From Bartonella sp. AU16XJBT (GTDB lineage Bacteria; Pseudomonadota; Alphaproteobacteria; Rhizobiales; Rhizobiaceae): 64,000 nt of DNA. Shown piece by piece: positions 1 through 64,000 of this stretch. The notes below the pieces were generated by a model, which had not been told where the DNA came from, searched no databases, and worked only from the letters and a program-made list of their open reading frames with translations. Every line of letters starts with the position of its first letter. The first letter of the stretch is position 1. The stretch lies in contig NZ_JAQITF010000004.1 of assembly GCF_028618665.1 (NCBI RefSeq), forward strand, positions 62,001 through 126,000. The letters are read 5' to 3'. The position numbers were made by a program, and so were the translations under genes.

Positions 1-23
1 TTGTCGGTTACTACGTGGGTCAC
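1..23 (-). CDS. fdxA: Ferredoxin FdxA, first seven codons only (runs off window)
   Basis: On the minus strand a GTG start at 23-21 is followed by codons reading MTHVVTD before the window ends. This matches the usual beginning of the alphaproteobacterial 7Fe ferredoxin FdxA (MTYVVTDNC...). A GGAG Shine-Dalgarno lies 7 nt upstream of the GTG, which supports a real start. The gene sits directly behind the MgpS-type gene on the same strand. The cysteine cluster that would prove a ferredoxin is outside the window, so the call rests on seven residues and a ribosome site. Confidence 0.5.
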
Positions 24-44
24 GATCAAACTCCATTTGTTATT

Positions 45-1631
45 TTAATGCTCTTTAGAGGAAAGTGTTTGCGTGTTTTTATGGTTGGTGAGTTGATCGC
101 GTAGCACAGCTAATTTTGCAAAAGGTGAATCAGGGTTAAGACGCTTTTCTTTTTGGAAAGGTTTATAATTCGCACGCTTGTCTTGGGATTTATGGAACTT
201 ATGAGAACGTTTGGTTTGTGATGGTGCTTCTTGAGGGGAATTTCCATGCGCATTGTTCCCTTTTTTTACAGCGCCCTTCGGTTTATTTTTCCATTGATGT
301 CCAGATTTGTCACGTTTTTTTTGTGTGTGGTGGTGAAATGGGGGCCTATAATGCCATAATAAAATAACTTTACCTTCTGCTGTAGGAGGCGTGGGCTTGG
401 CAAAATTTCCAACAGGTTCAGCAGCTGGTAAAGCATTGGTGTTATGGGCGTGTTTTTCAATACAAGAGGAGAAAGTATTCAAGGATGAGGTATTCTTTTC
501 TTCTTGTGTTGTTTCTGAAATATTGATTGTTTGCCATAGACTGCCAACGCATTCTGCTGGTCGAACTGCTTGTGTTGTTGCATGGACAGAAAAAGAGCCT
601 TGGTGTGCAAGAAGATTTTGTTCAAACACAGTATTGCTTATGCTGTATGATTGATAGCCAAGCCCTTTGAGAATTTCTTCCATATCATTTCCATTGGCTC
701 CAAGAATGGACATCATGGCAGGGGTCACAAAAAAACTTTTGCCGTCATAGGCACCATCGGGTTTGGGATCATTTCCTTGTTTCCAATGAAGGGCGGGGCG
801 GATAAGATTGGCAAGACGTTCTAAAATATCAATCCGTACAGCACGTTGTCCTAAGATTCGGTAACCGGCTAATTGATAAAATTGGCGGTTATAGGTAGGG
901 TCAACAACCAAAGAGGTTCGACCAGCAGATAACGCTGTAAAAATTTCAACCAAACCCCTTTTGTCTTGTCCTGCATTTTGAAGATTCCACAAAAGGGTAA
1001 TGGCTTGGACCGGAGCGGGTTTAAGCATTCCTGCAACATAGATATGAAAAGCGCCAAAACGCACACCTAGACGCCGAAGCACGGCACGTGATTCTTGCGC
1101 AAGGTTTTTGACAAGGTCTAAAACTTCACGGCGGGGTATAATCCCTAAAGAGTTAACCAGTTGTAAGGCAAGACTGTTGGTTGAATCTGTTAAATTATCA
1201 GCATTGCGCAAATCAAATAGGGGCTTTAAAGCCGTTTCAAAATGAAAGGTTACAAAACGCTCTAATCGTTTTACGACGTTGTCGCGGCCTTCTCCGATGA
1301 GTTGTGTGTCTGCTAAAACAATCAGTTTGGGGTTGAAAAAATCTTCTGTGGCAACAAGTTGCCCCACAGGTTGACCAATCCAGCGCACAATGCCATCAGA
1401 ACTGAGGGTAAAATCGCCATTTGCACAAGTACAAAAACGTGTTGCACGTTTGGAAAACGCAAGAATCAAATTTTCATTCTCTATTGAACATTGCTGCTCA
1501 GCTGTTTGATCGCTATTGTTTTTTTTCGCATAAAAACGAAAACCTTCAAATTTACCTCTTCCGTATTTTTCAATGAGAATATCATCCTGAAGAATCTCAT
1601 TCTGTTGAACAATCTTGCTATCCATGATCAT
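45..1631 (-). CDS. C-terminal half of an MgpS-type helicase-related protein (helicase core missing)
   Basis: The 528-residue product matches the C-terminal part of the large alphaproteobacterial helicase-related protein often named MgpS. Recognisable stretches are LSSDGIVRWIGQPVGQL near residue 75, FETALKPLFDLRNAD near 130, RLGVRFGAFHIYVAGMLKPAP near 190, and a basic tail ending in NPDSPFAKLAVLRDQL. What is absent is the superfamily-2 helicase core (Walker A, DEAH, motif VI) that normally occupies the first half. The frame opens with ATGATCATG preceded by a weak AGAAAG, and the 570 bp upstream hold no coding sequence. It is either a shortened gene still expressed from a new start or a 5'-deleted pseudogene. 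The family call is firm; the functional state is unknown. Confidence 0.7.
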   Translation of the reverse strand: MIMDSKIVQQNEILQDDILIEKYGRGKFEGFRFYAKKNNSDQTAEQQCSIENENLILAFSKRATRFCTCANGDFTLSSDGIVRWIGQPVGQLVATEDFFNPKLIVLADTQLIGEGRDNVVKRLERFVTFHFETALKPLFDLRNADNLTDSTNSLALQLVNSLGIIPRREVLDLVKNLAQESRAVLRRLGVRFGAFHIYVAGMLKPAPVQAITLLWNLQNAGQDKRGLVEIFTALSAGRTSLVVDPTYNRQFYQLAGYRILGQRAVRIDILERLANLIRPALHWKQGNDPKPDGAYDGKSFFVTPAMMSILGANGNDMEEILKGLGYQSYSISNTVFEQNLLAHQGSFSVHATTQAVRPAECVGSLWQTINISETTQEEKNTSSLNTFSSCIEKHAHNTNALPAAEPVGNFAKPTPPTAEGKVILLWHYRPPFHHHTQKKRDKSGHQWKNKPKGAVKKGNNAHGNSPQEAPSQTKRSHKFHKSQDKRANYKPFQKEKRLNPDSPFAKLAVLRDQLTNHKNTQTLSSKEH

Positions 1632-2202
1632 TTTCTTTCTCAGTGCGACACTGGTAAAAAGCCTTTTGCGACAACTCCATAATGCTGCTCTTTAACACGT
1701 TTGTTGCGCTTGCTTCAATCACTCTTGTCGCTTTTTGATGTTTCTTTTTGCGCCTTTAAAACTTAAATGCTTCTTTTTTATTCAGTTTTCATTCAGTTGG
1801 GATATTTTATGTTTGTAGATTACACTTATTAGTTGTATTGTAAAGCTGAAAGCATAAATAGATTTTTTAAACTTACAAGGAAACGGAATCGGTCATCAAA
1901 AAAACAGCATGTGTTTTGTCTGATCATTTTATTTTTTTTTGCTGTTTTGTCATGAAAAGTGAAGAGAAAGTTTTTTTCAAATATTTCATAGGCTAAAAGG
2001 CATATTGCAGGGGCGTTTTGCAAGTGAAATTGTGTCTTATGAGAAGAAGTTTTACCCTGATAATGAAAAAAACAATTGCGATTATAAAATTACACGCTAA
2101 AGTAGTGAGCGCAGAAGTAGACAACTTTTGCGTTCTTTTTGAGAAAGAACAATGATGTCGTTGCCAAATCAATTTTGATAATTTTAATCGCAAGGGGTTA
2201 TT
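1632..2202. other. Non-coding spacer between the helicase remnant and rpoH
   Basis: No convincing gene is visible. This is where the missing 5' half of the helicase gene would be expected on the minus strand, but no helicase motifs can be read in any frame. The right end must carry the rpoH promoter. A GGGG-type ribosome site (AAGGGG) lies just before the rpoH ATG. Confidence 0.5.
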
Positions 2203-3114
2203 ATGGGTAATCTTTCAAATGCTGTTTATAAAAGCAGCAAAAATTATAGCGATGCAGACAAAAGCTTAGGACGTAATATGATGCGTTCTGCTATGCAAGC
2301 ACCTTATCTTGAACGACAAAAAGAGCATGATTTGGCTCTGCGATGGAAAGATAAACGCGATGATGATGCCATGCATCAAATTGCGGCGGCTCATATGCGT
2401 TTGGTGATTGCTATTGCAAACCGCTTTAAACGTTTTAAAATGCCCTTAGGGGATTTGGTACAAGAAGGATATGTAGGACTGTTGGAAGCCGCTGCACGTT
2501 TTGAACCTGATCGGGAAGTGCGTTTTTCAACCTATGCAACATGGTGGATACGGGCTTCTATCCAAGATTACATTTTGCGAAATTGGTCAATTGTTCGAGG
2601 GGGGACCAGTTCTTCGCAAAAAGCACTTTTCTTTAATCTGCGGCGTTTGCGCGCAAAACTGGTGCAAGATGATAGTGCTTTATCAAAACAGGATATTTTT
2701 CGCACAATCGCTGAAAAACTCGGTGTTTCCGTACGCGATGTTGAAACAATGGATTTTCGTTTTTCCAGTTCGGATAATTCCTTGAGCGTTTCTGTTTCTG
2801 AGAACAGTGATAATCCTATTGCGAAGATGGATGTTTTGGTCGATGAGAGTCCTCTTCCTGATGCTTTAATTGAGCAAATGATTGATGGTCAACGGCGCAC
2901 GCAATGGCTTTACGATGCGTTGCAAATTCTCAATGAACGGGAGTTGGAAATTATACGCTTTCGTCGCCTCAATGAAGAGGGGGCTACTTTGGAAGTTTTG
3001 GGTGAAAAATTAGGAATTTCAAAAGAGCGTGTGCGCCAAATTGAAGCACGGGCTTTGCAGAAATTGCGTGCTGCTCTCCTGACCGTTCATTCAGAAGATG
3101 CTTATGACATATAA
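2203..3114 (+). CDS. rpoH: RpoH-family heat-shock sigma factor (sigma-32)
   Basis: 303 residues, normal for alphaproteobacterial RpoH. Region 2 is clear (LVIAIANRFKRFKMPLGDLVQEGYVGLLEAAARF near 67-100, then FSTYATWWIRASIQDYILRNWSIVR). It is followed by the RpoH box around residues 139-147 (QKALFFNLR), which separates this family from RpoD. A region 4.2 HTH (LGEKLGISKERVRQIEARALQKL) closes the protein. It directs core RNA polymerase to stress promoters. The ATG at 2203 has AAGGGG upstream. Many alphaproteobacteria carry two rpoH paralogs; which one this is cannot be decided here. A degraded copy of its own 3' end lies about 230 bp downstream. Confidence 0.93.
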   Translation: MGNLSNAVYKSSKNYSDADKSLGRNMMRSAMQAPYLERQKEHDLALRWKDKRDDDAMHQIAAAHMRLVIAIANRFKRFKMPLGDLVQEGYVGLLEAAARFEPDREVRFSTYATWWIRASIQDYILRNWSIVRGGTSSSQKALFFNLRRLRAKLVQDDSALSKQDIFRTIAEKLGVSVRDVETMDFRFSSSDNSLSVSVSENSDNPIAKMDVLVDESPLPDALIEQMIDGQRRTQWLYDALQILNERELEIIRFRRLNEEGATLEVLGEKLGISKERVRQIEARALQKLRAALLTVHSEDAYDI

Positions 3115-3297
3115 GCTGTGAAAGGTTTTTTAGGGGGGATAGGCGCGGGGCGGCGTAAGGCATGATGAAGCTTCTGGTTAAGGGTTTGCGAGCTTTATCA
3201 AGTAAGACGCCTCCCTTGCTGGTGCCAGTGAGCAGTATTTATGAGCAGAGGGAGATTGCAGGGTGAGTTTGGTTTGAGAAGGTCTGTGCAGAAATAC

Positions 3298-3420
3298 GCT
3301 CTCTTCTCCTTATGATTCATTTTAGAAGATCGTTACGATATATAAGCCGTGAAAGACTTTTTAGGGGATATAGATGCGGGCGGTGGGGCGCATGATGGAG
3401 CTGGTTGAGGGTTAGCCAGC
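3298..3420 (+). pseudogene. Decayed duplicate of the rpoH 3' end and its downstream flank
   Basis: The segment repeats, with substitutions and small indels, the last bases of rpoH and the sequence after its stop. Shared pieces are CTCTC..., TCATT..AGAAGAT, GA(C/T)ATATAAGC(T/C)GTGAAAG, TTTTTAGGGG and GCGGG...GCATGATG. The parent copy runs from about 3071 to 3180, so the offset is roughly 230 bp in direct orientation. No open frame survives. The rest of the 3115-3497 spacer shows no gene. Confidence 0.7.
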
Positions 3421-3497
3421 TTCATTTGCGAATATATGGAGGAGGGCGTGATTAAGGACAGAAAAGAATCAAGGCTGTAGCAGATGAAAAAGGAAAC

Positions 3498-5090
3498 TTA
3501 TTCGGTGATAATTTTTACTTTTGTACCGGCGCGTAAAGTTTGAGTTGGTGAGAGGGCGTTGAGAATACGAAAGAGTTTTTCTTTGTCTGGTGTGTGTTGC
3601 ATTTTATTGGCAAGGTTTGCAACATTTTCTCCTTGTTTAACGCGGACAACACTGATTTTTAAGGGTTTTAATTTTTTTAACTGTGAAGTTGAAAGAGGGT
3701 GAAAGCTTTGGACTGTTTTTTTGGCAATCTCTGCAAAATTTTGAGAATTATAGGGGGCGGCTGTCAGAAAACGAAAAATATAATTATTGAACAGAATGAC
3801 AACAACATCAAATTGCCATTGTTCATGGGTTGCACGAGCTTGCGCTCCAAGTAAACTTTGGCCTAGGTATCCTTGATGAGTGAATCCTGGACGCGTAAAT
3901 TCTTGATTGGGGCGCCCTTGAATTGTGAGGAGGCGGATCGATGATGGGTCTAGACCGATAATCCAACCGCTTTGCAAATAATCACTTGCAGACATTCCGG
4001 TGAGGCAGGGAACAGCATCAAAACGAATCGCAATTTTATTTGGTCCGCTGGCCCAAACTGTTTGTGCTGAATGTTCTATTGTAAAATTGTTGGGAACAGA
4101 AAAAGCAATGCGCCATTGTGGGTGAATAAATTGGTTGCCTCGTACAAACCCTGTATCAAAGCTTCCTCCAAAAGTCATGCCATCAATGCTTGTGAGAAAA
4201 GAATCACGATCAGTATTTCCACTATTTTGTTTACTGATTTTACGTGCTTTTTCTATTGCAAGCCGAATACGTTGAGGGGTGGTTGGGTGAGAGGTTAGAA
4301 AGTCTAAGGGAGCATTTTGGGTGCCAGAAATATTCTGAAAAGCACTATAGGCTTCCATTGTTTGAAGAAAGCGCGGTGAAGCAAATGGATCATATCCTGC
4401 TTGTTGGAGCATTTCAAGGGCAAGGGAATCAGCTTCTAGCTCTTGATTGCGGGAAAATTGCGCGAGTTGTTGCTTGTTGTGTATGGAATTGGGGAGTTTT
4501 TTGCCCATAGAAGAAAGAAGACGTGGAGATGTATGATTTGCCATCTTCAATTGGGCTTTTTTTTGCAGGCGTAAAATACCATGATTGGCTCTGATATGTG
4601 CCATCTCATGGGCTAAAATTGCTGCAACTTCTGAAGAATCATTGGCGAGGGACAGCATACCACGGGTGATGTAGATCGAACCATTGGGGAGTGCAAATGC
4701 ATTGACACTTTCTGAGTTTAAAATTGTTACAGAATAGCTTTGATGAGAATGGTGGGATGCAATTGTTAGTTTACGGATAATTTTTGCTAAAAAGCGTTCA
4801 AGTTTCGCATTATGATAGACGCCACCATACATTTGCAAAATACGGGGGTGTTGCAGAGCACTTAATGTGACATAGATATTGTGATTGTTGGTACGTTTGA
4901 TTGTTTCAGAAGAACTGGAAGAGGGCTTATCATTTTGGGAAAGGGGCGTGTGACAAGCAGAAAGGAGAAGCATAAAACTGATGAAAGTTGCTTTATACAG
5001 GGGAGAGCGAAAAAGAAAATTTCGTTGAAAGGCGGTGTGTGTTAGATAGCGGTGTAGGTTCGTTCTGTGGTGTAATTTGGCAAATTTCAT
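3498..5090 (-). CDS. Secreted M48-family zinc metalloprotease, lipoprotein, with LysM-like C-terminus
   Basis: 530 residues. A basic N-terminus and hydrophobic stretch end in a lipobox (LLSAC, Cys46), so the mature protein is predicted to be a lipoprotein. The M48 active site HEMAH is at residues 161-165, with a downstream ELEAD helix supplying the third zinc ligand. This resembles BepA/YfgC-type periplasmic proteases involved in outer-membrane protein quality control. The last ~50 residues (VKQGENVANLANKM...LRAGTKVKII) resemble a LysM fold that could bind peptidoglycan. It is convergent with rpoH. The ATG at 5090 gives a long pre-lipobox leader; an internal Met at residue 40 is too close to the lipobox to be the start. 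Confidence 0.85.
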   Translation of the reverse strand: MKFAKLHHRTNLHRYLTHTAFQRNFLFRSPLYKATFISFMLLLSACHTPLSQNDKPSSSSSETIKRTNNHNIYVTLSALQHPRILQMYGGVYHNAKLERFLAKIIRKLTIASHHSHQSYSVTILNSESVNAFALPNGSIYITRGMLSLANDSSEVAAILAHEMAHIRANHGILRLQKKAQLKMANHTSPRLLSSMGKKLPNSIHNKQQLAQFSRNQELEADSLALEMLQQAGYDPFASPRFLQTMEAYSAFQNISGTQNAPLDFLTSHPTTPQRIRLAIEKARKISKQNSGNTDRDSFLTSIDGMTFGGSFDTGFVRGNQFIHPQWRIAFSVPNNFTIEHSAQTVWASGPNKIAIRFDAVPCLTGMSASDYLQSGWIIGLDPSSIRLLTIQGRPNQEFTRPGFTHQGYLGQSLLGAQARATHEQWQFDVVVILFNNYIFRFLTAAPYNSQNFAEIAKKTVQSFHPLSTSQLKKLKPLKISVVRVKQGENVANLANKMQHTPDKEKLFRILNALSPTQTLRAGTKVKIITE

Positions 5091-5233
5091 GAGTATCTTT
5101 GTATCGTGTGTGTTTTTTTAGAGAAGCTTTAAAGATAAGGATTCGTTTGGCTATATCACGGTTATCGTTTATAAAAAATAGCTCTCATTGATAAAAGGAT
5201 GCTAGAAAAAAAATTGTGAAAGGCAAAATATGT

Positions 5234-5869
5234 ATGACAACATTTACGATATTGTTAAATGGCGCTCTTTTTATCACTGATCGTTTGCTTAATCAAATTC
5301 AAAACAGTCGAGTGATTGCTGCGGATGGTGGTATGCGTCATGCTGCCGCGCTTAATGTGAAGCCTGAGTTGTGGCTGGGAGATTTTGATTCGTCTGATCA
5401 GACTTTGATAGACAAATATAACCATATTCCGCGTGATGTTTTTCCCTCTGATAAAGATATGACAGATAGTGCTTTGGCTTGTGAAAGAGCGCTACAAAAT
5501 GGTGCTAAAAAGCTTATTTTATGTGGAGCTTTGGGAGGGGAGCGAAGTGATCATAGCCTTTCTCATATGACGCAAGCGTTGATGATGGCTGAGAAAGGCA
5601 TTTCAGTGTTGTTGACAAGCGGTTTGGAAGAAGGGTGGCCGGTTTTGCCAAAACTTGTGTCATATGATTTGCCTAAGGGGTGTTTGTTTAGTCTTATTGG
5701 TTTTTCTGACTTACAAGGCTTAACACTTGAAGGAGTAAAATGGCCAATTTGTGATAAAAATGTGTCATTTGGCTCTTCTTTAACACTTTCTAACCGTATT
5801 TGTGGAACCTTTTCTTGCCATTTAGGTTCTGGAAAAGCTATATTGTTAGCGTCTGTGCCTATTCCGTAA
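5234..5869 (+). CDS. thiN: Thiamine pyrophosphokinase
   Basis: The product matches thiamine pyrophosphokinase, which transfers pyrophosphate from ATP to thiamine to make TPP. Diagnostic motifs are AADGG near the N-terminus, LWLGDFDSSD, FPSDKDMTDSALA and GALGGERSDHSL, with the family's Asp/Lys active-site residues in the expected order. The frame is open from a GTG at 5216, but the ATG at 5234 is preferred: family proteins begin shortly before the ILLNGAL strand, and AAAGG lies upstream. A TPP kinase fits a thiamine-salvaging host-associated bacterium; a ThiE-like protein is the only other thiamine gene in the window. No TPP riboswitch was seen in front of it. Confidence 0.88.
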   Translation: MTTFTILLNGALFITDRLLNQIQNSRVIAADGGMRHAAALNVKPELWLGDFDSSDQTLIDKYNHIPRDVFPSDKDMTDSALACERALQNGAKKLILCGALGGERSDHSLSHMTQALMMAEKGISVLLTSGLEEGWPVLPKLVSYDLPKGCLFSLIGFSDLQGLTLEGVKWPICDKNVSFGSSLTLSNRICGTFSCHLGSGKAILLASVPIP

Positions 5870-5972
5870 AGCTCTTCCGATATATTTTGAATAAGGCAGG
5901 GGGGGGCTTAGTGATTAAGTGCCGACATAAACGATATATTATGTATTTATCTTGAGAAGGAAAGGTTTTGAT

Positions 5973-6359
5973 ATGTTAAAATCAATTTTAAAAGTGGCCG
6001 TCGTTTCAGCGATTGGTTTCAGTTCGGTGGCTTGTACGACAAATGATGAACGCGTTGCACGTTACGGTGTTGGGGGAGCAGCAATCGGTGCTTTGGCTGG
6101 GACTGCTATTGGTGGAAGTACTGCTGGAGCAGCGCTTACTGGTGCAGCATTTGGTGCTTTGGCTGGAACAGTAACAGGGGCGGCTGCAAATCAAAAAAGA
6201 CAACAAAAACAGGCATCACAATTGTGCACGTATCGTGGTCGTAGAGGACATGTTTACCAAGCACCTTGTGCGCAAAGAGTCCCAGTACAACAATTATGTA
6301 CTTACCGTGATGCAAGAGGGGTGATGTATAAAGCACCTTGTCCGCGCCGCGTTCGTTAA
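5973..6359 (+). CDS. Small glycine-zipper outer-membrane lipoprotein
   Basis: About 128 residues from the ATG at 5973, chosen because GAGAAGGAAAGG sits just upstream (an in-frame TTG at 5952 is less likely). A signal sequence ends in FSSVAC, a lipobox. It is followed by a glycine-zipper segment (GVGGAAIGALAGTAIGG...AAFGALAGTVTGAA) of the kind found in membrane-associating lipoproteins. The C-terminus has two near-identical Cys-containing repeats (LCTYRGRRGHVYQAPC and LCTYRDARGVMYKAPC). The function is not known. The stop codon overlaps the uup start (TAATG), so the pair is probably cotranscribed and translationally coupled. Confidence 0.8.
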   Translation: MLKSILKVAVVSAIGFSSVACTTNDERVARYGVGGAAIGALAGTAIGGSTAGAALTGAAFGALAGTVTGAAANQKRQQKQASQLCTYRGRRGHVYQAPCAQRVPVQQLCTYRDARGVMYKAPCPRRVR

Positions 6360-8224
6360 TGGCGGTGCCATTGCTGCGGCTTGACCGCATTTTCTTAAAC
6401 GTGGGGACAACGCCTTTGCTCAACCAGGCATGTTTATCGGTTGAGCAGAGAGCACGTATCGCCTTGGTGGGCCGTAATGGTTGTGGAAAATCGACTCTGT
6501 TAAAAATTGCCGTAGGAATATTAGAGCCTCATGGTGGCGAAATTTTTCGCCACCCTCGGGTAACACTTCGTTATGTCGCTCAAAATCCGGATTGTTCAGG
6601 TTTTGAAAATATTAACGCTTATATGGAAGCGGGGTTGAATGAGACATCTGATGTCCAGTGGATCAATACACTTCGCACAAATTTAGGGTTTTCGGGGTCG
6701 GAAAAATTAGAAACGCTTTCGGGGGGTGAAAAGAGGCGTGTTTCATTATTACGGGCTATTGCAGCCAAGCCTGATATTTTGTTCTTAGATGAACCAACCA
6801 ATCATCTTGATTTACCAACCATTGAATGGTTGGAAGGAGTTTTGTCTTCTTTGCCTTCAGCGATTGTGGTGATTTCCCATGATCGGCGATTTTTAGAAAA
6901 TGTTACACGTTCAACGGTATGGCTTGATCGTGGCACAACCAAAAGACTGGAAAAGCGTTTTTCAAAATTTGAGAGTTGGCGTGATAAAGCACTGGAAGAA
7001 GAAGCCATCGAGCAGCATAAATTGGGGCGCCAAATTGCCCGTGAAGAGCAATGGTTGCGTTATGGTGTGAGCGCACGGCGTAAACGTAATGTACGGCGCT
7101 TGAGCGAATTAAAAAACTTAAGACAGCGTCATCAAACTTATAAAGGGCAGCCGGGAAGTGCACTGTTGAGCGCGGTTAAAAGTCATGACTCTGGTCAATT
7201 GGTGCTCGAAGCAAAGAAAATTTCAAAATCTTATGGTGAGCGCGTTATTGTGAAAGATTTCTCTTTACGCATTCAGCGGGGTGATCGAATCGGTTTGGTA
7301 GGGCCTAATGGTATCGGAAAGACAACGCTCCTTTCCGTATTGATTGGGCAAGAAGCTGTGGATAGTGGAACGGTGAGGCATGGCTATAACCTCTCCATGG
7401 CATTGCTTGATCAGCAACGCATTATCAATGAAGAAGAAACTTTGGCGCATTATCTCACAGGGGGGCGGGGTGATACTCTTGTGATCAATGGGCAGGAACG
7501 GCATGTGGTTTCTTATATGAAAGACTTTTTATTTTTGCCGGAACAAGCGCGCACCCCCCTTAAAGAATTTTCAGGGGGAGAAAGAGCGCGTCTCATGCTT
7601 GCGCGTCTTCTTTCGCGTCCTGCAAACTTTTTAATTCTTGATGAACCGACCAATGATTTGGATATGGAAACTTTGGATTTGTTGCAAGAATTTATTGCTG
7701 ATTTTGCGGGAACAGTGTTGTTGGTAAGCCATGACAGAGACTTTTTAGATCGTACTGTAACGCATATGTTGGCACCGGAGGGCGATGGTCATTGGGTTTT
7801 GTATGCAGGCGGCTATAGTGATATGGTGGCGCAAAATAAGCAGGCTCTCCGTTTACAACGCAAAGAAATAGAATTATCGCACCGTAAAGCATCTTCAAAA
7901 TCTCGTGCAAGGGAGGACGGAAAACGTGTCCCATCAACAGATCTCAGTTTGGATAGTGCGGGAGAAAAAAGAACACGAGGCAAATTGTCCTATAAGCAGG
8001 TTTATGCATTGCAAAAATTGCCTGAAGAAATCGCTGTTTTGCAAAATGAAATAAAAAAAATTGAACAAGAGCTCTCTGATCCAACCCTTTATCGCCGTGA
8101 TAAAGAGCGTTTTGAGCGTTTATCAACAACGTTGGAAAAAAAGAAAAATACTTGCACACAAAAGCAAGAAGAATGGCTAGAACTTGAAATTTTACGCGAA
8201 GAAATAGAAGCGCGTTCATGTTAA
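6359..8224 (+). CDS. uup: ABC-F family ATPase, Uup type
   Basis: 621 residues from the ATG at 6359 that overlaps the previous stop. There are two ABC cassettes in one chain with no membrane segments, as in ABC-F proteins. Walker A motifs are GRNGCGKST (38-46) and GPNGIGKTT, with signatures LSGGEKRR and FSGGERARL and Walker B LFLDEPTNHLD and LILDEPTNDLD. A charged linker (RKRNVRRL region) and a C-terminal coiled coil (EEIAVLQNEIKKIEQEL...) point to Uup rather than EttA. Uup acts on ribosomes and branched-DNA metabolism. A decayed copy of the coiled-coil coding end lies 600 bp downstream. Confidence 0.88.
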   Translation: MAVPLLRLDRIFLNVGTTPLLNQACLSVEQRARIALVGRNGCGKSTLLKIAVGILEPHGGEIFRHPRVTLRYVAQNPDCSGFENINAYMEAGLNETSDVQWINTLRTNLGFSGSEKLETLSGGEKRRVSLLRAIAAKPDILFLDEPTNHLDLPTIEWLEGVLSSLPSAIVVISHDRRFLENVTRSTVWLDRGTTKRLEKRFSKFESWRDKALEEEAIEQHKLGRQIAREEQWLRYGVSARRKRNVRRLSELKNLRQRHQTYKGQPGSALLSAVKSHDSGQLVLEAKKISKSYGERVIVKDFSLRIQRGDRIGLVGPNGIGKTTLLSVLIGQEAVDSGTVRHGYNLSMALLDQQRIINEEETLAHYLTGGRGDTLVINGQERHVVSYMKDFLFLPEQARTPLKEFSGGERARLMLARLLSRPANFLILDEPTNDLDMETLDLLQEFIADFAGTVLLVSHDRDFLDRTVTHMLAPEGDGHWVLYAGGYSDMVAQNKQALRLQRKEIELSHRKASSKSRAREDGKRVPSTDLSLDSAGEKRTRGKLSYKQVYALQKLPEEIAVLQNEIKKIEQELSDPTLYRRDKERFERLSTTLEKKKNTCTQKQEEWLELEILREEIEARSC

Positions 8225-8821
8225 TGTCTTAATATTCATCTAAGCATTTTAAGAGATTCGTATTATCTCATCACTTTAGGTCGAGTGTTTAAGTGTATTG
8301 AAGGACGACGCCAGTATCATAAATTTATAGTGTTATTAAATTTATAAAGAACAGATTTTGGCGACACACTTTTGACTGCAACTAAAAGTTATGGCGCTGG
8401 TTCTTGGGGTTTTTGAAGCGAACTTTACTGTTTATGTTTGGTTTTTTTGCACAATTCTTGATAAAAAAAATTATTGGTGCGGTCGTTTTGTCAAAATGTT
8501 CTGTATGCAAGGATGCTGGCACCATCACGCACTTTATTTAGCTTCTAATGTGCGATAATTCTTGCGTTTAAGAAGATTGGATTCATAGGAGGTATTTTAG
8601 TCTTTCTTAGTTTTTATCTCTACGTCGTTTCTCGCTTGTAAGCCAACCTAGCTTGTGATGTGCAAGAGATGTAATTTTATGATTTAAAATAAGAAGATTT
8701 GAAATGAGGAAATCCTATGATTGTCGAAGTTCTTATTTAAGAAGGATAACGGTAAATTATCACTATGAATAAATATATTATAATGAGTGAATGATTTATC
8801 AACAGAGGGTCGTTTTACGGG
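8225..8821. other. Gene-free spacer downstream of uup
   Basis: A+T-rich sequence with no open frame that looks like a protein and no recognisable RNA gene. It separates uup from the decayed copy of its own 3' end. Confidence 0.5.
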
Positions 8822-9063
8822 GGCGGGAGAAAGGAACACGGGGAAAATTGTTCTATAAGCAGATGTAGGCATTGGAAAAATTGTCTGAAGAAATCACTGT
8901 TTTGCAAAATGAAATAAAAAAAATTGAACAAGAGCTCTCTGATCCAGTCCTTTATCACAGTGATAAAGAGCGTTTTGAGTGTTCATCAACAGCGTTGGAA
9001 AAAAATAAAAACACTTGTACACAAAAAGAATGGCGAGAATTCTTACGTGAAGAAATGGAATGT
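8822..9063 (+). pseudogene. Decayed duplicate of the uup 3' end
   Basis: Matches parent positions of about 7965-8215 at high identity. It translates in part to MEKLSEEITVLQNEIKKIEQ and onward, equivalent to the Uup C-terminal coiled coil. Relative to the parent it has a TAG replacing the codon after the second conserved Tyr, loss of several codons near the end (EWLELEI shortened), and no Uup stop. The 92-residue frame across it (8872-9150) is only this remnant plus random extension. Same orientation as the parent, 3' of it. Confidence 0.85.
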
Positions 9064-9365
9064 AAAAACAGGGAGTGCGAAGATTGCACCTTTTCGCAAG
9101 GTTTTCGTGTTGTTCTGCTTCATTGCTGTTTATCCTTATTGTCTCTATAAAATGCCATCATTGAGGGGAGGCATGGATTTATCCATGATCTTTTGCGTTG
9201 CGTAAAACAGAGTCCTTTGAAATGTTGTCATGTGAATTCCATGAAATGGTTAGGAGGGGCAAGAGATTTTAAGAAAAACTGGATAAACCATTATTGGCAA
9301 AATAGCGCGAGGAGAAGAGTATCCTTGAGGGAGGGGAACCAGTTGGTATATTTAAATATTTTGTG

Positions 9366-9398
9366 AAAACACTCTATAGCGTTTTACGATAGTGTTTT
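9366..9398. terminator. Symmetric stem-loop after the GNAT pseudogene
   Basis: AAAACACT at 9366-9373 pairs with AGTGTTTT at 9391-9398, leaving a 17-nt loop. The A/T ends give a T-run on both strands, so it could terminate transcription from either side. It follows the minus-strand acetyltransferase remnant. Weak call: the loop is long and the GC content low. Confidence 0.3.
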
Positions 9399-9407
9399 AT
9401 CGTTTGT

Positions 9408-9950
9408 TTAGGATAAACCATTCATTCGGGAGGTGAGAATGTGATCTCGCCATTTGCCAGAAATCATGAGATAGTCTTTGGCATAGCCTTCTTTTTCAAA
9501 ATGAAGGCGTTTTAATAAGAGTTCGCTTTTTATGTTCTCAGGTCTATAATTTGCCATCACTCTATGTAGGTGATAAACGTCAAAGATATGGTGTATCAGA
9601 GCCGATAAACTCTCAAACATGAGTCCTTTGCCTTACTGTTTTTCATCAAGAGAAAAACCAAGATGACAGGCTTGGAAAACACCACGAATTACATTTGTAA
9701 AGTTTACAACACCAATGATTGTGTTTTCATTTTTTAATCGTACGGCGTATCGGTAGGCTTGTCCTTTTGCGCTTTCACAAGAATAAGCATTGGCTCGTGC
9801 TTCCCAAGCTGTTAGGCTGTGGTCATCATCAGATCTTAATGGTTCCCAAGGATAAAGATGATTCGCATTACGCAGGTAATAAGCAGACAGTTCAGCGGCA
9901 TCTTTTACACCGATTAATGTGGCAATTGTTCGTTTTGTTTTAATTGCCAT
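9408..9950 (-). pseudogene. RimJ/RimL-type GNAT acetyltransferase split by one in-frame stop
   Basis: The first 105 codons (from 9950) read as the start of a RimJ/RimL-like N-acetyltransferase: NHLYPWEPLRSDDD, RLKNENTIIGVVNFTNV, CHLGFSLDEKQ. A TAA at 9635-9633 then falls where the acetyl-CoA loop should read Q-x-G-K-G-L-M. The same frame continues [33 protein letters not shown]...[14 protein letters not shown] to a stop at 9408. Only one base (for example CAA to TAA) separates it from an intact protein of about 180 residues. It is either a recent pseudogene, a sequencing error, or a read-through case. Expected function would be N-terminal or small-molecule acetylation. Confidence 0.8.
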
Positions 9951-9999
9951 CGTTTTCTCCTCCTAGAAACGTTACAATAACACGTTGATTTATCGTTCC

Positions 10000-10330
10000 A
10001 AATCATCATTTTCAACTTAAATCATAACATCGAATACAGTAAACTTTTCTCATCAGAGCATCTCTCACTTTAAAATCAATGCGGAATATTTTCTTTTCTG
10101 TCACAAAGGGGTTGGTGGATTGGGGGGGGTGTAAAGGAATGCTTCTTATGAAGTTCAAATAGCAAGGGCTGTCGCAACATTTTAGGGATGTGTGTAATGG
10201 TGCCCGATTTGCTCTTTTATGAAGCGTCAAGATGGGGCTGCTTAAGGGATTTTATACCCTTCATAGGGGATTTACCATTATATCCTTCACACCATTAATA
10301 TTATTTACGGGGAATTAATATCATTGATGG
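10000..10330 (+). repeat. Copy 1 of a decayed dispersed repeat (about 300 bp)
   Basis: Contains TTCTGTCACAAAGGGGTTGG, then ATGCTTCTTATGAA, then AAGGGCTGTCGCAACATTT, in the same order as in the copies near 26845 and 48722 and, inverted, near 44400. The copies differ by many substitutions and indels and no common open frame is preserved. Nature unknown; no terminal inverted repeats or transposase were seen. Confidence 0.5.
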
Positions 10331-11447
10331 AGACCACCGCGGAATGGGGGCGAGGGACGTTAAGAGATGCCTTGTTAAAATAAACACCTGCAATACAATA
10401 GCACTCTGTAATAATAGCGCTCTGTACACCGAAACTGCCTTTTTTCATACAATTTTTCAAATGGCTTTTTGTTTTTTGCAAAGAAGCCATTTCTTTATGA
10501 AAATTGTCCAGTGCATCAAACTGCTTCCTAAGACAATTTTCCTCGTATTGTTTCCTTTTGTCCTATCGTTGCGATTTGTTGATGGCATGGCTTGAAGATT
10601 TGATAACACGTTATGCAGCGATGATTCTCTTTTTATCAAGAAGTGTGCCAAAACGCTCAGTGTGAAGAGCGCGAAAAAGCGATGATATTTCTTACAATAT
10701 TTTAGATATTAAGAGGGGGAGAAATCTTAAGGGGGCATTGTCTTTGCGTAAAAGTGTAACACTTCTGCTCTTTTTAGCATCAGCATTTTTTTTAATGTTT
10801 TTAATTTGGTTGCAATGATGCAATCGTTTCATAAGAAGCTGGTTATCTTATTTTAAAGGGAATTTACGGTTTAATCTGCAGCAGCTCTCTTGCCATGTGA
10901 TTTGTGTAAAATCTATTATATTTCAAAGCGATCTGGTACTTTCATGTTTCTGTTTCACTGGATGTCTTAATAACGGGTTGCGCTATAAAAATAATTCTGG
11001 AGGCGACAAGATATCATGTCATTTCCAGTTATCTATACTTAAATTATTGATCATATTGATTTATAAAGATAATTTATATTTTTCATGTTGGGTGTCTTTT
11101 CAGAGTATCGTGAGATTTTCTCATTTTAAATATGTTTTTAGTTTAAAGTACTCAAAACGCTTTTGCTTGTACGCACAAGTGGGGTTGGCTTACAAGGGAG
11201 GACCCGTATGGATAAAAATGCCCGTATGGATAAAAATGATTGGAGAATAAGAATAAAAATGCGCTTTTCATGAATCCTTTAAAATGTGAGGGCTGTTGCA
11301 ATTTTACGCATCCTGTGACCAGATGTCTCGTCACAAGTTACATGAATTGTTCGTTATTTTGCACAAACTGCTCACGGTTAGCAGAATTTTTGTGCATTCA
11401 CGCATTTTTTTCCATTTTTCATTTTCTTAAGAAAATTTCTATTGGTG
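10331..11447. other. Gene-poor spacer before gapR
   Basis: No credible protein gene. Short open frames (for example on both strands around 10344-10651) look random, low-complexity and unconserved. A short piece related to the dispersed repeat (ATGAATCCTTTAAAATG, AGGGCTGTTGCAATTTT) lies at about 11265-11305, next to a tandem of CCCGTATGGATAAAAATG at 11201-11236. Confidence 0.5.
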
Positions 11448-11708
11448 TTAACTCATCCCAAGCGCATTTTTATAAAGCTCAATAATGGCTTCTTCTTCCA
11501 TTCGTTCATGCTCTTCTTTTTTACGCAACCGTATAATGCTTCGAACAGCTTTACTATCAAAACCAGAGCCTTTAAGTTCCGTGTATACGTCTTTAATATC
11601 ATCAGAAATGGTTTTTTTTTCTTCTTCTAGTCGTTCAATCCGTTCGATAAAGGAGCGTAATTGGTTGACGGATATAGCGTGTGTTTGGTCGGTTACTGTA
11701 TCATTCAT
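11448..11708 (-). CDS. gapR: GapR-family nucleoid-associated protein (DUF2312)
   Basis: 86 residues from the ATG at 11708, chosen over an upstream in-frame ATG at 11792 because GGAGAAA lies 7-8 nt upstream and family members start at this point. The sequence is the DUF2312 pattern: [45 protein letters not shown] and a C-terminal helix ending in ALGMS. In Caulobacter GapR binds overtwisted A/T-rich DNA ahead of replication and transcription forks and stimulates topoisomerases. Long helices give a coiled-coil dimer/tetramer. It is a single-gene unit with an A+T-rich upstream region. Confidence 0.9.
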
Positions 11709-11977
11709 TGTATTTTTCTCCAGGTTATATGTTTTAAGTTGTTTTTTCGACGACAAATTCATATTGGAAAAGCTTGAAAAACAAAAAATCAATCAAGCAC
11801 CACAATTTTTTTACAAATTGACTTTAAATATTTTGTAAAATTTTTAAGATAAAATTTTTAAAATATATGCATTGATAAAAGGGCTATAAAAAGAAAAATA
11901 TATATTTTAGACTTTGAAAGGCTTTTGAAAAAAGATGTATGATTTGTTTTGAGAATTGGCATTATAGAGGAAGTTTT

Positions 11978-12466
11978 GTGATTTTAAAAAGACAATATTG
12001 GGTGTTTGAGACAAAATTAAAGGTTTTTTTCTTGAGCATTTTGCTCTTGTTTCCCCTTGTTGTTTGTGCAAAAGCTGATTTTAGGGTGTGTAATACAACC
12101 CAACAGTCTGTAGGGGTTGCTCTTGGATATCGTACGTTTTCAGGGTGGGTGAGCGAAGGCTGGTGGGTGGTTCCCGTGACAGAATGTAAAACCTTAATCG
12201 AAGGACCTCTTGCCTCACGGTTTTATTATTTTTATGCGGAAGGAGCACAAAAAAAAGGAAGCTGGGCTGGCTCCGTAACCATGTGTGTGCAAGATAGCCA
12301 ATTTACCATTCAAGGGGTTCATGATTGTTTTCCTCGAGGATATCAAAAGGCTGAGTTTAAGGAAATCGATACCGGTAATCAAACCAGTTGGATGGTACAG
12401 TTGACAGATGATTCCTTGTTCAACAATTCAGTTGTTCCTTCTTTTTCAGGAAATCCTCCACCGTGA
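11978..12466 (+). CDS. DUF1036 secreted protein upstream of pyk
   Basis: The frame opens at an ATG (11939), but the GTG at 11978 has AGAGGAAG in front and puts the signal peptide (LKVFFLSILLLFPLVVCAKA) near the N-terminus. The mature part has the DUF1036 pattern: FRVCNTTQQSVGVALGYR, GWVSEGWWVV, CKTLIEGPLASRFYYFYAEG, and paired cysteines. The function is unknown; a periplasmic location is likely. Its TGA overlaps the pyk GTG start, an arrangement that I recall being common in Rhizobiales, so the two are probably cotranslated. Confidence 0.8.
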   Translation: MILKRQYWVFETKLKVFFLSILLLFPLVVCAKADFRVCNTTQQSVGVALGYRTFSGWVSEGWWVVPVTECKTLIEGPLASRFYYFYAEGAQKKGSWAGSVTMCVQDSQFTIQGVHDCFPRGYQKAEFKEIDTGNQTSWMVQLTDDSLFNNSVVPSFSGNPPP

Positions 12467-13899
12467 AACGTGCCCGTAAAGTAAAAATTATTGCGACTCT
12501 TGGTCCTTCTTCTTTTTCTCGTTTAATGATTGAGAAGCTTTTTAGGGCAGGAGCAGATGTTTTTCGACTTAATATGAGTCATACGGATCGTGACACAATG
12601 GAGGATTTGGTCAAGTCTATACGGGAGGTTGAAAAAGTTGTTCAACGGCCCATCGGTATTTTGGTGGATCTTCAGGGACCGAAACTGCGTGTTGGTCGTT
12701 TTGCAAAAGGTCAAGAGGATTTGCGTGTTGGGCAAAGTTTTACGTTAGATAATCGCGATGTCGCTGGTGATGCGCAGCGTGTTTTTTTCCCTCATGAGGA
12801 AGTCTTTTCGGCACTTAAACCAGGGGATCGCTTGTTAATTGATGATGGAAGGGTGGAACTGCGTGCTGAAGTGTGTGATGATCATTTTGTTCAGTGTCGT
12901 GTGGTTTCTGGAACCCGTATTTCTGATCGAAAAGGTGTGAGTTTTCCGGATACAATTTTGCCTTTTGATTCGATGACCTCAAAAGATAAGGCTGATCTTC
13001 AGGCTCTGTTACAGCTGCCTGTTGATTGGGTTGCCCTTTCTTTTATCCAGCGTCCAGAAGATATTATAGCGGTGCGCAGGCTAACGAAAAACAAGGTGTC
13101 TTTGATGGCTAAAATCGAAAAGCCTCAAGCCTTGGAACATATAGAAAAGATTATTGAAGTCTGTGATGGTATTATGATTGCACGCGGAGATCTCGGTGTG
13201 GAAATGCCTTTGGAAAGGGTTCCAGCACTTCAGATAGAGCTGATAAAAGCTTGTCGTTTAGCTGGAAAACCTGTTGTGGTGGCGACACAAATGCTCGAAT
13301 CAATGATCACATCTCCTGTGCCAACGCGTGCAGAAGTATCCGATGTTGCTACAGCGGTTTATGCTGGAACAGATGCGGTGATGTTGTCGGCTGAATCGGC
13401 TTCTGGTCGTTATCCGGAAGAAGCGGTTCTTATGATGGACAAAATCGCACGGCAAATTGAACAAGATCATACTTATGCTGCTCAAGTTGGCGCACAACAT
13501 CCAGCACCAGAATCAACAGGAACGGATGCGATTTCTCTTGCAGCACGTCAGATTGCTGAAACACTTTCACTTGCCGCTATCGTTGCCTATACGGCTTCAG
13601 GAACAACGGGTGTGCGCGCCTCTCGTGAGCGTCCCAATAGACCGATTATTGCTTTATCTCCCATTGTGGAAACAGCACGGCGTTTGGCACTCGTTTGGGG
13701 GCTTCATTGTGTGGTTACTGCGGATGCAAAGAATTTAGAGGATATGGTTGATCGTGCAGCTACCATTGCCTTTCAGGAAGGTTTTTGCCAAGGAGGAGAT
13801 CGCTTCCTTGTGACAGCCGGTGTTCCCCTTGGAACGCCTGGTGCAACAAACCTTTTGCGTATTGCCTCTGTCTCTCAAGATGGAACGAAAGGGATTTGA
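12463..13899 (+). CDS. pyk: Pyruvate kinase
   Basis: 478 residues, full length. It converts phosphoenolpyruvate and ADP to pyruvate and ATP. Motifs: KIIATLGPSS and RLNMSH at the N-terminus, LVDLQGPKLRVG, the lysine loop MAKIEKPQALEHI, the metal-binding block IMIARGDLGVEMPLE, and VATQMLESM. The start is a GTG at 12463 inside a GTGA overlap with the DUF1036 stop. The C-terminal allosteric domain keeps the SGTTGVRASRERP phosphate-binding loop. A scrambled copy of that loop region lies just after the gene. Confidence 0.95.
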   Translation: MKRARKVKIIATLGPSSFSRLMIEKLFRAGADVFRLNMSHTDRDTMEDLVKSIREVEKVVQRPIGILVDLQGPKLRVGRFAKGQEDLRVGQSFTLDNRDVAGDAQRVFFPHEEVFSALKPGDRLLIDDGRVELRAEVCDDHFVQCRVVSGTRISDRKGVSFPDTILPFDSMTSKDKADLQALLQLPVDWVALSFIQRPEDIIAVRRLTKNKVSLMAKIEKPQALEHIEKIIEVCDGIMIARGDLGVEMPLERVPALQIELIKACRLAGKPVVVATQMLESMITSPVPTRAEVSDVATAVYAGTDAVMLSAESASGRYPEEAVLMMDKIARQIEQDHTYAAQVGAQHPAPESTGTDAISLAARQIAETLSLAAIVAYTASGTTGVRASRERPNRPIIALSPIVETARRLALVWGLHCVVTADAKNLEDMVDRAATIAFQEGFCQGGDRFLVTAGVPLGTPGATNLLRIASVSQDGTKGI

Positions 13900-13939
13900 T
13901 CCGTTTACGCCTAGTGTTTTTTCATGTGTCTTTTAAACA

Positions 13940-14075
13940 GGTTTTAGGAACAACGGGTGTGCGCGCCTCTCGTGAGCGTCCCAATAGACTTCATTCATTG
14001 CTTTGATCTTCCCTTGTGGAAACAGCACGGTGTTTGAGCATAAGATTCTGGCGCGGGATGCGGTGATGTTGTCGT
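13940..14075 (+). pseudogene. Decayed fragment of pyk downstream of pyk
   Basis: Positions of about 13948-13986 are identical to parent 13603-13643 (GGAACAACGGGTGTGCGCGC and onward). A diverged match to the next 60 bp follows (TTGTGGAAACAGCACGG(C/T)GTTTG). At about 14058 comes GATGCGGTGATGTTGTCG, which in the parent lies further upstream (13373). So two pyk pieces are joined out of order. No open frame. Confidence 0.8.
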
Positions 14076-14754
14076 TTTATCTATTGAATTTGTCTTTCGT
14101 TTTGAAGATGTTGTGCTTATGGGGCATTTAATGCGAGAAATTCTTTAATCTCATTGAGGCATGGGATTACTTTATTGGGCCCGCTTCCGAGCGGGATATT
14201 CATTGATCATGACAATTCATTCTTTTGCTGTTTGAATGAGAGCTTTAAAATTTTTCTCACTTTTAAGCTTTTATGCGTGGGTGAAATTTTTGCAAATAGA
14301 ATTGAATCAAATTATGTGTCTCAAAAAGTCATGAAGGTCAGGCATGAGAATAAAGTGATGGGTGAATGTGTTTTTAAAAATATGCTTTTCGTGCGTCGTT
14401 TTTATGTAAAAGCCGTTTGCTTTATGCTTTGTTGGATTGATCATCACTGTGATTTTTTTTGAGAATGATGGATGTTGGTTTTGGTCGTTTGTTGTGCGAG
14501 ATCCCTTATTGGAAGCATGATGATATAAGGCGACCTCTTTGATATATGACGTGTTTGTGTGTCAGCAAAATATTCAAGGATGGGCTTTTTGATCGGGCTT
14601 TAAGTCAATTTCATGCGTGCTATGCGTGATCAGTCATTGGAATCCTCGTTCGATAAGAAATCAGACTGTTTATGGGGGTGATTTAAGAATTTTTATCCTA
14701 TGAGGCGTAGAAGGCAAGTCAAATCGCAAGTTTATTCATGGAGCTGATGTGTGT
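14076..14754. other. Spacer between the pyk fragment and zapA
   Basis: No gene is supported. A partial copy of the dispersed repeat (GATCATGACAATTCATTC, ATGAGAGCTTTAAAAT) lies at about 14200-14275. A CCCGC/GCGGG hairpin at 14179-14195 lacks a T-run. I looked here for a 6S RNA, which often lies next to zapA in other bacteria, and could not recognise one. Confidence 0.45.
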
Positions 14755-15138
14755 TTAGAAGTCTTCCTGTTCTTGTTCTTGAATGTTCGTGCTGTTTTGA
14801 TCATCTTTGAGTAATTGATTGGTGAGCTTTTCAATGCGTTGTGTGGTATCACGCATGATTTTTCCCATGGTGTGCTCCTTTTCATGGTGAAGTCTTAAAA
14901 GAGCATCGTAGTCTTCTTGTAACTTTTTATTTTCTCGTTTTATTTCTTCCATTTCATCAATAATCATGATGCCCGCCATTACCGATAAACGATGATCACC
15001 AATTTCACCAAAATTTTTCTTTAAATGGGTGATATATTGATCCAATTGAGCGGCAAGCGCAATAAGATGACGCTCTTGTCCTTTATTACAAGCCATGCGA
15101 TAATTTTTACCATCAATGGTAACGGAAACTGTTTCCAT
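14755..15138 (-). CDS. zapA: Cell division protein ZapA
   Basis: 127 residues. The N-terminal ZapA fold begins VSVTIDGKNYRMACNKGQERHLIALAAQLDQYI. It continues with a long coiled coil (IIDEMEEIKRENKKLQEDYDALLRL) and an acidic Q/E-rich tail. ZapA bundles FtsZ protofilaments at the Z-ring. It lies 12 bp downstream of the DUF4164 gene on the same strand, the usual rhizobial pairing, so the two form an operon divergent from tkt. Confidence 0.9.
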   Translation of the reverse strand: METVSVTIDGKNYRMACNKGQERHLIALAAQLDQYITHLKKNFGEIGDHRLSVMAGIMIIDEMEEIKRENKKLQEDYDALLRLHHEKEHTMGKIMRDTTQRIEKLTNQLLKDDQNSTNIQEQEQEDF

Positions 15139-15150
15139 ACATTCAAACCT

Positions 15151-15426
15151 TTATCTATCAATGACGACACGAATCGTTTCCATTGCTTTAATAAGACGTT
15201 TGGAAACTTCTTTGTTAACAGATTCTAAGCGTTCAATTTGGGCTTCAGCTTTGTCAAGCGCTTGGGCAAGATGGCTGCGGTCAGCATTCATTCGTTGAAT
15301 TTCTTCTTCCCATTCGTTATTTTTATCAATAACGGCGTTGCGGTTTATTATAGTGATCTCTAAGGTCCTAAGTGCTTTTTCTAGGTGTTCTAGAGCATCT
15401 TGTAGAACCGTAGTCTCTTGGTTCAT
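15151..15426 (-). CDS. DUF4164 coiled-coil protein, partner of zapA
   Basis: 91 residues, almost entirely predicted coiled coil (LQDALEHLEKALRTLEITI; ADRSHLAQALDKAEAQIERLESVNKEVSKRL). This matches the DUF4164 family that precedes zapA in Rhizobiales. The exact role is not established; proximity suggests divisome function. The ATG at 15426 has a CAAAGGACAAAA-type ribosome site upstream. Confidence 0.82.
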   Translation of the reverse strand: MNQETTVLQDALEHLEKALRTLEITIINRNAVIDKNNEWEEEIQRMNADRSHLAQALDKAEAQIERLESVNKEVSKRLIKAMETIRVVIDR

Positions 15427-15761
15427 GCTTTTGTCCTTTGGGTAATTGTATCCTTTATCAATGCGTTATGCAAAAACGAATCACTTACATTCTTATATTG
15501 TGTGTGTTTTATTTTTAAGTATGTAGGATATTTTAGCAAGCAAAGCAGGGGTGAGATATAAATTAAAAGCTGGATTTTTTGCGCGTGTTGGCATAAATGA
15601 CATGGATATACAGGATGCGTGAGGGGAATGTATTATTAATGTTATTGAAGTGGTGACAAAAAGTCTCACGCTGATGGTTAAAAAATAGTTTTCTTAAGGA
15701 ATTTTAAGAGAATACGGAAAAAGCAACAAAATAACGTATTTAACGAAATGGTCGATTATTC

Positions 15762-17768
15762 ATGACAAATACCCTCCAACAGAATCAGATGGCCAATGCT
15801 ATCCGTTTTCTTGCTATTGATGCGATTGAAAAAGCGAATTCTGGTCATCCCGGTTTGCCAATGGGAGCAGCCGATATTGCTACGGTTCTTTATACACAAT
15901 TCCTTGCTCATGATCCTAAAAATCCTCGTTGGCCTAACCGTGATCGTTTCGTCTTATCAGCAGGACATGGATCTATGTTGCTTTATGCTCTGCTGTATCT
16001 TTCTGGTTATGAAGATATCGGTATTGAGGATCTTAAAAATTTTCGCCAATTAGGGGCAAAGCTTGCGGGGCATCCAGAATATGGGCATGCGGCAGGAATT
16101 GAAACAACGACGGGACCTCTCGGACAAGGGTTGGCTAATGCTGTGGGGATGGCTCTTGCAGAACGTCTGCAAAATGCCCGTTTTGGTGATCTTGTCAACC
16201 ATTATACTTACGCGTTGGTAGGGGATGGATGCCTGATGGAAGGGATTTCGCAAGAAGCAATTTCCTTGGCAGGGCATTTAAAACTCCACAAGCTTATCGT
16301 GTTGTGGGATGATAATAATATCTCTATCGATGGAGAAATTTCTCTTGCCGATAGCACAGATCAGAGTGCGCGTTTTAAGGCATCTGGTTGGAATACACTC
16401 AAAGTCGATGGACATAGCCAAACAGCAATTGCACATGCCATTGAGGAGGCGAAAAATTCTGATAAACCAACTTTAATCGCTTGTAAAACAATGATAGGTT
16501 TTGGAGCACCTAGTAAAGCTGGAACCAATAAAGTTCATGGATCACCTTTAGGTGTGCGAGAAATTGCTGAGACCCGTATCGCCTTGGGGTGGGAGGCGGA
16601 GCCTTTCGTTATTCCAGCCGATATTCTCGATAATTGGCGCTTAGCAGGCCTTAATGCTGCTAAAAGGCGACAAAAGTGGGAAGAAAAATTGAGCAATCTT
16701 CCTGTCTCAGAACGGGTGGAATTTGAACGATTGATGCGTGGTGATCTCGTGGGTGGATTTGATGGAGCTGTCGATGCTTATAAACAGAAACTTGTTGAAG
16801 AGTCTCCTGTTGTTGCTACGCGTAAAGCTTCGGAAATGGCTCTTGAAGTGATCAATGAAGTTGTTGGTGAGACTATTGGTGGGTCTGCTGATTTAACGGG
16901 TTCTAATAATACAAAAAGCAGTCAGATGAAAAGTATCTCTGCGAATGATTTTTCAGGACGCTATGTCCATTATGGCATTCGTGAACATGCCATGGGTGCT
17001 ATAATGAATGGGCTTGCTCTTCATGGGGGCTTTATTCCTTATGGGGGAACGTTTTTATGCTTTTCTGACTATATGCGTCCTGCGATGCGTTTGTCTTCTC
17101 TTATGGGATTGCGGGTGATTTATGTCATGACCCATGATTCTATCGGGCTTGGAGAAGATGGTCCGACCCATCAGCCCGTAGAACATTTAGCTTGCTTACG
17201 CGCTATGCCTAATCATCTTGTGTTCCGCCCTGCTGATGCTATGGAGACAGTCGAGTGTTGGCAATTGGCTTTGAAAGCACGCGGGACGCCTTCCACCTTG
17301 GCTTTGAGCCGACAAAATTTGCCGCTGCTGCGTCAAGAATATGAAGAAGAAAATCTCTGTATGCTTGGGGCTTATGAATTGTTAACGGCCAGTGATGAGG
17401 CGCAAGTGACACTGTTTGCTTCCGGTTCGGAATTGCAAATTGCGGTCAAAGCACATGAAGTCTTAGAAGAAAAAGGCATCCCAACACGTGTGGTTTCTGT
17501 GCCTTGTTTTGAGCTCTTTTCTCAACAGTCTTGTTCCTATCAACGGGCTCTTATTGGAGATGCTCCGATTAAAATCGCCATTGAAGCGGCCATTGCCCAA
17601 GGATGGGACCGTTTTATTGGCTGTGATGGTGTGTTTATTGGTATGGAGGGCTTTGGGGCAAGTGGGACAATTGATGCCCTTTATGAACATTTTGGTATTA
17701 CTTGGGAAAATGTCGTTGCTACCGCTGAAGGAGAGCTGGAAAAGATCAAAGAAGAAAAAACAAAATGA
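15762..17768 (+). CDS. tkt: Transketolase
   Basis: 668 residues, the standard length. It is a TPP-dependent enzyme of the non-oxidative pentose phosphate pathway and the first gene of a carbon-metabolism cluster. Motifs: [29 protein letters not shown], the TPP/Mg site [13 protein letters not shown]...[10 protein letters not shown], the catalytic region [13 protein letters not shown], and [15 protein letters not shown]. The ATG at 15762 is the natural start. gap follows in the same direction after about 200 bp, so the block could be cotranscribed or separately promoted. Confidence 0.96.
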
Positions 17769-17887
17769 CAGCTTGCGTTGTCATCAGTGGAGGTGCTTAT
17801 AGGGCATCATATTTTGTGCACTGTTGTGGATAGTGTTGTGTATTATTGTGGATAAGTGTTTGATTGATCAAGGTCTTAACGTCTTGG

Positions 17888-17935
17888 GAATTCATGGTTT
17901 GGGATTGGAAAATGCCCATTTGTTGTGTTTTAAAT
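17888..17935 (+). pseudogene. Short decayed gap fragment upstream of gap
   Basis: The run ATGGTTTGGGATTGG...AATGCCCATTTGTTG corresponds to parent gap positions of about 18074-18118 (ATGATTTGGGATCGG...AATGCCCATTTGTTG), with a few changes. Here the copy lies upstream of the intact gene and comes from its 5' third, the opposite of the downstream 3' fragments seen for most other genes. Confidence 0.6.
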
Positions 17936-17972
17936 GTTGTGCTTTAAAAAATTAAATGAGGAAACATGTGAA

Positions 17973-18980
17973 ATGACAGTTCGTGTTGCAATTAATGGGT
18001 TTGGTCGTATTGGACGCAATATTTTACGGGCGCTGGTAGAAAGTGGACGAAAAGATATTGAAGTCGTCGCAATTAATGATTTGGGATCGGTGGAAACAAA
18101 TGCCCATTTGTTGCGCTATGATTCAGTTCATGGGCGTTTTCCTGGAGACGTTAAAGTGGTGGGGGACGCCATTGATGTGGGGGGTGGTTTAATAAAGGTA
18201 TGCGCAGAGCGTGATCCTGCACAATTGCCTTGGAAAGATCTGGATATCGATATCGCGTTGGAGTGTACGGGCATTTTTACGGCGCGGGATAAAGCAAAGG
18301 CTCATTTGGATGCAGGGGCAAGGCGTGTTCTGGTTTCCGCACCTTCAGAAGGCGCAGATCTGACGGTTGTCTATGGGGTTAATCATCAGTCTTTAAGCGG
18401 AGAACATCGCGTTGTTTCAAATGCTTCTTGTACAACCAATTGTTTGGCGCCTGTTGCACAAGTTTTGCACAACACGGTGGGCATTGAAAATGGATTTATG
18501 ACAACAATCCATTCTTATACCGGTGATCAACCTGTGTTGGATACCATGCATCGTGATCTTTATCGGGCGCGTGCGGCCGCTCTTTCGATGATTCCTACCT
18601 CAACCGGGGCAGCAAAAGCTGTGGGATTGGTTTTGCCAGAATTAAAGGGATTGCTTGATGGGGTATCGATTCGTGTTCCAACCCCTAATGTTTCTGTGGT
18701 AGATTTGACATTTACTGCTAAGCGTTCCACAACAATTGAAGAAATTAATACGGCTATTGCAACTGCTGCACGAGGTTCACTCAAGGGCATTTTAGATACT
18801 ACGCAAGAAAAGCTAGTGAGTTGTGATTTTAATCATAATCCGCATTCAGCGATTTTTCACAATGATCAAACCAAAGTGATTGATGGTAAACTCTGTCGTG
18901 TTCTGGTTTGGTATGATAATGAATGGGGCTTTTCTAACCGTATGAGTGATACGGCGGTGGCTTTTGCCAAGACAATGTAA
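17973..18980 (+). CDS. gap: Glyceraldehyde-3-phosphate dehydrogenase, type I
   Basis: 335 residues from the ATG at 17973, preferred over an upstream in-frame ATG because ATGAGGAAAC provides the ribosome site and the product then starts [16 protein letters not shown] as expected. The Rossmann motif GFGRIGR is at 9-15 and the catalytic Cys153 sits in [12 protein letters not shown]. The substrate-binding HSYTGDQ and the C-terminal [12 protein letters not shown] are present. It oxidises GAP to 1,3-bisphosphoglycerate with NAD. It is followed by a textbook terminator, so pgk must have its own promoter. Confidence 0.96.
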
Positions 18981-18990
18981 ATACTCTAAG

Positions 18991-19013
18991 AAGGACCTTC
19001 GGGTCCTCTTTTT
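18991..19013 (+). terminator. Rho-independent terminator of gap
   Basis: AGGACC (18992-18997), loop TTCG, then GGTCCT (19002-19007), followed by C and TTTTT. A perfect six-pair stem with a stable UUCG tetraloop and a U-run, 11 bp after the gap stop codon. Confidence 0.93.
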
Positions 19014-19562
19014 ATAGGAAAAAGCCTCGTTTTTGTACAAATTAAGGCGCATTCTTTTGAGAAAAATAGAGAAAAGTTGTTGTTTTTATGCGCTAGAGAG
19101 AAGATGCTGTTAAAGAGTGATGGTATTTTTTAAAGTGCAAGCCAATATATGCTTTTAAAAGCCGCTTGAAAGAGTAAACTTTGAAAAAGAAACATCTGAA
19201 CGAGACAACGTTTGAAAAAACGTCAGAAAATAAAAGACGTAAACTATTTTGCATAAAAGTAAAGGGGCGTTTTAGTAGAAATAAAATTGAGCCAATGCAT
19301 TTGTCTGCAACAATGGATTATGAAAATTAAGAACAATGAGAGGCTTTTGTACACTTGATGATGGAAGCTTTGGATTTTCAGGCTGATAGTGAGAGAAGAG
19401 TGATTTGTCGTGAATTTCTTTTATGAAAAAGTAAAGGTGTGGCATACACAAGTAAAGTAGGGGCATACAAAAGCAAAGAAGAGATTTTAGAGGAAAGAAA
19501 ATTAAGCAGGTTTGTTTGATGCGTTTTTATTTGAAACAATGGAAAGTGAAGAGGAAACAGTG
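19014..19562. other. Spacer between gap and pgk
   Basis: No gene is supported. A short inverted pair (AACGTTTG / AAAAAACGTC) lies near 19207-19225. A GGCATACA..AAGTAAAG motif is repeated at about 19441-19480, just ahead of pgk. The pgk promoter must lie in this stretch but was not assigned. Confidence 0.4.
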
Positions 19563-20756
19563 ATGGTGTTTCGTACGCTTGATGATGTTGATGTTTTGGG
19601 CAAACGTGTTCTTGTGCGCGTGGATTTTAATGTTCCTATGGCACTGGGAAAAGTTTGTGACGAGACGCGTCTTGTACGCCATAAAGAGACACTCGTTGAG
19701 CTGCAAAAGCGTGGTGCTAAGCTTATTCTGCTTTCTCATTGTGGTCGCCCCAAAGGAAAGGTAGAGCCGGAATTTTCACTCCGCCCTGTTGTACCAGTGC
19801 TGGAAAAGATTATCAATCAGCTGGTTGCTTTTGCTCCGGACTGTATTGGCTCGGTGGTGCAGGTGGCGGTGGAGGCATTGCAAAACGGGGGTGTTTTACT
19901 ACTCGAAAATGTTCGTTTTTATGCCGGTGAGGAAAAGAATGATTGTTCTTTTGCCGAAGCTTTGGCCCATAATGGGGATCTTTATGTCAATGATGCTTTT
20001 TCGGTTTCTCATCGTGCCCATGCTTCGGTGGAGGGAATAACGCATTTGTTGCCCTCTTATGCGGGGCGATCGCTGCAAGGTGAGTTGCAGGCCTTAGAAA
20101 AAGGACTTGGAAATCCAATGCATCCTGTCGTTGCCATTGTGGGAGGGGCAAAAGTTTCCAGTAAGCTTTTTGTTCTTAATCATTTGGTAGAAAAAGTCGA
20201 CACCTTGGTGATTGGGGGAGGGATGGCCAACAGTTTTTTAGCTGCGCAAGGTATCCATGTGGGAAAGTCACTGTGTGAACACACATTGATGGAAACGGTC
20301 AAAAAAATCATTAAAAAAGCGCAAGAGTGTCACTGTACACTTCTGCTTCCTGTGGATGCTGTCGTTGGATTTCGCTTTGAAAAAGATGCTCCACATCGTC
20401 TTTATGATATTGGCGATATTCCTGAAGATGGCATGATATTGGATATTGGGACGCGCTCTATTGCGCATATCAATAGCGTGATAGATAAGGCTGCTACCCT
20501 TGTGTGGAATGGCCCCCTTGGTGTTTTTGAGATGTCTCCTTTTGATAAAGGGACAATTGCCGTTGCACGCCATGCCGCAGAACGCAGTCTGATGGGCAAA
20601 TTGGTTTCAATTGCGGGAGGAGGCGATACGGTTTTTGCCCTTAATCATGCTGGTGTTGCCAATGATTTTACTTATCTCTCAACTGCTGGAGGGGCTTTTT
20701 TGGAATGGATGGAAGGGAAGGTTCTGCCTGGAATTCTTGCCCTTATGCAGCCTTAG
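19563..20756 (+). CDS. pgk: Phosphoglycerate kinase
   Basis: 397 residues from the ATG at 19563, chosen over an upstream in-frame ATG (19512) because GAGGAAAC precedes it and family proteins start MVFRTLDDVDVLGKRVLVRVDFNVPM. Conserved blocks: LLSHCGRPKG, LLENVRFYAGEEKND, NDAFSVSHRAHAS, the nucleotide site VAIVGGAKVSSKL, and GGGDTVFAL. It makes ATP from 1,3-bisphosphoglycerate. fba follows on the same strand after 120 bp. Confidence 0.96.
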   Translation: MVFRTLDDVDVLGKRVLVRVDFNVPMALGKVCDETRLVRHKETLVELQKRGAKLILLSHCGRPKGKVEPEFSLRPVVPVLEKIINQLVAFAPDCIGSVVQVAVEALQNGGVLLLENVRFYAGEEKNDCSFAEALAHNGDLYVNDAFSVSHRAHASVEGITHLLPSYAGRSLQGELQALEKGLGNPMHPVVAIVGGAKVSSKLFVLNHLVEKVDTLVIGGGMANSFLAAQGIHVGKSLCEHTLMETVKKIIKKAQECHCTLLLPVDAVVGFRFEKDAPHRLYDIGDIPEDGMILDIGTRSIAHINSVIDKAATLVWNGPLGVFEMSPFDKGTIAVARHAAERSLMGKLVSIAGGGDTVFALNHAGVANDFTYLSTAGGAFLEWMEGKVLPGILALMQP

Positions 20757-20875
20757 AGGGATTATTTGAAAAGCAGCTTTAAAGCTGTGTGTCGTTCCTA
20801 TAAGGTGAGTTTAAGCGTATTGCACACTTTTGGAAAATTTTAAGACGAAATAGAGAAAATAAAGAGGAATTTTTT

Positions 20876-21907
20876 ATGACTGAACGGCTTGAAGATATTG
20901 CACTTTCTCTTGTGCAGGCGGGTAAAGGTATTTTGGCGGCAGATGAAAGTACGGCGACCATTGGAAAGCGTTTTACAAGCATTGGTGTTGAATCCAATGA
21001 AGATAGGCGCCGTGCTTATCGTGAAATGCTTTTTAGTGCAAAAGAAGCTATGGAAAAAGCTATCTCGGGAGTCATTTTATTTGATGAAACCATTCGACAA
21101 AAAGCATCAACAGGGCAAATGTTGACGGATCTTATTCGTGATGCAGGCGCATTACCAGGAATTAAAGTTGATACGGGTGCGAAACCCTTAGCTGCTTTTC
21201 CCCAAGAGACAATTACCGAAGGGTTGGATGGTCTTCGTGAACGGTTAAAAGACTATTATGCTTTGGGCGCGCGTTTTGCTAAGTGGCGGGCGGTGATTGC
21301 CATTAATGCAGATACTTTGCCAACAAGAGGCGCCATTAATCAAAATGCACAAGCCCTCGCACGTTATGCTGCTTTATGTCAGGAACTCAATATTGTGCCG
21401 ATTGTGGAGCCGGAAGTGCTGATGGATGGACCGTCGTGTCAGCATTCCATTGCACGTTGCTTTGAGGTGACAGGCGCTGTTTTGACAACTGTCTTTAAAG
21501 AATTATTTGAAGCCCGTGTTGTTTTAGAGGGGATGATTTTAAAACCCAATATGGTGATTGATGGCAAGGATGCGCGCAAGGCTGGTGTTGAAGAGGTGGC
21601 TGAAAAGACTGTCCATGTGCTTAAACAAACTGTCCCTTCTGCTGTTCCAGGAATTGCTTTTCTCTCTGGTGGGCAGTCAGATCAGGAAGCAACGGCGCAT
21701 TTATCAGCCATGAATTCTTTGGGCGCATTGCCTTGGAAATTGACCTTTTCCTATGGACGTGCTTTGCAAGCGGCTGCTTTAAAAGCATGGGCTGGAAAAG
21801 ATGAAAATATTGCTGTTGCACAAAAAGCATTTCATCACCGTGCGCAGATGAACCATCTTGCGGCTTTAGGACAATGGACAAAGAGCCAAGAAAAGGTGAG
21901 TGCTTGA
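20876..21907 (+). CDS. Fructose-bisphosphate aldolase, class I
   Basis: 343 residues of the metal-independent class I (Schiff-base) family: KGILAADESTATIGKRF, SGVILFDETIRQK, KVDTGAKPL, KWRAVIAI, IVPIVEPEVLMDG, and the Schiff-base lysine in MILKPNMV. GIAFLSGGQSDQEATAHL closes the barrel. It cleaves fructose 1,6-bisphosphate into DHAP and GAP, matching gap and pgk upstream. The ATG at 20876 has AAAGAGGAAT in front. A long damaged copy of the 3' half follows immediately. Often annotated fba or fbaB; I leave the symbol blank because usage differs. Confidence 0.94.
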   Translation: MTERLEDIALSLVQAGKGILAADESTATIGKRFTSIGVESNEDRRRAYREMLFSAKEAMEKAISGVILFDETIRQKASTGQMLTDLIRDAGALPGIKVDTGAKPLAAFPQETITEGLDGLRERLKDYYALGARFAKWRAVIAINADTLPTRGAINQNAQALARYAALCQELNIVPIVEPEVLMDGPSCQHSIARCFEVTGAVLTTVFKELFEARVVLEGMILKPNMVIDGKDARKAGVEEVAEKTVHVLKQTVPSAVPGIAFLSGGQSDQEATAHLSAMNSLGALPWKLTFSYGRALQAAALKAWAGKDENIAVAQKAFHHRAQMNHLAALGQWTKSQEKVSA

Positions 21908-21944
21908 ATTGCCATAGACTTGAATTCCCATAAGGGGGCCGGTG

Positions 21945-22578
21945 ATTGTCCTTGATGCAAACGCTTTGCTTGGCAGGAAGGGCAATCAAAATGCACAAGT
22001 TTTTGCATGGCCCATGCTCCTTGATAAAGAATACAGATTTTTTTGCAATTTCGGGATTGGGGTATGCTGACTTCTGAATGGATAGTGCTAATGGATGGAC
22101 CGTCGTGCGGGCATTCCATTGCACGTTGCTTTGAGGTGACAGGCGCTGTTTTACAGACTGTCTTTAAAGAATTATTTGAAGCCCGTGTTGTTTTAGAGGG
22201 GATGATTTTAAAACCCAATATGGTGATTGATGGCAAGGATGCGCGCAAGGCTGGTGTTGAAGAGGTGGCTGAAAAGACTGTCCATATGCTTAAACAAACT
22301 GTCCCTTCTGCTGTTCCAGGAATTGCTTTTCTTGTCTTACGGGCAGTCAGATCAGGAAGCAACGGCGCATTTATCAGCCATGAATTCTTTGGGCACATTG
22401 CTTTGGAAATTGACCTTTTCTTAATCGACGTGCATTGCAAGCGGCTGCTTTAAAAGTATGGGCTGGAAAAGATGAAAATATTGCTGTTGCACAAAAGGCA
22501 TTTTGTCATCGTGCGCGGATGAACCATCTTGCGGCTTTAGGACAATGGACAAAAGAGCAGGAGAAAATGAGCGCTTGA
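21945..22578 (+). pseudogene. Damaged duplicate of the aldolase 3' half
   Basis: From about 22092 to 22578 the sequence is nearly identical to the parent (about 21421-21907), including the Schiff-base segment MILKPNMVIDGKDARKAGVEEVAEKTVH and the final GQWTKEQEKMSA-like end with its own TGA. Frameshifting indels break it near 22335 (CTTGTCTTACGG for CTCTCTGGTG) and 22420 (TCTTAATCGACG for TCCTATGGACG). Before 22092 a much more diverged stretch still aligns to parent 21300-21420 (ATGCAAACGCTTTGC, CAATCAAAATGCACAAG). The copy lacks the N-terminal half and cannot make aldolase. Confidence 0.92.
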
Positions 22579-23258
22579 AGCACAAGCTATGCCTCAATGC
22601 GGGGAGATTTTGCATGTTTCTGGGTGATTTGGGATGTTCTCATTGTGATAAAAATGGCGAGGACCCTTTTAGGCTTGAAAGGTTTCTCAGAGCGTTTTCT
22701 TTTTGGATATTTTAAAAGTCTTTATAGGTTGCCATCGAGAGATAAGATTGCGGGAGAGGTGTGATTGTAGGAAGGGGAGATAGTGCTTTAAAGGAAACTT
22801 ATGAATGTACAATATCTTCGTTGTGTTGTGGTTCGTGAGGTGGAGTCTTGTTTTTTGAAGTGAAAATCATAAAGTTGGTACTATCTTAAGAAGAGTTTGA
22901 TATTGTGATATTCCTTCTTTTTCATGTTATTATTGCTTGTCATCAGCACAATCCATTTGAGTGCAGTCTCAAAGGTTGGGTAAGCGGGTCGATTGAAGAG
23001 TTGTGATTTCTGATTGGATTAGACATACAGCTTATGAAGCTTTTTTGCATCAGGATAGCTTCTTCTTCAAGGGGGTGTCTTTTTATTAACGAGCGGATTT
23101 AGTTGCTTTTGCTAACAAAAATGGATTGGCATCTCAATAAAATGCATGTTTTTTTGTTAAAATGAATAAATTTTTCTTGTATTTGTGATGCTATAATGGA
23201 AAATGACGCATTCTTATAAGACTTACAGTAGCGCGGCTGAAGAATAGAGGGGGGAGTC
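22579..23258. other. Spacer after the aldolase fragment
   Basis: No gene is supported. The sequence is A+T-rich with scattered short open frames and no recognisable motif. Confidence 0.4.
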
Positions 23259-23678
23259 GTGAACGGCATATCTGCTAACAAGGACAATATCCAAGAGAAA
23301 AATCCAGATGCAAAAAAGAGTATTCCTTCAATTATAATACGTAAAGTATTCAATATAATACGTATAATATTAGCTGGGATATTTAGACTGTTTATTTTTA
23401 CAATTTTTCTTATCATGTTCCAAATGCGTGGACTGGTTCATATCGCACTAAGCTTCATTGCGGGTGCGAGTGGACTCGCGTGCTTTTTCTTTTTTTTCGG
23501 ATACCTCTTACAACGCCACGAAGCAACAGCCGATGAAGCTGGGATATCGCTCACATTACTCTTAGCAATTGGTGAAGGGGTTTTTTCTGTTTGCTCTCTG
23601 TATGCTATGTGGGGTACGACGCTCTCTTATTACGTTTGGCACCTGAAGGGTATGAACTTACTCTCTTTGAATAAATAG
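23259..23678 (+). CDS. Small integral membrane protein of unknown function
   Basis: 139 residues from a GTG with GGGGGAG upstream. After a polar basic N-terminus (KDNIQEKNPDAKKS) come hydrophobic segments at about 28-55, 60-85 and 98-125, so three or more membrane spans are likely. I do not recognise a family. It stands alone between pseudogene fragments, and the strong ribosome site is the best sign that it is real. Confidence 0.5.
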   Translation: MNGISANKDNIQEKNPDAKKSIPSIIIRKVFNIIRIILAGIFRLFIFTIFLIMFQMRGLVHIALSFIAGASGLACFFFFFGYLLQRHEATADEAGISLTLLLAIGEGVFSVCSLYAMWGTTLSYYVWHLKGMNLLSLNK

Positions 23679-23924
23679 AGCGCACTTTGTTTGCACACAA
23701 ATTAAAATGGGAGGCGGACAGCTTCTGAAATTCTTAATAATCGCTCTCCAAAACATGACATCAGATTTGCATTTAATGAAGGAATTAATAAGCTTTTATT
23801 CTTAAGATCAAGACAATCCTTACGGGACGCTTAACAGCGTTTTTACCCTAAGATACAAAAACAGCTTGTTTTGTCTTTTTCACGTGGCTTTGAAATCACG
23901 ATATAAGAGGAAAGCTCTGTGCCT

Positions 23925-24095
23925 TTCTTACAATCACCCGAGCCATACCAATGCGCTGCTTTTGTTCCCCCAGAAAGCATGGTCCCACGTTCTGCTACTT
24001 GTGTTTCCAAACCATGGGATAAAACTTGAATACATTCAAGTGCATTTGCCGCTTTAGCAGCGGCAAGAATTTCTTCTTCCATAGCATTTTCAGTT
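23925..24095 (-). pseudogene. Inverted fragment of the MsbA-like ABC exporter gene
   Basis: Read on the minus strand it gives ENAMEEEILAAAKAANALE..., then THVAERGTMLSGG-like sequence, matching the exporter around residues 457-500 (parent about 26136-26290, plus strand). The signature LSGG is kept but a frameshift follows (GGAACAAAAGC for GGGCAAAAGC). Unlike the other fragments it is inverted relative to its parent and lies upstream of it, beyond rpmE. Confidence 0.85.
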
Positions 24096-24115
24096 CAAAA
24101 AAGATGAATGGTCTG

Positions 24116-24207
24116 CAATCATTTTATTTGAAATTTTTGTGCCCCATGAGAAAGGGGCTTATGCTGATCATTTCAAAATGACCTTTGAATTCAAAAACGC
24201 AACCATC
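24116..24207 (-). pseudogene. Decayed duplicate of the rpmE 3' end
   Basis: On the plus strand GCAATCATTTTATTTGAAAT, TTTGTGCCCCATGAG and TTTTTGAATTC-type pieces line up with GCAATCGTTTTGTTTAAAAT, TTTGTACCTCACGAAG and the last codons of rpmE at about 24313-24410. It carries an equivalent hairpin (GCCCC/GGGGC at 24151-24168). Same strand as rpmE, immediately downstream of it. Confidence 0.65.
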
Positions 24208-24290
24208 ACACTTTATAAGTGCTTCAGATCTATCTATTTCTGTTGGATGCGTTTTTAAATCACTCTTTAAAGTGCACTCTATTACAGCAC

Positions 24291-24315
24291 AAAAAGCCTC
24301 ATCGCTTAATGAGGC
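24291..24315 (-). terminator. Rho-independent terminator of rpmE
   Basis: On the minus strand GCCTCAT-TAAGCG-ATGAGGC is followed by TTTTT (24295-24291). It is a seven-pair stem about 45 bp beyond the rpmE stop. A second hairpin with a T-run on the plus strand (CCTCA/TGAGG, 24341-24361) abuts the rpmE stop and could stop transcription coming from the left. Confidence 0.85.
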
Positions 24316-24359
24316 AATCGTTTTGTTTAAAATCTTTGTACCTCACGAAGATGAGGTTT

Positions 24360-24581
24360 TTACATACCAATATTACCAAAACGATTTTTGAACTTAGAAA
24401 GGCGACCGCCACGGTCTACAAGTGTTTGGGACCCACCTGTCCATGCTGGATGCGTTCTTGGATCAATATCTAGATTAAGGGTATCCCCCTCTTTTCCCCA
24501 AGTGGAGCGCGTTGTATATTGAGTTCCATCCGTCATAACAACGGTAATTTTGTGATAGTTAGGATGAATATTCGCTTTCAT
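24360..24581 (-). CDS. rpmE: 50S ribosomal protein L31 (bL31)
   Basis: 73 residues: [44 protein letters not shown] and [11 protein letters not shown] are the alphaproteobacterial bL31 pattern. The zinc-binding CxxC pair is absent (the C-minus form). It is single copy, divergent from the ABC exporter gene, with its own terminator. In Rhizobiales rpmE commonly stands next to an ABC exporter, as here. Confidence 0.96.
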
Positions 24582-24771
24582 GCGTCAAACCTTTTGCGTT
24601 TATAGAATGAAAGAACACTTACTCTATTTTTTTAAGTGCGCTTCCTTTGTCTTTTTGATACATTGATTAAAGTATTTATTCCTATAGCTGAGCACGCATT
24701 AAAAAACAAGTGTTCAAGATACATCATTGTGTCACGTGTTATAAATCATTCAATATAGTGAGCGAAACCTT

Positions 24772-26562
24772 ATGAATCTCCTCAATCATTCAGAAAAATC
24801 TGCAAATTCTTCAGCAAAAAAATCTTCATTGTCTTCGCTTGCAACTTTCGTCCCTTATCTTGTGCGTTATCGGTGGTTGTTTATCTTTGCCTTTGTTGCT
24901 TTGTCTGTTGCGGCCCTTGTCACACTGGCGTTACCTGTTGCCATCGGCAAAATGTTTGATCATGGTTTTTCCACTTCAAGCCATGGTTATATCAATTTTT
25001 ATTTCTTTATTTTATTCGCTTTAGCTTTACTGTTGGCACTTGCTTCGGCTTGCCGTTATTATTGTGTCATCACTTTAGGAGAACGGATTGTTGCCGATTT
25101 ACGCCGTGATGTGTTTGTTCATATTATGAAACTTTCGCCTGCTTTTTTTGATAAATCTCATTCTGGTGAACTTGTCTCAAGGCTCCTTACTGATACAACA
25201 CAAATAAAATTAGCCGTTGGCTCAACCGCCTCTACGGCTTTGCGTCATCTGATTGTGGTGATCGGCGCAATTGTGATGATGGTGATCACCAATGCCAAAT
25301 TATCCGCATTGGTGCTGCTTGCTATCCCCTTTGTTGCACTTCCATTGGTGGCTTTTGGACGCAAGGTTCGTACACGCACACGCGCGGCGCAAGATCGTGT
25401 CGCCGATGCTAATGCTGTTGCAACAGAACAGGTCAGTGCTATTCGCACGGTGCAAGCTTTTACTGCTGAAAAACTTGTTGCGACACGTTTTTCACAGTTG
25501 ATAGAACGCGCTTTTCAGACAGCACGGGCTTCTGTAATTTTGCGTTCCTTTTTTACTGGTTTTGCAATTTTTTTGGTTTTTAGCAGTGTGGTTGCTGTTT
25601 TGTGGATTGGATCGCGGGATGTTTTGAATGGAACGATGACAGGGGGGACATTAGGGCAATTTGTCCTTTATGCCGTTTTTGGAGCCTCAACCTTTGCGCA
25701 ATTATCAGAACTGGGGGCAGAACTCATTCAAGCCGCAGGCGCAGCTGAACGATTGGCTGAATTGTTGCAAGAACAGCCTATGATTTTAGCGCCAAAAGAT
25801 CCTGTCTCTTTGGCAAAACCGGTTCGAGGTGAACTTGTTTTTGATCATGTTGATTTTACCTATCCTTCTCGACCACAAGAGAAGATTTTACGCTCGCTTT
25901 CCTTTTCTATCAAAGCCGGTGAAACAGTTGCTTTTGTCGGTGCTTCAGGGGCGGGGAAAAGCACACTTTTTTCTTTAATCCTGCGTTTTTATGACCCAAC
26001 AAGTGGAAAAATTCGGCTAGATGGTCTGGAAATTGATCGCCTTTCTCTGCAAGATTTACGTGGTGCAATCTCTTATGTTCCGCAAGATATTGCTATTTTT
26101 GATGGTACATTGCGCGATAATATTGTTTTTGGGTCTGAAAATGCTATGGAAGAGGAAATTATTGCGGCCGCTAAAGCAGCCAATGCCTTTGAATTTATTG
26201 AAACTTTTCCTGATGGCTTGGATACACAAGTTGGAGAACGTGGGACCATGCTTTCTGGGGGGCAAAAGCAGCGTATCGGTATTGCACGGGCGATTTTAAG
26301 AAATGCACCGCTCTTGCTGCTGGATGAAGCAACATCTGCCTTAGATGCAAACAGTGAAAAACTTGTGCAAGATGCTTTAGAAGGCTTGATGCAAAACCGT
26401 ACGACATTGGTGATTGCGCACCGTTTGGCAACAATTTTAAAAGCGGATCGTATTCTCGTGATGGATAAAGGCGCTCTTGTGGAAGAGGGAACCCATGCCG
26501 AACTTGTGGCGAAAAATGGCGTTTATGCTTATCTGGCAAAATTGCAATTTTCACCCGAATAA
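24772..26562 (+). CDS. MsbA-like ABC exporter (fused membrane and ATPase domains)
   Basis: 596 residues. A six-helix exporter domain covers about residues 28-320 (YRWLFIFAFVALSVAALVTLALPVAIG is the first span) and is followed by an ATPase domain. The ATPase has Walker A GASGAGKST near 390, LSGGQKQRIGIARAI near 492, Walker B LLLLDEATSALD and H-loop IAHRLATI. It works as a homodimer or half-transporter in the inner membrane. The closest types are lipid A/multidrug exporters of the MsbA group; the substrate cannot be read from sequence. The ATG at 24772 is used. A fragment of the ATPase coding region lies inverted upstream at 23925. Confidence 0.88.
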   Translation: MNLLNHSEKSANSSAKKSSLSSLATFVPYLVRYRWLFIFAFVALSVAALVTLALPVAIGKMFDHGFSTSSHGYINFYFFILFALALLLALASACRYYCVITLGERIVADLRRDVFVHIMKLSPAFFDKSHSGELVSRLLTDTTQIKLAVGSTASTALRHLIVVIGAIVMMVITNAKLSALVLLAIPFVALPLVAFGRKVRTRTRAAQDRVADANAVATEQVSAIRTVQAFTAEKLVATRFSQLIERAFQTARASVILRSFFTGFAIFLVFSSVVAVLWIGSRDVLNGTMTGGTLGQFVLYAVFGASTFAQLSELGAELIQAAGAAERLAELLQEQPMILAPKDPVSLAKPVRGELVFDHVDFTYPSRPQEKILRSLSFSIKAGETVAFVGASGAGKSTLFSLILRFYDPTSGKIRLDGLEIDRLSLQDLRGAISYVPQDIAIFDGTLRDNIVFGSENAMEEEIIAAAKAANAFEFIETFPDGLDTQVGERGTMLSGGQKQRIGIARAILRNAPLLLLDEATSALDANSEKLVQDALEGLMQNRTTLVIAHRLATILKADRILVMDKGALVEEGTHAELVAKNGVYAYLAKLQFSPE

Positions 26563-26844
26563 GGGCTCTTGATGAAAGAGTAGCCCATGGGGGGTGAATA
26601 CCATGCTTTACAAGCAGAGGATTATCAAATTAAGAGCTCATGGGGAAAATGAGAGGCAAGCGTTAAGATAAAAAAGAGGGGCAAAAATTGAGGCGTTTCC
26701 TTCTTGAATTTTAGCTATTTTTTTCTCTGCTTGAGATGGAGCATTTTTTATAAAAAACGCTTTCTTTATGTAGAATATAAAATGATGCCCACTTAATCTC
26801 TATGAATTAAAGGGGAGAGCTCTCTTTATAACAGCACTTTCACG
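26563..26844. other. Short spacer after the exporter gene
   Basis: A+T-rich, with no gene and no clear terminator recognised. Confidence 0.4.
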
Positions 26845-27110
26845 TTGATTTATAATGATAATTCATTGTTTTATTCGTTGGATGAGAGCTTCTAAAATCA
26901 TAGGATTTTCTTATTTCAAACCTATGTATGGTGAACCAATCAAAATCATGTCTCTTACATATATCAAGCGGGGAAGTCTGTATGGCGTAAAACACTTGAG
27001 AAAGAACAATGCTTCTTATGAATCCTCTCAAGTTTTAAGGGCTGTAGCAACATTGGAGGGTGGCAAAGTGTGTGATGATGCTGGCTTATGGAAAAAGAGC
27101 CGATAAATGG
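26845..27110 (+). repeat. Copy 2 of the dispersed repeat
   Basis: Begins with AATGATAATTCATTGTTTT and GGATGAGAGCTTCTAAAAT, resembling 14200-14275. It ends with ATGCTTCTTATGAATCC, AAGGGCTGTAGCAACATT and GATGATGCTGG, resembling the copies at 10140-10200 and (inverted) 44400-44480. The 83-residue frame across it is not conserved between copies and is taken as chance. Confidence 0.5.
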
Positions 27111-27449
27111 GCTGAGAGATGCTTTTTATCGATTTTACAAAACAGAGCTAAGAGAGCACGCAGCCATGTTTTTTGTGTTAAGATTTTTAGTATTTTTTCC
27201 CATATTTCATAGATCATGTATTGTGAGGTTTTAAAAGGCTTTTCTTTAAAGCGTATAAAGCACAAGAGCAGTATAATTAAAATACGAATTGTTTGTATTT
27301 ATCAATGTGAGTATCTATATTTTGTATGCTAATTTTATTAAAATAGAATATGTAGCAGCCCGTGAATCACATTTACACATAATGATATAATATCGGGAAG
27401 TCGGTGAGAGAGCTGTGTGAAATGTCGGTGAGGAGAAAAAGGAGCGAGG
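27111..27449. other. Spacer upstream of the A8-linked ORF pair
   Basis: A+T-rich. GGAGAAAAAGGAGCGAGG just before 27450 provides a strong ribosome site for the next gene; a promoter presumably lies in 27280-27400. No gene. Confidence 0.4.
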
Positions 27450-28106
27450 ATGGGTGATCACGATACTTTCATAGTTATAGTAGGAATAATCATAGCAGGG
27501 GGCATAATCTGTAGTCTTTGGTTAGCAAATTATCAAAAAAAGCAATTAAGTGAACAGCTTGAGCAATGTGAGAAATTACTGCAGCTGAAAGATCGAGAGT
27601 GCGCGATATATGAAAATATTATTACACAATGGGAACAAAGGCTTTTTCAAAAAACTCGAAGAATACCGAAAGAATGGATTAAGCAATGGGATGAAGAAGT
27701 AAGACATTGGGAAAGGGATATACTGGAGATAAAAAATCCTGGGCACATTTCTGAATCTAAAGAACAGCAGCATCCAATGATACGAGATATTTGTGCTCAA
27801 GGATATGCAGATACGTTTTTTCTCTATGAAAAGGCGATGGAAGTGGAATTTACTGCTGAGCACATCGAAAGAATAAATGAATTAATGAAGCGTCCAATTT
27901 TTAAGGAAACTTATCCTAAAGTTGTGCGATTGATGAGAAAGAATGGGATCATTTTGCAAAAGTTTTTAGATCCACTCACGAAAAAAAACGATATAAACAT
28001 ACAATGCTGTCGCTTCATTGGTGTTTATATGTGGTTGATGATATGCTTAAAGCTGAATATGAACAACAACTACAAGATAAGGCTTCAGGGCTCTATCGTG
28101 ACTTAG
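27450..28106 (+). CDS. Unknown membrane-anchored coiled-coil protein, upstream half of an A8-linked ORF pair
   Basis: 218 residues in the zero frame. One N-terminal membrane span (residues 7-25, IVIVGIIIAGGIICSLWLA) is followed by a coiled coil (KKQLSEQLEQCEKLLQLKDREC) and a helical charged domain. No family was recognised. The last 38 codons look unlike the rest. At 27981-27988 there is a run of eight A, and the frame continues smoothly in the -1 frame into the next ORF. The true product may therefore be one protein of about 420 residues, made by slippage or disrupted by a one-base deletion. Strong ribosome site (AAAGGAGCGAGG). Confidence 0.6.
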   Translation: MGDHDTFIVIVGIIIAGGIICSLWLANYQKKQLSEQLEQCEKLLQLKDRECAIYENIITQWEQRLFQKTRRIPKEWIKQWDEEVRHWERDILEIKNPGHISESKEQQHPMIRDICAQGYADTFFLYEKAMEVEFTAEHIERINELMKRPIFKETYPKVVRLMRKNGIILQKFLDPLTKKNDINIQCCRFIGVYMWLMICLKLNMNNNYKIRLQGSIVT

Positions 28107-28711
28107 CATCTATGGAAATTTGGTTTGAAGATATACCTAAATATACAGAATATGAAACGCTAAAAAAGATACTGCAAGGATTTGGGACCATGCCTGGTGA
28201 CTGTGATGTACTATGCGTTTGTAAAAGAGAACTTTTATCATTATTGTATGATATTTCCAGTGATTATAAGGCGGCGAGAGAGACTTTTATTTACTATAAG
28301 ATGCTTATTGATACGGTGAAAGAAGGATATATGGCCTTTGATAAGGATTGTCGTTACTCCACGGTTGAAAAGGCAATGAAGGCTTGTAGAAAGAGAGATA
28401 AAGAAGAGAAAAAAGACCTAGTAGTCCTTAATGAAAAGATACCGACATTTGAAGAAGCTTATAAATTAGGCATTAAAGAATGGATGAAATCATCAAATGA
28501 GAAATGCGATAACCGGTTGATTTTTTGGGAGCAGCTTACCAGACAAACAAAATTAAAAGCTATCTTCGGTGAGGAGAGGGTAAAGAAATTGGAAGAGGCT
28601 ATCGAAAAAGATCAAAAACAATTCGTGAATGAAATACAGGAAGCAATTCTCGAGAACAAAAATGTGCATTTTCATAAGTCTCATGCGTATTTGATACAGT
28701 ATTTGGAATGA
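28004..28711 (+). CDS. Unknown helical protein, downstream half of the A8-linked ORF pair
   Basis: 235 residues from an internal ATG, but the frame is open back to the A8 run. Read as a continuation from 27989 it adds 240 residues to the upstream ORF. The protein is charged and helical (KAEYEQQLQDKASGLYRDLASMEIWFEDIPKYTEYETLKK; AKLEEAIEKDQKQFVNEIQEAILENK) with several cysteines and no recognised family. No good Shine-Dalgarno precedes the ATG at 28004, which favours its being the C-terminal part of the upstream gene. Confidence 0.55.
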   Translation: MLSLHWCLYVVDDMLKAEYEQQLQDKASGLYRDLASMEIWFEDIPKYTEYETLKKILQGFGTMPGDCDVLCVCKRELLSLLYDISSDYKAARETFIYYKMLIDTVKEGYMAFDKDCRYSTVEKAMKACRKRDKEEKKDLVVLNEKIPTFEEAYKLGIKEWMKSSNEKCDNRLIFWEQLTRQTKLKAIFGEERVKKLEEAIEKDQKQFVNEIQEAILENKNVHFHKSHAYLIQYLE

Positions 28712-28984
28712 GGGTAAAAAAATGAGAGGCATATGTGACAGTTCTTATGGGAGAGCAGAGGTAGGCTTTTGGAGGCAATCTTTTTTCGGCAGTGTAAGGT
28801 GACCTCTTAAGAAGGGTAGGGTAGGTTTTTGCAGCAGGTGTATTTATTGTTTTTGAGAGCGTTTTGTTGTGATGGTGATTTTTGTTTTCTGGTTTGTTTG
28901 CAGGGGAACTGAGGAGAACAGCAGCGTCAATAATATTGGCTAAGCTGTCATTATATCTTTAAGGGGGTATAAGGGCTTGATCGT
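28712..28984. other. Spacer between the unknown ORF pair and the suhB fragment
   Basis: No gene. A short direct repeat of a GTAGG(C/T)TTTTG motif lies at about 28761 and 28825. Confidence 0.35.
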
Positions 28985-29150
28985 TGGTGATGGTTTTGTG
29001 AACTATTTGTATGCGGGGTGTTCTATTGCAAATTTGCGGGTTGTCTTTCCAAAAGTTCTCGGCTCGACTAGCGGATAAGCTCAATCAAGAGCAGCAGTGT
29101 CAAGACAAGCGAAGTTCTGTAGGCTTTCTCATCACAATTTTCCGAATTTT
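28985..29150 (-). pseudogene. Decayed duplicate of the suhB 3' region
   Basis: Plus-strand pieces CAAATTTGCGGGTTGTCTT, GCTCAATCAAGAGC(A)GCAG and GGCGAAGT/GCGAAGTTC...CATCATCAC-like sequence match parent 29424-29530 (CAAATTTGCAGGTTGTCTT, GCTAAATCAAGAGCCGCAG and onward). A weaker match to parent 29355-29410 lies to the left. No frame survives. It is on the same strand as suhB, directly 3' of it. Confidence 0.75.
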
Positions 29151-29266
29151 TTCATCATTTTCATCATATTGTGTAATTTGATGAGATAGGTTGCGTGATG
29201 AGAGTATTCAGAGGGGGCTCGTATTGCCTTTTGAAAAGACGTCCTTTTGAGAGCTTAATGTGAGGA

Positions 29267-30058
29267 CTAAATGCCTTTTTTGAGGGTTTTTTCTAACTTG
29301 GTGCGGATGTGTTCATTGCCGGCGATGATGTTTTTTTTGCGGAAGATATCATCACCGCCTTCTTTATCGGTGACAAAACCTCCGGCTTCGCGAACCATCA
29401 ATATTCCAGCAGCCATATCCCAAATTTGCAGGTTGTCTTCCCAATAGCCATCAATTCTTCCAGCAGCAACATAGGCTAAATCAAGAGCCGCAGCACCAAA
29501 ACGGCGAAGTCCAGCAACTTCCATCATCACATTGCGCAATTCAATAAGATAGGTTCCATGACCTGGGCGTCCAAAATGAGGCATGCCTGTGGCAATGACA
29601 CAATCTTCTAATCTTTTCCGCGCAGAAACGCGACAGCGCCGGTCATTGAAAAAAGCACCACTGCCCCGTTCTGCGGTAAAAAGTTCATCATTCACGGGGT
29701 TGTAAATGACACCCGCAACAATTTTACCTTGGCTTTCTAAAGCAATGGAAATAGCAAAAAAAGGAATGCCATGGAGAAAATTTGTGGTGCCATCTAAAGG
29801 GTCAACAATAAAACGATGTTGCGAATCTTCTCCAATGATTTCCTCAGACTCTTCCATCAGAAAACCAAATTTGGGGCGTGCTTTGCTTAATTCGTTGAAA
29901 ATAATTTTTTCCGCTTTGCGATCGGCTTGGCTGACGTAATCGGCTGGCCCTTTTAGGGACACTTGCAAATTTTGCACTTCACCGTAATCACGCACCAACG
30001 AGCGTCCTGCTTTCATGGCAGCTTGCACCATGACATTCATGATTGCAGAATGGGCCAT
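29267..30058 (-). CDS. suhB: Inositol-1-monophosphatase family protein (SuhB)
   Basis: 263 residues with the Mg-dependent phosphatase motifs: EESEE (metal site 1), VDPLDGTTNFLHGIPFFAISIAL and IWDMAAGILMVREAGG. The length is normal. It hydrolyses inositol monophosphate, and in some bacteria SuhB also takes part in rRNA antitermination. It starts 11 bp after the efp stop codon on the same strand, so efp-suhB is an operon. A decayed 3' copy lies downstream. Confidence 0.9.
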   Translation of the reverse strand: MAHSAIMNVMVQAAMKAGRSLVRDYGEVQNLQVSLKGPADYVSQADRKAEKIIFNELSKARPKFGFLMEESEEIIGEDSQHRFIVDPLDGTTNFLHGIPFFAISIALESQGKIVAGVIYNPVNDELFTAERGSGAFFNDRRCRVSARKRLEDCVIATGMPHFGRPGHGTYLIELRNVMMEVAGLRRFGAAALDLAYVAAGRIDGYWEDNLQIWDMAAGILMVREAGGFVTDKEGGDDIFRKKNIIAGNEHIRTKLEKTLKKGI

Positions 30059-30069
30059 TTTTTATTCCT

Positions 30070-30645
30070 TTATTTATCTTTTTCATTTGCACGACGCAAA
30101 TAAATCAATTCGTTGGTGTCGACAATGATACGCTCACCGGCATTCATAAAAGGAGGAACAAGAATACGAATCCCGTTTTCAAGAATGGCAGGTTTATAAG
30201 AAGCGGTGACCGTTTGTCCTTTGAGAGCCGGATCAGCTTCCAAAATCGTGACAGCAACTTGATCAGGAAGTGAGATGCCGATAGGCTTTTCTTGATAAAG
30301 TTCAACTGTGACAGTCATTCCATCTTGCAAGAAAGCAGCACGTTCACCAACAAAATCCTTTTGAAGTTCAAGTTGTTCATACGACTCTGAATCCATAAAG
30401 ACTAAAGCATCTCCTTGTTGATAAAGAAAGGTGAAATCCTTTTGTTCAAGGCGGACGCGCTCAACCGTCTCTGCGGCACGAAAGCGTTCATTCAGTTTTG
30501 TCCCATCCAGTAAATTTTTTAGTTCAACTTGATTAAATGCACCACCTTTTCCTGGTTTAACGGCATTACATTTCACTGCAACCCACAAGCTTCCTTGATG
30601 CTCTATCACATTACCAGGACGAATTTCATTGCCATTAATTTTCAT
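30070..30645 (-). CDS. efp: Translation elongation factor P
   Basis: 191 residues in three beta-barrel domains. It begins [25 protein letters not shown]. The tip loop KPGKGGAF carries Lys33, the residue that is modified in many bacteria. The C-terminal domain keeps [16 protein letters not shown] and [14 protein letters not shown]. It relieves ribosome stalling at polyproline. First gene of efp-suhB. No EpmA-type modification gene is visible nearby. Confidence 0.96.
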
Positions 30646-31059
30646 CGTTTCTATCCAATTCTATTTTTGCAAAAAGAGCTCTCGTGTTGCCTTTATGGCG
30701 CTTTTCTTTGCTGCCTTTAACAGTGAGCGCTTTTGTTATTTTGGGGCTCAAATTCCTTTGTTCGTCTTGCGACTTTCTCATGGTTCCCTGTGTGCTCTTT
30801 ATTATTTTCGCTCAAACTCCCTTTGCGCATGGTTTTTGCAAAGAGAAAAGCTTAAGGACAAAAGGACCTTGATGTATTTTTGCTTCTCAACTCTTTGCAA
30901 GACCATAAAAAGTGCCAAGACGCAAGCTTTTTAAAAATTTGTGCAAAATTTTTTGAGACTTTTGGGAAACTTTTTTGGGGTTTTTGGGAAATTTTATTTC
31001 ATTGTATCGTAAAATATTATTGAGATTAATGATAGAGGTTCTGTAAAACCATGAGGTGT
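30646..31059. other. Spacer upstream of efp
   Basis: No gene is supported; open frames on the plus strand here are hydrophobic and unconserved-looking. Near 30950-31000 there is a low-complexity run of repeated TTTTTGGGAAA-like units. The efp promoter must lie at the left end. Confidence 0.4.
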
Positions 31060-31298
31060 TTTTTATGAGAATGCGTGATGAATATGAGAAGGGGGAGCTT
31101 GTCCGGATAATTTTGTTGAATAAACACCATGAAATGGGAAGCGCAATGAGTTGCGTTCTGAGAATCCGGATTGCTGAGAAATTGGGTCGGGAAGGGACTT
31201 GTGTCCCTTAAGGTGTATGAGGTCTGTTAAGAACAGAGCGTGTAGCACCTTATAGCGCGTATCGCGTTATAGAGAATGTGGTGCACAATTACGTAAGG
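31060..31298 (-). repeat. Downstream flank of trp copy A, repeated behind trp copy B
   Basis: The stretch shares TTTTTATGAGAATGCGTGATGAATATG, AGGGGGAGCTTGT, ATGAAATGGGAAGCG and GAGTTGCGTTCTGAGAATCC with 33068-33269. So the duplicated unit A/B is promoter-Brt-trp plus about 200 bp of 3' flank. Units C-E do not share it. Short open frames on it are not conserved. Confidence 0.75.
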
Positions 31299-31664
31299 TT
31301 AGCTTGCATTCTCATCCATGATGAGCTGTAGAATGGCTCTTTGTTTTATCGAGGTAAGCGTTCTAAACCTTTTGAGCAACAGGTATTCCTCTGTGTTTGA
31401 GATGACTTCATCGTGATGGTATGGAGGCTGTTATTTTGTGATGATATCGGCATAAAAAAAGGAAATCGGAACATTCAAAATATCGGAAATTTGCATTAAA
31501 CGCCCCGCGCTGACACGATTTAAGCCTTTTTCGTATTTTTGAATTTGTTGAAAGCTTATACCTAAAGCATGCCCTAAAGTTGTTTGAGACATTTTTAGCA
31601 TTTGTCGTCTCAAGCGAATTTTCTTGCCAACAAAAAGATCAATATTAAGATTTTGAGATTGCAT
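31299..31664 (-). pseudogene. Trp-family HTH regulator, copy A, stopped at codon 78
   Basis: Starts MQSQNLNIDLFVGKKIRLRR and has the XRE-type helix-turn-helix (MLKMSQTTLGHALGISFQQIQKYEKGLNRV). The frame stops at TAA (31433-31431), where the intact copies have CAA. Beyond the stop the same frame continues QPPYHHDEVISNTEEY...KQRAILQLIMDENAS to a final TAA at 31301-31299, giving the same 366-bp length as copies C and E. One substitution therefore separates it from full length. The truncated 77-residue product retains the whole DNA-binding domain and could still bind. GGGAGGG sits upstream of the ATG. Confidence 0.85.
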
Positions 31665-31679
31665 TTTACCCTCCCGCCG

Positions 31680-31880
31680 GTTGCGAGCGCCCTCGCATGA
31701 GTATTCCGGGAGTCAAAAATACTGAACTCGAATCAGCTTTTTTGCTTTTAGTGCTGGTAAGCACCTGGACATAGCAAAAACTCCCGGAATTCCGGGATAC
31801 CCACAAAGTGGGACAAATTAATGTACGAGTTTTCGGGTTTTTGAATCCCTATTGGTCGTTGCGTATGCGACCAAAACACC
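31680..31880 (-). ncRNA. Brt-type structured leader RNA A
   Basis: The predicted transcript begins about 7 nt after a TATGAA -10 box and runs to the Shine-Dalgarno of trp copy A, about 200 nt, the size reported for B. henselae Brt RNAs. In order it has a 5' hairpin (TTGGTCG/CGACCAA, 31874-31852), a CCCAC-AAA-GTGGG hairpin near 31800-31812, and a CCCGGAATTCCGGG palindrome. Next come a GGTGC/GCACT hairpin and a second CTCCCGGAAT arm. A GCGAG/CTCGC hairpin just before CGGGAGGG completes it. 'Brt' is assigned by resemblance of layout and partner gene, not by database match. Confidence 0.8.
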
Positions 31881-31886
31881 TTCTTA

Positions 31887-31915
31887 TTCATAAAGTAATT
31901 TCAGCAGATTGGCAA
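31887..31915 (-). promoter_or_regulatory. Promoter of Brt A
   Basis: TTGCCA at 31915-31910, 17-bp spacer, TATGAA at 31892-31887. The same boxes and spacing precede Brt B, C, D and E, and the conservation drops further upstream. Confidence 0.8.
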
Positions 31916-32209
31916 TAAAAAAACAGCTTTTTAAACGAGAGGCGCTGTGTTTTTCTTACGCAATCAAAAAGAAGGCAGCGCTCTTCTGATCCTCTGATCT
32001 TTCCATATTTTGAGAATAATATTTTACAAGCGGATAGCTTATTTTGCTGAGGTGTGGAGCACTTGTATCGTTACAAGATGTGATAAAATTTATCTATTCT
32101 CGCTAAAAAACAAGGTTCTTTATTGAGATGCAAATCTCTTTGCCTTTCGCAAAAACTTTTAAGTCTTTACATTTAAAATAGAGAGAATGCCCATATTCAA
32201 AGAGCGGGT

Positions 32210-32608
32210 TCATTTGGGCTGAGTATTTATATAAGCACGTGGTTCTCCGTTCACATTATACTGAAAAAGAGATACTATAGTGCTACTATTTAATCTTATT
32301 CTATAACTCAAATTCACACCCATGTTTTGTTGTTTTTGAGGTTGATCTGTATAGATCACATTATATCCATTCCGTTGCAACAGATTGATAAATAAAGGCG
32401 TAAAGCTGTCTACTGTATTATTTTTCTTTATAAGAAGTGTGGTTGTAGCTGGTGGTAAAATCCCTTTGTTACCGCTAATAAATTTGTTAGCAACTAATTG
32501 TGCCTGACGCTTTGTAAGACTTTGATCAACATAATTTGATGAATAACTGCCTACAGACGCACAACCAGCCATCACCACAACCGGTGACAGCAATAAATAT
32601 TTTAACAT
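32210..32608 (-). CDS. Small lipoprotein, possibly TrbH-like
   Basis: 132 residues with a signal peptide and lipobox (VVVMAGC, Cys16). The mature part reads VANKFISGNKGILPPATTTLLIKK...FINLLQRNGYNVIY...NLSYRIRLNSSTIVSLFQYN. The pattern resembles TrbH-type conjugal-transfer lipoproteins (PPATT...L..GY.V), but the match is from memory and weak. No other transfer genes are here, so if TrbH-like it is an orphan. It lies between Brt/Trp copies A and B. GAGGGGAAT gives a good ribosome site. Confidence 0.55.
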   Translation of the reverse strand: MLKYLLLSPVVVMAGCASVGSYSSNYVDQSLTKRQAQLVANKFISGNKGILPPATTTLLIKKNNTVDSFTPLFINLLQRNGYNVIYTDQPQKQQNMGVNLSYRIRLNSSTIVSLFQYNVNGEPRAYINTQPK

Positions 32609-32639
32609 TGTTATTCCCCTCTTTTAATTCTACATCTTA

Positions 32640-33067
32640 TTGTCAGTAATTCTATACCTTATAGGCTCTCCTGCGAAGCTTCTATTCCAGAAATAAGAGC
32701 AACTTCGCTTATAGCTATACTACAACGTATCGGCTTCAAATCAAGCGGTAATTTATCAATGAATAATGGTTCCAGTTTTAATTTAAGGCTGTTTCATGTG
32801 CTTTTGGCGGTGTCTATTTTAAATAAACGGCTGCTTTTGGTGATTGTGATAAAAAAATATTGTTTTGCGCTTTCATGTTAAGATTATGTTCTCTATCGCC
32901 ATTATAAAATGATGCGTTAGGTGCGGGTTTAGGTTGACCAAATAAATTTTCAAACATTACTTTTTGAGGGCTACTTTTTAAAAATATGCATGAATACTTA
33001 CATTGTTTGCTGTAAAATGCTATCGGTTGAGGCGTCGTGCTGTAAGACATAAAATTTTGTATATGTG
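32640..33067. other. Spacer between the lipoprotein gene and repeat flank B
   Basis: No supported gene. An open minus-strand frame over 32814-33236 runs into the repeated flank and is not conserved in flank A, so it is treated as chance. The segment contains the lipoprotein promoter region. Confidence 0.35.
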
Positions 33068-33269
33068 ATGTTTTTATGAGAATGCGTGATGAATATGTGA
33101 GGGGGAGCTTGTTCGGACAATCGTGTGTAATAAACCCTATGAAATGGGAAGCGCAATGAGTTGCGTTCTGAGAATCCGGATTGTTTGCCAACAAGATCGT
33201 GAAGGGGCTTCTTTCCGTTGAAGATGTGTAAGGCAAGTCAAGAATAGCGCATGGTGCGCCCTATTGATA
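33068..33269 (-). repeat. Downstream flank of trp copy B (repeat of 31060-31298)
   Basis: Direct-repeat partner of the flank behind copy A. It shares GAGAATGCGTGATGAATATG, ATGAAATGGGAAGCG and TGAGTTGCGTTCTGAGAATC, with diverged linkers. Confidence 0.75.
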
Positions 33270-33634
33270 TTAGCTTGCGTTTTCATCCATGATAAGCTGT
33301 AGAATGGCTCTTTGTTTTATCGAAGTGAGCGTTCTAAATCTTTTGAGCAACAGATATTCCTCTGTGCTGGAGATGACTTCATCGTGAGGGGAGAGGGCAT
33401 GTTGTTTTGGCATGATATCCGCATAAAAAAGGAAACTGGGACATTAAGGATATCGGAAATTTGCATTAAACGCCCCGCGCTGACACGATTTAAGCCTTTT
33501 TCGTATTTTTGAATTTGTTGAAAGCTTATACCTAAAGCGTGCCCTAAAGTTGTTTGAGACATTTTAAGCATTTGCCGTCTCAAGCAAATTTTTTTGCCAA
33601 CCAAAAGATCAATATTAAGATTTTGAGATTGCAT
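33270..33634 (-). pseudogene. Trp-family HTH regulator, copy B, frameshifted in a T-run
   Basis: Reads MQSQNLNIDLLVGKKICLRR...NVPVSFF like copy A and then leaves the family frame. On the plus strand the copy has CATAAAAAAGG (six A, about 33423-33431), where copies A and C have seven. Restoring one base recovers YADI...PHDEVISSTEEYLLLKRFRTLTSIKQRAILQLIMDENAS and a stop at 33272-33270. The current frame makes a 105-residue product with an intact HTH domain and an altered tail. The run-length difference makes slippage (phase variation) possible. Confidence 0.85.
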
Positions 33635-33649
33635 TGCTCCCCGCCGGTT

Positions 33650-33848
33650 GCGAGCGCCCTCGCATGAGTATTCCGGGAGCTTGAAAATACTGAAACCTAA
33701 TCAGCCTTTTTTGCTTTTAGTGCTGGTAAGCACCTGGACATAGCAAAAACTCCCGGAATTCCGGGATACCCACAAAGTGGGACAGATTTACGCGTAGGTT
33801 TCGGGTTTTCAAGGCCCTCTTGGTCGTTGCGTAGGCGACCAAAACACC
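33650..33848 (-). ncRNA. Brt-type structured leader RNA B
   Basis: Same plan as copy A: TTGGTCG/CGACCAA hairpin, CCCAC/GTGGG hairpin, GGAATTCCGGG palindrome, GGTGC/GCACT hairpin and distal CTCCCGGAAT arm. The Shine-Dalgarno region here is GGCGGGGAGC, one of the few differences from A and C. Leads into frameshifted trp copy B. Confidence 0.8.
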
Positions 33849-33854
33849 TTTCAA

Positions 33855-33883
33855 CTCATAAAGGAATTTCAGCAAATTGGCAA
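33855..33883 (-). promoter_or_regulatory. Promoter of Brt B
   Basis: TTGCCA at 33883-33878, 17-bp spacer, TATGAG at 33860-33855. Confidence 0.75.
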
Positions 33884-34140
33884 TAAAAAACAGCTTTTTT
33901 AATGAGAAGTGGTGTTTTTCTCATGCAATTGAAAAGAAGTATAACTATTTTGATCCTATGATTTTTCTGTAGCATGAGGATCATATTTTACGGTGCGCGG
34001 ATAGTATCGTTTTTTATGTTTATTGGATAATGCTTGCTTTAAAAACAAATGATACAGTATGTTTTCATTCTTATGAATTTTTCTTGCCAATGCGTTTTCT
34101 TGCCAATGAAAATGACGTTATAAAGACCCCTTTTGCATTG

Positions 34141-34262
34141 TTCCCTTGCCGGTTGCGAGCGCCTTTTTATGCGTATTCCGGGAGTCAAAAATACTGACCT
34201 CGAATCAGCTTTTTGCTTTTAGTGCTTATCGCCCCTGGACAGAGCAAAATCTCCCGGAATTT
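34141..34262 (-). ncRNA. Truncated orphan Brt element G (promoter and 5' half missing)
   Basis: Keeps the 3' half of the element: both CTCCCGGAAT/ATTCCGGGAG arms, the apical hairpin in an AGTGCTTATCGCCCCTGG variant shared only with element F, and the CCGG near the ribosome site. Homology stops at 34262 inside the palindrome, so no promoter or 5' hairpins remain. It leads into a six-codon remnant frame (MQKGSL) instead of a trp gene. Confidence 0.75.
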
Positions 34263-34689
34263 CTATCAACTTTATCTCTTTGAAGCAAAGAATAGCATTT
34301 CTCTCAAGCGTTTTTATAAAAATAAAAATGTGTTTTATTGCTTTTTTGCATGCTTTTTCTCATTCGTATGTGTCTATACCGTAAAATGCTGTATAACATA
34401 CTGATTTAAATGATAGTTTACTATTTTAAATGTTGTATGCTTGAATATTGTACGACTATCCCATTTTAAACTTCTTACGGTGAAGCAGTTAAGAGCATTT
34501 TCTTACACGTTACAAGCCGATATTTTGTGGAGCAAAATAATTGATAAAGAAATAAAAATGTATTTCATGAATTTTCTAAAAGATTAAAGGCTTCTACAAT
34601 ATTGAGGATTAGGAAAGCCTATGATGGTGCGTGTTTGCATTTTTATGAAGTAAAGAAGGGGCATGAAGTAAAGAGGACAGGAGCATGAA
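34263..34689. other. Spacer left of the Sel1 fragment
   Basis: No gene is supported. A diverged fragment resembling the dispersed repeat core (AAAGGCTTCTACAATATTGAGG) lies at about 34584-34606. Confidence 0.35.
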
Positions 34690-34790
34690 ATAAAAAGGGA
34701 GGAGCATTCTTTCAAGATCAGGGGCTTTTTGCCAGCTTTAGCAGGCATAGAGCATGGTGTTGTTGGTATAGAATATGGCGTTGTTTTTGT
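34690..34790 (-). pseudogene. Decayed duplicate of the Sel1-repeat gene 3' end
   Basis: Plus-strand GGAGCATTCTTTCAAGATC(A)GGGGCTT...AGCAGGCATAGAGCATGGTG matches parent 34966-35040 (GGAGCATTATTTCAAGATC(T)GGGGCTT...AGCAGATACCATGCTG). Same orientation as, and just 3' of, the intact gene. Confidence 0.7.
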
Positions 34791-34895
34791 GTCTGCTGCC
34801 TTCTATTTCTTGAAGCATCATTTTGTTTATTCTTTTGATAAAGCCTTTCTGAGAGAAATTTGTGCCAAGAAAAATTTAAGCTTGTTAAGTGCTTT

Positions 34896-35939
34896 TTAAA
34901 AAACAGGAAGGAGCTTTATGGCTTCTTTTTGCGCCTTTTCTCGTTGTGTGTTGTCCATACCTTGGAGCATTATTTCAAGATCTGGGGCTTGCATTTTTGC
35001 CTCCTTTGCAAGCAGATACCATGCTGCTGCCATGATCGTATCGCCTTTTGTTCCGATGCCGTCTCGATAAAGTCTTGCAAGGGAAATTTGTGCTGGGGGG
35101 ACCATGTGGGTGGCATTGTGAAGCAGCAAATGAAAAGCACGGTCAAAATCTTTTTCTCCTCCACGTCCCTGTATAAGCCATTGTGCTAAATGAAGTTGCG
35201 CTTTTAAGTGGTTGTTTTGAGCTGCAACTTCCAGCAGTTTGCGGGCATTACGCTCATCCTTTGGTCGATTTAAAGTGCCTAAGGAAAGAATTTTTGCCGC
35301 TGCAAAAGCAGCTTCTGCATCCCCAAGAGCAGTGCCTTTTAAGTGCCATTTTAAAGCTTGCTCGATGGCTTCATTTTCACTGCTTTGAGAAGAAACGCCG
35401 GGGAGAGTTTGTTTTTCCTGTGAAGCTTTATAAAGAAGAAGTTGTCCATAATAAAAATAGGCTTCTTTGACACCTGCGTTGACAGATTTTCGAATAAATT
35501 GTTCACCAAGTTCTTGATTTTGTTTTACAAAATTACCATCAAACAACATAAGTCCATAGCGGAGTTGGGCTTGGGGTTCCCCTTGTTTTGCTGCGCGTTC
35601 AAACCATAAAGCAGCTCGCGCCCCGTCAACAGGAACAGCGCATCCTTCCATATAAATTCGGGCAAGAAGCGTTTGCGCAAAAGGATCATTTTTTTCAGCA
35701 CGGCGGAGGGCTTCACGAAAAGCTTTTAAATAATAGCCTTGAATGTAATAGTCATAAGCTTGGTCATAGTCTCCAGCTTTTAAGGGCTGAAAAGGTTCTT
35801 CTGGGTTTGAAGATTCTTGAATCGTATTAAAAGAGTGTTCAAAATCTGAGAGTTCATCAGTGTTTCCAGCAGAATTTACAACAGAACTTGCAAGTCCCAT
35901 CATACCTAGGATAAGCAGTTGAACACTTCTTTTGATCAT
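34896..35939 (-). CDS. Exported Sel1-repeat protein
   Basis: 347 residues from the ATG at 35939, which has GAGGAGGAG directly upstream (an ATG 12 codons earlier is less likely). A signal peptide (SVQLLILGMMGLASSVVNSAG) is followed by Sel1-like repeats, for example DPFAQTLLARIYMEGCAVPVDGARAALWFERAAKQGEPQAQLRYGLMLF, ALGDAEAAFAAAKILSLG and PAQISLARLYRDGIGTKGDTIMAAAWYLLAKEA. Such repeats form helical protein-binding scaffolds; in pathogens they often act in the periplasm or at host contact. The partner is unknown. It sits between Brt/Trp units. Confidence 0.85.
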   Translation of the reverse strand: MIKRSVQLLILGMMGLASSVVNSAGNTDELSDFEHSFNTIQESSNPEEPFQPLKAGDYDQAYDYYIQGYYLKAFREALRRAEKNDPFAQTLLARIYMEGCAVPVDGARAALWFERAAKQGEPQAQLRYGLMLFDGNFVKQNQELGEQFIRKSVNAGVKEAYFYYGQLLLYKASQEKQTLPGVSSQSSENEAIEQALKWHLKGTALGDAEAAFAAAKILSLGTLNRPKDERNARKLLEVAAQNNHLKAQLHLAQWLIQGRGGEKDFDRAFHLLLHNATHMVPPAQISLARLYRDGIGTKGDTIMAAAWYLLAKEAKMQAPDLEIMLQGMDNTQREKAQKEAIKLLPVF

Positions 35940-35975
35940 CGATTTCTCCTCCTCATTACCAAACAGAATTTTCAC

Positions 35976-36302
35976 ATTTTTTTTTCATCATTACAAGCCG
36001 AATCCCATTGCTCTCTTATTTTTTATTTCCGTTAAGGGAGGTTTAGGCACCTTTATAAAAATAGCATCAACGTTGATAAGAAACAGACTATTTTAAACAG
36101 TGCTATTCTTAATAAATATCCATCACTTTAAAATAAAAAAGCGTCTATGATGAGGCTATCCTTTTACGAATACGTAACTGAATTGTTGATGAAGAGCGGG
36201 GGAATTGGTTATGAAGAACATGGAATGTTGATAAAGAGAGGTCTGTGGGCTCTAGAGTGCGTGTCATATTATAGAGAGCGTGTTGCATTCTATTGCATGA
36301 TT
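35976..36302. other. Spacer between the Sel1 gene and trp copy C
   Basis: No gene. It contains the Sel1 gene promoter region at left and the 3' flank of trp copy C at right. That flank is unrelated to the flank repeated behind copies A and B. Confidence 0.35.
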
Positions 36303-36668
36303 TTAGCTTGCATTCTCATCAGAGAGTAACTGCAAAATGGCTCTCTTTTTTATCGTGGTCAAAACTCTAAATTTTTTGAGCAGTTGGTATTCTTCTGTGC
36401 TGGAGATGATTTCATCATGATGATAAGGAGGCTGTTGTTTCGTGATGATATCTGCATAAAAAAAGGAAATCGGAACATTGAGGATATCAGAAATTTCCAT
36501 TAAACGCCCCGCTCTGACACGATTTAAGCCGTTTTCATATTTTTGAATTTGTTGGAAACTGACGCCTAAAGCATCTCCTAAAGTTGTTTGAGACATTTTG
36601 AGCCTTTTTCGTCTCAAGCGAATTCTTTTGCCGACCAGAAGATCAATATTAAGATTGTTGGTTTGCAT
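36303..36668 (-). CDS. Trp-family XRE-type HTH regulator, copy C (intact)
   Basis: 121 residues. An N-terminal MQTNNLNIDLLVGKRIRLRR lead is followed by an XRE HTH (LKMSQTTLGDALGVSFQQIQKYENGLNRV, about residues 23-52), then NVPISFFYADI and a conserved C-terminal helix (KFRVLTTIKKRAILQLLSDENAS). It is the kind of protein called Trp (transcriptional regulatory protein), paired with Brt RNAs in B. henselae, where Trp1 affects badA and biofilm. An unusual Arg (NRVRAG) replaces the Ser found in the other copies at the end of the HTH. Preceded by Brt C and a GGGAGGG ribosome site. Confidence 0.88.
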   Translation of the reverse strand: MQTNNLNIDLLVGKRIRLRRKRLKMSQTTLGDALGVSFQQIQKYENGLNRVRAGRLMEISDILNVPISFFYADIITKQQPPYHHDEIISSTEEYQLLKKFRVLTTIKKRAILQLLSDENAS

Positions 36669-36681
36669 TTCACCCTCCCGC

Positions 36682-36886
36682 CGGTTGCGAGCGCCCTCGC
36701 ATGAGTATTCCGGGAGTTAAAAACACTGAGTCCGAATCAGCATTTTGCTTTTAGTGCTGGTAAGCACCTGGACATAGCAAAATCTCCCGGAATTCCGGGA
36801 CCCCCACATCAGTGGGTTCATTTTTATGTATCGGACCTTAGGGTTTTTAATCCCCGTTGATCGTTGCGTATACGATCAAAAATACC
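36682..36886 (-). ncRNA. Brt-type structured leader RNA C
   Basis: Same architecture as A. Important differences preserve pairing. The 5' hairpin is TTGATCG/CGATCAA instead of TTGGTCG/CGACCAA, a two-sided change, and the second hairpin is CCCAC-ATCA-GTGGG with an altered loop only. Leads into intact trp copy C. Confidence 0.85.
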
Positions 36887-36892
36887 CTTTCA

Positions 36893-36921
36893 TTCATAAA
36901 GTAATTTGAGAAGATTGGCAA
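36893..36921 (-). promoter_or_regulatory. Promoter of Brt C
   Basis: TTGCCA at 36921-36916, 17-bp spacer, TATGAA at 36898-36893. Confidence 0.78.
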
Positions 36922-37055
36922 TAAAAATGAAGATTGTTTTATTTTATGAAAGAGTGTGTGGTTTGGTGCAATGAAAAAGCGTCCATATTGAAGAGGGAGA
37001 TATCCTTAAATATGGATAACTTCTGATGAATAAAGCCTATTGTATTCACATGATA

Positions 37056-37424
37056 TTAAAAGCTTTCATTGGGTTCAGAGAGTAATTGTAAAATGGCTCT
37101 TTGTTTTATCGAAGTGAGCGTTCTAAATCTTTTAAGCAGCAGGTATTCTTCAGTGTTCGAGATGGCTTCGTCGTGAGGGTAGGGTGCATGTTGTTCGGTG
37201 GCGATATCCGCATAAAAAAAGGAAACCGGAACATTGAGGATATCAGAAATTTCCATTAAACGCCCCGCGCTGACACGATTTAAGCCGTTTTCATATTTTT
37301 GAACTTGTTGGAAACTGACGCCTAAAGCATCTCCTAAAGTTGTTTGAGACATTTTGAGCCTTTTTCGTCTCAAGCGAATTCTTTTGCCGACCAGAAGATC
37401 AATATTAAGATTGTTGGTTTGCAT
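37056..37424 (-). CDS. Trp-family XRE-type HTH regulator, copy D (intact)
   Basis: 122 residues. The N-terminal 75 residues are almost the same as copy C (one difference in the HTH, IQKY to VQKY, and NRVSAG). The C-terminal part diverges (IATEQHAPYPHDEAISNTEEYLLLKRF...QLLSEPNESF). The plus-strand CATAAAAAAAGG run has seven A as in other intact copies. Preceded by Brt D with a GGGAGAG ribosome site. Confidence 0.88.
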   Translation of the reverse strand: MQTNNLNIDLLVGKRIRLRRKRLKMSQTTLGDALGVSFQQVQKYENGLNRVSAGRLMEISDILNVPVSFFYADIATEQHAPYPHDEAISNTEEYLLLKRFRTLTSIKQRAILQLLSEPNESF

Positions 37425-37437
37425 TTTACTCTCCCGC

Positions 37438-37642
37438 CGGTTGCGAGCGCCCTCGCATAAGTATTCCGGGAGCTTGAAAATACTGAGTTCTAGTCAGCCT
37501 TTTTGCTTTTAGTGCGGAAACACACCTGGACATAGCAAAAACTCCCGGAATTCCGGGATACCCACAAAGTGGGTTCATCTTTACGCTAGAACTTAGGGTT
37601 TTCAAGGCCCCTTTTGGTCGTTGCGTATGCGACCAAAACATC
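37438..37642 (-). ncRNA. Brt-type structured leader RNA D
   Basis: All hairpins are present. The apical loop differs: AGGTGTG/CGCAC replaces AGGTGC/GCACT and still pairs with one G-U. Leads into intact trp copy D. Confidence 0.83.
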
Positions 37643-37648
37643 TTTTAA

Positions 37649-37677
37649 TTCATAAAGTAGTTTCAGGAGGTTGGCAA
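37649..37677 (-). promoter_or_regulatory. Promoter of Brt D
   Basis: TTGCCA at 37677-37672, 17-bp spacer, TATGAA at 37654-37649. Confidence 0.78.
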
Positions 37678-37833
37678 TAAAAAATAGTTTTTAATGAGAG
37701 GCCGTGTGATTTTGATGCAAGTAATAAAGCATAACTATTTTTCTTATTGGAGATTGTTTGCGCGGGTAAATGATATAGTGTGTTTTCTTTGTCAATGAAA
37801 ATGCCGTTAATTAAGCTTGTTGGTTTGCATTGT

Positions 37834-38039
37834 CCCCGCCGGTTGCGAGCGCCCCCTTATGCGTATTCCGGGAGTTAAAAACACTGAACTCGAATCAGCA
37901 TTTTGCTTTTAGTGCTGGTAAGCACGTGGACATAGCAAAAGCTCCCGGAATTCCGGGATACCCGCAAAGCGGGATCAATTCATGTTTAGATTTAAAGCTT
38001 TAGAGCTCTCCTTACTGTTGTGTATGAAATCAAAACATC
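37834..38039 (-). ncRNA. Orphan Brt element D2 without a trp gene
   Basis: The 3' half is well conserved (CCCGC-AAA-GCGGG hairpin, palindrome, GGTGC/GCACT hairpin, SD arm). The 5' TTGGTCG hairpin has decayed (TTACTGT...GAAATCAA). After its ribosome site comes an ATG at 37830 and seven codons MQTNKLN ending in TAA, the stump of a deleted trp gene. It might act as a free RNA if still transcribed. Confidence 0.78.
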
Positions 38040-38045
38040 CCTCAA

Positions 38046-38075
38046 TTCATAAAGTAATTTTTAGGGGAATGGTAA
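38046..38075 (-). promoter_or_regulatory. Degenerate promoter of orphan Brt D2
   Basis: TTACCA at 38075-38070, 18-bp spacer, TATGAA at 38051-38046. Weaker than the other units. Confidence 0.5.
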
Positions 38076-38205
38076 TAAAAAAGAGCGTTTCTTAACGTAT
38101 AGGGTTTGTAAAGCAAAAGGTAGCGTGTTTTTTGATGCAAGCAATATAAAGCGTTCACAAAAGGGGTGACTTTGAATAGAGCTTAGTGTGCGCTATCGCA
38201 TGATT

Positions 38206-38571
38206 TTAGCTTGTATTCTCATCAGAGATGAGCTGTAGAATAGCTCTCTTTTTTATCGTGGTCAAAACTCTAAATTTTTTGAGCAGTTGGTATTCTTCTG
38301 TGTTCGAGATGATTTCATCATGATGATAAGGAGGCTGTTGTTTCGTGATGATATCTGCATAAAAAAAGGAAACTGGAACATTGAGGATATCGGAAATTTC
38401 CATTAAACGCCCCGCGCTGACACGATTTAAGCCGTTTTCATATTTTTGAACTTGTTGGAAGCTTATCCTTAAAGCATGCCCTAAGGCTTTTTGAGACATC
38501 TTTAGCATTTGTCGTCTCAAGCGAATTTTCTTGCCGACAAAAAGATCAATATTAAGAGTGTTGGTTTGCAT
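38206..38571 (-). CDS. Trp-family XRE-type HTH regulator, copy E (intact)
   Basis: 121 residues, a mosaic. The N-terminal HTH (MLKMSQKALGHALRISFQQVQKYENGLNRV) is closest to copies A and B, with KA for TT and R for G in the helix-turn-helix. The C-terminal part (IITKQQPPYHHDEIISNTEEYQLLKKFRVLTTIKKRAILQL) is nearly that of copy C. This suggests recombination between copies, and possibly altered DNA recognition because two substitutions fall in or near the HTH helices. Preceded by Brt E. Confidence 0.87.
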   Translation of the reverse strand: MQTNTLNIDLFVGKKIRLRRQMLKMSQKALGHALRISFQQVQKYENGLNRVSAGRLMEISDILNVPVSFFYADIITKQQPPYHHDEIISNTEEYQLLKKFRVLTTIKKRAILQLISDENTS

Positions 38572-38584
38572 TTTACCCTCCCGC

Positions 38585-38784
38585 CGGTTGCGAGCGCCCT
38601 CGCATGAGTATTCCGGGAGTTAAAAGTACTGAACCTAAATCAGCATTTTGCTTTTAGTGCTGGTAAGCACCTGGACATAGCAAAATCTCCCGGAATTCCG
38701 GGATACCCGCAAAGCGGGGTAAATTCATGTTTAGGTTTCAGGCTTTTAATCCCTATTGGTCGTTGCGTATGCGACCAAGACACT
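38585..38784 (-). ncRNA. Brt-type structured leader RNA E
   Basis: All hairpins are present. The second hairpin is CCCGC-AAA-GCGGG where A and B have CCCAC-AAA-GTGGG, a compensatory pair change. The 5' hairpin TTGGTCG/CGACCAA is intact. Leads into trp copy E. Confidence 0.85.
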
Positions 38785-38790
38785 TTTTAA

Positions 38791-38819
38791 CTCATAAAGG
38801 AATTTCAGGAGGTTGGCAA
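38791..38819 (-). promoter_or_regulatory. Promoter of Brt E
   Basis: TTGCCA at 38819-38814, 17-bp spacer, TATGAG at 38796-38791. Confidence 0.75.
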
Positions 38820-38994
38820 TAAAAAATAGTTTTTAATGAGAGGCAGTGTGGTTTTGATGCAAGTAATTTTGATGCAAGTAATAAAGCATAACTATTTTTC
38901 TTACTGGAGATTATTTGCGCGGGTAAATGATATAGTGTGTTTTCTTTGCCAATGAAAATATCGTTAATTAAGCTTGTTTTTGCATTGTTCCCTC

Positions 38995-39196
38995 GCCAAG
39001 TGCGCGCGCCTTCGCATAGTATTCTGGGAGTCTAAAAATACTGAAACCTAATCAGTCTTTTTGCTTTTAGTGCTTATCGCCCCTGGACAGAGCAAAATAT
39101 CCCGGAATTCCGCGATACCCAAAAAGTTGGTCAATTCATGTTTGAGTTTTCAGGCTTTAGAGCCCTCTTGATCGTTGCATATGCGACCAAGAGACC
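38995..39196 (-). ncRNA. Orphan Brt element F without a trp gene
   Basis: Most diverged full-length copy. The 5' hairpin survives with one G-U (TTGATCG/CGACCAA on the plus strand). The apical hairpin is the AGTGCTTATCGCCCCTGG form shared with G, and the palindrome is damaged (GGAATTCCGCG). The ATG at 38983 opens only MQKQA before TAA. The -10 (TATGAA, 39208-39203) is kept; the -35 is degenerate (TTGTAA). Confidence 0.72.
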
Positions 39197-39231
39197 TTTT
39201 GATTCATAAAGGAATTTGAGATATTTACAAT

Positions 39232-39522
39232 AAAAGATAGTTTTTTAATGAGAGTCTATCCGCCTTTTAATCTCTCTGAAACGATAACCAAAATCATGAT
39301 ATCAGAGCCGTGCTTATCAAAAGGTCTAAAATGATTTTTTCCACGGTAATGAATTTACAAGCGGTTTCTTTATTAAAATTTGCACCATCGCTTGGCTATT
39401 GAAGAAGGATATGTGCGTAATAGCTTTTTTGTCTTTAAAGAACGTGGTGGCTTTATGGGCTGCGGTGAAGTGTCATGGTTTTATGGGGGCGTGCGTTTTA
39501 AAAACTAAAGATTAAGTGTTAT
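39232..39522. other. Spacer between the Brt array and the TIR gene
   Basis: No gene is supported, although the stretch 39350-39510 (ACGTGGTGGC...GGTTTTATGGGGGCGTGCG) looks like worn coding sequence whose origin I could not place. Confidence 0.35.
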
Positions 39523-40269
39523 TCACATAGAATTTAATGCACAAGGAATGGCATCTTGACTAAAAGGGACCTCCGCTCCTTTTAAGCGATTAATAAGTTT
39601 GGGAAATGTCTCTTGTACGTGTTTTTCAAAAGAAAGGTAGTAAATTCCATTAACATCTGAAGGTATTTCAACGCCTTCTTTGTATAAAATAGCTATTTTA
39701 TCAAAAGGAAGTATGGAGATTAACATTCCCATCTCGAGAATAACATTTTGTCGTGCACGGGGGTGCGCTTTTGTTTCACCGTCAGATATAGCATAGCCTA
39801 TATCATCGGGAGTTAGCAGTACAATGCCAAATCCTATAGAACCTTTACAAATTTCTTTTTTCAAAGTTTCAATGATGGGAAAGCCATTACCACCAGTATT
39901 TTGTAAAATGTATGGTTCGAGCTCAAGTCTGCGAAGAATAAGTTCAAGTTGCTCTAAGGCAACGTGGTCATGACCATGAACGATAAAAATTTTTTTATTT
40001 GAGGTATTGGAAGCAATTTTTGGAAAAGGAGTCGTTGATTTTGTTTCTATATATTGAACTAAATCTTCTCTCAACTTTTGTTTTGTGTTTTCTTTGCCTT
40101 GAAAGCTAAGTGTTCCTGTACTTTCATACCAATTAATAATTCCTCCATCGCAGGTTTTGATCTGATATCCTCCAGAAGAATTAAGTGATAGAGACTTAAT
40201 TTCTTTAATTTTATATCCACACTTGCAAACTATGTTTTGAAGATCTTCAAACGTTCCTCTGTATTTCAT
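39523..40269 (-). CDS. TIR-like predicted nucleotide-binding / NAD-hydrolase protein
   Basis: 248 residues. Residues about 93-215 match the TIR-like domain of 'predicted nucleotide-binding' proteins and CAP12/Pycsar effectors: KKIFIVHGHD (92-101), GFPIIETLKKEI with Glu134, GFGIVLLTPDDIGYAI, HPRARQNVILEMGML (169-183) and EIPSDVNGIYYLSF. In this family TIR domains cleave NAD+ in anti-phage defence. The N-terminal ~70 residues (SSGGYQIKTCDGGIINWYESTGTLSF) form a separate small beta-rich domain that I do not recognise. No cyclase or STING partner lies next to it, so it is a stand-alone candidate. Confidence 0.8.
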   Translation of the reverse strand: MKYRGTFEDLQNIVCKCGYKIKEIKSLSLNSSGGYQIKTCDGGIINWYESTGTLSFQGKENTKQKLREDLVQYIETKSTTPFPKIASNTSNKKIFIVHGHDHVALEQLELILRRLELEPYILQNTGGNGFPIIETLKKEICKGSIGFGIVLLTPDDIGYAISDGETKAHPRARQNVILEMGMLISILPFDKIAILYKEGVEIPSDVNGIYYLSFEKHVQETFPKLINRLKGAEVPFSQDAIPCALNSM

Positions 40270-40573
40270 TTTTTATGTCCCCTGCATATTTCCATCATTC
40301 GTTGTTGGTATGCATTAACCAATATCAACAATGATGAGTTTCCCCAATCATAATGGCTTCTTTTTATAAGACATTGAACTAGAAAGTTTTGATGATTCTT
40401 CTCTATATATTATGTAAAAAAAGCGCAAGCTTTTTCATCTCATTTGATAGAATTGCGGAAAGAAAAACACATTTTTCTCCCCTTTAATCTGTTATTGTGT
40501 ATTCTATATAAGTAATATAGTGGCGGGTGTTTGGATTTTTATTAACACTTAATTTATGAATTCCCCTCCCACA
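40270..40573. other. Spacer between the TIR and ThiE-like genes
   Basis: No gene; presumably holds the TIR promoter. No TPP riboswitch was seen. Confidence 0.35.
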
Positions 40574-41236
40574 TTACAAGGGGGTGTTTTCACATTTTTC
40601 TTGCATTGTTTTAAGCAATATTAAAGGATTGTCGTTCCCCAAAATAACTTCTTCTACAGCGACAAATTCACATCCAGTTTTTAAGGCTTCATCAAAGGTT
40701 GCGAAATCGCTTCCTACTTGGATAATGGCAGGGGTTTCCATAATCTCTGCCCACCACGCTGCCAATTGGAGATTACGGGGGTGCGCATGGGGTTTTTTAT
40801 CAGCTCCTAATTTGCCAAACAGAAGATAGTCAACACCTGTTTCTGCTGCAAGCATGGCGCTATGACGATTGCGTAGATTGCCAAAGCCTAAGATTTTTTG
40901 TTCCTTTTGCTGATTTTTAAAGCTTTCAAGAGCGTTAAAATCATCTTCTATGTGCAAACCATCAGCCTTTATGCGTCCCGCAATGCGGCTGTCATCAGTG
41001 ATGAGAAGAGCGGCGCCATTGTTTTGAATATCTTCTGCGTAAATTTGTGCTTGTTGCTGTAAAAAAGAGCCATCATCTTTTTGCTTTTCAGAATCGTAAA
41101 GAATGACGCATGCAAAGGATTTTGTTTGCAAAATGGGACGCAAAAAACTGTGCGGGGTGTTGCGTCGAACATTGAGGGTTAAAACCAATTGAGGAAAAAG
41201 AGGGGATTCAATCGGTTTATTTTTTTGTTGTGTCAT
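40574..41236 (-). CDS. ThiE-like thiamine phosphate synthase family protein
   Basis: 220 residues. It shows a TIM-barrel ThiE/TenI pattern: YAEDIQNNGAALLITDDSRIAGRIKADGLHIEDD, GFGNLRNRHSAMLAAETGVDYLLFGKLG, PAIIQVGSDFATFDEALKTGCEFVAVEEVIL. The order of strands fits thiamine phosphate synthase, but the usual conserved phosphate-loop residues are only partly recognisable, so activity is uncertain. The N-terminus (MTQQKNKPIESPLFPQLVLTL) is a family-like lead. Rhizobiales commonly carry a second, divergent ThiE paralog of this type. Confidence 0.68.
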   Translation of the reverse strand: MTQQKNKPIESPLFPQLVLTLNVRRNTPHSFLRPILQTKSFACVILYDSEKQKDDGSFLQQQAQIYAEDIQNNGAALLITDDSRIAGRIKADGLHIEDDFNALESFKNQQKEQKILGFGNLRNRHSAMLAAETGVDYLLFGKLGADKKPHAHPRNLQLAAWWAEIMETPAIIQVGSDFATFDEALKTGCEFVAVEEVILGNDNPLILLKTMQEKCENTPL

Positions 41237-41270
41237 GCTATATCCCTGTTTCTTAGAAAAAAATGATGCT

Positions 41271-41465
41271 CAAAAATTAAAGCTTCATCCTATTGATGCT
41301 TGTTTGCGATGAGGGTAACCACTATTTTCCCATGATTTCAAGGGGAGAGGTGTGGGAGTGCTTTGATGAAATAGCAAGATGTTTGAAATACCAAGCTGTT
41401 GTTAAGCATACGATACAACCTTTTCGTCGTCATACATGTATGGGTGTTTTTCATCCTTTTACCTT
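41271..41465 (+). pseudogene. Decayed 5' fragment of opgC, upstream of the intact gene
   Basis: Shares with parent 41503-41680 the upstream leader (AAAGCTTCATCCTAT / AAAGTTTCATCCTAT, GTGTGGGAGT ribosome site) and the start of the gene (TACCAAGCTGTTGTT, CCTTTTCGTCGT, TGGGTGTTTTTC). A TAG interrupts after ATGAAA. Homology is lost after about 41465. This is a tandem copy that lost its 3' part. Confidence 0.85.
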
Positions 41466-41590
41466 AAAAAATAACACTTAAAAAGAAACTTGACTCTTAA
41501 AAGTTAAAGTTTCATCCTATCTTATTTGTGATGAGCGTAACGACTTTTTTTATGTGACTTAGGGGCTTTGTGACGTGTGGGAGTCCATTT

Positions 41591-42733
41591 ATGAAATACC
41601 AAGCTGTTGTTGATCATAATAGGCAGCCTTTTCGTCGTGATACACGCATTGATGTTTTTCGTTCTTTAGCCTTATTGACGATTTTCATCAACCATATTCC
41701 CGGGACTCTCTATGAGCATATAACCCATAAAAATTTTGGTTTTTCCGATTCTGCAGAGATTTTTGTTTTGCTTTCAGGAATTTCGCTGGGGTTAAGTTTT
41801 CATGGGCGGTTACAGCAGAAGCCTTTTACTTTTATTATCCGAAAATATTGGCAGAGAGCTTTTCAGCTCTATGGGGCGTATCTTTTGACCACTTTTGTCA
41901 CATTCAGCCTGTTTTTAGGGGCTTTTTTCTTATGGCAAACAGAAAAGCTGTTATCAATGAACAATGTGGGGCTCTTTTTTACAGAGCCTGTTATCGCATT
42001 TTTAAGCACTTTAAGCTTGGGGCATCAATTAGGCTATAATAATATTCTGCCGCTTTATATCGTTTTGATGTTTTTTGCGCCTTTTATCCTTTATTTGAGT
42101 TGTAAACAGACAAAGTGGCTGCTTTGGGGTTCGTTTATACTCTATCTTACTTGCGGATTTTATAAAATTGCTCCCCCTTCTTATCCTATAGAGGGAAAAT
42201 GGTTTTTGAATCCTCTTTCTTGGCAGTTCTTATTTGTTATAGGCTTGACCAGCACTTTAGCACTCAAACAAGGTAAAACAATCGCTTTTCAGTCTTTTTG
42301 GCTGGTTTGTGCGGCAGCGTATCTCTTGTTGGCGCTGTTATGGGTGCGCTTAAATTGGTGGGGCGTTTTGGGAGGGCTCGGTTGGTCTTGTGCGTTGATC
42401 AACTTTAATAAAACCTTTTTAAGCTTGCCACGTTTGCTCCATGTTCTTGCATTATCCTTTCTCATTCTATGCTTACCGCGTGTCAATAAATGGTTTTATG
42501 TTTCAGAGCAACATCCTTTAGCAATCTTAGGAAAACATAGTTTACCGGTCTTTGTAACGGGAACCATTTTTGCGATGTTTGGACAAATTGTAAAAACAGT
42601 GATGACAGGAACGTTTTTTTCCGATAGCCTCTTAATGATAACGGGGATTGCGCTGCAATTTGGAGTGGCTTATTATTGTGAAAAACGGCGGTCTTTGCAG
42701 GGGGCCTTTTCAAGGAAACTGATCCGTTTATAA
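41591..42733 (+). CDS. OpgC-family multi-pass membrane protein
   Basis: 380 residues from the ATG at 41591, preferred because GTGTGGGAG lies upstream and the frame 5' of it has no support. It starts MKYQAVVDHNRQPFRRDTRIDVFRSLALLTIFINHIPG, the signature of OpgC (PF10129), with DxxR-S-ALL and NH. About ten hydrophobic spans follow. Family members add succinyl or related groups to osmoregulated periplasmic glucans or act as membrane acyltransferases. The substrate in this organism is unknown. A 5' fragment of the gene lies just upstream. Confidence 0.82.
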   Translation: MKYQAVVDHNRQPFRRDTRIDVFRSLALLTIFINHIPGTLYEHITHKNFGFSDSAEIFVLLSGISLGLSFHGRLQQKPFTFIIRKYWQRAFQLYGAYLLTTFVTFSLFLGAFFLWQTEKLLSMNNVGLFFTEPVIAFLSTLSLGHQLGYNNILPLYIVLMFFAPFILYLSCKQTKWLLWGSFILYLTCGFYKIAPPSYPIEGKWFLNPLSWQFLFVIGLTSTLALKQGKTIAFQSFWLVCAAAYLLLALLWVRLNWWGVLGGLGWSCALINFNKTFLSLPRLLHVLALSFLILCLPRVNKWFYVSEQHPLAILGKHSLPVFVTGTIFAMFGQIVKTVMTGTFFSDSLLMITGIALQFGVAYYCEKRRSLQGAFSRKLIRL

Positions 42734-42918
42734 GAAAAACGCTCCCATGGGGTTTGTTTGGTGGCGTTAACCTTAGTATAAAAAGCGCATTGCGCAAAAA
42801 ATTTAAAAGAGGTAGTCAATTTTAAAAAAAAGCATTCTATACAGCAACACAAAGAAACTTTTTATTACTCTGTTCGTTGAGTGGTGTGGTTTTGTGCTGA
42901 TACTTGGAGTATAAAAGC

Positions 42919-43437
42919 GTGAGTGTACATAAATGTCCCTATGATGAACCTATTATCATGATTGAGCATAATGCTTTTGAAAATGCTTTTAATCGTCTCT
43001 ATGAAGAAACAATGGCGCTGATTGAAAAAACCGCAGCGTATATTGATTCAGAAGGGAAATTAGTAGCACGTTCCCTTTCGGCAGAAATTTCTGCAATCTA
43101 TGCAAAAGAGGCGATGTATTTAAGTACACGACTTATGCAAATTGCCTCTCAACTCCTTCTTCTTCGGGCAGAGCGTGAAGGGGAAATGTCACCAGAACAA
43201 ATAAAAAAAGAAATCGTAAAAGTCTCCCTTCAAACACCAACCTTAGAACTTGAAACCCCTTATTGGAACGACCTACCAGAAATTTTCCGCCAATTTGTTG
43301 CTCATTCACTGCGTTTGGAAGCACGCATCAAGTATATGCGCGCAGGATGGGAGACGGCTGCTTCCTGTACTTTAGAAGATGAAAATCCAGTGGGAAAACA
43401 AATCGAATTGCTGAAAACAGCCTTTGGGCGTTCTTAG
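42919..43437 (+). CDS. rcdA: RcdA (regulator of CtrA degradation, DUF1465)
   Basis: About 172 residues from a GTG with GGAG 12 nt upstream; a TTG (42904) and an ATG (42958) are alternatives. The helical core matches DUF1465/RcdA: AFNRLYEETMALIEKTAAYID, AKEAMYLSTRLMQIASQLLLLRA and RQFVAHSLRLEARIKYM. In Caulobacter RcdA helps deliver CtrA to ClpXP at the stalked pole, with CpdR and PopA. The last 55 bp are duplicated downstream. Confidence 0.82.
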   Translation: MSVHKCPYDEPIIMIEHNAFENAFNRLYEETMALIEKTAAYIDSEGKLVARSLSAEISAIYAKEAMYLSTRLMQIASQLLLLRAEREGEMSPEQIKKEIVKVSLQTPTLELETPYWNDLPEIFRQFVAHSLRLEARIKYMRAGWETAASCTLEDENPVGKQIELLKTAFGRS

Positions 43438-43552
43438 AGCATATTTCCTTGGGTTTTAGCCTATTCGCTTCGTTTGAGAGGCGCTATGTTTTTTGTTTAG
43501 GATATGCGGCTGTTGTTTATGTGCTTTGAAAAGTAAGAGGCGGCTCGTATCT

Positions 43553-43613
43553 TGGGTGATGAAAATCCAGTGGGAAAACAAATCGAATTGCTGAAAACAG
43601 CCTTTGGGCGTTT
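43553..43613 (+). pseudogene. Duplicate of the rcdA 3' end
   Basis: A run of more than 50 bases starting GATGAAAATCCAGTGGG and ending GCCTTTGGGCGTT is identical to parent 43378-43432. The next bases (AGGGATATTTTCTTGGCTTTT) weakly follow the parent flank (AGAGCATATTTCCTTGGGTTTTAG). Perfect identity over the coding part suggests a recent or converted copy. Confidence 0.9.
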
Positions 43614-44214
43614 AGGGATATTTTCTTGGCTTTTTTTTGTGATATTTTGAGCGGTATATTCGTTGTCGTGACTAAAATTAATCTGGAGAGTTTTTTCTGT
43701 TTAGCTTCTCTTTGAGTGTGGAAAAATATCTTGAGTTTATGACAAAGAGGGGGCATTGATTTCGAATTATGGTGTGGAGTATGGGCTGTGGTCGGCTTCA
43801 GTTTATTGTTGCTGGAACGCTTTCTTTTGATATTGTGTGATTTTATTTTAGCTATGAGAATGATCAGGCTATGCCGGATATTAGCCAAGCTCTTGGACAT
43901 CGATTATCCTATTCTATCGTAAAATACTCTCGTTTAAGGCAGAGATATAAGGCACATAGCTGTGATGTATTCAGTATTTAAAATTACAGTACGTATGTGT
44001 TGAGAGCAGGGCTTATCCTTAGTGCTTATGAAGGGGGGCACATAAGTGGTCAACAGTAAGAAGCTATCGAGAGTCGTTGTTTTTTATAAGATAACGCTGG
44101 TAGGAATCTTCGTCCTTTGAGAGGTGGGGAGGAGGGAAAGCTCTATAATTTATTCCTCATAAAATTGCTGGAAAATGTGTGTTATAATAAACACCCCAAA
44201 CGGAATATATTTGT
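43614..44214. other. Spacer with possible integrase tail
   Basis: No intact gene. Plus strand 43870-43960 can be read as AMPDISQALGHRLSYSIVKYSRL, reminiscent of a tyrosine-recombinase C-terminus (ISQxLGH...), but no other part is present on that strand. Low confidence. Confidence 0.3.
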
Positions 44215-44345
44215 GTTGCTAATCTGCGCGCTTGCTTTAAAGAAATATCTCTGAAGGCGCGTCACACCTCCCTTTCGTGACGGTCGTCCGTGAATGGCAT
44301 AACGGTAAATTCCTCCATGAAATGTATAAAATTTCCCATAAAGTG
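44215..44345 (-). pseudogene. Integrase N-terminal remnant 2
   Basis: Plus-strand GCGCGCTTG(C)TTTAAAGAAATATCTCT, CGTGACGG and GGCATAACGGTAAATTC align with the integrase ruin at 54155-54245 (GCGCTTGTTTTAAAGAAACATCTCT, GGTATAACGATAAATTC). The minus-strand reading retains RDISLKQAR, the start-domain helix of P4-like tyrosine recombinases. No other integrase part is attached. Confidence 0.65.
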
Positions 44346-44399
44346 TCTAAAAGCTATTGTGCTCTTCTATTTTTACGCTTCATAAAAGAGTAAAGCCCC

Positions 44400-44660
44400 A
44401 TCATTCATTTTGCTAACCTCTCATGTTGTGACAGAGCTTTATATTTGAGATGGTTCATAAGAAGCATGCCCTCTTGTAAAGTTCCATGCCACATGGCTCT
44501 TCCGCTTATGATGTGCAAGGGAATGGTTTTGATAGATACAACATAAAAATAGGTTGGGAATGAGAGAAACTTTCGATATTTGGGGCTGTCATTCAACATA
44601 AAGAATGCTAGGGTATTCTTGTCAATCAATGCGTTTTCTCATGATCATGATGCATTGTTT
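44400..44660 (-). repeat. Copy 3 of the dispersed repeat, inverted
   Basis: Minus-strand ATGCTTCTTATGAACCATCTC, AAGCTCTGTCACAACAT and, further upstream, CATGATCATGAGAAAA correspond to 27010-27050 and 26845-26870 on the plus strand. The 74-residue minus-strand frame over it is not conserved in other copies. Confidence 0.5.
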
Positions 44661-45266
44661 TCATTTTTGGGGTTTTCGTTTTTGAGTTCTCTCAGTTTTA
44701 ATAGGAGGGGCTCTCTTCACGGAAAATAAAACATCTAAAATCACAAAATAAATTGTCTTAAAAAGCTCTACGGGGGATTATGGGGGGCTTTATGGGCCCC
44801 GTGTTGCTCATGCAATACTCTCCCTATAATGCTCTTGTGTTGTGAGGGGTATGTAAAAAATACCTCGCAATGTTTGTTCACGTCCATATCATGGGGAGTA
44901 TAATGTAAAAAGATCCCGTGAAGTCTATACCGTTCATAGAGGAGCATCTTTACATTTATATATCCAAAGACAACCCCTCTCTTTGTTTGCTTGTGGTGGT
45001 TTAATCGTTATGACATTGAAGATCAGATAGAAGGGAGTGAGTATATCGAAGGGGAATTTTTATGGGTTCCTTTTGCTTTCTTGTAAGGTGAGAATGGTTT
45101 TGTTTGATGGCATTTGTGTCTCATAAAGTTGCTGTTTGTTCGTGTGTTATACTGTATAAATTCATAACATATGCCCTTCTTTTTACTGGTTTTGCCCTTT
45201 GCTGCTGCTTTCTTTGCGGCTTTAAGCCTTTATTCAAAAGGGGGAAACGTGTATAAACTAGCGCTT
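44661..45266. other. Spacer upstream of ruvC
   Basis: No gene. The ruvC frame stays open 96 bp upstream of the chosen start and would encode a hydrophobic lead ([18 protein letters not shown]), not expected for RuvC and taken as chance. Confidence 0.4.
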
Positions 45267-45782
45267 ATGGCAGAGACGATTCGTATTATAGGCATTGATC
45301 CCGGACTACGGTATACTGGATGGGGCGTTATCGATCTTGCGGGCAATCGTCTTCAGTTTGTCGCTGCAGGGACGGTTTCTTCTGATGTACAGTGTGATCT
45401 GGCTTCTAGACTCTATCAGATCCATAAAGGTCTTTCAGAGGTTGTGCATCAATTTATGCCCCATGAAGCGGCGGTGGAACATGTGTTTGTCAACAAAGAT
45501 GCTACAGCAACGCTAAAACTTGGGCAGGCGCGTGCGATTGCACTGCTGGTTCCTGCGCAAGCAAATCTTCCTGTTTTTGAATATGCACCCAACAAAGTGA
45601 AAAAATCGGTTATTGGTGTCGGGCATGGTGCTAAAGAACAAATTCATATGATGGTAAAGGTTCTCCTCCCACGGGCTGAATTTGATAGCAATGATGCGGC
45701 GGATGCCCTTGCTCTTGCTCTTTGTCATAGCATGCATCGTAAGAGAATTGATCAATCTTATCAGGCAAGGGTGGCGATATGA
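45267..45782 (+). CDS. ruvC: Holliday junction resolvase RuvC
   Basis: 171 residues from the ATG at 45267 ([20 protein letters not shown]). A GTG at 45249 has the better ribosome site (AGGGGGAAAC) and could add six residues. Catalytic acidic residues lie in IGIDPG, AVEHVFV and the C-terminal [16 protein letters not shown]. It cuts four-way junctions processed by RuvAB. It overlaps ruvA by ATGA, so ruvCAB is one operon. Confidence 0.94.
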
Positions 45783-46393
45783 TTGGAAAGTTAAAGGGCA
45801 CGCTTGAACATATCTTTGAAGATTATATCGTTCTTGATGTTCATGGTGTGGGGTATGTCGTTTTTATCTCAAATCGGTTGCGTCCTTCTTTGCCTTCTGT
45901 TGGGGAGACTTTAAGTCTCTTTATTGAAACGCATGTTCGCGAAGAGGCAATCCGCCTTTTTGGTTTTGCGACAAGAGCTGAACAGGAGTGGTTTTGTATG
46001 CTCCAAAATGTTCCAGGCGTAGGAGCAAAGGTTGCTTTAGCAATCTTGGGGACTTTATCGCCAGATGAACTTGCACAAGCTATTGCCCTAAACGATGTGG
46101 CGATGATTAGTCGCGCGCCGGGCGTTGGTAAAAAAGTCAGTGAAAGAATTGTGAGTGAGTTGAAAAGTAAAACACTCCCCTTTGAACAAGCGGTCAAGAC
46201 TGTTTCGATTCCTCAGCGCGAGATAACTCATCAACCAGCCCATGATGCGCTTTCCGCATTGATGAAGCTAGGCTTTGAACGGGAGCAAGCCGCCCGTGCT
46301 CTTGCTCTTGCGATGAACGCTCTTGAGGGGGAGTCTGTGTCTTCTGCCCTGCTGATCCGCCATAGTCTCAAATTGCTTTCTTCTCCTACTTAA
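45779..46393 (+). CDS. ruvA: Holliday junction branch-migration subunit RuvA
   Basis: 204 residues. An OB-fold N-terminus ([28 protein letters not shown]) is followed by two HhH motifs ([17 protein letters not shown] and [19 protein letters not shown]) and a C-terminal RuvB-binding domain ([20 protein letters not shown]). The ATG overlaps the ruvC stop (ATGA). Confidence 0.96.
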
Positions 46394-46406
46394 ATAAAAG
46401 GTAACA

Positions 46407-47498
46407 ATGCATAAAGATGAAGATCAACGCCTTCTGGGTCCCGCACCTCTTCCCAACGATCCGGATCGTTCCTTAAGACCACAAGTTCTTGATGACTTTA
46501 TTGGTCAAGAGGCGGCACGGGCGAATTTAAAAATATTTATTGAAGCCGCAAAAAGGCGGCAAGAAGCGTTGGATCATGTTTTGTTTGTAGGACCACCAGG
46601 ACTGGGAAAAACAACGCTCTCACAGATTATGGCAAAAGAATTAGGTGTTAATTTTCGCTCTACTTCAGGTCCGGTCATTGCTAAAGCAGGAGATTTGGCT
46701 GCTCTCTTGACCAATCTTGAAGAACGCGATGTCTTGTTTATTGATGAAATTCATCGCTTAAATCCGGCGATTGAAGAAATTCTTTATCCAGCGATGGAAG
46801 ATTATCAACTCGATTTGATCATTGGAGAAGGTCCGGCTGCACGCTCGGTTAAAATTGATCTGGCTAAATTTACTTTGGTGGCGGCAACCACACGGTTGGG
46901 GCTTTTGACAACACCGCTGAGAGACCGTTTTGGCATCCCCATTCGTCTTAATTTTTATACGATAGAAGAATTAGAATATATTGTGCAGCGTAATGCGCGG
47001 CTTTTTGCTGTCAAGATCAGTGATGATGGTGCGCATGAAATTGCACGCCGAGCACGGGGAACCCCGCGCATTGCCGGACGGCTTTTACGGCGCGTTTGTG
47101 ATTTTGCTTTGGTGAAACAAGCAAAACAAATTGATCAAAAAATCGCTGACGAAGCGCTTTCACGCCTTGAGGTGGATCATCTGGGGCTTGATCCACTGGA
47201 TCGTCGTTATTTACTCCTGATTGCACAAACTTTTTTAGGGGGACCGGTGGGAATTGAAACCATTGCTGCTGCTTTATCAGAACCACGCGATGCTATTGAA
47301 GATATTGTTGAGCCCTATCTTCTCCAACAAGGCTTTATTCAGAGAACGGCTCGTGGTCGTATTCTCACTGAAAAGGCTTGGAGCCATTTAGGACTTTCTG
47401 CGCCTGCTTCAACATCTATACAAAAGCGTACTCAACTTTCTGATGCTCAAGATAATGCATCATTTCAGACAACTTTATGGGATGGGGAAGATGACTGA
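46407..47498 (+). CDS. ruvB: Holliday junction branch-migration ATPase RuvB
   Basis: 363 residues. It begins with the RuvB signature [20 protein letters not shown]. Walker A is GPPGLGKT (62-69), Walker B is [11 protein letters not shown], with sensor 1 [19 protein letters not shown] and Arg finger [13 protein letters not shown] winged helix ([11 protein letters not shown]) closes the protein. It lies 13 bp after ruvA with AAAGGTAAC as ribosome site. Confidence 0.97.
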
Positions 47499-47702
47499 GG
47501 CATTTTTTTAAAAAAATTGTGCAGATAGTTTATCGCAAACGCTTATAAGGATCAGAGGTGTTCTGCTTGTCCGTGTGTTTTGGCTGAAAAGATTTGGAAC
47601 GATAAAGGATTTTGTGCTTTGGCTTTTCACAACTTCAACACAAAAATGTGTTGAATCTTTTGATTGATAAACAATTTTCTATCTTAAATAACTTTATGGG
47701 AC

Positions 47703-48152
47703 ATGAAGTCAATGACAAAAGTAATGCCTTTCAAGAGCAATCATACAAATGCTTTTCATAATTTTCAGGTGCGTGTTTATGTGGCTGATACAGATTTTTC
47801 TGGTGTGGTTTATCATGCGCGTTATCTGGAATTTTTTGAACGGGGACGTTCAGAGTTTTTACGGGATACCGGTTTTAATAATAAGATGTTAGCAGCAGGG
47901 GTTGAAGGGGAAAAACTGTTTTTTGTTGTGCGCCATATGGAAATTAGTTTTTTGCGACCAGCCAAAATTGATAATCTTTTAGTCGTTAAAACACGTGTTG
48001 ATCATATCCAAGGAGCACGCTTTTTTATGGAACAATCTATTGTGTATGAGGAGATCACGCTGGTAACAGCGAAAGTTGAAATTGCTCTGATTAATGAGGA
48101 TGCAAAACCACGACGTTTACCCAAAGAGCTTTTTGCAAAAATGCTGAGTTAA
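47703..48152 (+). CDS. ybgC: YbgC-family acyl-CoA thioesterase
   Basis: 149 residues of the hotdog-fold tol-pal-associated thioesterase family: VRVYVADTDFSGVVYHARYLEFFERGRSEFLRD holds the catalytic Asp, followed by FVVRHMEISFLRPAKIDNLLVVKT. It acts on short-chain acyl-CoA or ACP in the cytoplasm. It lies between ruvB and tolQ, the common order, but here about 1.1 kb separates it from tolQ. Confidence 0.92.
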   Translation: MKSMTKVMPFKSNHTNAFHNFQVRVYVADTDFSGVVYHARYLEFFERGRSEFLRDTGFNNKMLAAGVEGEKLFFVVRHMEISFLRPAKIDNLLVVKTRVDHIQGARFFMEQSIVYEEITLVTAKVEIALINEDAKPRRLPKELFAKMLS

Positions 48153-48721
48153 AAGGGTTGTGCATTGAAGATACAACAGTTTTATTTATAAAGATAATAT
48201 AACGTTATTCAGCTTGAATGAAAACTTTGCGTGTCGTAAAATTTTCTCATTTCAAATCTTTTCCCTATTGAAATAATGAAAACTATCCGCTTACATTTTC
48301 ATAAGAGAGTAATGTATAAGCACTTGAAAAATCTGTAAAAATTTAAATAGATACTCTTCAATGTTATAATGGCTCAATATTGCAAGTGAGCGAAGAGAGT
48401 GAATGGGGCGGTTTTCATGAAGGAGAAAGAGTGAAAAGGCTTTTTTCACGTTAGGGAGGCTTTGAAGTTATCCCATGGTGCCAGAGACATAATGCGCATT
48501 GAAAGGGGCTACAGCACAATGAGATTATAGGAGACTGATACGAGATTATAGGAGATTTACCTGGGGAGGCATTAAATGAGCGACATTGGGTGAGGCATTT
48601 TATGGTGGTTTATTTTTGGTTTTTTTTGTGTATACTTGGGGTGTAACCTTATTAAACTTAAGGAAAAATGAGAGAAACAATAGCCTAAGGTAATGCATCA
48701 TCTTTCATGATGCCCCCTATT
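48153..48721. other. Expanded spacer between ybgC and tolQ, left part
   Basis: No gene was recognised; A+T-rich. A direct pair GAGATTATAGGAGA(C/T)T lies at about 48520-48557. Confidence 0.4.
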
Positions 48722-49090
48722 GATTGATCATGATCATTCATTGCGTTGTCATTTTCACAGAAGGCTTGTAAGATTTTCTCTTTTCAAGCTCTTTTGTGAA
48801 TTCATCAAAATCATTTTCTGATCTGTTACATTTTTTTCTTGTCACAGACGGGGTTGGTGCATGAGGGGAAACGAGGATTGAGAAAGGCATAAAATTGCCT
48901 TTTATAAAGCTTTTCAAGAGCCAAGACTTATTGCAACATTTTGAGCTTGGAACGCCACATGATGGTTTAGCGTTCTTTTCATACACGTAAAGATGGGGAC
49001 GCATAGCAGATTTGATATCATGCTTTATATTATTTATGGACGGGGAGGGGTTTATGTCGTTGGGAAATAGGGGTGAGGTGTATTGAGGGA
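48722..49090 (+). repeat. Copy 4 of the dispersed repeat
   Basis: TGATCATGATCATTCATTG, CTTGTCACAGACGGGGTTGG, TTATTGCAACATTTTGAGC and ACGTAAAGATGGGG occur in the same order as in copy 1 (10000-10260). A 122-residue minus-strand frame over it (CCNKSWLLKSFIKGNFMPFSI) has a faint partner in copy 1 (CCDSPCYLNFIRSIPLHPP). The element may therefore derive from a coding sequence on that strand. Confidence 0.5.
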
Positions 49091-49252
49091 TGCTTCTCGT
49101 GATCACTTTTTAAAGAAATTTAAGAAACAGGTCTTGTTTTAGCGCATGGATTTATGTGACACTAAAGTTTTTTACTTAAATTTAGAAACTATAAAACAAT
49201 CTGTTTTATAAAATTTTAAGGAATGCACCTTTCATTTAGAGGGACAAGAATT

Positions 49253-49966
49253 ATGCCGCATGTAGAACTAACGAATCCGGAAACAATGGGAATGTTGCAT
49301 TTGTTTATGCAAGCGAGTCTCGTCGTTAAAGTTATTATGGTTTTGTTACTGCTTGCTTCCGTCTGGAGTTGGGCCATTATTTTTGATAAAATTTTTACCT
49401 ATCGGAGAATACGGCGTGAAATAAAGCAATTTGAACGTACATTTTGGTCAGGCAAAGCACTAGAAGATCTTTATGCATCATGTAAAAGTCAACGTACCAA
49501 TAGCATATCTGCCGTTTTTATGGCGGCAATGGTTGAATGGAAAAAATCTCTTGAAAAAGGAACCCATACTTCAACAAGTTTGCAGAGCAGAATTGATAAG
49601 GCGATGGATCTAACACTGGGACGTGAAAGTGAAAAAATAGAATCAAAGTTGAGTTTTCTTGCGACACTGGGATCTGCGGGACCCTTTATCGGTCTTTTTG
49701 GAACAGTGATTGGGATTATGGAGTCTTTTCTTTCTATTTCAGCTTCTCAAAATACGTCTCTTGCCATTGTCGCGCCAGGGATTGCAGAAGCACTTTTGGC
49801 AACGGCGATTGGTTTGTTTGCAGCAATTCCAGCTGTTATTGCCTATAATAAGTTAACCCATGAAAGTGCACGCATCATTGCACAAATAGAAAATTTTGCT
49901 GATGAGTTTTCAACAATTGTCTCGCGGCGTATTGATGAAACACGCACAGCACCTTCGCCTTTATAA
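49253..49966 (+). CDS. tolQ: TolQ, proton-channel subunit of the Tol-Pal system
   Basis: About 237 residues from the ATG at 49253 (GAGGGACAAG upstream); the in-frame ATG at 49223 with AAGGA is the alternative. The first span is VVKVIMVLLLLASVWSWAIIF. The C-terminal pair of spans contains the MotA/TolQ/ExbB core LATLGSAGPFIGLFGTVIGIMESF and ALLATAIGLFAAIPAVIAYN. With TolR it harvests the proton motive force for outer-membrane constriction. First gene of tolQRAB. Confidence 0.94.
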   Translation: MPHVELTNPETMGMLHLFMQASLVVKVIMVLLLLASVWSWAIIFDKIFTYRRIRREIKQFERTFWSGKALEDLYASCKSQRTNSISAVFMAAMVEWKKSLEKGTHTSTSLQSRIDKAMDLTLGRESEKIESKLSFLATLGSAGPFIGLFGTVIGIMESFLSISASQNTSLAIVAPGIAEALLATAIGLFAAIPAVIAYNKLTHESARIIAQIENFADEFSTIVSRRIDETRTAPSPL

Positions 49967-49982
49967 AAAGGAGCTTATAGCC

Positions 49983-50435
49983 ATGGGAATTTCTGTTGCT
50001 TCTTCTTCTCGAAAAAATACACGTAGGCGGCATCATTCACGAAGCCAACTGATGAGTGAGATCAATGTTACCCCTTTTGTGGATGTGATGCTGGTGTTGC
50101 TCATTATTTTTATGGTCTCAGCTCCTCTTTTGGTGAACGGTGTTCCTTTGGATTTGCCACGCAGTCAAGCGGGGCTAGTCCGTGCGCAAAAAACGCCCCT
50201 TACGGTTTCACTTGACGCGCAAGGGCGCTTTGCCATTCATCAAGATTATTATGAAACATCACAAGCGTTGATTGCACAGCTTAAAGCTCTTCTGGAAGCA
50301 GACGCAACACAAAAAGATCAACGGATTTTTGTGCGAGTTGCTAAAACTGTTGAATATCAACAAGTCTTAAAACTGCTTGCAGATATTCAAAAGGCAGGTT
50401 TTTCTCAAGTGGCACTAGCAAGTCTCGCACAATAA
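49983..50435 (+). CDS. tolR: TolR, stator subunit of the Tol-Pal system
   Basis: 150 residues from the ATG at 49983, chosen because AAAAGGAGC lies upstream; the frame extends back into tolQ without support. After a basic N-terminus the single span INVTPFVDVMLVLLIIFMVSAPLLV carries the proton-relay Asp (FVDVMLVLL). A periplasmic domain follows (RIFVRVAKTVEYQQVLKLLADIQKAGFSQVALAS). Confidence 0.94.
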   Translation: MGISVASSSRKNTRRRHHSRSQLMSEINVTPFVDVMLVLLIIFMVSAPLLVNGVPLDLPRSQAGLVRAQKTPLTVSLDAQGRFAIHQDYYETSQALIAQLKALLEADATQKDQRIFVRVAKTVEYQQVLKLLADIQKAGFSQVALASLAQ

Positions 50436-50541
50436 ATAACAAACAATAAAATTGCCTATAACTAATTGTTTTTGAAATGTTTTAAAAGAGAACAGCGTGA
50501 TTAAAAGTGAAAAATACAAGGTATCAATTAAGGCATAAAGA

Positions 50542-52017
50542 ATGAACAAAGACTCCTATCATAGCATGAAACGAGGCTTGGCGTTATCCCTTGTGGTCCA
50601 TGTTATTTTTCTCAGTTGGGGCGTTGTTCAGTTTATGAACTCTGTTTCTTTACCACAACCATTGGAAGCAATTCCCATTACTCTTGCGCCTTTGATGGAA
50701 GAGTTTTCCTCTCAACAAGGCTCCGTGAAAGCGCCACTCCATGCAATTCCTGCTGTTAAACCAACCACTAAACCCCAAGAGAAAGAAGATGCACGCCATA
50801 TTGGAGAGGGAGAACGAGATAGTCTGGCACCTTTTCAACCAAAGGAAAAGCCGCGCTCCGTTGAGACAACACCGTTGCTGCCAAGCAATCCGTCAGAAAT
50901 ATCCAAACTTATAGAACCAGAATTATTAGAAGCAAAAACAGAAGAGATTTCAAAAGTGCTAGAAGATGTGCAGAAGGTTGCGCCTGAGATGCCTTTGAAA
51001 GCAGTGGAAGATGCGCAGAAGGTTGCGCCTGAGATGCCTTTGAAAGCAGTGGAGGATACGCAGAAGGTTGCGCCTGAGGTGCCTTTGAAAGCAGTGGAAG
51101 ATACGCAGAAGGTTGCGCCTGAGGTGCCTTTGAAAGCAGTGGAGGATACGCAGAAGGTTGCGCCTGAGGTGCCTTTGAAAGCAGTGGAAGATACGCAGAA
51201 GGTTGCGCCTGAGGTGCCTTTGAAAGCAGTGGAAGATACGCAGAAGGTTGCGCCTGAGGTGCCTTTGGAAGCACCAGAAGATGCGCAGAAGATTGCGCCT
51301 GAGGTGCCTTTAAAAGCACCAGAAGATGCCTCCAAGCTTATCCTTAAGCCTGCTTACAAAAGTGAAGAGATGATATCGCTAAAAGAATTGGCTCCAACGG
51401 TACAAAAGGTCCCAGCAGAGCCGGTTGTACAGCAAGCGCCCAAAATTGCACTTCCAGAAAAACCTCTTCTTCCGCAGTTTAAACCAAAATTTGACGAAGA
51501 ATTTCCAATAAAGAAAGAGGGGGCATTCAATCAAAAGGCGCCAAAGCTTAACAAGAAAAATCAAGAGAAACAGACTATCGAAGATATTTTAGCCATGGAA
51601 GAAAATAATTTGCTCAATCGTGCGCGCTCACAAGGAGGGGGAGCAAAACGTTCCCATACACCAGAAGCTTTAGGTGCACGAAAAAATATCAATGATACCA
51701 CAAAAATGGCACAAACATTGGTCAATATCGCGGGGGGATGTATTCAACAGAAGCTTAAACTTGTGGCGCTTGGTGGCGATTTAAAAAACCGTCCCGTTGT
51801 GCGCTTGCGATTTTACTTAGACCGTGAAGGGATGGTTGTGGGTGATCCTATCATTGATCCCATAAGCGGTCTTGAGAGTCAACAAGCGATTATGATCAGG
51901 CAGGTGTATACGGCTGTCTTTTCATGTCAACCTTATGCAGATCTTCCCCGTGAGCAATATGACCTGTGGGGGCAGGGGTTTGACTTTAATGTTGATCCCC
52001 TCCAAGAAATAAGATGA
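50542..52017 (+). CDS. tolA: TolA, periplasm-spanning protein with 15-residue tandem repeats
   Basis: 491 residues. An N-terminal inner-membrane anchor (GLALSLVVHVIFLSWGVVQFM, 11-31) is followed by a long Pro/Glu/Lys-rich periplasmic linker. The TolA C-terminal domain (KMAQTLVNIAGGCIQQKLKLVALGG...PVVRLRFYLDREG...FSCQPYADLP) contacts Pal and TolB. Eight tandem 15-residue units lie inside the linker. TolA bridges TolQR in the inner membrane to Pal in the outer membrane. The ATG at 50542 follows TAAGGCATAAAGA. Confidence 0.9.
   Translation: MNKDSYHSMKRGLALSLVVHVIFLSWGVVQFMNSVSLPQPLEAIPITLAPLMEEFSSQQGSVKAPLHAIPAVKPTTKPQEKEDARHIGEGERDSLAPFQPKEKPRSVETTPLLPSNPSEISKLIEPELLEAKTEEISKVLEDVQKVAPEMPLKAVEDAQKVAPEMPLKAVEDTQKVAPEVPLKAVEDTQKVAPEVPLKAVEDTQKVAPEVPLKAVEDTQKVAPEVPLKAVEDTQKVAPEVPLEAPEDAQKIAPEVPLKAPEDASKLILKPAYKSEEMISLKELAPTVQKVPAEPVVQQAPKIALPEKPLLPQFKPKFDEEFPIKKEGAFNQKAPKLNKKNQEKQTIEDILAMEENNLLNRARSQGGGAKRSHTPEALGARKNINDTTKMAQTLVNIAGGCIQQKLKLVALGGDLKNRPVVRLRFYLDREGMVVGDPIIDPISGLESQQAIMIRQVYTAVFSCQPYADLPREQYDLWGQGFDFNVDPLQEIR
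50962..51321 (+). repeat. Eight tandem 45-bp units inside tolA
   Basis: Each unit encodes ED(T/A/V)QKVAPE(V/M)PLKAV. The first two units differ at two positions, five central units are nearly identical, and the last carries IAPEVPLKAP. Exact 45-bp periodicity keeps the frame, so unit number can change without disrupting TolA. A 166-residue open frame on the opposite strand is a by-product of the repeat. Confidence 0.95.
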
Positions 52018-52054
52018 TAAATGAGAAAAATCGCTTAACGAAAGGACACATTCC

Positions 52055-53380
52055 ATGATGACTATAATGAGACATAAAGTTTTTACGTGGTTTATAGTCA
52101 CTTGTGGTTTGTGGCTTTCAAGTCTTTCATCAGTTTATGCGCAGTTGAAAGGCACGATTTCAAGCGCTGATTTTAACCCTATTCCCATTGCAATTACAGA
52201 TTTTATTTCCAATGATTCGATTGGATCTAAAATAACGGCTGTGGTGACAGCCGATCTTGAACGGTCGGGGCTTTTTTTACCGCTTGACAAGGAAAATTTT
52301 TTTGAAAAAATTTCTAATCCGAATAAACAACCGCATTTTTCTTCGTGGCAGAAAATAAAAGCGCAGGGTTTGGTGACGGGGCAAGTCATGAGAGAAATCG
52401 ACGGACGTTTGAGGGTTGATTTCCGTTTATGGGATGTTTTTGGACAGCGACAATTGAAAGGACGGCGTTTTTATACCGCGACAGAACGTTGGCGGCGTGT
52501 GGCTCATATGATCGCAGATGAGATCTACAGTGAGATGACAGGAGAAAGTGGTTATTTTGATACAAGAATTGTTTTTATTGATGAAACAGGCCCTCAAAAT
52601 GCACGCATTAAACGCTTAGCAATGATGGATCAAGATGGCGCAAATTTGATTTATATGTCTGATGGAAGTGAATTGGTGCTTACACCGCGTTTTTCACCTA
52701 AAAGACAAGAAATGACCTATATGGCTTATGAGGACAATCAAGTGCCTCATGTTTATCTCCAACAACTTGAAATGGGACAAAGGGAGTTGATTGGAACGTT
52801 TCATAACATGACAATTGCTCCGCGTTTTTCTTCTGATGGACAAAAGGTCATCATGAGTTTGTTGCAAAATGACGGCAGTGCAAATCTTTACACCATGGAT
52901 TTACGGACCCGTACAATGACGCGCCTTACAACAACTTCTGCTATTGATACCTCTGCTTCTTATTCACCGGATGGAAAACAAATCGTCTTTTCTTCAGATC
53001 GTAGCGGAAAGCCACAAATTTATAAAATGAATGCGGATGGCAGTGATATTCAGCGTATTTCTTCAAACGAGGGGAGTTATTCGACACCTATTTGGTCGCC
53101 ACGGGGGGATTATATCGCTTTTACAAAACAATCAGGTGGACAATTTTCTATCGGTGTTATGCGCCCGGATGGACAAGGAGAACGAATTTTAACCACAGGG
53201 TTTCACAATGAAGGACCGACTTGGGCTCCCAATGGTCGTGTACTGATGTTCTTTCGCAAAAATCCCGGTATGGGACCCAAAATCTATACCATTGATATTA
53301 CGGGACACAATGAACGCCAACTCCCCACACCCAATGATGCTTCTGATCCCGCATGGTCGCCATTGCTCAACGTACAGTAA
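52055..53380 (+). CDS. tolB: TolB, periplasmic beta-propeller
   Basis: 441 residues. The signal peptide is [21 protein letters not shown]. An N-terminal domain ([15 protein letters not shown]...LERSGLF) precedes a propeller of WD40-like PD40 units ([68 protein letters not shown]). TolB cycles between Pal and TolA. In most relatives pal follows directly; here pal lies 3.5 kb further on. Confidence 0.95.
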
Positions 53381-53464
53381 AAAATGCTTGATAAAAATAC
53401 AAAAACATAGAGGGAATATAGTCTTATCAGAAAGAGGACCGCGACCGGTTGCAGAAAAAAGAAA

Positions 53465-54330
53465 TCATTGCGAGAAAGCAGACGTGCTTTTTTTAATTTC
53501 TAATGCCTCTATTGATAAAGGCACACGAAATTCTGTTGGAGCATCACGCCGTCCTTTCATATTTTCAGCAGGAATTATCCATATATCCCTATCAATCTGT
53601 TCTTTACATATATGACGCAAGGGATTTGCACGAACGCCTGTAAGAATAAGCAGATGCAAAGCCAATAGTGTTAGGGGGTGATGCTTCGCACAGTGTTTTA
53701 TAAAAAGCCGGAACATCTCTCCCATCCAGTGCGGGTCTATTAGGAGTTTTGTGATGTTGTTTGCCTAACAAAGCTTGTGCTTTTTCTGCTGCTGTAGATC
53801 AACATCTAAACCTAACGCAGCCGCATGTTTGAAACACATATTAAGGCGCTTGAAAGCTCTATAAGCAACTCCAGATCTTGTATGCCAGATAGGGGCGAGG
53901 GTATTGTGTATCTCTGTTTGGGTAATCTCTGAAACGGGGAGGCAACCTAATTTGGAAAGAATATGGAGTTTTAAAGGTGAAAACCAATTTCCAGCTTTGC
54001 CATCTTTTTTTAATTCAGCTTTACGGCTTTCAAAAGCACCCAAAGCAATATCTTATTCAAATAATGCAGATTACACATTGCTTCACGTTTTTGTTTATTG
54101 CGTTCTTTAATGGGGGAACACCCTTCACGTAAAACAGAGCGCCAACCAGTTGCATATTCACGCGCTTGTTTTAAAGAAACATCTCTTAAAGCGCACTCAA
54201 GTCCATTTCACGGCGGCGCCCGTGAAGGGTATAACGATAAATTCATCGAGTACCACCATCTTTAAGCTTGTGGAGAGGAAAGACGGCATCATCGTTATAT
54301 TTGCCAGCCCCCAGTTTTACCAACAGCCCT
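53465..54330 (-). pseudogene. Phage-type tyrosine integrase, broken into pieces
   Basis: Minus-strand fragments in order from the right are: an N-terminal piece (RDVSLKQAREYATGWRSVLREG, then PIKERNKQKREA) at about 54330-54060; a core-binding piece (FSPLKLHILSKLGCLPVSEITQTEIHNTLAPIW...AYRAFKRLNMCFKHAAALGLDVDLQ) at 54043-53765; and a catalytic piece (LLILTGVRANPLRHI...DRDIWIIPAENMKGRRDAPTEFRVPLS, with the first catalytic Arg) at 53725-53465. Frameshifts and stops separate them and the final H-x-x-R / Tyr part is missing. This is the P4-like recombinase type that usually sits at one end of an integrated island. No tRNA or attachment repeat was recognised beside it. Confidence 0.85.
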
Positions 54331-54941
54331 ACAGCCTTTGAGACGATTCATAAGGGAATTTTTTCTCCTTTAAGTTTTACGCCAAACGGGCTTTTTCTGC
54401 TTAAATAATGTGCAAGCGCATGACTTTGATTGATGCACCGCACACACAAATTTGGAATAAGAGAATTTGACGCTATTTAGAGGGTCTCATTCAAGTTCAA
54501 TAACGCTAAACTCCCCTTATAAATCAATGTGATAAGTATTTAGGGGTTTCAGTTTCAAGTGAATCTCATGCGTGAGAAGAGGAATATGTCTAAGAGGATC
54601 TGATTTGTTTACAGACCAGATTGGGGTGACATCTTCATCATTTGAGGGTGGGGAGCAATCTTAAAGAATAAATAGAGAGGGGCTGTAGGGGTAATTCTTA
54701 GAATATATAAGAAAAGCTTGAGATCACAAAGTTTTTTATCATCAGAACTGTTTGAGCGTTCAAGGGTATTTGCTTTATGCTTTCTTTTTTTAATCCGCTT
54801 TTTTTTCTGCGATTGATTGTGGTTTTCTTGGCTTTACAAATGATTGACCCCGCTATTGACGCGGGGTTTTTATATTGTGGGAAAAAAGTGATAGATGCTT
54901 TTAGTCCCTCACTTGGTGAAGAGAGGGCCAATGATGGGAAA
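54331..54941. other. Spacer between the integrase ruin and yebC
   Basis: No gene is supported. A plus-strand 81-codon frame (54777-55022) is short and runs into yebC antisense; it is not believed. Confidence 0.4.
54847..54871 (+). terminator. Rho-independent terminator-like hairpin
   Basis: ACCCCGC (54847-54853), a 7-nt loop, GCGGGGT (54861-54867), followed by TTTT on the plus strand. It faces the end of yebC, so it would stop plus-strand transcription entering yebC from the left. No plus-strand gene ends nearby. Confidence 0.7.
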
Positions 54942-55688
54942 TTATACGGACAGTTTTGCCAAAATCTCATCGCTGACATCAAAATTAGCATAAACATTTT
55001 GCACATCATCATCTTCTTCTAATGTTGAAATCAGTCGTAAAACGGACAAAGCTTTTTCTTCATCGATTGGAGCAAGGGTGGTGGCTTTCCAAATCGTTTT
55101 AATCGATTCTGCTTCACCAAGTTTTGCTTCAAGTGTTTTTGAAACTTCACCAATATCTTCAAATGCACAAGTAATATGATGCCCGCTTTCTTCTGATTGT
55201 ACATCTTCGGCACCCGCTTCAATGGCAGCATCCATGATGTTATCTGCTGTTCCTGCTTCTGACTTATAAATGATTTCCCCAATCCGATTAAACATGAAAC
55301 TTACAGACCCGGTTTCCCCTAACGCTCCTCCTGATTTGGTGAAGGCCGCGCGCACGTTTGAAGCAGTGCGGTTACGGTTGTCTGTTAAAGCTTCAACAAT
55401 GACGGCAACACCGCCTGGTCCATAGCCTTCATAGCGCACTTCATCATAATTTTCGACATCGGAGCCTGAAGCTTTTTTAATCGCGCGTTCAATATTATCT
55501 TTCGGCATTGATTGTGCTTTGGCATTTTGGACAGCCAGCCTTAAACGTGGATTCATGGCTGGATCAGGAGCACCTTGTTTTGCTGCTACGGTAATTTCGC
55601 GTGCAAGCTTAGAAAATATTTTTGAGCGCACCGCATCTTGACGCCCTTTACGATGCATAATATTTTTAAATTGTGAATGGCCTGCCAT
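54942..55688 (-). CDS. YebC/PmpR-family protein (TACO1-like)
   Basis: 248 residues from the ATG at 55688 ([37 protein letters not shown]), with GGAAGGAAAA upstream; the frame extends further 5' without support. Conserved: [55 protein letters not shown] and GSVSFMF. Family members act as transcription regulators or, in recent work, in relieving ribosome stalling. In Rhizobiales I recall yebC lying upstream of ruvC; here it is on the other strand between tolB and pal. Confidence 0.93.
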
Positions 55689-56064
55689 AGTTTTCCTTCC
55701 TATTTGAGGGCTGTCCTTCCAGTTGGATGCTTTGTTAGAATTTAAGGCGATAAAACATGCATCCAACCAGAACAAATATGCCACAGCATGAGGTGAAATA
55801 ATCGAATAAATCCTTTATAAGAAAATTCATCTTAAAGGTAAAGAGACCTTCGTTGAGGATCATTCCAAGAGAGATCTCTTGTCGTTGAGCAAAAATCACG
55901 CTATAACAGAATATAATCTCATGGCAAAATGGTTTATTCCATGTCTCGCTTTAATTATAAAAGTGGGTGGGAGAAAACGAACATATAATTAAGAAGTTCC
56001 AGTGCTCTTGAGTGGGCGGTAACCTGCCTCATAATAGAAGAGGCGCAGAAGAGGATTTATAAAA
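55689..56064. other. Divergent promoter region between yebC and trcR
   Basis: No gene. It should hold promoters for both divergent genes. Confidence 0.4.
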
Positions 56065-56760
56065 ATGGCAACGCAACTTTTGATGCCCAAAGCGACAGCT
56101 GTTTGGTTGGTTGATAATACAGCTCTTTCTTTTGAGCAGATTGCAGAATTTTGTAAATTACATGTCTTGGAAGTAAAAGCTATTGCCGATGGAGAGGCAG
56201 CTTATGGTATTAAAGGTCTCGATCCGATTAGTTCTGGGCAGTTGACGCGCAGTGAAATTGCACGGGTAGAGGCGGATCAAAACGCACGTTTGAAAATCTC
56301 TCAATCGAGGGTGCACATTCCTGAAAAAAAACGTAAAGGGGCGCGCTATATCCCTCTTTCCCGACGTCAAGATCGTCCCAATGGTATTTTATGGTTGGTC
56401 ACAAACCATCCCGAATTGAAAGATGCACAAATTGCACGGTTGATTGGGACAACAAAAGCAACGATTGAACAAATCCGCCTCAGAACCCATTGGAATAGTG
56501 CGAACTTGTCTCCTCTTGATCCTGTAGGACTTGGCTTGTGTTCGCAGATCGATTTAGATTTTGAACTCCAGCGTGCGGCAAAAGGCCGCCCTGTTGCTGC
56601 AGAAGAAGATCGATCGTTGCTTCCCGCCTCTGTGACGGAAAATGCTGCTCTAGAGGAAAATGAGAGTGAAGAAAATCCACACAAGACTTTTGATGCTGAT
56701 AAAGTTTTTGCAAAATTGAACGCGCTGCAAAAAAATCGTCAAGAGCAAGAAGAGGCATAA
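56065..56760 (+). CDS. trcR: Cell-cycle transcriptional regulator TrcR (DUF1013)
   Basis: 231 residues matching DUF1013: MPKATAVWLVDNTALSFEQIAEFCKLHVLEVKAIADGEAAYGIKGLDPI, then PEKKRKGARYIPLSRRQDRPNGILWLVTNHPELKDAQIARLIGTTKATIEQIRLRTHWNSANL. The second block contains an HTH-like element and is highly conserved across alphaproteobacteria. The C-terminus is acidic and variable. It lies upstream of pal. Confidence 0.88.
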   Translation: MATQLLMPKATAVWLVDNTALSFEQIAEFCKLHVLEVKAIADGEAAYGIKGLDPISSGQLTRSEIARVEADQNARLKISQSRVHIPEKKRKGARYIPLSRRQDRPNGILWLVTNHPELKDAQIARLIGTTKATIEQIRLRTHWNSANLSPLDPVGLGLCSQIDLDFELQRAAKGRPVAAEEDRSLLPASVTENAALEENESEENPHKTFDADKVFAKLNALQKNRQEQEEA

Positions 56761-56949
56761 ACAACATGAAAGGGCAATATTTCTCATGGAGATGTTAAAG
56801 AAATAGATGGAGGGAAGAAAAATCGGCAGAGACTGAAAAATGATGACAAAAAAACAGAAAAATTTCTTCTTCATTAGGAATTAACGGTTATTCTTAAAAA
56901 TATTTTTAAGAATGTGTCCTTCTTTACGCAATTCGAGGAGAAACAAATT

Positions 56950-57468
56950 ATGCGCTCTACCAAAAATACCCTCTCTCATTCTTTAGCTATCCTGTTTTTT
57001 TTCTCACTGTGCTTGGGTGGGTGTGGTAAAAAAAATATCGGTGCATTTAATGGTATGAATGGCGCTTATATGAATGATGCTGCTTTGAATCAAGGACCAG
57101 GTTCAGGACAAGAGTTTACGGTTAATGTGGGGGATCGCGTGTTTTTTAGTCTCGACTCTTCTTCATTGGATGCGGATGCTGAACGCATTTTAACGCGTCA
57201 AGCAGAATGGTTGCTTCATTATCCTTATTATTCTATTATGATCGAAGGTCATGCTGATGAAAGGGGAACACGTGAATATAACTTGGCACTTGGACAGCGC
57301 CGTGCTGTTGCTGTGCGAGACTATTTGGTGTCTCTTGGTGTGTCTGCACAACGGATTCAAACAATTTCTTATGGAAAAGAAAGACCTGTAGCTGTATGTG
57401 ATGATATTTCCTGTTGGAATCAAAATCGACGTGCTGTGACAACACTGAGTAACATGAACAGTCATTAA
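56950..57468 (+). CDS. pal: Pal, peptidoglycan-associated lipoprotein
   Basis: 172 residues from the ATG at 56950 (GAGGAGAAAC upstream). The lipobox is LCLGGC. The OmpA-like domain reads DRVFFSLDSSSLDADAERILTRQAEWL, IMIEGHADERGTREYNLALGQRRAVAVRDYL and RIQTISYGKERP, with the diaminopimelate-binding Asp and Arg in GHADERGTREYN. Outer-membrane anchor of the Tol-Pal system. cpoB follows after 53 bp. Confidence 0.95.
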   Translation: MRSTKNTLSHSLAILFFFSLCLGGCGKKNIGAFNGMNGAYMNDAALNQGPGSGQEFTVNVGDRVFFSLDSSSLDADAERILTRQAEWLLHYPYYSIMIEGHADERGTREYNLALGQRRAVAVRDYLVSLGVSAQRIQTISYGKERPVAVCDDISCWNQNRRAVTTLSNMNSH

Positions 57469-57475
57469 GAAAGCA

Positions 57476-57495
57476 AATGGTTGGTTTCAACCATT
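57476..57495 (+). terminator. Stem-loop between pal and cpoB
   Basis: AATGGTTG (57476-57483), loop GTTT, CAACCATT (57488-57495). A perfect 8-pair stem without a following T-run, so more likely an mRNA-stabilising or attenuating hairpin than a full terminator. Confidence 0.5.
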
Positions 57496-57521
57496 CAATG
57501 AACTCTTAAGGGGAGAAAAGG

Positions 57522-59156
57522 ATGTATCGTAAAATCAATTGGAAAACACTCTTTTATATGGCAGGTTTCATAGCTTGTTCTACTTCATTTGCTGAAAGTG
57601 CGGCACGAAACGCTTCTGAATATCCAGCACATGATACGGATAAAGTTGGCGCTGCCGATAAAGCTTCCGATGTGGTGAAGAAAGCTTCTGAGGTTGCCGA
57701 TAAAGCAGCTTCCGATGCGATGGAAAAGGCTTCTGACGCTGCTGATAAGGCTTCCGATGCGATGGAAAAGGCACCTGACGCTGCTGATAAGGCTTCCGAT
57801 GCGGTGAAGAAAGCCACTGATGCGGCTAAAAAAGCAGCTTCCGATGCGATGGAAAAGGCACCTGACGCTGCCGATAAGGCTTCTGATGCCGTGAAGAAAG
57901 CTTCTGAGGCTGCTGATAAAGCAGCTTCCGATGCGATGGAAAAGGCACCTGACGCTGCCGATAAGGCTTCCGATGCGGTGAAGAAAATACCTGATGCGGC
58001 TAAAAAAGCAGCTTCCGATGCGATGGAAAAGGCACCTGACGCTGCTGATAAGGCTTCCGATGCGGTGAAGAAAGTACCTGATGCGGCTAATAAAGCTGCT
58101 TCCGATGTGGTGGAGAAAGCCACTGAGGCTGCTGATAAGGCTTCTGATGCGGTGAAGAAAGTACCTGATGCGGCTAAAAAAGCAGCTTCCGATGTGGTGG
58201 AGAAAGCCACTGAGGCTGCTGATAAGGCTTCTGATGCGGTGAAGAAAGTACCTGATGCGGCTAATAAAGCTGCTTCCGATGTGGTGGAGAAAGCCACTGA
58301 GGCTGCTGATAAGGCTTCTGATGCGGTGAAGAAAGTACCTGATGCGGCTAAAAAAGCAGCTTCCGATGTGGTAAAGAAAGCCACTGATACTGCTGATAAA
58401 GCCGCTTCCGATGCCGTGAAAAAAATCTCTGATGTTTCGGCGCACCAAGGGATTATTTTAGAGAATCAGCAGGCTTTATTTAAAGATTATGATTTAGATA
58501 AGCTTTTGCATAAGATACGGATGGTGCTTGAGCATAACAATCTAAAAAATGTTAACAAGCAATTTCACCGGCTTTTTGATAAAAAAGACTCTTCTGTTTA
58601 TTCTTGTTCCGTTGAAAGTGCCGCGTTGGATGAGAAATCTCAGACTGAAAAAGAAGAGATGGTGCAGCAGCTGAGCGTGGATAACCAGACAAATGTTGCT
58701 GATGTGAAAGACCATGATGTGAAGGAAACTGAGGAGATTTTAAAAAAAGTGCATGACGTAAGTGCTCATATCGAAGCACATCAGAGTGACACTCTTTCTT
58801 CTTCCAAAGCTTTGTATAAGGAAGGGTATGATTTTATTCGTTCTGCCAACTATGTTGGTGCTGAAAAAAGCTTTTGCGCTTTTCAAAATCGTTACAAAAA
58901 AGATCCTTTGAGTGATGACGCTTTATTTTGGTTGGCTGAATCTTTGTTGGGACAAAAACGCTATCATGAAGCAGCACAAGTTTATCTGACCGCATGGTAT
59001 GCAGATAAAAAGAAGCTCTATACCTCTGAGATTTTGCTGAAATTAGCAAGAAGTATGGTCGCTCTTGAGACAAATGAAGAGGATTGTGCTCTTTTTGCAA
59101 AAAACAAAAAACGTCATCAAATGTTAGAGTCTGTGTTTTGTAAACCCGCAAAATAA
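57522..59156 (+). CDS. cpoB: CpoB/YbgF-like Tol-Pal accessory protein with a long Ala/Lys/Asp repeat domain
   Basis: 544 residues, about twice the usual CpoB length. A signal peptide (LFYMAGFIACSTSFAESAA) is followed by about 260 residues of degenerate 11- and 29-residue amphipathic repeats (AADKASDAVKKVPDAAKKAASDVVEKATE). A linker follows, then a C-terminal TPR domain (ALYKEGYDFIRSANYVGAEKSFCAFQNRYKKDPLSDDALFWLAESLLGQKRYHEAAQVYLTAW) typical of CpoB. CpoB coordinates Tol-Pal with PBP1B. Position after pal and before tilS is the standard cpoB position. The repeat domain, LEA-like in pattern, replaces or extends the usual trimerising coiled coil. Confidence 0.8.
   Translation: MYRKINWKTLFYMAGFIACSTSFAESAARNASEYPAHDTDKVGAADKASDVVKKASEVADKAASDAMEKASDAADKASDAMEKAPDAADKASDAVKKATDAAKKAASDAMEKAPDAADKASDAVKKASEAADKAASDAMEKAPDAADKASDAVKKIPDAAKKAASDAMEKAPDAADKASDAVKKVPDAANKAASDVVEKATEAADKASDAVKKVPDAAKKAASDVVEKATEAADKASDAVKKVPDAANKAASDVVEKATEAADKASDAVKKVPDAAKKAASDVVKKATDTADKAASDAVKKISDVSAHQGIILENQQALFKDYDLDKLLHKIRMVLEHNNLKNVNKQFHRLFDKKDSSVYSCSVESAALDEKSQTEKEEMVQQLSVDNQTNVADVKDHDVKETEEILKKVHDVSAHIEAHQSDTLSSSKALYKEGYDFIRSANYVGAEKSFCAFQNRYKKDPLSDDALFWLAESLLGQKRYHEAAQVYLTAWYADKKKLYTSEILLKLARSMVALETNEEDCALFAKNKKRHQMLESVFCKPAK
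57660..58430 (+). repeat. Tandem amphipathic repeat array inside cpoB
   Basis: Nested repeats of about 33 bp (SDAVKKxxDAA) combine into about 87-bp super-units (GCTGATAAGGCTTCTGATGC...GTGGTGGAGAAAGCCACTGA), the last three nearly identical. The biased composition leaves two long chance frames open on the minus strand. Confidence 0.9.
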
Positions 59157-59174
59157 GTAGCGAGGTCATTTTCG

Positions 59175-60662
59175 GTGTGTGTTAGACTGGCAAGAAATCT
59201 CTTTAAAACATCGGATTTTATTCAGTGTCGACGAGTGATTCTTGCTGTCTCAGGGGGAAGTGATTCTTTAGCTTTGATGTTCTTGGTCAAAGAGTATTTC
59301 GAAACGCTCTTAGTCCCTCCGGAAATAATTGCTGTTACTGTTGATCACCAATTGCGTAAAGAATCAGCGCGTGAAGCAGAAACCGTTGCGGAGATTTGTC
59401 GTGCCCATCACATTAAGCATATCACTGTGCGGTGGGAAGGCAAAAAACCAAAGACACATATTGCTTCTAGCGCTCGTGTTGCACGCTATGATCTCTTGGT
59501 TCAGGAAGCGCAAAAACAAGGCGCAGCCCTTATTATGACGGGCCATACACTCAATGATCAGGTTGAAACCTATCAAATGCGCTCTCAACGTCTCCAAAAG
59601 AGTAGAAGTGTGTTGTGCGGTGAAGTTGATGCCATGCGTGATGGGTTGTCTGAGAGCGGTTTTGCCGGTGCGTTGCGTGGTGAAGCTGATGCCATGCGTG
59701 ATGAAGATTATGTTAGAGAAACGAAAAAAAATATTACCGAAAAAAGCTATGGGGTTCTCTATGAGCGTGGTTTATCCTGTATTCCGCGTGAGGCATTGTT
59801 GCAGAGAAAAGTGCGTTTGATTCGGCCGCTTCTTGGTGTAAAACGTCAAACATTGCGGAATTATTTACGCTTACAAGGAAAAACATGGATTGATGATCCA
59901 ACCAATGAAGACCGCAATTTTGAACGTGTACGTGTGCGCCAATCTCTTTCTTCCCAAAAGCTTGCTGATATTGCTCAAAAAATAAATGAAGCCGCATGGC
60001 AGCGTCGTCAACAAGCGCAAAATATTGCCGATTTAATCTTAGCTCTGGATATTACGGTTCAACATGGGCGTTGTTTCATCAAAAAGCCTGCACCATTTTT
60101 ACAAAAACATTCCGGTTTTTCTTTCGTTGTCGGGCTTTTTGCGGTGTTGATGGGCGGGGGATTTTATTTGCTCCCCAATAAAAAATTGAGCATGCTTGTT
60201 CAAAAACTCTGTCTGAATTCTCCAGAAAAGCGGCGTTTTACTTATGCGGGCTGTGTTATTGAATATAACAAAGATGGCATTGCTTTGTGGCGTGAAGGGC
60301 GAAATATGAAAGAGGCTCTTGTGGAGCCAGAGGAAACTCTTCTATGGGATGCGCGCTATCACATTACCAATCATGGATCTGAGACTATAAAGGTTGGAGC
60401 AGCAAATTTAGAACAGCTGAAATTTTTATTGCAAAACAGTGATTTTGATCTTGAAAAGCCTCATTTCCCCTCGTTACAATCCTTGCCGATGATTTCAAAT
60501 GATAAAGGGTGTGATATTCCCGAGTTGATTTCTCAAGCGATTATTCATAAAAATGTTATTATCAAGCGAATTATGGCGCCTTTCGATTGGCTTTCCTCAC
60601 GCGAAGATGCTGTGCTGGTGAATGTTGTGGAACACTTTTTTAATCTTGAGGTGAAAAGATAA
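59175..60662 (+). CDS. tilS: tRNA(Ile)-lysidine synthase
   Basis: 495 residues from a GTG 18 bp after cpoB. The PP-loop is VILAVSGGSDSLALMFLV, followed by AVTVDHQLRKESAREAE and IMTGHTLNDQVET, the N-type ATP-pyrophosphatase of TilS. It adds lysine to C34 of the CAU-anticodon tRNA-Ile, an essential reaction. RPLLGVKRQTLRNYLRLQGKTWIDDPTNEDRNFERVRVR is the substrate domain. An extra block with a 60-bp tandem duplication (CGEVDAMRDG...RGEADAMRDED) is inserted between the catalytic core and the RPLL motif. Confidence 0.9.
   Translation: MCVRLARNLFKTSDFIQCRRVILAVSGGSDSLALMFLVKEYFETLLVPPEIIAVTVDHQLRKESAREAETVAEICRAHHIKHITVRWEGKKPKTHIASSARVARYDLLVQEAQKQGAALIMTGHTLNDQVETYQMRSQRLQKSRSVLCGEVDAMRDGLSESGFAGALRGEADAMRDEDYVRETKKNITEKSYGVLYERGLSCIPREALLQRKVRLIRPLLGVKRQTLRNYLRLQGKTWIDDPTNEDRNFERVRVRQSLSSQKLADIAQKINEAAWQRRQQAQNIADLILALDITVQHGRCFIKKPAPFLQKHSGFSFVVGLFAVLMGGGFYLLPNKKLSMLVQKLCLNSPEKRRFTYAGCVIEYNKDGIALWREGRNMKEALVEPEETLLWDARYHITNHGSETIKVGAANLEQLKFLLQNSDFDLEKPHFPSLQSLPMISNDKGCDIPELISQAIIHKNVIIKRIMAPFDWLSSREDAVLVNVVEHFFNLEVKR
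59610..59703 (+). repeat. 60-bp tandem repeat inside tilS
   Basis: GGTGAAGTTGATGCCATGCG at 59619 recurs as GGTGAAGCTGATGCCATGCG exactly 60 bp later, with the preceding TTGTGC/TTGCGT also repeated. In-frame, encoding 20 residues per unit. Confidence 0.9.
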
Positions 60663-60777
60663 AGAAAAAATAACTCTAAAAGAGAATAAACCGTCTCTCA
60701 TCCCTTGGCAAGGGGCTGACAAGGTTATATGTTAAAGGGAACTGTTTGAAATCTATATTTGATTAAGTGGGCTGAAT

Positions 60778-62919
60778 ATGAATTCCAATTACCGCTCTCT
60801 CCTCATTTGGGGGGTTATTGCTTTGATTTTGATTGTGTCGTTTTCTTTCTTTAATGGAGATAGCCAACGTTCTGGTGGTGGAGAAGTCTCCTATTCTGAA
60901 TTTTTGCAAAAAGTTGAGAATAACGAGCTGAAATCGGTGACTATTCAAGGTCAAAAGTTAACAGGACAAACTGTCGAACATAGAACTATTTCAACTTTTG
61001 CGCCACGTGATCCCGGTTTGATACAAAAATTGGAAAGTAAAAACGTCAATGTTAAAGCTATTCCTGAAAGCTCTGGAAATAGTATCTTCCTCAATCTCCT
61101 TTTTTCTTTGTTGCCTGTTATTATTATTGTTGGGGCGTGGGTCTTTTTTATGCGACAAATGCAAAATGGATCACGCGGCGCAATGGGATTTGGGAAATCA
61201 AAAGCAAGGTTGCTTAATGAAGCACAAGGACGTGTTACCTTTAAGGATGTTGCTGGCGTTGAAGAAGCCAAACAAGATCTCCAAGAAATTGTTGAATTTT
61301 TACGCGAACCGCAAAAATTTCAACGCTTAGGCGGGCGTATTCCTCGCGGTGTCTTGCTTGTTGGTCCCCCAGGAACCGGTAAAACTTTGTTAGCGCGCTC
61401 TGTAGCGGGTGAAGCCAATGTGCCATTCTTTACCATCTCAGGGTCTGATTTTGTTGAAATGTTTGTTGGTGTTGGGGCTAGCCGTGTGCGTGATATGTTC
61501 GAACAGGCTAAAAAAAATGCGCCTTGTATTATCTTTATTGATGAAATCGATGCGGTTGGACGCCATCGGGGGGCTGGACTGGGGGGTGGAAACGATGAAC
61601 GCGAGCAGACCTTAAATCAGTTGCTGGTCGAAATGGATGGGTTTGAGCCCAATGAAAGTATTATCCTTATTGCTGCAACAAACCGCCCTGATGTGCTTGA
61701 CCCTGCTTTATTGAGACCAGGACGTTTTGATCGACAAGTTGTTGTGCCAAATCCTGATGTTTCTGGGCGTGAACAAATCTTGAAAGTGCATGTGCGCAAT
61801 GTACCTTTAGCACCGAATGTTGATTTGAAAGTTTTGGCAAGGGGAACACCAGGATTTTCCGGTGCAGATTTGATGAATCTTGTCAATGAAGCTGCTCTTA
61901 TGGCTGCGAGCCGTAATAAAAGAGTCGTGACGATGCAAGAATTCGAAGATGCAAAGGATAAGGTGATGATGGGGGCTGAACGCCGTTCAACCGCCATGAC
62001 ACAAGAGGAAAAAGAACTCACAGCCTATCACGAAGCAGGACATGCTATCGTGGCTCTCAATGTTCCTGCTGCTGATCCTGTTCACAAAGCAACAATCGTT
62101 CCAAGGGGAAGGGCATTGGGAATGGTGATGCAATTGCCTGAAGGTGATCGCTATTCCATGAGTTATCGGTGGATGATTTCTCGTTTGGCTATCATGATGG
62201 GCGGACGTGTGGCTGAAGAATTGAAGTTTGGAAAAGAAAATATCACATCGGGGGCTTCTTCTGATATTGAGCAAGCAACTAAATTAGCACGGGCTATGAT
62301 CACACGGTGGGGATTTTCTGATCTGCTTGGAAATGTTGCTTATGGCGATAACCAAGATGAGGTTTTTTTAGGGCATTCTGTTGCACGAACACAAAATGTC
62401 TCTGAAGAAACAGCACGCATGATTGATATGGAAGTGCGTAAGCTTATTGATGATGCCTATAAAAATGCGACTAATATTTTAAAAACAAAAAGAAAAGAGT
62501 GGTTTGCTTTAGCGCAGGGCTTGTTGGAATATGAAACTTTAACGGGTGCTGAAATTAACGAGGTCATTGCAGGAAAACCTCCTTCACGCACACAGAAAGA
62601 TGAGGGGGCGGCACCACGGACTTCCTCTGTTCCAAAAACTGGAACAGTGAAGGCAGAGGACTCTGTGGTCGATGAAAAAGACGCCAAAACAGCACCTAAA
62701 ACAGTTGCCCATAAAGCAGAGAACGTTAAAAGTGAGGCAAGAAAAGCAGAGGGCGCTGTTGGGAAGAAAACAGCAAATTCCAGTAATACTCAATCCAAGG
62801 ATATGGAGCCTAAAAAAGCGCAAAGCGCAAAAGGTTCCACAAAGTCAGTTAATCATTCTCAAAGTAAAAGCAGTGCTGAAAAAAAGTCAAAACCTGTGGG
62901 ATCTGATAAAGGAAAATAA
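60778..62919 (+). CDS. ftsH: ATP-dependent zinc metalloprotease FtsH
   Basis: 713 residues. Membrane spans are at about 7-25 and 104-125. The AAA domain has Walker A GPPGTGKT (196-203), Walker [12 protein letters not shown] and the second region of homology [18 protein letters not shown]. The zinc site is HEAGH (418-422). It degrades membrane proteins and regulators such as sigma-32 in other bacteria, which is notable given rpoH in this window. The last ~110 residues form a Lys/Glu/Ser/Ala-rich extension beyond the usual C-terminus. Order tilS-ftsH-glmM is conserved in Rhizobiales. Confidence 0.96.
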
Positions 62920-62972
62920 AAACTTTAACGTTTGAGTGATTATGTTTTGGGAAAAATTTTAAATTCTTTGAG

Positions 62973-62999
62973 AAAGGCGCGAGCATTGCTTGCGCCTTT
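62973..62999 (+). terminator. Stem-loop terminator after ftsH
   Basis: AAAGGCGC (62973-62980) pairs with GCGCCTTT (62992-62999), with further inner pairing AGC/GCT around an ATT loop. About 55 bp past the ftsH stop. The trailing T-run is short (TTTG). Confidence 0.65.
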
Positions 63000-63439
63000 G
63001 ATGTAATGTTTTCCAAAATATGGAAGAAAAAATTAAGCAAAGCCGTTGTATTATGATGGTTTAGCAGGGGATAAGCTGGTTTGTTGCTTTGCGAGTTGGG
63101 TAAGGGTGTGAGGTTTGGCGATGGGGTGCTGTGTGGATTTGGGCTCAGGGTGTGAGGTTTGGTGATAGGGTGTGAGATTATTCTTTGATTGTGTTCAAGG
63201 GATGTGTAAAGCTTTTTTAGAAGAGGATATTGCTTTATAGGTGAGGTGTAGAAACCTCATTGGTTGAGCGTGGTTTAGATGTGTAGAGGGTGAAGAGGGT
63301 TTTTAATGATCTAAAAAGATGAGGATCGAGTTAGTCTTATTTATAAGGTGAAGGGTATAGGGTGAGGAAGCCTATTGTACCAAGGGGGCTGTTAGAGCTT
63401 TAAAAAAAGCCCAAGGGAAGACGTATAAAGGAAAGAGGC
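63000..63439. other. Spacer between ftsH and glmM with G+T-rich repeats
   Basis: No gene. GGGTGTGAGGTTTGG(C/T)GAT occurs at about 63105 and 63148, and a third shorter GGGTGTGAGATT at 63169. The right end holds the glmM ribosome site (AAAGAGG). Confidence 0.5.
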
Positions 63440-64000
63440 ATGGTGCAAAAATATTTTGGTACAGATGGAATTCGGGGGAAAGCTAATTCATTTCCTATGA
63501 CACCGGATTTTGCCATGAAGGTGGGGATGGCTGTAGGGTTTTTATTCCGTTCACAACATCAATCGCGTCGTGTGGTGATTGGCAAGGATACGCGATTATC
63601 TGGTTATATGTTGGAAAATGCTTTGGTGTCAGGATTGACTGCTGCGGGGATGGACGTTTTTTTATTAGGACCAATACCAACACCTGCTGTTGCAATGCTT
63701 TGCCGCTCTTTGCGCGCCGATCTTGGGGTGATGATTTCTGCTTCTCATAATCCTTTCTATGATAATGGAATTAAACTTTTTGGTCCTGATGGTTTTAAAC
63801 TTTCAGATGAGATGGAAGCAAAAATTGAACAATTGATCGATACAGATCTTTCAAAATCTTTAGCAAGTTCTGCTGAAATTGGTTCCGCAAAACGGGTCGA
63901 GGGGGATATTTATCGTTATATTGAATACGCCAAACGAACATTGCCCCGTGATGTTCGCTTAGATGCTGTGCGTATTGTTGTAGATTGTGCCAATGGGGCT
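63440..64000 (+). CDS. glmM: Phosphoglucosamine mutase, N-terminal part (runs off window)
   Basis: The first 187 codons are present. It starts [29 protein letters not shown], the family start. The catalytic serine is Ser102 in [22 protein letters not shown]. It converts glucosamine-6-P to glucosamine-1-P for UDP-GlcNAc, the precursor of peptidoglycan and lipid A. The ATG at 63440 has GAAAGAGGC upstream. Confidence 0.95.

What the first reader, a model, noticed from the sequence alone, without database searches (positions are those of the whole stretch)
36668..36886. Leader RNA can fold two exclusive ways, one hiding the ribosome site of the HTH gene
Seen in every complete copy: an upstream ATTCCGGGAGT arm is a perfect 11-nt complement of a downstream ACTCCCGGAAT arm, and the same CTCCCG can also pair with the CGGGAG of the Shine-Dalgarno (CGGGAGGG). 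The first pairing frees the ribosome site, the second blocks it. Inference: a switch or attenuator explaining why Brt is abundant and Trp scarce in B. henselae.
Basis: partly seen in the sequence, partly recalled or inferred. Interest (0 to 1): 0.75.

Follow-up and report, generated by a model that had tools for sequence, protein, structure and literature searches.

The report
Strand-swapping leader RNA in Bartonella
A structured RNA leader in front of a small DNA-binding-protein gene in a Bartonella species does look built to swap pairing partners, but comparing relatives does not support the specific claim that one fold hides the ribosome site.

Summary
The finding is a copy of the published Brt leader family, which lies before small HTH (Trp) genes in Bartonella (PMC5387305). 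The arms exist, but the perfect complement is 10 nt, not 11, in this copy. The CGGGAG at the ribosome site is in 4 of 7 window copies and 22 of 336 genus copies. The host is not B. henselae-sized (2.28 Mb, 30 matches).

Among 336 full-length copies, arm1:arm2 is preserved by compensatory change (swap test 28:6; 16:1 in copies with a reading frame). Pairing of arm2 with the ribosome site has none (16:17), and its predicted probability in this copy is 0.00. The strongest signals are two long-range pairings from the 5' strand: to the linker before arm2 (136:21) and to the loop of a CUGA/UCAG hairpin (148:17). Together they form a double pseudoknot. They are retained more often where the HTH frame is intact.

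Best reading: a Bartonella-restricted pseudoknotted cis-regulatory leader with strand exchange around arm1. Its output step is undetermined; no U-tract terminator precedes the gene. The ribosome-site half is unproven.

The parts
36893..36921 (-). Promoter-like -35 TTGCCA (36916-36921) and -10 TATGAA (36893-36898), 17-nt spacer
   Evidence: Coordinates. TTGCCA (up to 1 mismatch), 16-18 nt, TATGAA (up to 2) in 185 of 336 copies; reversed-sequence control 0 of 336. The stricter consensus scan did not list it.
36857..36881 (-). 5' hairpin H1
   Evidence: Swap test 114 better, 8 worse, 45 ties.
36831..36855 (-). 5' strand: GGG, A1 (36843-36850), local CCC, A2 (36831-36836)
   Evidence: A1:K 136:21:11; A2:P3 loop 148:17:3; GGG with local CCC 97:39:16.
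36803..36816 (-). Hairpin H2
   Evidence: Swap test 132:18:17.
36793..36800 (-). 'Left' arm TCCCGGAA, rival partner of arm1
   Evidence: Swap test 24:7:26, 5:2:17 in copies with an ORF; at least 6 of 7 pairs in 228 of 233 copies with an ORF.
   Evidence: Standard pairs with arm2 in 314-332 copies at each of 10 positions (n 317-336); swap 28:6:15.
36742..36783 (-). Hairpin P2 with a conserved internal loop (TATGTCCA / TAA)
   Evidence: Outer helix 136:11:21, inner helix 30:0:12.
36726..36740 (-). Hairpin P3: near-invariant CUGA/UCAG stem, variable loop (36730-36735) pairing with A2
   Evidence: 61 loop types among 336 copies; in 23 own-genome copies all 6 loop pairs show changes on both sides.
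36717..36724 (-). Linker K, pairs with A1
   Evidence: 136:21:11; 4 of 8 pairs with double changes in 23 own-genome copies.
36686..36701 (-). Terminal hairpin TGCGAGGGCGCTCGCA, no U tract after it
   Evidence: 97.1% of cells paired in 23 copies, no covariation 33:32:18. Largest T count in any 8-nt window of the 25 nt after it: 5 in 2 of 336 copies, never more.
36674..36679 (-). Shine-Dalgarno GGGAGG
36303..36668 (-). HTH (XRE/Cro-CI type) gene, Trp-like, 121 aa
   Evidence: ORF; Pfam HTH_3, E 2.9e-13.

Best explanation
The region is a Brt-type 5' leader acting in cis on the HTH gene behind it. Shown by comparison: hairpins H1, H2, P2 and P3; a long-range helix A1:K; a loop-strand pairing A2:P3 loop; and arm1:arm2 closing P2, P3 and K. 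A1:K and arm1:arm2 cross, so if formed together they are pseudoknotted. Shown more weakly: arm1 can alternatively pair with the 'left' arm as a local hairpin that is made first during transcription. Inferred: the RNA switches by strand exchange around arm1 (left:arm1 early fold, arm1:arm2 plus pseudoknots mature fold), and a signal or folding kinetics sets the choice. Inferred: Trp output falls because translation starts poorly and/or Rho and RNA decay remove the unprotected trp message, leaving the stable leader behind, since no intrinsic terminator lies before the gene.
For: Nearest-neighbour swap test on 336 copies, better:worse: A2:P3 loop 148:17, A1:K 136:21, arm1:arm2 28:6, left:arm1 24:7; in 233 copies with an ORF 109:5, 106:3, 16:1, 5:2. 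Unpaired control combinations are even: 62:59, 61:59, 56:49, 49:60. Independent count on 23 own-genome copies: 78 double-change cells against 33.1 in shuffles, 0 of 500 reaching it. Two copies changed left, arm1 and arm2 together, keeping both pairings (c101_L227, c170_L062). Retention tracks the gene: A2:P3 loop 193/233 with an ORF against 47/103 without (p 1.4e-11), A1:K 187/233 against 54/103, left:arm1 228/233 against 81/103, arm1:arm2 225/233 against 88/103. Finding copy folds better than 200 of 200 shuffles, z -4.4. Published: deleting the 3' part of brt1 raises trp1 transcription (review PMC8070961, passages seen).
Against: left:arm1 covariation is not significant in copies with an ORF (5:2:17). 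10 of the 11 copies with strict double changes in arm1:arm2 lack an ORF. The predicted ensemble of the finding copy uses neither arm1:arm2 (0.00) nor arm2:SD (0.00) but arm2 with the 5' strand (0.81), and that GGG:arm2 pairing has no covariation (12:17). Copies without an ORF are more divergent overall (mean score 181 against 209), so structure loss may be general decay. Relatedness of copies is only partly controlled. PMC5387305 also proposes a trans-acting role, which I could not test.
Confidence: 0.62

Rival explanations
1. One reading: arm2 either pairs with arm1 (ribosome site free) or with the ribosome site (blocked).
For: arm1:arm2 is supported. CUCCC can pair with the G-rich site in nearly every copy, mean duplex -9.2 kcal/mol. 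SD is the dominant arm2 partner in 60 of 333 copies, 7 of the 22 with CGGGAG. The SD is unusually strong, -10.7 to the anti-SD against -5.2 for 29 ordinary window ORFs, as one might expect of a site that must compete.
Against: No covariation (16:17). CGGGAG in 22 of 336 and 0 of 8 B. henselae-like copies. Other C-rich heptamers fit the SD as well as arm2 does, -9.1 to -10.1 against -9.9. The base that would give a perfect 7-bp match is G in only 13 of 336.
Confidence: 0.22
2. Transcription attenuation at the 3' end of Brt, as proposed in print.
For: Brt RNAs of 194-203 nt end 10-18 nt before trp, and trp reads are scarce (PMC5387305); 3' deletion raises trp1 transcription (PMC8070961). Compatible with Rho-dependent termination.
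Against: No U tract after the terminal hairpin in 336 of 336 (at most 5 T in any 8-nt window, 2 copies), and that hairpin shows no covariation (33:32). The terminator-like hit on this strand is the left:arm1 hairpin with GATTTTGC, about 100 nt earlier, where published Brt RNAs do not end.
Confidence: 0.35
3. The palindrome and arms are DNA operators for the HTH protein, not RNA elements.
For: TCCCGGAATTCCGGGA is a perfect palindrome and the gene codes for an XRE-type regulator.
Against: CCCGGAATTCCGGG with up to 1 mismatch occurs at 19 places in the own genome, and by position all 19 lie in Brt copies, so it is not a spread operator. Strand-specific pairing with distant segments covaries.
Confidence: 0.08
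4. Brt is mainly a trans-acting sRNA and the arms serve target pairing.
For: Proposed in PMC5387305 from antisense knock-down and pull-down data mentioned in PMC8070961.
Against: Intramolecular covariation, and structure that is lost more often where the HTH frame is lost, point to a cis role; the two are not exclusive.
Confidence: 0.2
5. A short upstream ORF (ATGCGAGGGCGC...) regulates by translation.
For: In this copy it ends one base before the trp start codon.
Against: Its end relative to trp varies: 34 copies end at -1, 135 run long or in frame, others scattered.
Confidence: 0.04

Closest known systems
Brt RNAs of Bartonella henselae with downstream trp genes (PMC5387305)
   Same: Same arrangement: about 200-nt conserved leader, HTH gene directly behind, multicopy, Bartonella only. 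G023 with 9 matches and 1.93 Mb fits their Houston-1 strain.
   Different: The paper gives RNAfold structures and a riboswitch/terminator hypothesis. In a term search of its main text 'Shine' and 'ribosome binding' have 0 occurrences.
Riboswitches as a general kind
   Same: Works like one: structured 5' leader, mutually exclusive pairings, conserved internal loop in P2, pseudoknots.
   Different: No ligand shown here; no Rfam family reached its gathering score in the window and the 5 sub-threshold hits at E up to 5 near the region were implausible and on the other strand. Heme dependence is claimed in PMC8070961, untested here.
Loop-strand pseudoknots that gate initiation, such as repZ of IncI plasmids (recalled)
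   Same: A hairpin loop pairs with a distant strand in a leader.
   Different: There the pseudoknot partner lies at the gene's start; here it lies in the 5' strand. Comparison rests on recall.

Membership tests
Brt RNA family | Sequence homology over about 200 nt, copies in other Bartonella | tested here: met
   Sequence-only model from 23 own-genome copies: 49 of 71 genus genomes match at E <= 0.001.
Brt RNA family | HTH gene directly downstream | tested here: met
   ORF at 36303-36668, Pfam HTH_3; an ORF of at least 55 aa behind 238 of 336 copies.
Brt RNA family | Restricted to Bartonella | tested here: met
   1 of 297 genomes drawn from the order, the own genome (stricter filters); 0 matches in 14 non-Bartonella loci that encode a related HTH protein.
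Brt RNA family | Highly transcribed as a separate short RNA | not testable with these tools
   Published for B. henselae only; promoter-like elements in 185 of 336 copies.
Riboswitch | Mutually exclusive folds | tested here: inconclusive
   arm1:arm2 28:6 and left:arm1 24:7, but left:arm1 5:2 in copies with an ORF.
Riboswitch | Binds a small ligand | not testable with these tools
   Needs in-line probing or a binding assay.
Riboswitch | Member of a curated class | tested here: not met
   0 Rfam families at gathering score in the window.
Translational SD-sequestering switch | Conserved anti-SD pairing | tested here: inconclusive
   Pairing possible in most copies but no covariation (16:17) and not specific.
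Intrinsic transcription attenuator | Hairpin followed by a U tract before the gene | tested here: not met
   No 8-nt window with 6 or more T in 336 of 336.

The most novel reading that the evidence does not exclude
Brt leaders are a new class of regulatory RNA confined to Bartonella: a double pseudoknot, in which a 5' strand reads the loop of a fixed CUGA/UCAG hairpin and the linker before arm2, coupled to a three-strand exchange (left/arm1/arm2), sensing a ligand (heme is the published suspect) through the conserved P2 internal loop, with each paralogue carrying its own loop-strand code.
Probability: 0.3. Interest if true: 0.75.

Novelty: new variant of a known kind. Interest (0 to 1): 0.5.

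Why it matters
Brt/Trp pairs are multicopy regulators tied in print to the BadA adhesin and biofilm growth, and their RNA has been drawn only as minimum-energy folds. A covariation-backed architecture gives defined contacts to test, separates the supported half of the switch model from the unsupported half, and turns 'possible riboswitch' into a question that probing can settle.

Tried and rejected
Tried and rejected. (1) Loop codes kept distinct within a genome to avoid cross-talk: 169 distinct loops against 168.4 expected, and within-genome cross-pairing equals between-genome (-3.32 against -3.43 kcal/mol), so no support. (2) Upstream ORF: inconsistent end. (3) Other partners for the ribosome site: H2 62:59, 5' CCC 61:59, left arm with the CCGG before the SD 56:49; none. 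A column-pair scan listed no strong partner for the SD among its top 75. (4) 5' end with AAUACC, present in the minimum-energy fold: 49:60. (5) GGG with arm2, which dominates the predicted ensemble: 12:17, so undecided. (6) Palindrome as a spread operator: no copies outside Brt. (7) Rfam: nothing. (8) RNAalifold on 23 copies picks arm1:arm2 with P2 and P3, but cannot draw pseudoknots.

Rows dropped: 636 matches are tallied in the genome rows; from the loci fetched, 529 hits collapsed to 384 distinct copies, of which 48 partial ones were left out, giving 336. One search used 333 of these (arm1 not located in 3). One search used 206 of the 238 with an ORF, the rest having a start called inside the hairpin.

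Full report
What is there. The stretch 36668-36886 is, on the minus strand, the 5' leader of an HTH gene (36303-36668, 121 aa, Pfam HTH_3). It belongs to the Brt RNA family of Bartonella described in PMC5387305 (abstract, passages, part 1 of the Results and part 1 of the Discussion seen). That paper reports nine highly transcribed RNAs of 194-203 nt in B. henselae, each 10-18 nt before a poorly transcribed trp gene, and proposes a riboswitch or terminator. A review (PMC8070961, passages seen) adds that removing the 3' part of brt1 raises trp1 transcription and that a reporter behind brt1 responds to heme.

The observation. In this copy the perfect match is 10 nt. The 11th pair is perfect in 1 of 7 window copies. 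CGGGAG is in 4 of 7. The genome holds 30 matches in 2.28 Mb, so it is not B. henselae; named HTH relatives at up to 87% are B. tribocorum and kin.

Collecting relatives. A sequence-only model from 23 own-genome copies matched 49 of 71 Bartonella genomes (22 had none at E <= 0.001 under stricter filters). It matched only the own genome among 297 drawn from the order, and nothing in 14 non-Bartonella loci with a related HTH protein. Loci fetched gave 336 distinct full-length copies. They were aligned by sequence alone.

The test. For each proposed helix I paired copies that are closest outside the helix but differ in both arms. I then asked whether each copy's own two arms fit better than exchanged arms. 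Control combinations with no expected pairing come out even (62:59, 61:59, 56:49, 49:60). Known-type hairpins come out strongly (H1 114:8, H2 132:18, P2 136:11 and 30:0). arm1 with the left arm is supported overall (24:7, 26 ties). arm2 with the ribosome site is not (16:17, 10 ties). Split by the presence of an ORF of at least 70 aa (233 and 103 copies), arm1:arm2 is 16:1 and 15:3, left:arm1 5:2 and 17:7, arm2:SD 6:5 and 10:11. The support for left:arm1 therefore rests mainly on copies without an ORF.

Concrete compensations. Eleven copies in 7 genomes carry strict double changes in arm1:arm2, but 10 of these lack an ORF and some are otherwise broken. Ten further copies in 10 genomes, 9 with an ORF, have CCGGGG in arm1 opposite CCCCGG in arm2 in place of CCGGGAG and CTCCCGG; these may be one inherited event (my reading of the 17 rows). 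In c101_L227 and c170_L062 the left arm, arm1 and arm2 have all changed so that both pairings survive.

The variable 6-7-nt loop of the near-invariant CUGA/UCAG hairpin has 61 types among 336 copies. It is complementary to the A2 strand of the same RNA (148:17; 109:5 with an ORF). The linker K before arm2 is complementary to A1 (136:21; 106:3). On 23 own-genome copies with a pseudoknot-aware count, all 6 A2:loop pairs and 4 of 8 A1:K pairs show changes on both sides; the whole structure has 78 double-change cells against 33.1 in shuffles (0 of 500), and sliding the partner lowers pairing from 90.6% to 48.2% or less. In the same alignment arm1:arm2, left:arm1 and arm2:SD show no double changes, so they are untested there. 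A column-pair scan ranks A1:K, A2:loop, H1, H2 and P2 pairs among its top hits, along with several alignment-noise pairs in the A strand.

Energies. The finding copy folds far better than shuffles (-80.6 kcal/mol, z -4.4). In its non-pseudoknotted ensemble arm2 pairs with the 5' strand (0.81), not with arm1 (0.00) or the SD (0.00). Over 333 copies the dominant arm2 partner is the 5' strand in 158, arm1 in 92, the SD in 60 and none in 23. These models cannot hold the pseudoknots and favour nested rivals, so they do not decide the matter. GGG:arm2 itself has no covariation (12:17).

Link to the gene. Pairing is retained more often where the HTH frame is intact: A2:loop 193/233 against 47/103, A1:K 187/233 against 54/103, left:arm1 228/233 against 81/103, arm1:arm2 225/233 against 88/103. 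This fits relaxed selection after loss of the gene, and so a cis role; general decay of old copies is an alternative.

Output step. No U tract follows the terminal hairpin in any of the 336 copies, so an intrinsic terminator before trp is unlikely. The trp Shine-Dalgarno is strong and G-rich (-10.7 against -5.2 kcal/mol for 29 ordinary window ORFs, first-ATG starts). It fits arm2 (-9.9) no better than other C-rich heptamers (-9.1 to -10.1). My inference: poor initiation and/or Rho and decay remove the trp message while the stable leader stays. That step is not shown.

Comparison with print. Searches of the held library found PMC5387305 and PMC8070961 as the papers on Brt; 'Bartonella' with 'pseudoknot' gave 8 listings, none on Brt by title. 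The library lacks most subscription journals, so a published structure may exist elsewhere.

Verdict. The leader is a member of the known Brt family. Its pseudoknotted, partner-exchanging architecture is the new part.

Noticed in passing
window 39523-40269, minus strand: 248-aa protein with a CAP12/Pycsar-effector TIR domain (Pfam PF10137, E 9.9e-30) next to the Brt-trp cluster: a possible anti-phage effector, no partner gene looked for.
   Followed up: partly
window 37832-37985, 34143-34275 and about 38900-39125, minus strand: Decayed Brt copies without an intact HTH gene; the first two keep arm1 and arm2 intact, and the one at 37874 has lost A2:loop complementarity (0 kcal/mol, row L001 TTCGAGT).
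   Followed up: partly
window 36785-36800, minus strand, with following GATTTTGC: The left:arm1 hairpin followed by UUUU scores as terminator-like inside the leader; published Brt RNAs run past it.
   Followed up: no
L008, L020, L025 (own genome): Some copies have A2 and P3 loop that no longer match (for example L020 -0.1, L025 -0.5 kcal/mol), as if made by recombination between paralogues.
   Followed up: no
L130 (G017:C17, 4700-11700): Brt copies repeated every 390 bases (10348, 10738, 11128), too close for full HTH genes between them.
   Followed up: no
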